From an uncultured Lachnospiraceae bacterium (lineage in GTDB: Bacteria > Bacillota > Clostridia > Lachnospirales > Lachnospiraceae), in the NCBI GenBank assembly GCA_947628045.1, contig CANQYP010000005.1, positions 1-36,776 of the forward strand: a stretch of DNA of 36,776 nucleotides, given 5' to 3'. The first letter of the stretch is position 1. Each line of letters starts with the position of its first letter. Below, piece by piece: positions 1 to 36,776 of the stretch. A program made the position numbers and the translations under genes. A model generated the notes under the pieces. The model was not told the DNA's origin. It did not search any database and was given only the letters and a program-made list of their open reading frames with translations.

Positions 1-77
1 CGCGGTGATATGAAATTTCCTCCAGACATCCCTGGCGGTTTTCGCAAAAATTTTCGCAGGATTTTACGCTCCCCCTA

Positions 78-106
78 CTGGCAGAAATCAAAAAGTATGT
101 TATAAT
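78..106 (+). promoter_or_regulatory. Probable extended -10 promoter for the GGDEF-EAL gene
   Basis: A perfect TATAAT lies at 101-106 with a TG one base upstream (98-99), which makes an extended -10 element. CTGGCA at 78-83, 17 bases upstream, is a 4/6 match to the -35 consensus. It is the only good promoter-like sequence seen ahead of the first gene. Transcription would start near 113. Confidence 0.6.
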
Positions 107-207
107 TCAGGGAAAGAGTTCCGCTTAAACCAGTATATTATGGAAGAAACTCAGCCAAAATGAAAGGCAGCGGCATAGGCAATGCACGCAGAAGGGATGA
201 AAACAGT

Positions 208-2121
208 ATGGCCAGCTGGAATCTGTCGTTCGACTATGCGTCAGTGTTTTTTCTATTATTGATCCTCGTCTGCTACTTCAGCGAGAAGATGGTTCCCCTG
301 CGCAGTCACAGGGCTTTCCTTGTGATGCTCATCAACGACCTCTTATCGGCGACCCTTGAGATCGTCGCGACGTGGATGATACGCAATATAGAAGTCATTG
401 GCTACAATGGCGTTTTTTTCGCGCTCACGCTGTCAAACCTCGCGGTCAACATCACCTGCATCACCTTTACGTTCTACATTCTGCAGCTGGCCCATATCGA
501 TATCCTGAAAAGTAAGATTCAGCATTCCCTCTTCATCGGCGCGATCTCGGTCGAAGTCATTGTTCTTGCCATCAACTATTTCTCACACTGGGCGTTCACG
601 CTTGAAGACGGCGTATACCGGGTCTCTTATGCGTCGCTGATCCTGTACGCGATCGATGGCGTCATGTTCCTTGTGTGCCTCGTCACGATCGTTCGTTTCC
701 GGAAGCATTTTCAGTTTCTGCGGGTCGTGCCCCTTCTTTTCACCTTGGTCTTCTGTATCATTATGGCGGCGATCCAGCTGACGGCCTATGTGCCGATGCT
801 GCATCTCATGATCACCGCGCTCTGCCTGATCATGTTCCATTACCAGCAGAACGCCGGGACTGTGACAGACATGGTGACCAAGCAGTTCAACCGCCGTTTC
901 CTGAGAGAATATTTATATGGAAAGTTCTCGGAGGGCAAGCCCTTCGGCGTCGTCTCAGTGGCGATGGATGACTTCAAATTCATCAACAGGACCTATGGCG
1001 CGGAGACGGGCGATTCCCTGCTGCTCCAAGTGGGCGAATATCTGAATACGGTCCGATCCTCCGGCATCGTGTTCCGGCTTGGTTCCGACCAATTCTATCT
1101 TGTCGTCGACAGACGCGTCAGCCAGCTTTCCTCCGTCGCGGAAGAGATCAGGGAACGTTTCCATCAGCCGTGGCTTACAAGCGTAGGGACTGAGATCATG
1201 ATGTCCGCGTCCCTCTGCTACATCGAATGTCCAAAGGACGCCGATTCCTACGATTCCATGATCGATACGCTGGATTACTCGACCAGCCTCGCGAAGAAAT
1301 CCAGAAAGGGCGGCATCACTTACGTCGGCGACCTGGATCTCTCCAAGCTCAGACAGGAGAAGGCGATCGAAACCGCCATCAAACACGCGATGGACCGCGA
1401 CGAGCTGAAGGTGTACTACCAGCCGATCTTTTCCGTGAAGGATAACGTCTACAATTCCGCGGAGGCGCTCGTGCGTCTGAACGACGATGCGCTCGGCTGG
1501 ATCTCTCCGGAGGATTTCATTCCGATCGCGGAGAAAAATGGCATGATCGTCGAGATGGGCGAGATGATCCTCACAAAAGTCTGCAGATTCATCCGGGATT
1601 TTCATCTCGCGGATACGACCATACAGTACATAGAAGTAAACATCAGTCCCGTACAGCTGCGGCAGCCGGGATTCGCCGAGCGTTTCAAGCGGATCCTTGA
1701 GGATTACAACGTCAAGCCGCAGCAGATCAACATCGAGATCACGGAGATGACCACTTTCAATTCCTCCGTGATCGTCCAGAAGAACATTCAGGAGCTGGTC
1801 GACTTCGGGATCGTATTCTCCCTCGATGATTATGGCTCGGGAAACGCCAACATCGACTACATCAACCGTATGCCGTTCAAGCTGATCAAGATCGACAAGT
1901 ACATCATCTGGGATTCCTTCAAGAGCCGGAAGGCTGGGATCACCCTCTCCTACACGATCGGCATGCTGAACGCGCTCGACCTCTGCATCGTGGCGGAGGG
2001 CGTCGAGACGGAAGAAATGCGGGAACACCTCGCAAAGGTGGGCTGCCATTATCTGCAGGGCTGGTACTACTCCAGGGCTGTGCCCGAGCAGGAGTTCATT
2101 CGTCTGGTGGCAGCGCAATAA
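208..2121 (+). CDS. Membrane-anchored EAL-domain c-di-GMP phosphodiesterase with degenerate GGDEF domain
   Basis: Three parts are visible: an N-terminal hydrophobic region with about six membrane segments (roughly residues 8-215), a GGDEF domain and a C-terminal EAL domain. The GGDEF signature is GSDQF (292-296) instead of GG[DE]EF, so cyclase activity is doubtful. The EAL domain keeps its signature (EAL at 419-421), the VNIS, ITEMT and DDYGSG motifs, the KIDK lysine and the AEGVET glutamate, so c-di-GMP hydrolysis is likely. The degenerate GGDEF may sense GTP or act structurally, as in other hybrid proteins. The start at 208 gives a usual N-terminus (MASWNLSF...); an in-frame ATG at 160 would add 16 polar residues. 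Neither start has a strong ribosome site. The gene appears monocistronic. The membrane segments could sense a signal, but none can be named. Confidence 0.88.
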   Translation: MASWNLSFDYASVFFLLLILVCYFSEKMVPLRSHRAFLVMLINDLLSATLEIVATWMIRNIEVIGYNGVFFALTLSNLAVNITCITFTFYILQLAHIDILKSKIQHSLFIGAISVEVIVLAINYFSHWAFTLEDGVYRVSYASLILYAIDGVMFLVCLVTIVRFRKHFQFLRVVPLLFTLVFCIIMAAIQLTAYVPMLHLMITALCLIMFHYQQNAGTVTDMVTKQFNRRFLREYLYGKFSEGKPFGVVSVAMDDFKFINRTYGAETGDSLLLQVGEYLNTVRSSGIVFRLGSDQFYLVVDRRVSQLSSVAEEIRERFHQPWLTSVGTEIMMSASLCYIECPKDADSYDSMIDTLDYSTSLAKKSRKGGITYVGDLDLSKLRQEKAIETAIKHAMDRDELKVYYQPIFSVKDNVYNSAEALVRLNDDALGWISPEDFIPIAEKNGMIVEMGEMILTKVCRFIRDFHLADTTIQYIEVNISPVQLRQPGFAERFKRILEDYNVKPQQINIEITEMTTFNSSVIVQKNIQELVDFGIVFSLDDYGSGNANIDYINRMPFKLIKIDKYIIWDSFKSRKAGITLSYTIGMLNALDLCIVAEGVETEEMREHLAKVGCHYLQGWYYSRAVPEQEFIRLVAAQ

Positions 2122-2130
2122 ATTCGCGTA

Positions 2131-2323
2131 AGCAACGAGCCGTGCAAAGATGACGGATGACAAAGCGGCTGCTTGCAGACGGCTTTGTCAGGCGGCAGCT
2201 TTATAGGGCGACTGCCCGCGGCCGACACATTTGCCATTTGGCGAGGTTATTTCGAGCCTAGCGGCAAAGCGCACCATTGTTGGGAAAGCCAAAAGCTTTT
2301 CGAGGTTCGCATGGCTCGTTGCT
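2131..2323. repeat. MITE-like intergenic element with 15-bp terminal inverted repeats
   Basis: The sequence AGCAACGAGCCGTGC at 2131-2145 recurs as its reverse complement, with one mismatch, at 2309-2323. Between them lie further palindromes: TGACAAAGC (2158-2166) with GCTTTGTCA (2182-2190), and TTTGCC with GGCAAA near 2230-2268. No ORF is inside. The size (193 bp), terminal repeats and intergenic place suggest a non-autonomous mobile element or a REP-like structured repeat. It separates the EAL gene from the methyltransferase, and its hairpins may also end the upstream transcript, although no T-run follows. Confidence 0.5.
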
Positions 2324-2363
2324 ATTGAAGTGCACTATACACGAACAGAGGAGATCTAATCAT

Positions 2364-3248
2364 ATGTGGATCGCAGATAAATGGAAGGACTACGAGGTGT
2401 TGGACACGTCAGCGGGCGAAAAGCTTGAGCGCTGGGGCGATTATCTGCTCGTACGCCCGGATCCGCAGGTGATCTGGAATACGCCGAAACGACACCCCGG
2501 CTGGAAAAAATGCAGCGCCCACTATCACCGCAGCAAAAAGGGCGGCGGCGAGTGGGAGTTTTTTGACCTGCCCAAGCAGTGGGATATTTCTTACCAAAGT
2601 CCGGCGCTCAAGCGGGATCTTCGTTTCCAGCTGAAACCCTTCAGTTTCAAGCACACCGGGCTCTTCCCGGAACAGGCCGTCAACTGGGACTGGTTCTCCG
2701 AAAAAATTCAAAATGCGGTCTCGGCTGGGCGTCCGGTCAAAGTGCTGAACCTCTTTGCCTACACAGGCGGCGCGACGCTCGCAGCCGCGGCGGCAGGAGC
2801 CTCTGTGACGCATGTGGACGCCTCGAAGGGCATGGTCGGCTGGGCGAAGGAAAACGCCGCCGCATCCGGGCTCTCGGACGCCCCGATCCGCTGGCTCGTG
2901 GACGACTGCGTGAAATTCGTGGAACGTGAGATCCGCCGCGGCAACCGCTACGACGGCATTATCATGGATCCGCCCTCCTACGGGCGCGGTCCGAAAGGCG
3001 AGATCTGGAAGATCGAGGACGCGATCCATCCCTTCATTCAGCTCTGCGCGAAACTGCTGAGCGACGACCCGCTCTTCTTTCTCGTCAATTCCTACACGAC
3101 CGGGCTGGCTCCCGCCGTCCTGACTTACCTGATCGCGACCGAGCTGAAACGGTTCGGCGGTCATGTAGATTCCCAGGAGATCGGGCTGCCCGTCACACAA
3201 ACCGGCTTGATCCTGCCTTGCGGGGCATCGGGACGCTGGGAAAAATAG
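2364..3248 (+). CDS. Class I SAM-dependent methyltransferase (COG1092/PF10672-like, probable rRNA methyltransferase)
   Basis: The product is 294 residues. The SAM-binding motif I is NLFAYTGG (129-136), followed by an acidic residue ending the second strand (HVDASKG). The catalytic-type motif DPPSY occurs at 202-206, followed by GRGPKGE. This layout matches the RlmI/RlmK-like family, whose characterised members make 5-methylcytosine or N-methylguanine in 23S rRNA, but no N-terminal PUA domain is present and the true substrate cannot be read from sequence. The start at 2364 is chosen because AGAGGAGA (2347-2354) lies just upstream; an earlier in-frame ATG at 2277 would add 29 residues that overlap the intergenic element. 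It converges with ftsH on a shared terminator. Confidence 0.85.
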   Translation: MWIADKWKDYEVLDTSAGEKLERWGDYLLVRPDPQVIWNTPKRHPGWKKCSAHYHRSKKGGGEWEFFDLPKQWDISYQSPALKRDLRFQLKPFSFKHTGLFPEQAVNWDWFSEKIQNAVSAGRPVKVLNLFAYTGGATLAAAAAGASVTHVDASKGMVGWAKENAAASGLSDAPIRWLVDDCVKFVEREIRRGNRYDGIIMDPPSYGRGPKGEIWKIEDAIHPFIQLCAKLLSDDPLFFLVNSYTTGLAPAVLTYLIATELKRFGGHVDSQEIGLPVTQTGLILPCGASGRWEK

Positions 3249-3254
3249 AATAAC

Positions 3255-3310
3255 AAAAAGAATCCCCGCAGAATACATTTACTTTGATGTTTCTGCGGGA
3301 ATTTTTATTT
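3255..3310. terminator. Bidirectional intrinsic terminator between methyltransferase and ftsH
   Basis: CCCGCAGAA (3265-3273) pairs with TTCTGCGGG (3291-3299). A T-rich tract follows on the plus strand (3301-3310) and an A-rich tract precedes the stem (3256-3262), so it can end transcripts from both convergent genes. Confidence 0.85.
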
Positions 3311-3321
3311 CTTATTTGTAA

Positions 3322-5433
3322 TTATTCCTCTGACGCATTCTCCCCAGTCTGCTCCGGCTGGGCAACCGTCCCGACATCACTCGTCGGCGCTGTCTCCCCG
3401 GTCTGCTCCGGCTGGGCAACCGTCCCGGCATCACTCGTCGACGCTGCCTCCTTAGTCTGCTCCGGCTGGGCAGCTGTCTCCTCGACCGCCTTTTCGCTGA
3501 TGCGGGAGACCGGTTCTTTCTTCTCGTCCTCCTCGGAGATTCCCTCGACCTCGTGGAAGATCTGCATGAATTCCTTGCCGGTGATCGTCTCCTTCGCGAT
3601 CAGGAACTCCGCGATCTTGTCGAGCGCCTTGCGGTGCTCGGTCAGCAGCCGTTTCGCCTCCTCGTAGGAGTCCTTGAGCACTGCCATCACTTCCTGGTCC
3701 ACGTCCGCCGCCGTCGCGTCGCTGCAGTTCATGATCGGACGGTTGTCGAGGTACTGGTTCGCCTGCACCTCAAGCCCCATCAGCCCGAAACGCTTTGACA
3801 TGCCGTACTGCGTCACCATCGCGCGGGCGATGCGCGTCGCCTTCTCGATGTCGTTCGCGGCTCCGGTTGTCACCGTGTCGAAGACAAGCTCCTCCGCCGC
3901 GCGCCCCGCCACGCACTCGACGAGCATCGCGCGGATCTCTTTCTCGGTGTTCAGGTACTTCTCTTCCTCCGGCACATTCATCACATAGCCGAGCGCGCCC
4001 ATCGTGCGCGGCACGATCGTGATCTTCTGCACCGGCTCGGAGTCCTTCTGCAGAGCGCTCACCAGCGCGTGTCCTACCTCGTGGTAAGAGACGATCCTGC
4101 GTTCTTCCTTGCTCAGAATACGATCCTTCTTCTCCTTGCCGACAAGCACGATCTCCACCGACTCGAACAGATCCTTCTGGGAAACCGCCTTGCGCCCCTG
4201 CTTGACCGCGAGGATCGCCGCCTCGTTGATCATGTTCGCGAGGTCCGAACCCACCGCGCCCGAGGTCGCCAGCGCGATCGCCTCGAGATCGACGGTCTCG
4301 TCCATGTTGACGTCCTTGGAATGCACCTTCAGGACGTCGATGCGCCCCTTAAGGTCCGGCTTGTCGACGATGACGCGCCGGTCGAAACGTCCCGGACGCA
4401 GCAGCGCCTGATCCAGCACCTCCGGGCGGTTCGTCGCCGCCAGCACCAGCAGCCCCTTGGACGTGTCGAACCCGTCCATCTCTGCCAGCAGCTGGTTCAG
4501 CGTCTGCTCGCGCTCGTCGTTGCCGCCGCCGTAACGGCTGTCACGACTCTTGCCGATCGCGTCGATCTCATCAATGAAAATGATACACGGCGCGTTCTTC
4601 TTCGCCTCCTCGAACAGGTCGCGGACACGGGAGGCGCCGACGCCGACAAACATCTCCACAAAATCCGAACCGGAGAGCGAGAAGAACGGGCACTTCGCCT
4701 CGCCGGCGACCGCCTTCGCGAGCAGCGTCTTGCCGGTGCCCGGAGGTCCCACAAGCAGCGCGCCCTTCGGGAGCTTGGCGCCGATCGTCGTGTACTTGCC
4801 CGGATTCTCCAGGAAGTCGACGACCTCCTGCAGCGACTCCTTCGCCTCGTCCTGCCCCGCGACGTCCTGAAACGTCACGCCGGTCTCCTTCTGCACATAC
4901 ACCTTCGCGCGGCTCTTGCCGACGCCCATGATCCCGCCGCTGCCGCCGCCCATCCGGCGCATCACGAAACCGAAGATGATCCAGATCATCAGTACAGGGA
5001 ACACAAACGTCACGAGCATCTCCACGATCATCATCGACGTGGTGTCCGGGATCTCCTCGGTAAACTTCACATCCGCGCGCCGCAGCCGCTCGATCAGGTT
5101 CGGGTCGTCCGGGTTCCCCGTATAATAGGTCGTGTTCCCGGTGCCCAGAATATCGGAAAGCGCCTCGATCGTCTTCATCTCGATCTCGATGCGCGAAGAC
5201 GTGATCGTCACGCGCTCGACTGTCCCCGCGTCAAGCCGATCCAGAAATTCATCGTATGTGATCTCGACCGCCGCCGTGCTGTTTCTCATATTGTTCAGCA
5301 TCGCCACCGCCAGAATGGCTACCAGCGTCACGATCAGAAAAATCGTGAACGTGGAGCGGTTCTTGTTCGGATCCCCCTGGGGTCCCTGACCCCCTCCTGA
5401 CGGGCGATTGTTTCTCTGCTGGTTATTGTCCAT
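3322..5433 (-). CDS. ftsH: ATP-dependent zinc metalloprotease FtsH
   Basis: A 703-residue membrane-bound AAA protease that degrades misfolded membrane proteins and short-lived cytosolic regulators. There are two membrane segments (about 27-47 and 130-157) around an extracytoplasmic domain. Walker A is GPPGTGKT (229-236), Walker B is IIFIDEID, and the second region of homology is [19 protein letters not shown]. The zinc site is HEVGH (451-455; most FtsH have HEAGH), with D528 in AANDIEKAT as the likely third ligand. After the protease domain comes a low-complexity acidic tail of about 60 residues rich in Q, P, E, T and S, encoded by a 54-bp tandem repeat. RBS GGAGGAACC precedes the ATG. It is transcribed divergently from pyrG from its own promoter. 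Confidence 0.97.
3340..3490. repeat. 54-bp tandem repeat encoding the FtsH C-terminal tail
   Basis: The block beginning GTCTGCTCCGGCTGGGCA starts at 3347, 3401 and 3455, an exact 54-base period (18 codons), with about 2.5 copies. The first two units are nearly identical and the third diverges. On the coding strand it encodes repeats of the form [10 protein letters not shown]...TSD. The reading frame is kept, so copy-number change would lengthen or shorten the tail without breaking the protease. Confidence 0.85.
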
Positions 5434-5468
5434 AGGTTCCTCCTCTTCTGTTGTCTAAGCCAAAATAC

Positions 5469-5497
5469 ATTATAAAGAGATGTATTCCATAAATCAA
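5469..5497 (-). promoter_or_regulatory. Probable sigma-A-type promoter of ftsH
   Basis: On the minus strand TTGATT (5497-5492) and TATAAT (5474-5469) are separated by 17 bases. The predicted start is about 30 bases before the ftsH start codon. Confidence 0.65.
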
Positions 5498-5541
5498 TAG
5501 CATAAATCTAAAATATTTGCAAAATTTCTAGAAAAAAAGCA

Positions 5542-5570
5542 TAGATTTTCCACGGAGAACGTTGTATAAT
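5542..5570 (+). promoter_or_regulatory. Probable pyrG promoter
   Basis: A perfect TATAAT is at 5565-5570. The -35 position (5542-5547, TAGATT) matches poorly, so strength may depend on the A/T-rich upstream tract. The predicted start near 5577 would give a leader of about 275 bases. Confidence 0.5.
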
Positions 5571-5576
5571 AGCTTT

Positions 5577-5851
5577 CGGTTCAGTCATGCCGACGACGGC
5601 CTGATCCGTATGGTTCGTCGCACCCTGCGCATGGCTTTTTTATTGTGAAAGCCCGGCCTCCATGCATAGTCGGACGACAAGTTCACTTGTCGGACTGGCT
5701 CTGCATGAGAGACGCTGACCCGTATGAGCAAAAAAGCAGCGTGAGCAGAGCGAACGATGTAATTTGCAAATAACGGGTAGGATTGCGGGAGCACATAGTG
5801 CGGAGCAATCCGTAGGGCTCTCATACAAATAAGATAATACAGGAGGAAACT
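5577..5851 (+). promoter_or_regulatory. Long structured 5' leader of pyrG with terminator-like hairpin
   Basis: This fills most of the 418-base gap between ftsH and pyrG. First comes a hairpin (CATGC 5586-5590 with GCATG 5629-5633, and CGACGA 5591-5596 with TCGTCG 5615-5620) followed by six T (5636-5641), resembling a leader terminator. Then a long hairpin at 5661-5707 (CATGCA, AGTC, GACAAG, loop TTCA, CTTGTC, GACT, TGCATG). Then a larger fold: ACCCGT (5718-5723) with ACGGGT (5773-5778), GGATTGC (5780-5786) with GCAATCC (5805-5811), and an outer GTATGAG/CTCATAC pair (5722-5728, 5820-5826). CTP-dependent attenuation of pyrG is known in Bacillus, but the GGGC start that it uses is not seen here. 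The element may instead be a dispersed intergenic repeat. Confidence 0.5.
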
Positions 5852-7462
5852 ATGCCAGTAAAATACGTTTTCGTCACCGGCGGCGTCGTCTCCGGCCTCG
5901 GCAAGGGGATCACGGCGGCATCGCTCGGGCGGCTCCTAAAGGCACGGGGCTACAAGGTCACCATGCAGAAATTCGACCCCTACATAAACATCGACCCGGG
6001 AACCATGAACCCGATCCAGCACGGCGAGGTCTTCGTCACGGACGACGGCGCGGAGACCGATCTCGACCTCGGTCACTATGAGCGTTTCATCGACGAAAGC
6101 CTGAGCAAAAATTCCAACGTCACGACGGGCAAGATCTACTGGTCCGTGCTCCACAAGGAGCGCCGCGGCGACTACGGCGGAGGCACGGTGCAGGTGATCC
6201 CGCACATCACAAATGAGATCAAGAGTCGGTTCCACCGGGATTATTCGACCGACGAGACACAGATCGCGATCATCGAGGTCGGCGGCACGGTCGGCGACAT
6301 TGAGAGCCAGCCGTTCCTGGAGGCGATCCGCCAGTTCCAGCACGACATCGGGCATGAGAACGCGATCCTGATCCACGTCACGCTGATCCCTTATCTGAAG
6401 GCGTCCGGAGAGATGAAGACCAAGCCGACCCAGGCGAGCGTCAAGCAGCTGCAGGGAATGGGCATCTGGCCGGACATCATCGTGTGCCGCTCCGAGTTCC
6501 CGCTCGGTCAGGGCATCAAGGACAAGATCGCCCTGTTCTGCAACGTTCCAAGCTCACATGTGCTGCAGAACCTGGACGTGGAATATCTGTATGAGGCGCC
6601 GCTCGCCATGGAGCGCGAGAACCTCGCGCAGGTGGCGTGCGAATGTCTGCACCTGCCCTGTCCGGAGCCGGATCTGTCCGACTGGCAGGCGATGGTCGAC
6701 GCCCTGCGCTCCCCGACCTCCGAGGTGGACATCGCGCTCGTCGGAAAATACATTCAGCTCCACGACGCGTACATCAGCGTCGTCGAGGCGCTGAAACACG
6801 GCGGGATCGCGAGCCGCGCGGTCGTCAACCTGCACTGGGTCAATTCCGAGGAGGTCACGCGAGAGAATGCCGCCGAGCTGCTCTCCGGCATGGACGGTAT
6901 CCTGGTGCCCGGCGGTTTCGGCGACCGCGGCATCGAGGGCAAGATCGAGGCGATCCGCTATGCGCGCCTGAACAAGATCCCCTATCTTGGGCTGTGCCTC
7001 GGCATGCAGCTCGCGATCGTCGAGTTCGCGCGCAATGTCGCCGGGCTCGGGGACGCGCACAGCATTGAGCTGGATCCGCAGACCCCGCATCCCGTGATCG
7101 CGCTCCTGCCCGACCAGAACGGCGTCGAGGACATCGGCGGCACGCTGCGCCTCGGCTCCTACCCGTGCGTGCTCGACGAGACCACGCTCGCGTACCGGCT
7201 TTACGGCGAAAAAGAGATCCACGAGCGCCACAGGCACCGCTATGAGGTCAACAATGACTACCGCAAGATCCTCACCGAAAACGGCATGACGCTCTCCGGT
7301 ATTTCCCCGGACGGGCGCATCGTGGAGATGGTCGAGCTGAAGGACCACCCATTCTTCATCGGGACACAGGCGCACCCGGAGCTCAAATCGCGTCCGAACC
7401 GCCCGCACCCGCTGTTCCGCGGATTCGTGGAGGCGGCGCTCACGCTGCGTCAGAGTCGCTAA
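5852..7462 (+). CDS. pyrG: CTP synthase
   Basis: A 536-residue cytosolic enzyme that aminates UTP to CTP using glutamine and ATP, the last step of pyrimidine nucleotide synthesis. The N-terminal synthetase domain begins with the nucleotide-binding loop SGLGKG (14-19) and has the conserved [15 protein letters not shown] and [10 protein letters not shown] stretches. The C-terminal glutamine amidotransferase domain has the nucleophile C382 in GLCLGMQ and the H508/E510 pair (HPE). The length is typical of the family. AGGAGGAAAC lies just before the ATG. It is a single-gene unit closed by its own terminator and preceded by an unusually long structured leader. Confidence 0.98.
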
Positions 7463-7471
7463 GACAGACAA

Positions 7472-7508
7472 AGGGCTGCTGCAGTATTCTGCGACAGCCC
7501 TGTTTTTT
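7472..7508 (+). terminator. pyrG intrinsic terminator
   Basis: AGGGCTG (7472-7478) pairs with CAGCCCT (7495-7501), followed by G and six T (7503-7508). The T-run touches the stop codon of the convergent gene. Confidence 0.85.
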
Positions 7509-8500
7509 TACTCTGCCGCCGCCTCGGCGAACCTGGTCGTCACCAGGTCCTCGTACGGCACGCGCGCCTCAAGCTCGCCCGCGCTCTCAAGGATATCCTG
7601 CAGCAGCTCAAAGCTCTCTTTCTCAAAGATCAGATCTTCCTTCCATGTGTCCTGCTCGTAATAACGCGTCACGATCGCCGTGATCGTCTCAATGTCCGTC
7701 TCCGCGAACTGCGGCGCGATCGTCTGCGCGATCTCCTCCGGCGTATGGCTGTTTACGTAATCCATACCCTTCTGCAGCGCGTTCGTGAATGCCTGGATCA
7801 CTTCCGGGTGCTCTTCGATATAATCCGATTTCGCGCAGTACGCCGTGTACGGCACATAGCCGGAATCCGTGCCGAGGGACGCCACGACGTAGCCGACGCC
7901 CTCCTGTTCAAGCGTGGTCGCTCCCGGCTCGAACTCTACCGTGAACTCTCCCTGTCCGCCGGAGAACGCCGCCGCGGTCGAACCGAAGTCGATCGACTGG
8001 TCGATGTCCACATCCTTCTCCGGGTCGATCCCGTTCTGTTTCAGGATATACTCGAACACCATCTCCGGCATGCCGCCTTTTCTACCGCCGAGCACGGCTC
8101 TGCCTTTCAAGTCCTCCCAGGTGAACTCCGGCAGCTCCTCCCGCGCGACAAGGAAATTCCCGGCGCGCTGTGTGAGCTGCGCAAAGTTGACCGGAGCGTC
8201 CGCCGCCCCTCCGCTATACGTATAGATGGACGCCTCCGAACCCATGAACCCGATGTCCGCCTCGCCCGAGAGCAGCGCCGTCATCGTTTTGTCCGCACCA
8301 AAGCCCGTGACGAGCGTAAGGTCAATGCCTTCCTCCGCAAAACAGCCCAGCTCGATCGCCGCGTACTGTGGAGCATAGAAGATCGAGTGCGCGACCTCAT
8401 TCAGCGTGAGCTTTACCGGTTCCTCCGCATCGGCGGCACAGGGCGCCGCGCCCAGCGCCAGCGTCGCCGCAAGTAGAAATGACAGAATTCTTTTTTTCAT
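7508..8500 (-). CDS. ABC transporter substrate-binding protein, NMT1/ThiY/SsuA type (orphan)
   Basis: A 330-residue secreted binding protein. A signal peptide covers about residues 1-25 (KKR, hydrophobic core, AADA). The mature part has the NMT1/SsuA layout: an early strand (VKLTLNEVAHSIFYAPQYAA), then GCFAEEGIDLTLVTG, and a DIGFMGSEA stretch that lines the ligand pocket. Characterised relatives bind thiamine precursors, sulfonates, nitrate or riboflavin; the ligand here cannot be read. No permease or ATPase gene is adjacent, which is unusual. A cysteine at residue 21 is preceded by proline, so it is not a normal lipobox and membrane anchoring is uncertain. It has its own promoter and converges on pyrG. 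Confidence 0.85.
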   Translation of the reverse strand: MKKRILSFLLAATLALGAAPCAADAEEPVKLTLNEVAHSIFYAPQYAAIELGCFAEEGIDLTLVTGFGADKTMTALLSGEADIGFMGSEASIYTYSGGAADAPVNFAQLTQRAGNFLVAREELPEFTWEDLKGRAVLGGRKGGMPEMVFEYILKQNGIDPEKDVDIDQSIDFGSTAAAFSGGQGEFTVEFEPGATTLEQEGVGYVVASLGTDSGYVPYTAYCAKSDYIEEHPEVIQAFTNALQKGMDYVNSHTPEEIAQTIAPQFAETDIETITAIVTRYYEQDTWKEDLIFEKESFELLQDILESAGELEARVPYEDLVTTRFAEAAAE

Positions 8501-8529
8501 GATGTCTCTCCTTTTTTCTCAGCTACCGT

Positions 8530-8558
8530 AGTATATGTGAAAAGGCGAGGCATGTGAA
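8530..8558 (-). promoter_or_regulatory. Promoter of the orphan substrate-binding protein
   Basis: On the minus strand TTCACA (8558-8553) and TATACT (8535-8530) are 17 bases apart, 5/6 matches to both consensus boxes. AAGGAGAG follows before the start codon. Confidence 0.65.
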
Positions 8559-8572
8559 TTTCAGATGACGCC

Positions 8573-8896
8573 TCAGAACACCAGCTGCACCAGCGCCATG
8601 TAGAAAAGCGTGCCGCCGAGGATCGACAGCAGCGTGTTGTGTCTCCATTTGTGCAGCAGCGCGGTCGCAGCCACCGCCAGGAATTCCGGGATCGCGTGCG
8701 TGCTCCCGGTGATTGAGATATCCTTCAGGCAGTAGACGACCAGCATGCCCATGATCGCGTACGGCAGGACTTCGCCCAGGTAGAGCACGGTCTTCGGTGT
8801 GCCCTTGCGGAAGACGAGGAACGGCAGGAAACGGATCAGTGCCGTCACGCCCGCGATCACCGCGATCAGCAACAGAGAATGCACCGGATCGATCAT
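8573..8896 (-). CDS. azlD: AzlD-family branched-chain amino acid exporter small subunit
   Basis: A 107-residue protein with about four membrane helices, of usual AzlD length. The N-terminal RFLPFLVFRKGTPKTVLYLG stretch and the PYAIMGMLVVYCLKD helix fit the family. AzlD works with AzlC as a two-subunit exporter of branched-chain amino acids and analogues such as azaleucine. The start codon overlaps the azlC stop by four bases (ATGA), and AGGAGGGG inside the end of azlC serves as its ribosome site, so the two are probably translationally coupled. Confidence 0.9.
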   Translation of the reverse strand: MIDPVHSLLLIAVIAGVTALIRFLPFLVFRKGTPKTVLYLGEVLPYAIMGMLVVYCLKDISITGSTHAIPEFLAVAATALLHKWRHNTLLSILGGTLFYMALVQLVF

Positions 8897-9759
8897 CGCT
8901 TGTCCCCTCCTTTTCCTTTCATATTCTCGTTCGTATCTTTCCCGAATTCATATCCGCCTCGGGCGCCACCCCGCGGGAAAAGCGCCTCTGCGTCGTCCTG
9001 TGCAGCCGCCACGGTTTTCGCGCTGTCCGGCTGTATCTTTCCCTTGAACAGAAACATCGCGGCGAGGATCCCGAGCATCGACGGGATCAGGAAACTCTCC
9101 GCGCCAAACAGCAGACGGCAGACGATGGTGACCGCAATACCGGAGATCGCCGGGAGATGCTGTTTTGTCTTCTCCCACTGTTCCACGAAGATCACGACAA
9201 ACAGCGCCGTCATCGCGAAGTCGATCCCCGCGGAATTGAAGGACAGCGCGGCTCCCGCCGCCGCCCCGAGAATGCTCCCCGCGATCCAGTAGCACTGGTT
9301 CATCAGGGAGAGGAAAAAATAATAATTCTTCCGGTCGACGTCCTCCGGCAGGTCCGGCGAGCACACGAGTGAAAAGGTCTCATCGGTGAGCGCGAAGATC
9401 AGATACGGCTTGCGCCAGCCGGTATCGCTGTACTTTTCCAGCATCGTCAGACCGTAAAAGAGGTGCCGGATGTTCACGAGCACCGTCATCAGCGCCGCCG
9501 CGATCAGCGTCGCCCCGCCCGCAAGCAGGTCGACCGCCACATACTGCATCGAACCCGCGAAGATCGTCACGCTCATCAGCGCCGCCCACAGCCAGTTGTA
9601 GCCCTTGTCCTGCAGCAAGACGCCAAAGCCTGTCCCGAGCACAAGATACCCCGCCATGACCGGAAGGCTGGCGACAAACGCGTACCTTGCGGTCCTTCGG
9701 ACAGCGGCGAAACTGCCGGGCGCCGTCCCGTTTGATTTTCCTGCATTGCTCTTTTCCAT
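8893..9759 (-). CDS. azlC: AzlC-family branched-chain amino acid exporter large subunit
   Basis: A 288-residue integral membrane protein and the partner of AzlD. Family features are the early GYLVLGTGFGVLL helix, FAGSMQYVAVDLL, and NIRHLFYGLTML followed by ALTDETF. The C-terminal tail (about residues 245-288) is hydrophilic and rich in K, E and G, longer than in many relatives. No strong ribosome site is seen; a weak AGAGGG lies about 12-14 bases upstream. The acetyltransferase gene ends 64 bases upstream on the same strand, so the three may share a transcript. No Lrp-type regulator is adjacent, unlike in some Bacillus loci. Confidence 0.92.
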   Translation of the reverse strand: MEKSNAGKSNGTAPGSFAAVRRTARYAFVASLPVMAGYLVLGTGFGVLLQDKGYNWLWAALMSVTIFAGSMQYVAVDLLAGGATLIAAALMTVLVNIRHLFYGLTMLEKYSDTGWRKPYLIFALTDETFSLVCSPDLPEDVDRKNYYFFLSLMNQCYWIAGSILGAAAGAALSFNSAGIDFAMTALFVVIFVEQWEKTKQHLPAISGIAVTIVCRLLFGAESFLIPSMLGILAAMFLFKGKIQPDSAKTVAAAQDDAEALFPRGGARGGYEFGKDTNENMKGKGGDKR

Positions 9760-9823
9760 ACGGTATGTACCCTCTATCCTTCTGTTTTTTATCGGAGATA
9801 AATCGCGGCAAACGCGCCCCGGT

Positions 9824-10282
9824 TCAGCGCAATTTCTTCTGCATCAGCTCGTACACCAGCACCTTCCCGTTCTCCACCGGCGTGCTGCAGTGCCGGACCG
9901 TCCTGTAGCCCCTCTTCTCATGGAAGATGCAGCCGGGAAGGGACGTCTCGATCACCGCGTCCTTGAACAGTTCCGCCGCCTTCGCCTCCATGAACTCCAT
10001 GATCGCCGTGCCGTAGCCCTTGTTCTGGCTGTCCGGCAGCACATACCCTCTCTTCAGGTGCCTGCGCTCCACCGTGCCGGTCCCCACAAACCTGCCCTCG
10101 TCGCACAGCAGGTAGGTATTCCCCTTCCGAATGTCCTCCAGAATGTGCTCCATGTCGTTCTGCTCCAGAAAAAACTTCACAACCTCCTCGGTATAATACG
10201 CCGGATAGATCTCCCGGATCGTCGTCTCCACGATGCGGAGCACCTCCGGCGCGTGTTTCTCTTCCGCCTGAATAAATTCCAT
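9824..10282 (-). CDS. GNAT-family N-acetyltransferase
   Basis: A 152-residue single-domain GNAT protein. The acetyl-CoA pyrophosphate loop is QNKGYG (86-91), preceded by the VLPDS strand end and followed by the helix TAIMEFMEAKA. The start has a close AAGGAGG. GNAT enzymes move acetyl from acetyl-CoA to amines; the acceptor (small molecule, peptide or protein) cannot be deduced. It lies upstream of azlCD on the same strand, which might hint at amino-acid-related chemistry, but this is only positional. Confidence 0.85.
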   Translation of the reverse strand: MEFIQAEEKHAPEVLRIVETTIREIYPAYYTEEVVKFFLEQNDMEHILEDIRKGNTYLLCDEGRFVGTGTVERRHLKRGYVLPDSQNKGYGTAIMEFMEAKAAELFKDAVIETSLPGCIFHEKRGYRTVRHCSTPVENGKVLVYELMQKKLR

Positions 10283-10369
10283 GACTGCCTCCTTTTCCGA
10301 ATCCGTCTCTCACTGTGCTGCGCGCAGCCGCCGAACCCCTTTCTTCGATCCCTGTGCGGGTCTGCGCAT

Positions 10370-10398
10370 AAAAAAGGACAGCTCGCTGCGGAGTGCCC
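10370..10398 (-). terminator. Terminator of the murB-rapZ-whiA-crh cluster
   Basis: On the minus strand GGGCACTC pairs with GAGCTGTCC (one bulge, one G-U pair), followed by six T (10375-10370). It lies about 30 bases after the crh stop. Confidence 0.75.
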
Positions 10399-10428
10399 TT
10401 TTGTCTCTGTATTCCTCTGTCGGCTTGC

Positions 10429-10686
10429 TCAGTGCAAGGTGCTCAGATACTCCTCTATATTATGAACAGCCTCCGTCTCGTCCGCCCCGTTGGCGGTCAC
10501 GACGATCTTCTCTCCGGCGGTGAGTCCGAGGGTCATCATGCCCATAATGCTCTTCGCATTGACCGTCTTGCCCTCGCTCTCCAGATGGATCTCGCTCTGA
10601 TACTGGCTCGCCACCTGCACCAGAAGAGCCACCGGCCTCGCCTCCAGGTCGTTGGGAAGCTGAATCGTGATTTCTTTTTTTGTCAT
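10429..10686 (-). CDS. crh: Crh-like HPr-family protein (Glu at position 15, Ser46 present)
   Basis: An 85-residue HPr-fold protein. The active-site histidine of HPr (H15 in HARP) is replaced by glutamate: LEARP, E15. The regulatory site is intact, with S46 in NAKSIMG. That is the pattern of Crh, the catabolite-repression HPr paralogue, which cannot carry PTS phosphate but can be phosphorylated on Ser46 by HPr kinase and act as a CcpA corepressor; Bacillus Crh has Gln at 15. The location directly after whiA matches the Bacillus yvcJ-yvcK-whiA-crh order. The start at 10686 is chosen over the ATG at 10692 because GGAGG lies 9 bases before the former and only 3 before the latter. The ribosome site is inside the end of whiA, and a two-base gap separates the genes. 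Confidence 0.85.
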   Translation of the reverse strand: MTKKEITIQLPNDLEARPVALLVQVASQYQSEIHLESEGKTVNAKSIMGMMTLGLTAGEKIVVTANGADETEAVHNIEEYLSTLH

Positions 10687-10688
10687 AA

Positions 10689-11651
10689 TCATATTCCTCC
10701 TTGTCTTGCCCTTAAATCCTCTGCCAGCTGACTCAGTTTCCGCAGCCTGTGATTCACGCCGGATTTCCCGATCGGCGGCACAAGCATCTCCCCCAGCTCC
10801 TTCAGCGAAGCATCCGGATGCGCCAACCGCAGCAACGCTATATCCGCAAGCCCCTCCGGCAGTGTCTTCGCGTCCCGGCACTCCAGGAGATAGCGGATAT
10901 CTTCCATTTGCCTTACCGCCGCGCTTACCGTCTTGTTGATATTCGCGGCCTCGCAGTTCACCTTGCGGTTCACCGTGTTTCTCATGTCCCGGACGATCCG
11001 GATATTCTCCAGGTTCATCAGCGAGACATACGCTCCCATGACATTGAGCATATCGACGATCTGGGCTCCCTCTTTAATATATACAATGTAATATTTTTTA
11101 CGCTGTACATATTTGGCATCGGGACCAAAGGAATGGATCAGCGCGCCAAGCTGCCGCGCGCGTTCCACGGACGCGCACGCGATCTCAAAATGATAAGACC
11201 GCTCCGGGTTGCTGATCGACCCCGAGGCAAGAAACGCGCCCCGAATGAAAGCCCTCCTGCAGCAGGACTTCTGCACCAGAAGTTGATTCGCCGGCGAGAC
11301 CTGCTCCGTCACTTCCCCATCCTCGTCGAGGAGTTTCAGCGCACGGAGAATATGCATGACCCTCTCATGGTCCCGCACCAGCAGCGTATAGATCTGGGTG
11401 CTGTTTCTGCCGCCTTTATGTAAATGCACGGAGACGTCACTACATATATTAAATGTTTTTTGCAATAATGTAAAGCATTTTCTTGCCACACTGATATTTT
11501 CCGTGTGAAATTTTATGCTCCACCGCCCGGTCGCCGAGATGCAGACCGATCCGCACATGCCCGTGATCGCCGCCAATTCCGCCAGTCGGCAGTGCCTCGC
11601 CTCGGGAATCTGGCGCGATAATTCTTCTTTGACTTCCCCGGAAAATGACAT
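10689..11651 (-). CDS. whiA: DNA-binding protein WhiA
   Basis: A 320-residue protein with the WhiA layout: an N-terminal degenerate LAGLIDADG-homing-endonuclease-like fold (MSFSGEVKEELS, RAFIRGAFLASGSISNPE) and a C-terminal helix-turn-helix (HPDASLKELGEML...SGVNHRLRKL). In actinobacteria it controls sporulation genes; in Firmicutes it affects cell division and chromosome segregation. The start at 11651 has GGAGG six bases upstream; an in-frame ATG at 11669 would add MVLEEK. It is followed at two bases by crh and preceded by rapZ. The yvcK (mgfK) gene that sits between rapZ and whiA in Bacillus is missing here. Confidence 0.95.
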   Translation of the reverse strand: MSFSGEVKEELSRQIPEARHCRLAELAAITGMCGSVCISATGRWSIKFHTENISVARKCFTLLQKTFNICSDVSVHLHKGGRNSTQIYTLLVRDHERVMHILRALKLLDEDGEVTEQVSPANQLLVQKSCCRRAFIRGAFLASGSISNPERSYHFEIACASVERARQLGALIHSFGPDAKYVQRKKYYIVYIKEGAQIVDMLNVMGAYVSLMNLENIRIVRDMRNTVNRKVNCEAANINKTVSAAVRQMEDIRYLLECRDAKTLPEGLADIALLRLAHPDASLKELGEMLVPPIGKSGVNHRLRKLSQLAEDLRARQGGI

Positions 11652-11731
11652 TTTTTCCTCCAATACCACCGATCGTCAAAGGCTGTGCGCCCCATATGCG
11701 CGCCCGCCTTTTGCAGCCGTCGGCACGGCGC

Positions 11732-12589
11732 TCATCCCCGGATATCCCGGTGCTCCAGTTTCAGCCCATACTCCGAGTGCCCGCCAAATCTCCGGTACAG
11801 CTGCTCGGCAATCGTCACAGAGCGGTGCTGCCCGCCCGTGCAGCCGATGCTGATCACAAGCTGATTTTTTCCCTCGTCCACATAATACGGAAGGGAAAAC
11901 TCGATCAGGTCCGTGAGCTTATCCAAAAACTGTCCCGCCGTCTCCGTCCGCATCACATAGTCCTGCACCTCGGGATCCTTCCCGGTCTTCGACCGGAGCT
12001 CCTCCACATAGTACGGGTTCGGCAGGAAACGCACGTCGAACACCAGATCCGAATCCGTCGGGATCCCGTACTTGAATCCAAAGGAAAGGATCGTCACATA
12101 GATGTTGCAGTAATCCTCGCTGTCCACAAATATTTTTTCCAGCTCACCCCGCAGCTCCCTCGTCAGCAGCGTGGAAGTGTCGATGATATAGTCCGCCCTG
12201 CGTTTGAGAAAGGCAAGCTCCTCGCGCTCCTGCGCGATGCCCTCGGCGATCCTCGCATCCCGCGCCATCGGATGGCTGCGCCGCGTCTCCTTGTAGCGCC
12301 GCAGCAGCACCGTGTCGCTGGCGTCGAGGAACAGGATCTCGCTGGAGATCCCATGCTCCGTCAGGCGCTCCAGCATCGTCCGCACCGCCTCCGGCTCAAG
12401 CCCCGTGCGGCTGTCGATCCCGAGCGCCACCCGGTCGTGCCCGCCCTCCTGCATCACGGAAAGCTCCGCAAATTTCTCTATCAGCGGGAGGGGAATGTTG
12501 TCCGCGCAGAAATAGCCTCTGTCCTCCAGCACCTTCAGCGCGGTCCTCTTCCCGGCTCCCGACATCCCGGTCACGATCACAAATCTCAT
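11732..12589 (-). CDS. rapZ: RapZ/YvcJ-family nucleotide-binding protein
   Basis: A 285-residue P-loop protein. In E. coli RapZ binds small RNAs and guides RNase E; the Firmicute YvcJ hydrolyses GTP and its wider role is less clear. The N-terminal P-loop is GMSGAGKRT (8-16): the residue after the P-loop lysine is arginine (R15) where Ser or Thr is usual for Mg2+ binding. The DNA reads AAG AGG ACC, so this is not a reading error of mine. The C-terminal domain carries the conserved SIGCTGGQHRSV motif. AGGAGATAAG precedes the ATG. It lies between murB and whiA in a conserved Firmicute cluster. Confidence 0.94.
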   Translation of the reverse strand: MRFVIVTGMSGAGKRTALKVLEDRGYFCADNIPLPLIEKFAELSVMQEGGHDRVALGIDSRTGLEPEAVRTMLERLTEHGISSEILFLDASDTVLLRRYKETRRSHPMARDARIAEGIAQEREELAFLKRRADYIIDTSTLLTRELRGELEKIFVDSEDYCNIYVTILSFGFKYGIPTDSDLVFDVRFLPNPYYVEELRSKTGKDPEVQDYVMRTETAGQFLDKLTDLIEFSLPYYVDEGKNQLVISIGCTGGQHRSVTIAEQLYRRFGGHSEYGLKLEHRDIRG

Positions 12590-12661
12590 CTTATCTCCTG
12601 TTTTCTATCGCTGTCAAACCGTATCTCTCCGCAAATTCTGTCAGGCTGACATTTTCTCCGC

Positions 12662-13579
12662 CTACTCTGTGGGGAACGCCCCGAGCAGTTTCACCTCGGG
12701 CTCCAGCGTGACGCCGGAATGCTCCCTCACGCGGGCGATCACCGCCCGGATCAGCCCGTACACATCCGCCGCGGTCGCCGCGCCTTTGTTGACGACAAAC
12801 CCGCAGTGCTTTTCAGACACCTGCGCGTCCCCGACCGCAAAACCTCTCAGTCCCGCCTCCATAATCAGCTTTCCGGCAAAATGCCCTTCCGGACGCTTGA
12901 ACGTGCTGCCCGCGCTCGGCAGGTCCAGCGGCTGTTTCCGCACACGCTGCTCCTTCAGCTCCTCCATGCGCTCGCGGATCTGCCCAGGATCTCCCTTCTG
13001 CAGCCTCAGCTTTGCCCCGAGGACGATCCAGCCCTTCTCCGGCACCACACTGTGCCGGTATCCCAGCTCCAGCTCCCGCGCCGGAACCGTCCGCAGCTCC
13101 CCCTCCAGGGTCAGCACCGTGACCTCCTCAAGCACATCTTTCAGCTCTCCGCCGTAAGCGCCCGCGTTCATCACCACGGCGCCCCCGATCGTGCCCGGGA
13201 TCCCGGACGCGAACTCGAATCCGGCAAGTCCCTGCGCAAGCGCCCGTTTCGCGATCACCGAGAGCATCGCCCCCGCCTGTGCTGTCATAGTATCCCCAGC
13301 TGCCGCGATCTCACTCAGGTTTTTGTAGAGCTGTACGATCACCCCTCGGTAGCCGTCGTCGGACACCAGCAGATTGCTCCCGTTGCCGATGATGTAATAC
13401 GGTGCGTCCTGTTCCCGGCAGATCCGCACGATCTGCGCCGCCTCCTCCACGGTCCGCGGCACCGCAAAGACGTCCGCCGGTCCCCCGATCCGAAACGTCG
13501 TGTGCCTGCTCATGCTCTCATTGGTCAGGATCCGGTCCTCGCCTATCTTCCGCATCAACAGTTCCGCTATACTCTGCAT
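12662..13579 (-). CDS. murB: UDP-N-acetylenolpyruvoylglucosamine reductase MurB
   Basis: A 305-residue FAD enzyme that reduces UDP-GlcNAc-enolpyruvate to UDP-MurNAc with NADPH in peptidoglycan precursor synthesis. FAD-binding stretches are IIGNGSNLLVSDDGYRG and GIPGTIGGAVVMNAGAYGGE. The catalytic serine is S225 in AGSTFKRP, and the C-terminal part carries VNKGAATAADVYGLI. The length and lack of the E. coli-type insertion fit the shorter type II MurB common in Gram-positive bacteria. A strong GGGGAGGGGAGA precedes the start. It opens the rapZ-whiA-crh cluster. Confidence 0.96.
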   Translation of the reverse strand: MQSIAELLMRKIGEDRILTNESMSRHTTFRIGGPADVFAVPRTVEEAAQIVRICREQDAPYYIIGNGSNLLVSDDGYRGVIVQLYKNLSEIAAAGDTMTAQAGAMLSVIAKRALAQGLAGFEFASGIPGTIGGAVVMNAGAYGGELKDVLEEVTVLTLEGELRTVPARELELGYRHSVVPEKGWIVLGAKLRLQKGDPGQIRERMEELKEQRVRKQPLDLPSAGSTFKRPEGHFAGKLIMEAGLRGFAVGDAQVSEKHCGFVVNKGAATAADVYGLIRAVIARVREHSGVTLEPEVKLLGAFPTE

Positions 13580-13666
13580 CCATTCTCCCCTCCCCCATCA
13601 AAACAAGCACTCGACTTTCCTCGTGTATAATGAATTTATTTTCCCGCACGCGTCCGGGGAAACGCA

Positions 13667-14845
13667 CTAAACGCGAACCGTCCGAATGATCCCGCTCTCG
13701 CGGATGCTCTCCACTGCCTCCCGCAGTTTCTCCGGCGGCAGCACCAGCGCCAGCCGCACATAGCCCTCCCCGAGGCTGCCGAAACTCGTGCCCGGCACGC
13801 AGATCACGCCGGACTTCTCCATCAGCTCCAGGCAGAATTTCTCGGAGTTCGTATAGCCCTCCGGCAGCGGAGCCCACACAAACATCGTGCCCTCGCTGTC
13901 CGGCACATTCCAGCCGATCTCGCGCAGACCTCCGCACAGCGCCCGGTTGCGCTCCTCGTACTTCGCGCACTGCTCGATCACACAGTCAAACGGTCCGGTC
14001 AGCGCCGCGATCGCGCCGTACTGCACCGGCAGGAAGGTCCCGTAGTCGAACTGCGTCCGCATCGCCTTGAATTTCTGAATGATCTGGGCGTTCCCGATCG
14101 CGAAGGACGCCCGCGCGCCGGTGTAGTTGAACGTCTTGGAGAGGGAATAGAACTCGATCCCCACGTCCTTCGCGCCCTCATAGTTCAGGAATGAGCCGCC
14201 GCGTTTCCCGCCGAACACGAGATCCGCGTACGCGTTGTCGTGCAGAAGGACAATGTCATATTTTTTCGCGAACGCGATCAGCTCCTCGTAAAAGTGATCC
14301 GGCGCAAGCTTGCACACCGGGTTGCCCGGATAGCTGAACACCATCAGTTTCGCGTCGCGCGCGACGTCCTCCGGGATCGCGCCGAGATCCGGCAGATACC
14401 CGTTCTCGGCGAGCAGCGGATACTCCCAGACCTCCGCGTCGCACAGCTGCGGTCCGATGCTGAAGATCGGATAACCCGGATTCGGCACCAGCACCAGATC
14501 GCCGGGATTGCACAGCGCCCACGCGATGTGCGTCATGCCCTCCTGCGAGCCGTACAGCGCCATGATCTCATCCCGCGCAAGCTCCAGTCCGAACCGTCTC
14601 GCGAAGAATCCCTGCGCCGCCTCCAAGAGCTCCGGCAGCTCCACCAGCGCGTACTTGTAATTCTCCGGTTTCTTCGCCGCCTCGCTGACCGCGTCTATGA
14701 TGTGCTGCGGGGGTCGGAAATCCGGCGTCCCCACCGAGAGGTTGTAGATCTTCTTCCCCTGCCGCTCCAGCTCGTTCTTCTTCTCGTTCAGCACCGCGAA
14801 GATGCCTGTCTCGATCTGCATTGCCTTGTCTGAAAACTGTCTCAT
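13667..14845 (-). CDS. Aminotransferase portion with internal start (DapL/AspC-like class I/II PLP enzyme)
   Basis: This is the same frame as the long GtrA-YfhO ORF, listed because it makes a complete 392-residue enzyme from the ATG at 14845, the usual size for the family. AGGAGAAGGAGAA lies 9-20 bases upstream. Visible features are NLSVGTPDF, the PNPGYPIF motif, FSYPGNPVCKLA, DNAYADLVF, and the Schiff-base lysine K237 in SLSKTFNYTGARASFAIGN. The closest named groups are LL-diaminopimelate and aspartate or aromatic aminotransferases; the substrate cannot be settled. No stop codon separates it from YfhO, so it is either a true fusion product, independently initiated, or both. Confidence 0.7.
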   Translation of the reverse strand: MRQFSDKAMQIETGIFAVLNEKKNELERQGKKIYNLSVGTPDFRPPQHIIDAVSEAAKKPENYKYALVELPELLEAAQGFFARRFGLELARDEIMALYGSQEGMTHIAWALCNPGDLVLVPNPGYPIFSIGPQLCDAEVWEYPLLAENGYLPDLGAIPEDVARDAKLMVFSYPGNPVCKLAPDHFYEELIAFAKKYDIVLLHDNAYADLVFGGKRGGSFLNYEGAKDVGIEFYSLSKTFNYTGARASFAIGNAQIIQKFKAMRTQFDYGTFLPVQYGAIAALTGPFDCVIEQCAKYEERNRALCGGLREIGWNVPDSEGTMFVWAPLPEGYTNSEKFCLELMEKSGVICVPGTSFGSLGEGYVRLALVLPPEKLREAVESIRESGIIRTVRV

Positions 14846-17785
14846 ATCGTCTGATTCTCCTTCTCCTGATCGACCCGCAAAGCGGCTCTTTCGTTTTTCC
14901 AGCACTCCGGAGGCCATGTAGAGCGCCGCGCACAGCAGCGTGAGGAACGTGCCGGGCCACAGCCCCCTCGGCGTGTATTTCATTCGTATCTCATGCGTTC
15001 CCGCCGTAAGGTGGATCCCCGTCAGCGTCTGTCCGACGGAGAACGGCTCCATCTCCTCGCCGTCCGCCGTGATGCGCCAGCCCGCATCATAAGGCACCGT
15101 CAGGAGCAGCGTCCCGTCCTCTTTCGCGTCCACCCTTCCGCTGACACGGTTGCCGTCCACGACCACGTCGGTCATCTGGCTCTCGGCAAGCCGGTCATGC
15201 ACCTGATCGTAGGCGTCGTTCGCGCAGGTATAGACCTGTGCCTGTACCGTCGACTGCCCGTCCTTGAGCCTTACCGTAAAGTCCGCCATGTCGTTTCCGT
15301 CCGCCGCGTTGATCACATACAGATGATCGGTGTAATCATCAAAGGATTTCGTGTATTCCGGCGTGTTCAGGCTGATGTTCGCCACGCGCGTGTCGATGCA
15401 GAGGTACACCTGCTTGTTCTCCGGGATCTTGATCCCGTAATTCCTCCCGTCCTCCATATCGATGTAGCGGTCCAGCACGTAGATCGGTTCCAGCCCCGTC
15501 GCGAGCTCCACGAAACTGTTCTGCACCTGCAGCGGCTCCCCCGCCTCGGTATCCCAGTTCGCGACGTCGTCGCGCACCATGAACCCGAGCGAAAGCGCCC
15601 CGTCGTTCTTGTAAAGCGCCAGCTCCCCGTCCTCCGCGACGCGCTCAAACTGATACATTGTACGCGCGACCTTCGACGGAGATGCCAGATAGCGAATGCC
15701 GAACACGTCGTTCATCAATTTCGTCACGCCGAGGTAGCCGTTCTTGTTCGTGCGCGCCTCAATGCCGAGGCTGTCGCAGAAATTGACGACCGACTCCTGC
15801 ATCGTGGAATTGAACATGACCATCGCGTTTCCGCCGGCAAACATCGTCACGTTCCGCATCCGCTGACGGTCGACCTCGCTGCGGAAAAACGTGTCGTCGC
15901 CCTGCTGCGCCATCATCGTCTGAAACGATTTCTGATCGTCGATATAGATGCTCCTCGTCACGCCGTCGTTGCAGATGATGCCGTAGACCGCGTTCGCCGA
16001 CGCCTCGGCAAGCGCCACCGCCGAGACGAGCGCGCAGAAGGTCTTAAACCGCACGCGTCTCGCCAGTCGCCCGAAGAGAAACAGGGCAAAATACAGCGTG
16101 AGCAGCCCGAAGGAGACGAGGTATACATAATCCTTGATCTCCCCGCTGCGCTGCGTGTAGTCGACCGCCACGAACCCCGCCGTCGCCACCCACGCAAAGA
16201 CCAGCGCCGGAACGCGGATGCTGCGGATATGTCCGAGCGCATCGTACGCCATCACGAGCAGAACCGCGATATACAGGAACGCGAAACGGTTCGGCAGCCC
16301 GTTCTGGACGTGGAACCCGTGCCAGATGTAATTCAACATATTGAAGGAAAAGCTCAGCAGCAGCAGCGCGCCAAGCCCGAAGTGCGCGAGGCGCTCCCGC
16401 AGGCGCAGTTTGCCGTCAAACAGATAGACCACCGCGAGCAGCACGGCGGACACTCCGCAGTAGACGTTGAGCCCGACCTGCGAGCTGGAGATATTGACCG
16501 GCGTCATGAGCGCCATATGGTTCTCCAGCAGCCCCCACAGACTCTCGTAAAACTTCACCATCGTCGGGAAACTGTTGCTCTGCATGGATTCGGACGAGCT
16601 CAGTCCCAGGTATGCCGGGAGCAGCACAAGCGCCGCCATTCCGCCCGCCAGCAGCGCGTACCAGGCAAAGACGAGGCTGCTGCGGAACACTCGTTTCGCG
16701 GTGATCCTGCGGCTCGCGATCCAGCGCACCAGAAAATACAGGCAGGAAAAAATGCAGAGCATAAAGCCGATGTAATAATTGCACCACAGCCCGTAAAACA
16801 GCGACAGCCCGAAGAGCCTGCCGCTGCCGCCCTTCACGATCCGCTCGATCCCCAGCATGATCAGCGGCAGCATCGCGATGCTGTCGAGCCACATGAGATT
16901 GAAATAGTAACCGATCATGAAATTGCTCAGCGCGAACATCATGCCGAACACCGCCGGCAGATAACGCCGCTCGGGGTCCCGTCGGTGCAGGTACCAGGAA
17001 AAGCAGCCGCCGCACAGCCCGATCTTCAGCAGGATCATCAGATCCATGAAATCGCAGACGTTCTCCCGCGGGATAAACGCCATCAGGAAATTCAGCGGGC
17101 TTGCCATATAGTAGGCGTAGGTCGACCAGAAATTGTACCCGAGCCCGCCCGAGAACGAGTAGAGCAGGGACTGGCTGTTCTGCAGCTTTCCGTGGAAATC
17201 CGTGTAGAACGGCAGATACTGGTGCAGAGAGTCGATGATCAGGACGGTATTGTCCCCGAACGGCCAGACGCGCAGCACAGCAAAGCCAACCGCCGCCACG
17301 AGCGCGGACAGGGCAAATCCCGCGAAGAAAAACCGCCGCGCGCGGCTTTTCTTCCTCTTCGCCTCCTCCGACTGCGCTCCTTCGGATGATTCGTCCTTAA
17401 ACACGACAAAGCGGCTGATCAGGTAGTTCAGCACCATGATCACGACCTGGATCACCAGTTTCGCAATCATGTCGTCCATGCCCCAGACGCTGTTGAGCAA
17501 TACGACGCCGAACACCTCCACGACCATCGTCCCCAGCCGCATCCCGATGAAACTGCACGCCTCTTTCAAAAGCGCCCACAGCGAATCCGTCCGGTGCTCA
17601 AACACAAAAAGCTTGTTCACCACATACGCGAACAGGATCGCCAGCAGGACCGCCGCCGTGTTCGCCGCCGTGACATTCAGCCCTGCCGCATTTCGCAAAA
17701 GCCAGGTGCAAAGCAGATTGAACCCGGTCGTGCAGAAACCGAAAAATATGTATCGGACGCCCTGATTTTGTACTAATTTCTTCAT
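13667..17785 (-). CDS. GtrA-YfhO membrane glycosylation protein fused in frame to a PLP aminotransferase
   Basis: One uninterrupted 1372-codon frame. Residues 1-130 form a GtrA/GtcA domain of four helices (VRYIFFGFCTTGFNLLCTWL, AILFAYVVNKLFVF). Residues 150-960 form a YfhO-type protein: about 13 helices, the early DSLHQYLPFYTDF motif, a large extracytoplasmic part (about 610-935) and a last helix (941-959) followed by KRKSR. Residues 981-1372 form a complete class I/II aminotransferase with PLP lysine K1217. In Bacillus and Listeria, GtcA flips lipid-linked sugar and YfhO uses it to glycosylate teichoic acids, so that pairing is coherent. The aminotransferase has no obvious link. An ATG at 14845 with its own GGAGAA suggests separate translation is possible. 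The gene follows addA by 55 bases; AGGAG precedes the ATG. Confidence 0.85.
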   Translation of the reverse strand: MKKLVQNQGVRYIFFGFCTTGFNLLCTWLLRNAAGLNVTAANTAAVLLAILFAYVVNKLFVFEHRTDSLWALLKEACSFIGMRLGTMVVEVFGVVLLNSVWGMDDMIAKLVIQVVIMVLNYLISRFVVFKDESSEGAQSEEAKRKKSRARRFFFAGFALSALVAAVGFAVLRVWPFGDNTVLIIDSLHQYLPFYTDFHGKLQNSQSLLYSFSGGLGYNFWSTYAYYMASPLNFLMAFIPRENVCDFMDLMILLKIGLCGGCFSWYLHRRDPERRYLPAVFGMMFALSNFMIGYYFNLMWLDSIAMLPLIMLGIERIVKGGSGRLFGLSLFYGLWCNYYIGFMLCIFSCLYFLVRWIASRRITAKRVFRSSLVFAWYALLAGGMAALVLLPAYLGLSSSESMQSNSFPTMVKFYESLWGLLENHMALMTPVNISSSQVGLNVYCGVSAVLLAVVYLFDGKLRLRERLAHFGLGALLLLSFSFNMLNYIWHGFHVQNGLPNRFAFLYIAVLLVMAYDALGHIRSIRVPALVFAWVATAGFVAVDYTQRSGEIKDYVYLVSFGLLTLYFALFLFGRLARRVRFKTFCALVSAVALAEASANAVYGIICNDGVTRSIYIDDQKSFQTMMAQQGDDTFFRSEVDRQRMRNVTMFAGGNAMVMFNSTMQESVVNFCDSLGIEARTNKNGYLGVTKLMNDVFGIRYLASPSKVARTMYQFERVAEDGELALYKNDGALSLGFMVRDDVANWDTEAGEPLQVQNSFVELATGLEPIYVLDRYIDMEDGRNYGIKIPENKQVYLCIDTRVANISLNTPEYTKSFDDYTDHLYVINAADGNDMADFTVRLKDGQSTVQAQVYTCANDAYDQVHDRLAESQMTDVVVDGNRVSGRVDAKEDGTLLLTVPYDAGWRITADGEEMEPFSVGQTLTGIHLTAGTHEIRMKYTPRGLWPGTFLTLLCAALYMASGVLEKRKSRFAGRSGEGESDDMRQFSDKAMQIETGIFAVLNEKKNELERQGKKIYNLSVGTPDFRPPQHIIDAVSEAAKKPENYKYALVELPELLEAAQGFFARRFGLELARDEIMALYGSQEGMTHIAWALCNPGDLVLVPNPGYPIFSIGPQLCDAEVWEYPLLAENGYLPDLGAIPEDVARDAKLMVFSYPGNPVCKLAPDHFYEELIAFAKKYDIVLLHDNAYADLVFGGKRGGSFLNYEGAKDVGIEFYSLSKTFNYTGARASFAIGNAQIIQKFKAMRTQFDYGTFLPVQYGAIAALTGPFDCVIEQCAKYEERNRALCGGLREIGWNVPDSEGTMFVWAPLPEGYTNSEKFCLELMEKSGVICVPGTSFGSLGEGYVRLALVLPPEKLREAVESIRESGIIRTVRV

Positions 17786-17840
17786 AATAATTTACTCCTG
17801 TTGCCAAACGTCCAGCCCTTCCCGGCTGTTCGTATTATGT

Positions 17841-20800
17841 TCAAAGAGCGATCTCCTCGCCCAGGTGGAACGAGTAGATGACGCGCTCCGTCACCGGGCG
17901 CCCGGTCAGACGCTCCAGCGCCAGCGCGTAATAATCCAGCTGCGCGCGGTACTTCTCCGCCAACGTCTGCACGCAGTCCACGCGGTCCGTCTTGTAATCC
18001 AGCACCACGATCCCGTCCCCCTCATGGAAGTACGCGTCGATGATGCCCTGCACGAGCACGGTCTCCTCCTCGCTGAACTCAGCCCGGATCATATGCGCGG
18101 GAACGCCGAGGACGAACGGCCGCTCCCGGTACAGGACTCCCTCCAGCGCCGCCCGGCGCATTCGGGCGCCGACACCGCTGCGCAGAAAGGCGCGAATATC
18201 CGCAAGGTCAAGCGCCTCCGCCTCTTCCCCGGACATTTTACCACAACTTATCATTTCTTCCAACTGTATTTGTAAGAAATCCGAATCGTCCGTGTTTTGC
18301 TCCGGCACACGCCGGAAATCCAGGTTCTCCATGAACGCGTGATAGACCGTGCCCCGCGCCGCCCCGACGACCGGCTCCTTCCCCTTCCGGAATGCTGGAA
18401 TCAGCGGAATGACCGTCTCCGCGCGGTACAGCTCGGGCATCTCCTCGTCCTCCGGCGTCCGCGACAGCTTTTTCAGCTCGGAGACCGAGAGCTTGCCGGG
18501 GATTCCCGCGTCCGCCGCGTAGGGATAGGACGACGCAAACACCTTCTCCAGATAGGCGCGCGCGTCCTCGTCATAGCAGGCGTCGGCGTCAAGCTGCAAA
18601 AGCTCCCGCAGCCTGACCGCGGCGTCGCTGTTTTCCAGGCGCTGCTCCTGCTCTTCCTCGCCAGCCTCCGCGATCCGCTGTACAAACGGGGCATTTTCCC
18701 GCAGCAGCGCAGGCGCGACCCAATCCAGATAGGATGACGCCGCGCAGAGCCATGCGTACGAGAGCTGTTCGCCGCGGCGCATCGCCGCAGTCTGCCACCG
18801 CCCCAGCCCCTTCTCGAGGTCGCTCACACAGCCGGTCAGGATCAGTTTCTCCTTCGCGCGCGTCATCGCCACGTACAGCACGCGCAGCTCCTCGCCCAGA
18901 TTCTCGGACACGGTCTTCTGCTGGATCGCGCGTTTCAAAAGCGTCGCCCGGCGCGTCCGGCGCTGTGCGTCCACATAGTCGCAGCCTATGCCGAACTCCG
19001 GGTGCATCACGAGCCTGCTGCGCACGTCGGACTCGTTAAACTGCTTGCCGAGCCCGCTCACGATGACGACCGGGAATTCCAGTCCCTTGCTCTTGTGAAT
19101 GCTCATGATCCGAACCGTGTTGCCCGCCTCGGACCCCAGATTTGCCTCCCCGTAGTCCACCTCATACTTTTTCAGATTTTCAATGTAGCGGACGAAATGA
19201 TACACGCCGCGGTAGCTGGTCGCCTCGTACGCGATCGCCTTCTCCACCAGCATGTCGAGGTTCGCCCTGCGCTGCGCCCCCGCCGGCAGGGACTCCGCGT
19301 ACGCCCCGTACCCCGTGACGTCGAGGATCTCCCAGAGCAGCAGGTGCACCGGCGTGTGCGCGCATTTCTCCCGGAATCCTTCCAGCGTCGCAAAGAACCG
19401 CTCCAGCCTACCTCTCAGCTGCAGATCGTCCCCCGCCGCGCGGTAATCCTGGCAGCAGTCATAGAAAACGCGTTTCGGCGAGAAGACACGAATCTTCGCG
19501 AGCTCCTCATCGCTGATCCCGCCGATCGCGCTGCGCAGCACCGCCGCGAGCGGGATATCCTGCAGCGGATTGTCCAGGATCTGCAGGTAAGACAGGATCG
19601 TCCGGATCTCCACCGCTGAAAAATAGCCCTTCTGCGAACCGGTCACGCAGGGGATCCCCATATCGCCCAGCACCTCGCCGAAGGTCTCCGCCCAGCCGCT
19701 TACCGTGCGCAGCAGGATCACGATGTCGCCGTAGCGGACCGGACGGTATGCGCCCGTCTCCCGGTCCAGAATCGTCGCACGCCCGACCATCTCACGGATA
19801 CGGCGCCCCACGAGAGCCGCCTCCGCGCGCTGTCTCCGGCTGCCCGTCTCCTCCAGCAGCAGAAACTCCGGGGCAAGGAAAGCCTCATCCGCCCCCTGCG
19901 GGAACACCGCGCCCGGGTACAGCGCCGCGTCCTCATCGTAGACGATCTCGCCCGGATGCTCCGTCATGATCTGCCGGAAGATAAAATTGACCCCGTCCAG
20001 CACCTGCGCCCGGCTCCGAAAATTTCGGCGCAGATCGATGCGGCGCGCGCGTCCCGCCGCCCCGCCGTCGTTCGCCGCCAGCTCCTCCTCCCGGTAGGAG
20101 CGGTATTTCTCCATGAACAGCTCCGGGCGCGCCAGCCGGAACCGGTAGATGCTCTGCTTGACGTCCCCGACCATAAACAGGTTCCGCTCTCCCCGCCCTC
20201 TGCCGGAGACACTGTTCAGGATCATCTCCTGCACCAGGTTGCTGTCCTGGTACTCGTCGATCATGATCTCCTCAAACGTCTCCGCGTACTCCAGCGCGGC
20301 GGCGCTCGGGACCGCCCGCCCGTCCTTTTTCTCCACAAGGGCGCGCAGCGCCAGATGCTCCAGATCCCCGAAGTCCACGAGGTTCTGCGCCGCCTTCTTC
20401 CGCTCAAGCCGCTCCATGAACTCCTCTGTCAGCCGCGTCAGCGCGCGGACGATACGCCCGCTTTCCTCAAACTCCCGCCGCAGCTCCTTCGGATCCCCGT
20501 AATAATAGCGTTTGCGCAGCGCGGCAAGCCCGTCCTTCACATCGCCGCGCATCGCCTGCACCTGCAGCTTTTTCTCCTCACAGATGCCGTCGTCCTTCCG
20601 GGAACCGAGCCGCGCGAACGGCTCCAGCTGCGCAAAGGCGAGGGCATACCGCTCATAGGCTCCGGCTGCCCCGGCGTCTGTCCCGGACACGGACTGCAAG
20701 AGCATGTCCAGCATATCGAGGTCGGATTCGAGCGCGCCGATATACGGATACGGTCCGTCCGGCTCCCGCGCGATCCGCAGCGCCTCCTCGGTCTGGGCGC

Positions 20801-21482
20801 GCATATCCTCCAGCATCCGCGCGGTATCCTCCTGGATATAGGCAAGCCACGCGGGCGGCTCCCCGCCGTCCGGATCCTCTTCTCCCTCATACTGCGCGCG
20901 GCACTCCCCCAGCCAGTCCCGCGGCCAGGGCTGTCCGAGTGCAAAATGGTAGAGCTGCAGGATCGCCTCCTCCAGCGCCTGGTCGCCTTTTCCCGGCGTG
21001 AATGCCTCCAGAAAATGGTAAAACTCCTCGTCCGCCTCCTCGTACGCGGCGTCGACCGTCTCCTTCGCCGTGTCCTGCTCCAGGAGCGTCACCTCGCCCG
21101 GATCGGCGACCCGGAACCCCGGATCAATGCCGACCGTCTGAAAATGGCTGCGCAGCACCTGAAGGCAGAAACTGTGGATCGTCGTGATCTTCGCGTTGTG
21201 CACCAGCACAAGCTGCCGCTGGAGATGCTCGTTCTCCGGCTCCTCCTCCGCGCGCTGCTCCAGGGCGTCCCGGATCCGCTCGCGCATCTCCGCCGCCGCC
21301 GCGTTCGTGAAGGTCACCACAAGCAGCCGGTCAATATCGATCGGATGCTCCCCCGCGATCATATCCAGGATCCGCGCCACCAGAACCGCCGTCTTGCCCG
21401 ACCCTGCCGCCGCCGATACCAGAATGTTGCAGCCGCGCGTCTCTATCACGCTTTGCTGTTCCTCGGTCCATTTCACTGCCAT
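17841..21482 (-). CDS. addA: ATP-dependent helicase/nuclease subunit A (AddA)
   Basis: A 1213-residue UvrD-type helicase with a C-terminal nuclease, one half of the AddAB enzyme that resects double-strand breaks and loads recombinase at Chi sites. Walker A is AAAGSGKT (24-31), motif II is MIDEYQDSN, and motif V is SIHKSKGLEFPVVIVSG. The RecB-type nuclease core at the C-terminus has GTVYHAFME, VLDYKTDRV and QLDYYALALE, so the nuclease looks active. The start at 21482 lies four bases after the addB stop; a longer in-frame reading to 21611 would overlap addB and add 43 low-complexity residues. Translation is probably coupled to addB, since only a weak ribosome site is visible. Confidence 0.96.
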   Translation of the reverse strand: MAVKWTEEQQSVIETRGCNILVSAAAGSGKTAVLVARILDMIAGEHPIDIDRLLVVTFTNAAAAEMRERIRDALEQRAEEEPENEHLQRQLVLVHNAKITTIHSFCLQVLRSHFQTVGIDPGFRVADPGEVTLLEQDTAKETVDAAYEEADEEFYHFLEAFTPGKGDQALEEAILQLYHFALGQPWPRDWLGECRAQYEGEEDPDGGEPPAWLAYIQEDTARMLEDMRAQTEEALRIAREPDGPYPYIGALESDLDMLDMLLQSVSGTDAGAAGAYERYALAFAQLEPFARLGSRKDDGICEEKKLQVQAMRGDVKDGLAALRKRYYYGDPKELRREFEESGRIVRALTRLTEEFMERLERKKAAQNLVDFGDLEHLALRALVEKKDGRAVPSAAALEYAETFEEIMIDEYQDSNLVQEMILNSVSGRGRGERNLFMVGDVKQSIYRFRLARPELFMEKYRSYREEELAANDGGAAGRARRIDLRRNFRSRAQVLDGVNFIFRQIMTEHPGEIVYDEDAALYPGAVFPQGADEAFLAPEFLLLEETGSRRQRAEAALVGRRIREMVGRATILDRETGAYRPVRYGDIVILLRTVSGWAETFGEVLGDMGIPCVTGSQKGYFSAVEIRTILSYLQILDNPLQDIPLAAVLRSAIGGISDEELAKIRVFSPKRVFYDCCQDYRAAGDDLQLRGRLERFFATLEGFREKCAHTPVHLLLWEILDVTGYGAYAESLPAGAQRRANLDMLVEKAIAYEATSYRGVYHFVRYIENLKKYEVDYGEANLGSEAGNTVRIMSIHKSKGLEFPVVIVSGLGKQFNESDVRSRLVMHPEFGIGCDYVDAQRRTRRATLLKRAIQQKTVSENLGEELRVLYVAMTRAKEKLILTGCVSDLEKGLGRWQTAAMRRGEQLSYAWLCAASSYLDWVAPALLRENAPFVQRIAEAGEEEQEQRLENSDAAVRLRELLQLDADACYDEDARAYLEKVFASSYPYAADAGIPGKLSVSELKKLSRTPEDEEMPELYRAETVIPLIPAFRKGKEPVVGAARGTVYHAFMENLDFRRVPEQNTDDSDFLQIQLEEMISCGKMSGEEAEALDLADIRAFLRSGVGARMRRAALEGVLYRERPFVLGVPAHMIRAEFSEEETVLVQGIIDAYFHEGDGIVVLDYKTDRVDCVQTLAEKYRAQLDYYALALERLTGRPVTERVIYSFHLGEEIAL

Positions 21483-21486
21483 GCCT

Positions 21487-24400
21487 TTATTCCCTGCTTT
21501 CCGTGATCCGCTCCCACGCCTGATCCTTCGTGAGCGCGGCGGTTCGTTTTTTGTACCTGCCCGGGATCCTGCGGTCGAACCCGCAGACGTCCGCGTAGGG
21601 ACAGTAATCACAGGCGCTGTGTGTCTTGTCCTCGAACGGACTTGCCGCGATCTCTCCCGCCAGGATCTCCCCCGCCATGTCCGCCAGTTTCCCCGACACG
21701 AACCCGGAGAGCCGCGCGAACTGCTCCGTCGACGCCGCGCTGGACAGCGCCTTCAGCGACCCGTCCTTCTTAAGCCCCGCCGGGATCACCAGCGAGTCTC
21801 CGCCAAGCTTTCCGTCCAGCATCCGGAGCACCTCCGCGTCGCTGTTGACCACCCCGTCCGGGCGCAGCTTTTTCAGCAGCTTGTCCCGCATCTGCGCGTC
21901 GGTCGCATCGTCCTCCCGCTCCAGGACCGGATCGTCCAGATGATAATAAAAGATTCCGGCGGGCGCCACGTCCGCCCCGCCGTCCCCCTGCCGCCTGCGC
22001 TCCAGCTCAAGCGCCGCGTTCAGGTAGACGACCAGCTGCAGCTGCAAGCCGTAATAGAGCGAGACCGGGTCAAACTTCGTCGTCCCCGACTTGTAATCCA
22101 CGATCTTGACATACACCGTGCCGTCCGACTCCGCCGTGTCAATGCGGTCGATCCGACCCTGGAGACGGATCCTTCCGTTCTCCCCGAATTTCACATGCAC
22201 CGCCTCGAGGTCGCCCGCGTCCGCGAAGGATACCTCAAATCCCGTCGGCGTGAACTGCCCCGCGCGCAGCTGCTCATGCATCGCCCACGCGGCGCGGCAG
22301 AGGATCCGTTTGACCCTGCGCACCGTGTATTCCTCCCGCGCGCCGCCGTGCAGGACGCCGTCCCCGTAGTCCAGCGCGACCGCGTCCACGCAGGATTCCA
22401 TGAGCGCGCTCTGCTCCTCGGGCGTGACGTCCGTCCAGCTGCGCCCCTGCCTTCCCAGCTCCTCGGAGAACAATTCCATCGCGCGATGAAAGAGAATGCC
22501 CAGATCGGTCGGCTTGATTCCGTAGAGCTCCCGCTCGCACAGGCGCAGTCCATATGAGGCAAAATGCGCGAACGCGCAGGCGGCAAACTGCTCCAGCCTG
22601 GTCACGCTCGCCGTCAGCAGCTCCCCGTACAGCTTTCTGGAGACATGGTAGGACAGGCTTTCCTGCGCGCCCTGCGCAAACGCCGCGCGCGCAAGCTCCC
22701 GCACGCGCTCCCGGTATCGGTCTTCCCGGAGATACGAGGCGTACAGCTCCAGCCAGCCGGGGTCCGCGTTCCCCTCCCTGACCTCCTGCAGCCCGCGCGT
22801 CAGGTACAGCATCCCATTCTCCCGCGACGTCACCTGGTACACCGAGCTCCCAGCGTCCGGCTCCTGCACGCGGTGAAGTCCCGGGAACAGCTTTTCGATC
22901 GCGGACATCAGATAAGACGGGCGCATCGCCGTCCCGTCCCCGTCCACGGCACAGCAGGACAGATACAGGTGCTCCCGCGGTTTCGTCAGGTTCTGGTACA
23001 GATAAAAGCGCTGCGTGTAGCTGTTCTCTCTCTGAGACGGCGCCAGCTCGACGCCCGAGCCACGCAAAAGCTCCCGCTCCATGTCGGAGACGAGCCCGCC
23101 CCCGTCCCCGCGCGACGGCACCCAGCCGTCATTCAGACCGAGGAAAAACAGCTGTTTCACGTGCGCGAGGCGTGAGCGCCTGATATCCCCCACCTGCACC
23201 TGGTCAACGCCAGGCGGAATGATCCCGACACGCGCCTCCGCAAGCCCCGCGTCAAGGATCTCGGCGAACTCTTCCCCGCTTTGTCTCTCGTCCCCGAGCA
23301 GCTCGACCATCTCGTCGAGCAGCGCGATCAGGATGCCGTAGATCTGTCTGTATTCCCGCGCCTCCTCCCGTCTGCCCTGCCCTTCAAGCGCCGTCTCCCT
23401 GTCCTTGAGCTGCTGCTGCACATGACAGCTCTCCAGCAGCTCGCACAGCGCCTCCGCATACTGCCGCAGCGTCATGTCCTTTCTGCGCATTTTGCGCGCG
23501 AAAGGAAGGAGATGGCTCATCGCCCGCTCCCGCCATTCATTGCACTGCGCAAGCTCTTCCGAAGACATGTTCCCCGGCAGGTAAGTCCATTCCCTCTCCC
23601 AGCGCCCGCTGCCCCGGATCCCCGCGGCAAGCACATAGTTCTCCAGCCGGTCGACCTCCTGCGGCGCCACGCCGAACATGCCCGTGCGCAGACAGCGGAA
23701 GACCGTCTCACAGGAAAAATCCTTCTCCGCCACTAAGAGCGCGCCGCGCACGAACTCCAGACACGGATTCAGAAGGATATGCCTGGTCTCATCGAGAAAC
23801 GCCGGGATCTCATACATCGGGAAAATTCGTTTGATATAATTGTCGTAGGAACTCAGATTGCCCGTGATCACGGCAATGTCCTGATAGCGGAACCCCTCCT
23901 CCCGCACGAGGCGGCTGATCGTGCGCGCCGCGAAATGCACCTCCTGCGCCGGCGTGGACGCCGTGTGAAGAGAGATCTCCCTTCGACCCGCGGTCTGCGC
24001 GGAATCGGACTCTTCCGCCATCTCCCCGCGGTAGACCTCCCGCCTCCTGCGGAACAGGTTCTGCTCGAGATGGCGCAGCATCCCGCCCTCACGGAAACGC
24101 GGGAGCGCCCCCCTGCCCAGCACGATCGGCTCCTCGATCGTCGTGACCTCGCGCGCCGCCTCGCGGATGGCGCGGATCATCTTCTTGCTCAGCGCAAACA
24201 GCTCATGCTCCTGAATCTCTCCGTAGAACGGCTCCCGCGCGTCGATCGTGACCGTCACCCACAGGCGCGGGCACAGCGCAAGCAGCTCGCGCAGCACGTT
24301 CATCTGGGACGGCGTGAACCCGGCGAACCCGTCGAAGGCAAGCGTGCTCCTGCGCAAAAGCTCGGAACGCCCCGCCACCTGACACAGCACGTCCAGCAGC

Positions 24401-24936
24401 TCCTCCGGTTTCATGAAACGGTCTCTCTGGTACTCCAGAAACGCGCGGTAGAGCAGACGCAGATCCTCAAGCTTCGCGCGCAGCAGCGGGCGGTTTCCGG
24501 CAAACTCCAGCATCTGCCGCATCTCAAAATCCGTGATCTCATACTGCATCAGCTCCGAGAGCACGGATTTGACCTCCGAGACATAGCCGGGACGGTTCAT
24601 GCGGCTCGCGAGCACCTGCAGGGAATCCTCCTGCTCCAACGCCACCTTGCGCAGCATCAGGTTCTTGCCAGTCTCCGTGAGCACGTTTCTCCGGTCCGCC
24701 CCGACCTCCTCGAAGACACGGTGCGCGAGCCGGCGAAAGCTCAGGACGTCAATGTTCATGATCCCGCCGTCCGGGTGCAGCATGACGAGATCCCTCTGGG
24801 TCTGCATCGTAAACTGCTCCGGGACGATCACGATATAATTGCGCTCCGGGTGGCGGCAGGACTCCGCGATCAGATTCTCGTAGAGCAAATGGGACTTGCC
24901 GCTCCCGGAATTTCCGAAAATAAACTGAAGTGACAT
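21487..24936 (-). CDS. addB: ATP-dependent helicase/nuclease subunit B (AddB)
   Basis: A 1149-residue partner of AddA. The N-terminal Walker A is intact: GNSGSGKS (8-15). The C-terminal nuclease core shows LFHRAMELF, KIVDYKSGTTKFD and GLQLQLVVYLNAAL. The four cysteines that hold the 4Fe-4S staple around the nuclease domain are present at 787, 1109, 1112 and 1118, with the last three at the same spacing as in Bacillus AddB. AddB contributes the second nuclease and Chi recognition. AGAGG precedes the ATG, and the gene begins 21 bases after the AI-2E-type transporter gene. Confidence 0.96.
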   Translation of the reverse strand: MSLQFIFGNSGSGKSHLLYENLIAESCRHPERNYIVIVPEQFTMQTQRDLVMLHPDGGIMNIDVLSFRRLAHRVFEEVGADRRNVLTETGKNLMLRKVALEQEDSLQVLASRMNRPGYVSEVKSVLSELMQYEITDFEMRQMLEFAGNRPLLRAKLEDLRLLYRAFLEYQRDRFMKPEELLDVLCQVAGRSELLRRSTLAFDGFAGFTPSQMNVLRELLALCPRLWVTVTIDAREPFYGEIQEHELFALSKKMIRAIREAAREVTTIEEPIVLGRGALPRFREGGMLRHLEQNLFRRRREVYRGEMAEESDSAQTAGRREISLHTASTPAQEVHFAARTISRLVREEGFRYQDIAVITGNLSSYDNYIKRIFPMYEIPAFLDETRHILLNPCLEFVRGALLVAEKDFSCETVFRCLRTGMFGVAPQEVDRLENYVLAAGIRGSGRWEREWTYLPGNMSSEELAQCNEWRERAMSHLLPFARKMRRKDMTLRQYAEALCELLESCHVQQQLKDRETALEGQGRREEAREYRQIYGILIALLDEMVELLGDERQSGEEFAEILDAGLAEARVGIIPPGVDQVQVGDIRRSRLAHVKQLFFLGLNDGWVPSRGDGGGLVSDMERELLRGSGVELAPSQRENSYTQRFYLYQNLTKPREHLYLSCCAVDGDGTAMRPSYLMSAIEKLFPGLHRVQEPDAGSSVYQVTSRENGMLYLTRGLQEVREGNADPGWLELYASYLREDRYRERVRELARAAFAQGAQESLSYHVSRKLYGELLTASVTRLEQFAACAFAHFASYGLRLCERELYGIKPTDLGILFHRAMELFSEELGRQGRSWTDVTPEEQSALMESCVDAVALDYGDGVLHGGAREEYTVRRVKRILCRAAWAMHEQLRAGQFTPTGFEVSFADAGDLEAVHVKFGENGRIRLQGRIDRIDTAESDGTVYVKIVDYKSGTTKFDPVSLYYGLQLQLVVYLNAALELERRRQGDGGADVAPAGIFYYHLDDPVLEREDDATDAQMRDKLLKKLRPDGVVNSDAEVLRMLDGKLGGDSLVIPAGLKKDGSLKALSSAASTEQFARLSGFVSGKLADMAGEILAGEIAASPFEDKTHSACDYCPYADVCGFDRRIPGRYKKRTAALTKDQAWERITESRE

Positions 24937-24957
24937 CTGCTTACCTCTGCCCTCTTT

Positions 24958-26124
24958 TTAATCCGCTTTTATCACATAGGACTCCGTCTCCGTCGGTTTC
25001 CCCTGCCGCCGCAGCGAATGCTCCGCGAGACGTTTCACAAGATAATACAAGGTCGCGAAGAGCGGAACGCCGACGATCATGCCGAGGAACCCCATCAGCT
25101 TGCCGAAGAGCAGCATCGCGACCGTCACGTACAGGGCGGAAAGCCCGGTCGAATTCCCGAGGATCTTCGGTCCGATGATATTTCCGTCGACCTGCTGCAG
25201 GGCGATGACAAAGATCAGGAAGACGACGCATTTCACCGGCGAGACCAGAAGGATCAGGAACGCGCTCGGGACCGCGCCGATGAACGGTCCGAACATCGGA
25301 ATGATGTTGGTCACGCCAACGATGACGCTCACCAGCAGCGCATACGGCATCCGCAGGATCGTAAGCCCGACAAAACAGATCACGCCGACGATCAGCGAGT
25401 CCACCAGCTTGCCCGAGATAAATCCGCTGAAGATGCGGTCGGTCTGCGCGACCGCCTCGAGCACGGCGTCGTTGAACCGCTTGTTGCGGCTGACCGCGAA
25501 GAACAGCTTGCGGCACTGCGCGAGATAGCGCTCACGATCCAGGAGCAGGTAGATCGACACGATGACCGCCACGCCCAGGCTGATCAGCAGCGAGCCGATC
25601 GAAAGCACGCGGCCGGAGATCGCGGAAACGGTGGAAAGCATGTTCGTCCGGATCCAGCCCGCCAGATAATTCTCCGCGGACTCGATCATCTGCATCACCG
25701 CCGCGCCCGCCTCGCTGTCCGATTCCAGATACACCCTCAGCCGGTCGAGCTGATCCTGCACCTGCCCGGGCAGCACCTTCACCAGCTCGCTGACGCTCCC
25801 CGCAAGCTGCGGAAGGACGATCGCACAGAACAGCCCCAGCACCGCGAACGCGAAAAGCATCGTCACCAGCACCGCCGCGATCCGCGCGAATTTGCCGAGC
25901 TTTCCGAACGCCCGCTCCAGCCTCCTCGCGATCGGGGTCAGCAGATAAGCCAGCACCATGCCGATCAGCAGCGGCTTAAGCGCCGACAGGATGACCGCCG
26001 CCATTTTCCGAATCTCTCCGAATCGGAAGATCAGAAAGAAAAAAACGATGGTCGCCGCCAGGCTGACAAAAATCGTCACTCCAAGTTTCCAATAACCCTG
26101 ATCCTTCTTTTCCATAACACACAT
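24958..26124 (-). CDS. AI-2E family transporter (PerM/YtvI-like membrane protein)
   Basis: A 388-residue membrane protein with seven to eight helices in the AI-2E/UPF0118 pattern: two N-terminal helix pairs, a long amphipathic region (about 95-165), then C-terminal helices including PYALLVSVIVGVTNIIPMFGPFIGAVPSAFLIL, the family hallmark with the NIIPxFGPFIG motif. Family members have been tied to autoinducer-2 export, cation/proton exchange and general efflux, so no substrate is assigned. GAGGG seven bases before the ATG at 26124 supports this start over the ATG at 26115. It sits between the adenylation enzyme and addB with short gaps. Confidence 0.9.
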   Translation of the reverse strand: MCVMEKKDQGYWKLGVTIFVSLAATIVFFFLIFRFGEIRKMAAVILSALKPLLIGMVLAYLLTPIARRLERAFGKLGKFARIAAVLVTMLFAFAVLGLFCAIVLPQLAGSVSELVKVLPGQVQDQLDRLRVYLESDSEAGAAVMQMIESAENYLAGWIRTNMLSTVSAISGRVLSIGSLLISLGVAVIVSIYLLLDRERYLAQCRKLFFAVSRNKRFNDAVLEAVAQTDRIFSGFISGKLVDSLIVGVICFVGLTILRMPYALLVSVIVGVTNIIPMFGPFIGAVPSAFLILLVSPVKCVVFLIFVIALQQVDGNIIGPKILGNSTGLSALYVTVAMLLFGKLMGFLGMIVGVPLFATLYYLVKRLAEHSLRRQGKPTETESYVIKAD

Positions 26125-26167
26125 CCCTCTCTTACTGAATCCATCTTATATCGCTGTCCGCCGCCTA

Positions 26168-27676
26168 TCAGAAATGCGCCCGCAGCGCCTGCAGATCCTT
26201 CTTTCCGTTCGGCAAAAGCGGGAAATCCGCGAGGCGCACGACCCTCCCCGGAGCCATGTACCCCGGCAGGGTCCCCCGGAAATACACCGTGATCTCCTTC
26301 GGCTCCGCCGTTCCTGTATAGAAGAGATACAGCTTTTCCTTCTGAGCGTCGTACAGCGCGCAGCACTCCTCGATCCCCGCCATCTGCCTCGCCGCGCCCT
26401 CGATCTCGTCGAGCTCGATACGGTGCCCCAGATGCTTGACCTGACGGTCCTTTCTCCCGTGGAACTCCAGCAGCCCGTCCTCGCGGTACCGTCCGAAATC
26501 GCCGGTCCTATAGAGCAGCTCCCGGTAGTCGGGATTCAGCGGGTTCTGGATAAACGCCTCCGCCGTCTTCTCCGGGTTTCCGTAATAGCCGAGCGCCAGC
26601 CCGGCGCCGCCGACGCAAATCTCGCCCAGCTCTCCCGGCGCGCTTTCCGAGCCGTCCTCCTTCAGCAACAGGATCCTGTAATTCTCATACGGCACACCGA
26701 TCGGGAGCACTGTGTCCTCCGAGACTTCCCCCTCGACCACGTAGTAGGTGCAGGACGCCGTCGCCTCCGTCGGTCCGTACTGATTCACATACCGGACGTC
26801 CGGCAGGTTCTGCTGCCAGTATTTCAGATCGCGTCCCGGCAGCACGGAACCGGAGAAACAGACCTTTTTCAGGTACTGCGGTTTCGATGCGCCGAACGCG
26901 CGGAGCCGGGCGAGCAGCTCCAGTCCTGCGGCGCTCCAGCACAGCGCCGTGACCCGGTTGGCGTTGAGCGTCTCAAAGAGCTGGCGCGGCATGGAAAATT
27001 CATTCTTAGGGATAATGACCGTCGACGCGCCGGTCCGGATCGGCAGGTAGATGTCGCGGACCGCCGCAATGTAGTCGAGCGGGGACTGGCTCCCGAAGAC
27101 CTCCGTCTCATCGACCTGGAGCACCTTGCGCACGGCGTCAATGTAGCACATCAGCGAATGCTGCGATGTGACGACGCCCTTGGGGACGCCCGTCGACCCT
27201 GACGTGAAGATCACGTAGAGCGGCGACTGCGCCGTGAGCATGCCCGCCGCCCGCCGCAGCAGCTCCTCATCGGGCGGCGTCTGCAGAATATCCTCCATGA
27301 CGACGATCTCCCCGGAGAAATCCAGTGCCTTCGCCGTCTCATAGCTCTCCCGGTCGACCAGCATGCAGTCCGCCTTTACGACGTCCATCATCTGCCTGAG
27401 CCTCGCGGGCGGCACCGTCGCGTCCATGGGCGCATAAAAACAGCCGGCACGAACCACGCCCAGAAAGCATGCCGGCGTGAAGACATGGCGCCCCGTCATC
27501 ACAAGGACAGGACGGCACGCAGGAACCTTCGCCGCCAGGCAGCTGCCGATCGATCTGGTCAGCCTGTCAAACGCGCCGAAGGTAAGCGCAGACCGCGCAT
27601 CCCGGAACACGACCTTATCCGGATAGCGCGCCACTGCCTCGTCCAGCCAGTTCAAAACCGATGTATCCAAACACAT
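26168..27676 (-). CDS. Stand-alone amino acid adenylation enzyme (DltA/NRPS A-domain-like)
   Basis: A 502-residue ANL-superfamily enzyme. Core motifs are FTSGSTGVPKG (157-167), YGPTE (300-304), YRTGD (389-393), GRKDRQVK (407-414) and the C-terminal lysine in PNGKKD (K492). D201 in SPLDYIAAVRD lies near the amino-acid-binding aspartate position of NRPS A domains. The length and gapless layout resemble DltA, which charges D-alanine onto a carrier protein for teichoic acid, but no dltB, dltC, dltD or carrier-protein gene is in the window. It therefore either loads a carrier elsewhere or makes a free aminoacyl product. GGAGG is only two bases before the ATG; a TTG two codons in, at 27670, has better spacing and may be the true start. 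Confidence 0.85.
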   Translation of the reverse strand: MCLDTSVLNWLDEAVARYPDKVVFRDARSALTFGAFDRLTRSIGSCLAAKVPACRPVLVMTGRHVFTPACFLGVVRAGCFYAPMDATVPPARLRQMMDVVKADCMLVDRESYETAKALDFSGEIVVMEDILQTPPDEELLRRAAGMLTAQSPLYVIFTSGSTGVPKGVVTSQHSLMCYIDAVRKVLQVDETEVFGSQSPLDYIAAVRDIYLPIRTGASTVIIPKNEFSMPRQLFETLNANRVTALCWSAAGLELLARLRAFGASKPQYLKKVCFSGSVLPGRDLKYWQQNLPDVRYVNQYGPTEATASCTYYVVEGEVSEDTVLPIGVPYENYRILLLKEDGSESAPGELGEICVGGAGLALGYYGNPEKTAEAFIQNPLNPDYRELLYRTGDFGRYREDGLLEFHGRKDRQVKHLGHRIELDEIEGAARQMAGIEECCALYDAQKEKLYLFYTGTAEPKEITVYFRGTLPGYMAPGRVVRLADFPLLPNGKKDLQALRAHF

Positions 27677-27708
27677 TCCCTCCGATCTCCCGATCTGTTT
27701 TGTCCATT

Positions 27709-27737
27709 ATTCTACACCAGATATACCCCGAATGCAA
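27709..27737 (-). promoter_or_regulatory. Possible promoter of the adenylation-enzyme gene
   Basis: On the minus strand TAGAAT (27714-27709) is preceded at 17 bases by TTGCAT (27737-27732). The -35 match is only partial. Its placement about 33 bases before the start codon is suitable. Confidence 0.35.
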
Positions 27738-27768
27738 TGTTTTCACATTTTCAAATTTTCAAAAAAAC

Positions 27769-27797
27769 TTGACAATAGATACGCATTATCCTATTAT
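27769..27797 (+). promoter_or_regulatory. Strong promoter of the amino-acid ABC transporter operon
   Basis: TTGACA (27769-27774) and TATTAT (27792-27797) are 17 bases apart. A TATAAT at 27799-27804 is badly spaced from the -35 box and is probably incidental. The stretch upstream is A/T-rich (UP-element-like). Confidence 0.8.
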
Positions 27798-27849
27798 TTA
27801 TAATGTAGGCAGAATTGCCGAATCGTTTTCATGAAGGAGGAGGATTATT

Positions 27850-28671
27850 ATGAGAAAACTGACAAAAGCATTTGCTGCACTTGGACTTGGCGCCGCGCTC
27901 GCGGTCACCGCAGTTGTCCCGGCTATGGCTGAGGAGAAGACCTGGGTCATCGCGACCGACACGGTATTCCGCCCGTTCGAGTTTACCGATGAGAACGGCG
28001 ATTTCGTCGGAATCGACGTCGACATCGTAGCCGCGATCGCTGAGGATCAGGGCTTTGAGTATGAGCTGCAGAGCCTCGGCTGGGATTCCGCCATCGCAGC
28101 GTGCCAGTCCGGTCAGGCGAACGGCATGATCGCAGGCGCTTCCATCACCGATGAGAGAAAGGAAAGCGGCTGGATCTTCTCGGACGGCTACTACAACGCT
28201 ACCCAGTCTATGACGGTTCAGGAGGGTTCCGATATCACGAGTTTCGCGGATCTGGAAGGCAAGACCGTCGGCGTCAAGACCGGTACCCAGGGTGCGTCCT
28301 ACGCGGAGAGCCTGAAGGAAGAGAACGGTTTTGAGATTACATACTTCGAGGATTCACCGACCATGTACCAGGCAGTGCTCGGCGGACAGGTCGTGGCTTG
28401 TTTCGAGGATACGCCGATCATGGCGGACTCCATCAAGAGCGGCAACCTTGCCCTGCAGATCGTGGAAGGTTCCGAGAATGAGGGCGCACCGTACGGTTTC
28501 GCGATCTTCAACGAGGACAACCAGGAGCTGCTCGACATGTTCAACGAAGGACTGAAGAACATCAAGGAGAACGGCACCTACGACGAGATCATCGCGAAGT
28601 ACCTTGGCGATGCCGCGGAGGCTGAGACGGAGTCCGAGCTCGAGACCACGGCGGCTGAGGTTGCAGAGTAA
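27850..28671 (+). CDS. Polar amino acid ABC transporter substrate-binding protein
   Basis: A 273-residue extracytoplasmic binding protein of the SBP_bac_3 (GlnH/HisJ) family. A signal peptide with AMA cleavage after about residue 27 is clear, but there is no lipobox cysteine, which is unusual for a Gram-positive ABC binding protein. Ligand-binding features are the early FRPFEFTDENG and GIDVDIVAAIAED, then GMIAGASITDERK (the arginine binds the ligand carboxylate) and GKTVGVKTGTQG. The acidic tail (DAAEAETESELETTAAEVAE) is extra to the family. A strong AAGGAGGAGG precedes the ATG. It is the first gene of the operon and is followed by a terminator that should raise its level over the permease and ATPase. 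Confidence 0.93.
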   Translation: MRKLTKAFAALGLGAALAVTAVVPAMAEEKTWVIATDTVFRPFEFTDENGDFVGIDVDIVAAIAEDQGFEYELQSLGWDSAIAACQSGQANGMIAGASITDERKESGWIFSDGYYNATQSMTVQEGSDITSFADLEGKTVGVKTGTQGASYAESLKEENGFEITYFEDSPTMYQAVLGGQVVACFEDTPIMADSIKSGNLALQIVEGSENEGAPYGFAIFNEDNQELLDMFNEGLKNIKENGTYDEIIAKYLGDAAEAETESELETTAAEVAE

Positions 28672-28711
28672 TTTTCAGAGAAATGCACTGATTACAATGT
28701 CGTAATCCAAG

Positions 28712-28743
28712 GGGCACTGAGGTCTTGCTCAGTGCCCTTTTTT
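28712..28743 (+). terminator. Internal terminator/attenuator between binding protein and permease
   Basis: GGGCACTGAG (28712-28721) pairs perfectly with CTCAGTGCCC (28728-28737) and is followed by six T (28738-28743). The permease ribosome site begins right after, so downstream genes depend on read-through. Confidence 0.85.
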
Positions 28744-28757
28744 GAAAGGAGCTGTCT

Positions 28758-29432
28758 ATGGCTAAAATCATCTCAGGCTACGGGCCTCTTCTGCTGCGCG
28801 CGATGGGACAGACGCTGCTGCTTGCGCTGTGGGGACTGTTCTTCGCCTGCATCATCGGTATGTTTTTCGGATTGCTGGGCGTGGTGAAGAATCGGCTCTG
28901 CAACATCATCGAGAGCGTGTTCGTGGATGTGATCCGCGGCGTCCCGCTGATCGTCCTCGCCTACTTCATCTATTTCGGCATTCCGTTTGCCATCAACAAT
29001 CTCCTGGGCGCGAGCGGCTTTACGCTCTCGGCGCTGCAGGCAGGCACCGCCTGTCTCGCCCTGAACTGCGGCGCGTACATGGCGGAGATCATCCGCGCCG
29101 GCATCCAGTCCGTGGACGCCGGGCAGATGGAGGCGGCGAGGAGCCTCGGACTTCCCTACTGGCGCGCGATGGTGCGCGTCGTCCTCCCGCAGGCGATCCG
29201 CACGATGATCCCCACGATCATCAACCAGTTCATCATCACCCTGAAGGATACCTCGATTCTTTCCGTCATCGGCTTTCCGGAGCTCGTCAACACGGCAAAG
29301 AACGTCGTCGCGATCACCTTTATGTCCTTCCAGACCTGGCTGATCGTCGGCGTCATGTATCTGATCGTCATCACGCTTCTGTCCTTTGCGGCAAAGCGTC
29401 TGGAGAGGAGGCTGAACCGTGGACGTCAATAA
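28758..29432 (+). CDS. Polar amino acid ABC transporter permease
   Basis: A 224-residue permease of the HisM/GlnP (PAAT) family with about five helices. The opening [22 protein letters not shown] and the cytoplasmic EAA loop, [24 protein letters not shown], fit the family; the loop docks onto the ATPase. One permease type is present, so the channel is probably a homodimer. AAAGGAGC precedes the ATG. Its last 14 bases overlap the ATPase gene. Confidence 0.94.
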
Positions 29433-30165
29433 AAGCAACGTAAAGATCCATGTATCGCACCTGAAGAAATCCTTCGGCAGTCTGGAAGTTCTCAAGGACA
29501 TCTCCAACGACTTCTATGAGGGCGAGGTGGTCGTCATCCTCGGACCGTCCGGCTCCGGGAAATCCACGTTCCTGCGCTGCCTCAACCGTCTGGAGGACAT
29601 CACCGGCGGCGAGGTCGTGGTCGACGGCTTCGACATTACATCGAAGAAAACGAATATCAATAAATACCGCGAGAACATCGGCATGGTCTTCCAGCATTTC
29701 AATCTGTTCCCGCACATGGACGTGCTGCGCAACATCACGCTGGCTCCGGTGGATCTGAAAAAGATGACAAAGGAAGAGGCGGAAAAACGCGGCATGGAGC
29801 TGCTCAAACGCGTTGGTCTGGAGGAGAAGGCGAAGGTCTACCCGCCCCAGCTCTCCGGCGGACAGAAACAGCGTGTCGCGATCGCCCGCGCGCTCGCGAT
29901 GAACCCGGACATCATGCTCTTCGACGAGCCGACCTCGGCGCTCGACCCGGAGATGGTCGGCGAAGTGCTGCAGGTCATGAAAGAGCTCGCCGCATCCGGC
30001 ATGACGATGCTGGTCGTCACGCACGAGATCGGTTTCGCACGGGAAGTTGCCAGCCGCGTGATCTTCATGGACGGCGGCTACATCGTCGAGGAAGGGACGC
30101 CGGACGAAGTGTTCAATCACCCGAAAGAGGCGCGCACCATCGACTTCCTGAACAAAGTGTTATAA
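29419..30165 (+). CDS. Polar amino acid ABC transporter ATP-binding protein
   Basis: A 248-residue ATPase of the GlnQ/HisP type. Walker A is GPSGSGKST (42-50), the signature motif is LSGGQKQR, Walker B is IMLFDEP, and the switch histidine is in VVTHE. It starts with GTG, supported by GGAGG seven bases upstream inside the permease gene, and overlaps that gene by 14 bases, a sign of coupling. The amino acid carried by this system cannot be told from these sequences. Confidence 0.95.
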
Positions 30166-30168
30166 CAA

Positions 30169-30280
30169 GTTCAGTCATGCCGACATCAGCCACGGCGAGA
30201 GCTGCGTTAGCCAGCGAGAGCTTTTCGCAGAAAGCGGCTGCGACGCAAAGCTAGTCCTGAAAGGATGGCATGAATGAGCC
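30169..30280. repeat. Structured palindromic intergenic element sharing a 16-mer with the pyrG leader
   Basis: GTTCAGTCATGCCGAC at 30169-30184 is identical to 5579-5594 in the pyrG leader. The other end, GGCATGAATGAGC (30267-30279), is an imperfect inverted copy. Nested inside are AGC/GCT with GCGT/ACGC (30200-30252), AGCC/GGCT (30209-30212, 30236-30239) and GCTTTT/GAAAGC (30220-30235). It sits between the ABC ATPase and the kinase-like gene and has no ORF. Confidence 0.5.
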
Positions 30281-30301
30281 GGAAAAGAAAAGGAGACCCT
30301 C

Positions 30302-30886
30302 ATGAAGAAAATAGTCACGATCAGCCGTGAATTCGGCGCGGGCGGCGGCACGATCGGCTACCGCCTCTCCGAGGAGACCGGTCTGGAATATTATGACAAA
30401 GAATTGATCCTGATGCGCGCCGGCAAGGGAAACGTAGACCTCTACAGCCTGATCAAGTGGGACGAGAGCGTGCCGATCAACTTCGGTTTCACGCAAAGTC
30501 TCTTCGACTTCTACAACCGCCCCTTAAGCGAACGCATCTTCCAGGCGCAGAAAGAGACGATCCAGCAGGTCGGCGAGAAGGGCAACTGCATCATCGTGGG
30601 GCGCAATGCCAATACGATCCTGAAGGAATACGACAAGACGCTGCACGTCTTCATCCACGCGAGCATCGAGTTCCGCCTGGCGCGCATGAAAAAAGAAATG
30701 CCGGACCAGACAGATCAGCAGATCCTCGAACGCATCCGCAAGGTAGACAAGCAGCGTAAGAAATACTGCACCTACCACACGCACACAGAGTTCGGCGACT
30801 CCCGATACTACGACGTGTGCCTCGACTCCTCGCGTTTCGGCATCGACCGCTGCGTGGAGATTCTGAAAGAAATGATTCTGGAATAG
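30302..30886 (+). CDS. Cytidylate kinase-like family protein
   Basis: A 194-residue P-loop protein of the Cytidylate_kin2 (PF13189) type. It starts IVTISREFGAGGGTIG (P-loop near 12-19), has a GNCIIVGRNAN strand and a basic lid region (RLARMKKEM, RIRKVDKQRKKYC). This family resembles CMP kinase, but its members are usually additional to the true Cmk and their substrate is not established. AAAAGGAGACC precedes the ATG. It follows the ABC operon after a palindromic element, so it may be transcribed from its own promoter or by read-through. Confidence 0.88.
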   Translation: MKKIVTISREFGAGGGTIGYRLSEETGLEYYDKELILMRAGKGNVDLYSLIKWDESVPINFGFTQSLFDFYNRPLSERIFQAQKETIQQVGEKGNCIIVGRNANTILKEYDKTLHVFIHASIEFRLARMKKEMPDQTDQQILERIRKVDKQRKKYCTYHTHTEFGDSRYYDVCLDSSRFGIDRCVEILKEMILE

Positions 30887-30890
30887 CACA

Positions 30891-30943
30891 GACAGCGCCA
30901 AAACGCAAATGGGGCAGGGTCAAAAACGACCCTGCCCCGCAGC
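30891..30943. repeat. Hairpin repeat copy 1 (also convergent terminator)
   Basis: The core GCCAAAACGCAAAT is followed by GGGGCAGGGTC (30911-30921), loop AAAAAC, and GACCCTGCCCC (30928-30938): a perfect 11-base-pair stem. Two related copies lie near 32.4 and 33.65 kb in the same orientation. This copy lies between convergent genes and probably ends both transcripts. Confidence 0.85.
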
Positions 30944-31423
30944 TTATCCCTTTTCTCTCAACTTCCGCAGCAATTCCACGCCTCTTTGAATTGTTTCCTC
31001 TTCCCCCAGTCCCCTCGCCTCAATGATCCGTTCCACCGCCTGAGCCGGGTCAAGCGAATGATACGGATAATATAGGTTTTTAAGCTCCTCCGGCTTGATG
31101 ATCTTATACAGTCTCTTGCTGCTGATCTCCCGCATATAACACCAATATCGGTAAATGTACCCCATCCAGTACAACTCTTCCGTATCGTATTTTGTCTTCC
31201 CGTAATCGGAATCCCCATACTCTTCCGTTATCTCCTGAATCAGATTATCCGGAGACGATGCCTCGAGCAAAAAACCTTCCCCATCCATTCTTCTGGCTGC
31301 ATCGGAATACATAAAGCGTCGCAGAAAAACCGGAGAACTGCACTCCGCCTGTTCTCTGGAAACAGAAAATAAATTCGCCTGATACCTGCACAACTTCAAG
31401 CCGTATTCATCTATCTCTCTCAT
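30944..31423 (-). CDS. Probable antitoxin partner of the HTH-DUF3990 protein
   Basis: A 159-residue soluble protein without membrane segments or signal. It contains SSPVFLRRFMYSDAARRMDG, then EELYWMGYIYRYWCY and LYYPYHSLDPAQAVERIIEA. I recall this conserved pattern from genes paired with DUF3990 proteins, often labelled antitoxin, but cannot verify it here. Its start overlaps the stop of the DUF3990 gene by four bases (ATGA), so the two are coupled and the DUF3990 gene is first. The codon and base use are more A/T-rich than upstream core genes. Its stop abuts hairpin repeat copy 1. Confidence 0.65.
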   Translation of the reverse strand: MREIDEYGLKLCRYQANLFSVSREQAECSSPVFLRRFMYSDAARRMDGEGFLLEASSPDNLIQEITEEYGDSDYGKTKYDTEELYWMGYIYRYWCYMREISSKRLYKIIKPEELKNLYYPYHSLDPAQAVERIIEARGLGEEETIQRGVELLRKLREKG

Positions 31424-32280
31424 CTCACGATCTCCTCAATGTACCGCCCCTGTCCTCGGTACTGCTTTCTTGCAATCTTTACTTTATCCAGACTGATATT
31501 GACAGACTCCCTGCCGGAGCGCAGATAATATTCCTTCTCTTCGGAGCAGAGATAACAATGCTCCAAGATCTGTATCTGCCCCAAAGCCTTCTCCGTCAGG
31601 AAAACATATTGATTTCCCAGATTTGTCGCAGATAAACAGTGTTTGCACTGCACGTCTGTAATCTCTCCCTCCACAAAACTATCAATAATCTCAAACATCC
31701 TGTTGTCCGCAATCGGCGCTATGATATAATCTATGCCCTTAATACCAGCAATTAATTCCGAGATAACAGCGGAATTTTCAAATTCCTTTAAGCGTCCCCG
31801 AAAATATGCAATACTCAGCATCCAATCCCGGTCTACTGTAAATCTCTTTTCGCGCAATCCCGCAGGATCAAAATCGATCATATACAGGGAAGACTTCGGA
31901 AAGCCTAAAACGAACATCACCGATTGCTCCAGATTCTCACCGCAATAAAATCCCTGTCCGAAATCATTATTTTTCCTCGATTTCGTTATGTCAAGTTTCC
32001 CGTCTATCACCGTTTTCGCGCCATGAAACAAAACGCGATGAGATCCATTGGAATACTCTTCCTTATACAATTGTTCCTTTATTTTATTTAATCGAATTCC
32101 CCTTCTGAAAGCCATGCCGTAGAAAGCAGACAGATTGATCTGGCGTATCTTACTCTCATCGAGTCTCCAGTTGTTCAGTGTCATTCTGGACACTCCTATC
32201 TCATTCGCAACCTCACTGCTTGTCATTTTCAATAATTCTTTTACTATCTCTATATCATTCACAATTCTGTAATCCGCCAT
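31420..32280 (-). CDS. HTH-DUF3990 protein, candidate ADP-ribosyltransferase-like toxin with built-in DNA-binding domain
   Basis: A 286-residue protein. Residues about 10-60 form a Cro/CI-like helix-turn-helix (KMTSSEVANEIGVSRMTLNNWR). From residue 84 the DUF3990 pattern follows: LFHGAK with H86, then DFGQGFY (106-112), GIDYIIAPIADNRMF and QYVFLTEKAL. The HG...DFGxGFY layout recalls the NAD-binding core of ADP-ribosyltransferases; that enzymatic role is inference. Joining an operator-binding head to the putative toxin would let the protein repress its own promoter, which is flanked by matching repeats. The overlapping downstream gene is the probable antitoxin. The segment is A/T-rich compared with the core genes, a sign of transfer. 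Confidence 0.75.
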   Translation of the reverse strand: MADYRIVNDIEIVKELLKMTSSEVANEIGVSRMTLNNWRLDESKIRQINLSAFYGMAFRRGIRLNKIKEQLYKEEYSNGSHRVLFHGAKTVIDGKLDITKSRKNNDFGQGFYCGENLEQSVMFVLGFPKSSLYMIDFDPAGLREKRFTVDRDWMLSIAYFRGRLKEFENSAVISELIAGIKGIDYIIAPIADNRMFEIIDSFVEGEITDVQCKHCLSATNLGNQYVFLTEKALGQIQILEHCYLCSEEKEYYLRSGRESVNISLDKVKIARKQYRGQGRYIEEIVR

Positions 32281-32296
32281 TCATGCCCTCGCTCTC

Positions 32297-32374
32297 AAAC
32301 TTATTTGTAAAGTATTATACTGCATTCTTTCCCATTCGTCAAACTTATTTATAAAATACTTTACATATAAGTTT
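32297..32374 (-). promoter_or_regulatory. Promoter and operator array of the HTH-DUF3990 operon
   Basis: On the minus strand TTGACG (32342-32337) and TATAAT (32319-32314) are 17 bases apart, a near-consensus promoter. Around it are three copies of a motif close to AAACTTATWTGTAAAGTA: one at 32297-32314 touching the -10 box, and two facing each other as a palindrome at 32341-32374 (AAACTTAT...ATAAGTTT) touching the -35 box. This is a classic layout for autorepression by the encoded HTH protein. Confidence 0.7.
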
Positions 32375-32382
32375 ATCAAGAC

Positions 32383-32496
32383 CGATGCCGAAACGCAAAC
32401 GGGGCAGGGTCAAAAATCGACCCTGCCCCGCTCAGTCATCTAATTTTGATGTTTTTGCGGCTTTCTCCGCCGCCTATCTCTTTTGCACCTTTCCAG
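32383..32496. repeat. Hairpin repeat copy 2 (extended form)
   Basis: The core GCCGAAACGCAAAC is followed by GGGGCAGGGTC (32401-32411) and GACCCTGCCCC (32419-32429). Similarity to copy 3 continues for about 65 more bases (CATCTAATTTTG, then TATCTCTTTTG, then a C/T-rich end). It occupies much of the 351-base gap between the nuclease and HTH-DUF3990 genes; the rest of that gap holds the operon promoter and, at 32497-32631, nothing I recognise. Confidence 0.85.
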
Positions 32497-32631
32497 TCCA
32501 TCTCCTGATATATAGAATTCCTCTGCACCACATATTTATGAAATCCGCCGAAATCGGCAGAAACAGTCTCTCAGCTTTGGATCAAACGGTTCCTCCTCTG
32601 TGTGTGAATCGGCTTTTCCGCACACCGTCTA

Positions 32632-33513
32632 TCACGGCTGCGCATCGCAGGAAATACTCCGCACAAACTCCTCCACGGAATTTGCCGATCTCGCCTGTCT
32701 CAGGTAGCGTTTCAGCGTTTCCTCGTCCTTCTCCGCAAGGATCGCATTCTTCAGCTCCTCCGGCACTGCATCCGGTAAATCTGCCAGCAGGTCCAACACT
32801 GCCTCCGCCTTACCTTCTGTCCTGCCTTCCGCCTTGCCGGCTTCGTGTTCTTCCTGCAACATCTCCTGGAATATCATATACCTCGCCCCCATTTCCCGGC
32901 TCGCCTTCACGCCCCGCACCGCATCCTGCAACCGGCGCACATAGGCATCCTCTGACTCTTTCGTGCTCTCCTGCAAGCTTGCTCCTATGTATCGCAGAAA
33001 GCTGACAAGACACTCCGGCACTTCTTCCTGGTTCTCCCCGCGGGTGCTCAGGAACATCGTCGTCTGCCCGTTCTTAAGGGCAAACCCACTCTCCTCCAGG
33101 CACATGTTCCGGAATGTATAACGATACCTTCCACAATCAAACGGATCAAAGTCGCAGATAAAGATCACGTAAACATCCGGGAGGCTCTCATAGCCGCAGC
33201 CCCGCGCCAGCAGGTCCATGTCGATCTGGCTGTGATAGTACCTCGCCCTGCGCTCCAGCGCCGGTTTCGGGACCACCTGCATCTCGACGTTAAATCGAGT
33301 ATGGCTCTCGTCACTCGCCTCAACGTCCAGACGCACTCCCTTGTACTCCGGGTGGTACACCAGGCTCTTCTCGGTGCTGACCGTCAGCCTACCGATCGGG
33401 ACGCCAAGCGCCATCTCTAGGAACGGTCTGCAGTTCTCCGGGTCGCTCATCACAGCCCCGAACATGAAATTGTCCTTCATCGTCAGCGTTTCCAGTTTTT
33501 TGAATTCTGCCAT
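32632..33513 (-). CDS. Rpn-family PD-(D/E)XK nuclease (recombination-promoting nuclease/putative transposase)
   Basis: A 293-residue protein of the PDDEXK_2 (PF12784) family. The nuclease core is D63 in GVRLDVEA, then E77-M-Q79 in RFNVEMQ, an acceptable ExQ variant of the PD-(D/E)XK site. The N-terminal MKDNFMFGAVMSDPENCRPFLEMALG is typical. The C-terminal part has the EAGKAEGRTEGKAEA repeat often seen in this family. E. coli RpnA relatives promote RecA-independent recombination. GGAGG lies seven bases before the ATG, and a TATAAT with partial -35 lies upstream. The gene sits between hairpin repeat copies 2 and 3. Confidence 0.9.
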   Translation of the reverse strand: MAEFKKLETLTMKDNFMFGAVMSDPENCRPFLEMALGVPIGRLTVSTEKSLVYHPEYKGVRLDVEASDESHTRFNVEMQVVPKPALERRARYYHSQIDMDLLARGCGYESLPDVYVIFICDFDPFDCGRYRYTFRNMCLEESGFALKNGQTTMFLSTRGENQEEVPECLVSFLRYIGASLQESTKESEDAYVRRLQDAVRGVKASREMGARYMIFQEMLQEEHEAGKAEGRTEGKAEAVLDLLADLPDAVPEELKNAILAEKDEETLKRYLRQARSANSVEEFVRSISCDAQP

Positions 33514-33553
33514 ATATTATCCTCCACTCTGGGCAGAGGAATTCTATGCATCC

Positions 33554-33582
33554 ATTATAGAACAGTGGGGCAAAAAATACAA
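33554..33582 (-). promoter_or_regulatory. Possible promoter of the Rpn-family gene
   Basis: On the minus strand TATAAT (33559-33554) is preceded at 17 bases by TTGTAT (33582-33577). The -10 is perfect; the -35 matches three of six. Confidence 0.5.
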
Positions 33583-33640
33583 GCAATAAAATGTTTCATG
33601 GACCGGGAACTCAAATCGTTCAAGCTTGCGTGCAGAAATC

Positions 33641-33753
33641 AGCGCCGAAACGCAAACGGGGCAGGGTCAAAAAACACCCCTGCCCTGCTCAACCATCTAA
33701 TTTTGTTGCTTTTGCAACACTTTTCGCAACTTATCTCTTTTGCGCCTCCCCAG
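33641..33753. repeat. Hairpin repeat copy 3 (extended form)
   Basis: The core GCGCCGAAACGCAAAC is followed by GGGGCAGGGTC (33658-33668) and ACCCCTGCCC, a slightly degraded stem. The downstream half matches copy 2 (CATCTAATTTTG, TATCTCTTTTG, CCAG end) and adds a TTGC/GCAA hairpin. It ends three bases before the BCCT stop codon. Confidence 0.85.
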
Positions 33754-33756
33754 CTC

Positions 33757-35286
33757 TCAGGATTGCCGTCTCTCATTCATGTATTCTTTGGCATCTTTAA
33801 TAAACCCAACAATCATGACAATCATAATGATGCCGATTGGAAACGCGCTTATGATACTCACACTCTGTATGTTATTCATACTGCTTTCTGAAAACACCAA
33901 TGCAATTGGAAGTACAATGAGCAACAGGCACCAAAGCAAGGTGATCATGGCATGCGGCTTTTCATCCTGCCCCAGTTTCTTATAGCTATAGCATGCCGCT
34001 GTATATGCAATCGAGTCAAACGACGTGGCATAAAACGCTACCATACACACAAGGGTCAGCACCAAAATGAACGTCGCACATGGCATAGTATTAATGATGT
34101 TCAGGATCAGCTCATACAGGTCGCCACTTGTTTCGTACTGTGCAATGAAATCCGCCGCACCTTTAGTCTGGAGGCTGAGGCTGTAATTCCCAAGAATGAT
34201 AAAGCTCACGATCGTCGAGCCAACGCCAAAAACATAGCCGCCGAGAACCGTCTGCCTCACCGTCCTGCCACGGCTGATATTCCCGATAAAGAAAGGTGCG
34301 GCGATGCTCCAGACCATCCAGTACGCCCAGTAATAGATCGTCCAGTCCTGCGGAAAATTATTAGACCTCGACGGGTCTGTATATGTGGATAGCTCAATAA
34401 AGTTCTGGAACATCTTCCCCAGGGACTGAAACCCGTTCTCAATGATAAAACGCCCCTGCCCGCCAACCACCAACACGAAAATGAGCAGTCCAAAGAAAAG
34501 ATATATGCAGAGCTTTGCGAGAAAACCTATGCCCTTAAACCCATGCATAACAGCATATGTGTACACGGCGCAAGTGAGCAGCAGGATGATAATCGTGACC
34601 GTGGTACGGCTGATGCTCAGCCCGGAAAGCTTTAGGATTATGCCTGCCATAAGCGGGGTCGCTACCGAAAACGTGGTCGCTGTCCCAGCCAGGAGCGCAA
34701 ACAACGCAAAAAGGTCAATCACCCTGCCGAGGATGCCATCCGCACGGCCACCGATCACAGGGCGGCACGCCTCCGAATAGCGCTGCCTGTCACGTTTCCT
34801 GACATGGAGCATGAACCCAAAGGCGACTGCAAGCACAAGATAAAATGCCCACGGGATAAAGCTCCAGTGGAACAGAGGGAACACCCCTGCCCATTCCGTG
34901 ACACTGCCCATCTCAGCGATATGAGGGTTTGCCGCATACATGACCCACTCCGAGAAGGAATAAAACAGGATATCCGCCGCAAGACCGCAAGTGAACATCA
35001 TGCTGCCCCAGGTAAAAAATGAATACTTCGGTTTCTCATCCGGCTCCCCGAGTACAATGTCTCCATATTTAGAGAAAGCCAGAAACGCTGAGACAGCCAA
35101 CATCCCAAGCCCGATCACAAGATAATACAGCCCGACCGTATCGCCAAAGAAAAACCTGACCTGGCTTATCACCCGGTTCGACTGTTCCGGGAAAATAAAA
35201 AGCAGACCAGCCACCCCGCCGATCAAAACAAATGGCACCAATGTGACCAGCCAATCAATCCTGTTTTTATTTGCTTTTGTCTCCAT
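33757..35286 (-). CDS. BCCT-family transporter (betaine/carnitine/choline type)
   Basis: A 509-residue carrier with about twelve helices. The family pattern is clear in the WTIYYWAYWMVWSIAAPFFI helix, followed by GNISRGRTVRQ. The early FFTWGSMMFTCGLAADILFYS helix also fits. BCCT carriers bring in or exchange quaternary amines such as glycine betaine, carnitine, choline or proline betaine. The gene lies 119 bases downstream of an MttB-type methyltransferase on the same strand, so its likely cargo is the methylated amine used by that enzyme, for example by substrate/product exchange. The ribosome site is weak (GGAAGAG). Confidence 0.93.
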   Translation of the reverse strand: METKANKNRIDWLVTLVPFVLIGGVAGLLFIFPEQSNRVISQVRFFFGDTVGLYYLVIGLGMLAVSAFLAFSKYGDIVLGEPDEKPKYSFFTWGSMMFTCGLAADILFYSFSEWVMYAANPHIAEMGSVTEWAGVFPLFHWSFIPWAFYLVLAVAFGFMLHVRKRDRQRYSEACRPVIGGRADGILGRVIDLFALFALLAGTATTFSVATPLMAGIILKLSGLSISRTTVTIIILLLTCAVYTYAVMHGFKGIGFLAKLCIYLFFGLLIFVLVVGGQGRFIIENGFQSLGKMFQNFIELSTYTDPSRSNNFPQDWTIYYWAYWMVWSIAAPFFIGNISRGRTVRQTVLGGYVFGVGSTIVSFIILGNYSLSLQTKGAADFIAQYETSGDLYELILNIINTMPCATFILVLTLVCMVAFYATSFDSIAYTAACYSYKKLGQDEKPHAMITLLWCLLLIVLPIALVFSESSMNNIQSVSIISAFPIGIIMIVMIVGFIKDAKEYMNERRQS

Positions 35287-35405
35287 CTAACCCCACTCTT
35301 CCTTTCTCTCCTATATGCAGGTTTTTATATGATCCAGTTCTCAAGCTTATCAATCCAGGTATAAACAAGTCATTTTGCGGTCACACGGCAATCATTCTCA
35401 GGCTC

Positions 35406-36776
35406 TTACAACGCTAATCCACATTTTTCAAGATATCTTTTCAGTTTTACCGTTGTGTCATCCGCCAGTACGGTCTTCCCTTCTTCAATGATCTCCTTAA
35501 CCTTTGCCCCCGCACGTTTTTCGATATCAGGATAATCCTGCTCCTTCCATCTGTCGTAAAGGTTCCAATCCGACATAGAGGTCTGCCAGCCGTCATGGAG
35601 ATAGTCCAGCGTGGAATCATGCATCAGGAAATTTTCCCCATGGGCAGTCTCCATGATAATGTCCACGGAAAGCGTCTCGTCAGAGATCTCGATCCCCTGA
35701 ATGATTCTCCGCACACGTGAAATAACTTCATCATCAATAATCGTCTTTTCAAAGGAGAGGGACAGCAGGTTCTCCATTGAGCCCGCTGACTGGCTGGTCA
35801 CATCCACATCCATCAGCGCAGTCAGGAGCAAACTCTGCATGGTCTCGTAACCCGCCTGATAGTCCAGGCATTTAGAGCTTGTAACGCCGGTTTGCGCCCT
35901 TGCGGGAAGATGATAAAAGTCTTTATACATCTGAATTGCCCCAGCCAGCATCAATGCCGTATCCGGGCTTGCACATTCCCAGGAAGCGATCTTAAGGTTC
36001 CCATATGTGAGGGAGGCCGACGGGAGCACCGGAATCCCCGGACGGACGCACTGAGCCAGGCAGAGCCCTGCAAGAGTCTCTGTATTTGCCTGAACGATCG
36101 TCCCCAAAATATGAATCGGCGACGTGATCCCGGACATCGGCGCAGACACCAGCGCTACTGGCTGACCGCTTGCCGCAAACTCCATGATGGATTCACAAGA
36201 TGCCCGGTTATAAACCAGCGGGCTCTCCGGGGTGACAATGCTCCATGTCACATAATGACTCCTCACAAACTCCTCCCCAAAAACAAGCCGATACATATCG
36301 ATCTCCCGGCGCTTATCCTCCGCCCCGCCGACATCCATCGGCGCAAGCCACGGCTTGTCCGTATACAGCATCGTTTCATAAAGACACCTCAGCCCCCTTG
36401 CCTCCAAAGGGACATCGGATGGCGACAGCGGCTGGTATCCGGTCATATCGATATTATCGCAGACCTGATATATCTTCTGCAGATTGATAAAATCCTGGAT
36501 CCCTGTCTGCGCGCGGCGCACGCCGCCACATTCAATCAAGGCAACTTCCCCACCGGCCGGATGTATCGTAAGATGCCCTTCCCCTATCGTCACAGACTTA
36601 TTCGGGTTCACTGCCTCCATTCTGAAGGACGCCGGCACAGTCTTCAGGCAGGATTCCACCAATTCACGGGACAGATATACAATCTCACCATCGATTTTTA
36701 CCCCCCCCGCTCCCTAAAACGCTCTATCGCCTCCGTTGAACGGAATACCACCCCTTTGTGTTCCAAAAGGTAAAGC
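35406..36776 (-). CDS. MttB-family (non-pyrrolysine) quaternary-amine methyltransferase, frameshifted and cut by the window edge
   Basis: The open frame 35406-36662 (418 codons, apparent TTG start) encodes most of a trimethylamine methyltransferase-family protein: SAPMSGITSPIHILGTIVQANTE, SSKCLDYQAGYE, and a C-terminal helix-rich end. Relatives without pyrrolysine (MtgB, MtpB, MtcB) demethylate glycine betaine, proline betaine or carnitine onto a corrinoid protein. The true start is further upstream: KIDGEIVYLSRELVES precedes the TTG in the same frame, while EHKGVVFRSTEAIERFRERG lies just before it in another frame. The two join at a run of eight G on the coding strand (36708-36701); six or nine G would restore one frame. 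So the gene is a pseudogene, phase-variable, or affected by a sequencing error. No corrinoid-protein gene is in the window. Confidence 0.8.
36701..36708. other. Homopolymer tract (C8 on plus strand) at the methyltransferase frameshift
   Basis: Eight C in a row (G8 on the coding strand). Reading frames on the two sides both encode MttB-like sequence but differ by one base, and the tract is where they meet. Such tracts are prone to slippage in replication and in sequencing. Confidence 0.75.

Follow-up and report, generated by a model that had tools for sequence, protein, structure and literature searches.

A poly-G tract in the 5′ coding region of an MttB-like methyltransferase gene as a candidate phase-variable switch in an uncultured gut Lachnospiraceae bacterium

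The window analyzed in this study is a stretch of 36,776 bases that comprises an entire contig (C5) of a genome assembly of 2.68 Mb in 258 contigs with 91% completeness. One end of the window is occupied by a transporter gene and an MttB-like methyltransferase gene, the latter of which runs off the contig and lacks approximately its first 22 codons. A search of the assembly's other contigs found no overlapping contig with the missing gene end. The features of this region are as follows.

36709–36775, minus strand: start-proximal portion of the MttB-like gene in the upstream frame LYLLEHKGVVFRSTEAIERFRE, available from about codon 23 and truncated by the contig end
36701–36708, minus strand: G8 homopolymer tract (C8 on the plus strand), immediately 3′ of which the upstream frame runs into TAA
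35406–36701, minus strand: remaining 3′ portion of the MttB-like gene, read in a shifted frame that is open to its stop codon, identified by PF06253 and by identity to the homologue in genome L002
33757–35286, minus strand: intact gene of a BCCT-family (betaine/carnitine/choline) transporter of 509 aa (PF02028, E = 2.8e-124)
33656–36776, no strand assigned: segment with the transporter and methyltransferase genes, unmatched in 35 other genomes of the genus, G+C content 50%

Between the G8 tract and the contig end lie 68 bases, and its position at approximately codon 45 of 478 places the tract in the 5′ coding region. On the minus strand, the upstream frame reads LYLLEHKGVVFRSTEAIERFRERGG and terminates straight after the tract, the other frame reads ...GGVKIDGEIVYLSRELVESCLKTVPASFRMEAVNP..., and the homologous continuation past the tract is GGVKIDGEIVYLSRELVES.... 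In a tblastn search, the 478-aa MttB-like protein of L002 aligned to both sides of the tract in two frames, with 74% identity to its residues 23–49 on the 5′ side and 86% identity to residues 42–478 on the 3′ side. These alignments bear out the original prediction, made from the sequence of the window, that the methyltransferase gene is frameshifted at a G8 tract and that MttB-like protein is encoded in different frames on its two sides. The TTG codon at 36662, which the ORF caller used, is merely the first start codon past the frameshift and was thus rightly regarded as an artefact. G or C runs in the window numbered 29 of length 5, one of length 6, none of length 7, and one of length 8, and 0.7 such runs would be expected under an order-3 Markov model for which the window, including the tract, served as training sequence. 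The run by itself is therefore weak evidence, as it is compatible with chance under this model, and the argument for a switch has to be based on homologous tracts.

The product of the MttB-like gene matched the MttB superfamily (PF06253) with 293.5 bits (E = 1.1e-87; curated cut-off 25). An assignment to the pyrrolysine-containing trimethylamine methyltransferase MttB (TIGR02369) was rejected, because the score of 253 bits (301.8 for the L002 protein) is far below the equivalog cut-off of 525. Neither an in-frame TAG nor another internal stop was present in the frame 3′ of the tract. The nearest solved structures by sequence were the glycine betaine methyltransferases of the DSY3156/MtgB type (PDB 2qne and 9yce; E = 6e-77), which likewise represent a pyrrolysine-free branch of the MttB family. 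The DSY3156/MtgB type is a betaine enzyme that is not known to be associated with a choline kinase.

In relatives, the MttB-like gene follows a RACo-type activator, a winged-helix/cytidylyltransferase/choline-kinase fusion, and a second cytidylyltransferase, and it precedes the BCCT gene, which is the final gene of the operon and in the window shares 87% identity with the BCCT of L002. The L005 genome encodes a corrinoid protein, a DUF2284 protein, and a URO-D/MtaA-type methyltransferase upstream of this gene series. Choline kinase (PF01633), NTP transferases, and RACo are carried by L002 (L002:46-6843), and B12-binding, DUF2284, URO-D, and RACo proteins by L107 (L107:6039-9933). In L002 and L107, LicA/LicC-like genes for choline kinase and cytidylyltransferases share one operon with the genes of a corrinoid methyltransferase system and a BCCT transporter. 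In Eubacterium limosum, choline demethylation proceeds via the kinase MthK and then the MttB homologue MthB, which acts on phosphocholine, and the system also includes a corrinoid protein and a methyltransferase (PMC12155760). An MthK/MthBCA-like gene set is present in the relatives L002 and L107, whereas the contig of the window has the MttB and BCCT genes only, and a corrinoid protein was not found elsewhere in this 91% complete assembly. By analogy with E. limosum, phosphocholine would be the likeliest substrate of the MttB-like enzyme. The quaternary-amine use that was originally proposed can be narrowed, based on the choline kinase in the operon of the relatives, to the putative demethylation of phosphocholine or choline.

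The segment with the two genes differs from the remainder of the window in its G+C content (50% versus 59%), and a protein search found no MttB-like gene in genomes of the same genus. The adjacent region at 24941–33655 matched genomes of the genus at approximately 67–90% nucleotide identity (88–90% for the best matches), which for this part rules out mis-binning of the contig. A PDDEXK_2 transposase-type gene adjoins the segment, and close relatives of the operon are scattered over several clostridial groups. Because of the missing genus match, the lower G+C content, and the neighboring PDDEXK_2 gene, the segment probably represents the terminal part of an operon gained by horizontal transfer.

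Ten homologues of the MttB-like protein were retrieved from 85,000 species genomes. The five closest (81–87% identity) were all found in MAGs labelled Lapin (rabbit), which belong to different clostridial groups. Among 392 genomes of the order, only two homologues besides that of the window were detected, one of them in the L005 genome, and therefore the tract could not be traced through a densely sampled tree. No further homologues were found in viral contigs. Two of the rabbit gut genomes, L002 and L003 (86–87% protein identity), have nine G at this position and keep the frame open (...RRGGVK...). The run is short or interrupted, and the frame open, in L004 (CGCGGTTC), L005 (GCGGGGGC), and L006 (AAGGGAGC), and the more distant L007–L011 likewise have an open frame without a long run. 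This comparison, which had been proposed together with the original prediction, agrees with the expectation that six or nine G would fuse the two frames and eight would not, as nine G occur in frame in two relatives; L004–L006 have no tract. Since three of the five close relatives lack the tract, the switch is not required for the enzyme. The tract alleles (RGGVK) are one residue longer than the G-A-K form of the family, as would be expected if the tract had grown by slippage in one step of three.

The identity at fourfold-degenerate sites among the window, L002, and L003 sequences was close to saturation (0.37, 0.45, and 0.37 for the three pairs). Accordingly, dS was >2, saturated, or not estimable, dN was approximately 0.07–0.085, and the resulting dN/dS was well under 0.1 for the MttB-like gene, which indicates strong purifying selection. 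The G run thus appears to have outlasted nearly all neutral similarity in a protein that is still under selection. As the silent sites are nearly saturated, the tract must have persisted for long, or else have arisen anew at the identical position, and it is this recurrence at the same codon in saturated relatives, rather than the run alone, that constitutes the strong evidence. The sister sequences L003 and L004 were 0.90–0.97 identical on both sides and 0.56–0.61 identical right around the tract (at about 3900–4000), which suggests a local replacement of a short stretch centered on the G run, representing either a gain of the tract in L003 or its loss in L004.

Several features of a gene that is phase variable by slipped-strand mispairing at a simple sequence repeat (SSR) are thus found at this locus. 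The repeat is a slippage-prone homopolymer in the 5′ coding region, a length change by one unit toggles the frame (G8 leads to the stop, G9 in L002 and L003 to 478 open codons), and the tract length differs among related alleles with intact flanks (G8 in the window, G9 in L002 and L003). Moreover, the assembly contains approximately 16 runs of G8 or longer (G8–G11) in 2.68 Mb, and these, together with promoter-spacer runs from G7 upward, include the following sites.

C11:15718, C49:2024 and 3838 (one of them G7), C82:20 and 3784 (L044, L049, L053): promoter-spacer runs of G7–G9
C12:1–11 (L045): G11 in the N-terminal coding part of an ORF resembling MBOAT acyltransferases, at the extreme contig end
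C52:1649–1880 (L050), C209:1302–1310 and 2799–2806 (L054): four small ORFs with a G8–G10 tract before an ELDD(D/N)ALEQAAGG segment
C47:67–74 (L048): gene of a LytTR response regulator whose Shine-Dalgarno region is formed by a G8, near the contig end

The five spacer runs are located between TTGACA/C and a −10 box, 5′ of genes for signal-peptide proteins with Big_2, GLUG, and fn3 domains. The MBOAT assignment was made through a homologue from the same genus. In the four small ORFs the tract lengths are 8, 9, 9, and 10, and the assembled length appears to be frame-breaking in all of them. These ORFs possibly encode phase-variable peptides with a double-glycine leader; HMM searches for small-peptide families yielded just a weak ComC match (E = 0.19) and do not support leader homology.

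We favor, with a probability of about 0.6, the interpretation that the G8 tract serves as a contingency switch for a methyltransferase of the choline pathway, operates by slipped-strand phase variation, and was caught in the OFF state, because of the in-frame G9 tracts in two relatives, the purifying selection, and the presence of further G tracts at contingency-type sites. Slipped-strand mispairing at the poly-G near codon 45 would toggle the MttB-superfamily enzyme between ON, at tract lengths that are multiples of three as in the G9 relatives, and OFF, at lengths such as G8, where translation would stop right after the tract and yield a peptide of approximately 47 aa. The assembly would then have captured an OFF length, and we infer that the tract length probably varies within the population. 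In the ON state, the enzyme would demethylate phosphocholine, provided by the choline kinase of the operon, and transfer the methyl group onto the corrinoid protein in analogy to MthB of E. limosum. Switching would thereby set whether imported choline serves as methyl donor or is available for other uses, such as CDP-choline formation and surface decoration.

An unlikely alternative is an error of the assembly or consensus, in which the major tract length is actually nine, the gene is intact, and the G8 is a product of stutter and thin read coverage close to the contig end. At only 68 bases from that end, the tract lies where consensus sequences are least dependable, and the two relatives with a tract each have nine G. 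Of the 16 tracts of G8 or longer, four have a contig end no more than 75 bp away (P ~7e-5). Either mixed tract lengths among the reads or difficulties in sequencing G runs would produce such clustering, which therefore cuts both ways. One-base errors at a G8 are uncommon in short-read consensus sequences, which counts against such an error, as do the four small leader-like ORFs of the same genome, where mixed lengths are the rule. Sequencing reads do fail in G tracts, and Illumina reads in particular are disturbed (PMC9187656). The tract would stay a slippage site even if the error were real.

A recent and irreversible inactivation, with an acquired gene starting to decay and the frameshift having fallen in its most mutable site, is in our view rather improbable. 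A foreign operon might decay, and the segment is indeed unmatched in the 35 other genomes of the genus and deviates in G+C content; the corrinoid partner was not seen in the assembly; and the terminal branch of the window protein is long (0.12, compared with 0.03–0.07 for L002–L005 and 0.15 for L006) in a six-protein tree that is poorly resolved. However, the 418 codons that follow the spurious start have no stop or second frame break (the first ~22 codons and the upstream genes being beyond the contig end), the transporter gene has no lesion either, and dN/dS is low. A corrinoid gene, if present, would be expected upstream in the operon as in L107 and hence past the contig end. Purifying selection and the intact transporter speak against an old decay. 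Where the original prediction had offered phase variation or decay, the G9 relatives, the selection, and the other G tracts thus strengthen the former, and long-standing decay is disfavored. It is very improbable that G8 is the normal length and that some full-length enzyme arises because ribosomes shift by −1, or RNA polymerase slips, on the G run before the TAA: G GGG GGG followed by a stop is formally slippery and the needed shift is −1, but the intact relatives are in frame with nine G, which makes recoding unnecessary, and ribosomes slip poorly on G_GGG_GGG.

Most known slippage switches act on surface structures of pathogens, and a contingency switch of the methyltransferase gene can be compared with several described systems. 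In Bifidobacterium breve, the G-tract switches bbr_0113 and bbr_1889 of sortase-dependent pili change by replication slippage in both directions (PMC9187656). As in the window, the gene concerned belongs to a gut commensal and has an intragenic G run toward its 5′ end, on whose length the fusion of two ORFs depends. In B. breve, however, a run of approximately nine to twelve G controls a surface pilus and its lengths were measured by maximum-depth sequencing (PMC9187656), whereas here the gene is that of a catabolic methyltransferase and the variation is deduced from relatives. The lic1 locus (licA) of Haemophilus influenzae confers phase-variable phosphorylcholine (PMC2992063, PMC3291618). 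Its choline-handling operon, with choline kinase, cytidylyltransferase, and transporter genes, is likewise switched by slippage of a repeat located early in the coding sequence. In licA, the repeats are tetranucleotides within the kinase gene and control surface phosphorylcholine; unlike in lic1, the repeat described here is poly-G and resides in a methyltransferase gene that adjoins LicA/LicC-like genes. The MthK-MthBCA system of E. limosum resembles the operon in combining an MttB-superfamily enzyme with a choline kinase, a corrinoid protein, and a cobalamin methyltransferase, and no tract is mentioned in the consulted passages of its description (PMC12155760). The operon studied here differs by its additional LicC-like cytidylyltransferases and BCCT transporter, and its substrate is putative. 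In the open-access literature, we found no report of phase variation combined with MttB-type enzymes and no direct report of homopolymer phase variation in Lachnospiraceae or clostridia. Hence, the type of mechanism is well known, and the target and setting are new. If the switch exists, the demethylation of choline or quaternary amines, which is a rival of trimethylamine formation, would vary from cell to cell; annotation by gene presence or absence would miss this trait, and the gene would be annotated as a pseudogene or short ORF.

The pattern of a poly-G run in a promoter spacer was detected in 11 of 40 genomes of the genus, with no matches of a reversed-pattern control, and in 73 of 392 genomes of the order, where the reversed pattern had 5 matches. 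A poly-C version occurred in 22 genomes of the order and its reverse in 7. Most of the spacer G runs adjoin the −10 box, and the total spacer comprises approximately 15–20 bases. Paralogous promoters with the same flank but unequal run lengths were observed as well (G9 and G10 in G016; G9 and G7 on C49 of G000). This pattern looks like spacer-length phase variation. In Neisseria promoters of the porA/opc type, poly-G between the −35 and −10 boxes alters the spacer length; this likeness concerns the other tracts of the genome and proteobacterial surface genes, whereas the MttB tract is coding. The spacer G runs thus have the appearance of phase-variable promoters of a class common among gut clostridia, and no report of such a class was found. 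More tentatively, the gut clostridia of this order may possess an unrecognized poly-G "phasome", defined here as spacer-length promoters of secreted proteins plus 5′ coding tracts, which would also have captured a horizontally spread choline-demethylation operon, and individual cells would then switch randomly between using the methyl groups of choline and sparing choline. A LicD-type protein is also encoded in this genome, and phosphocholine might, speculatively, have a competing use at the cell surface.
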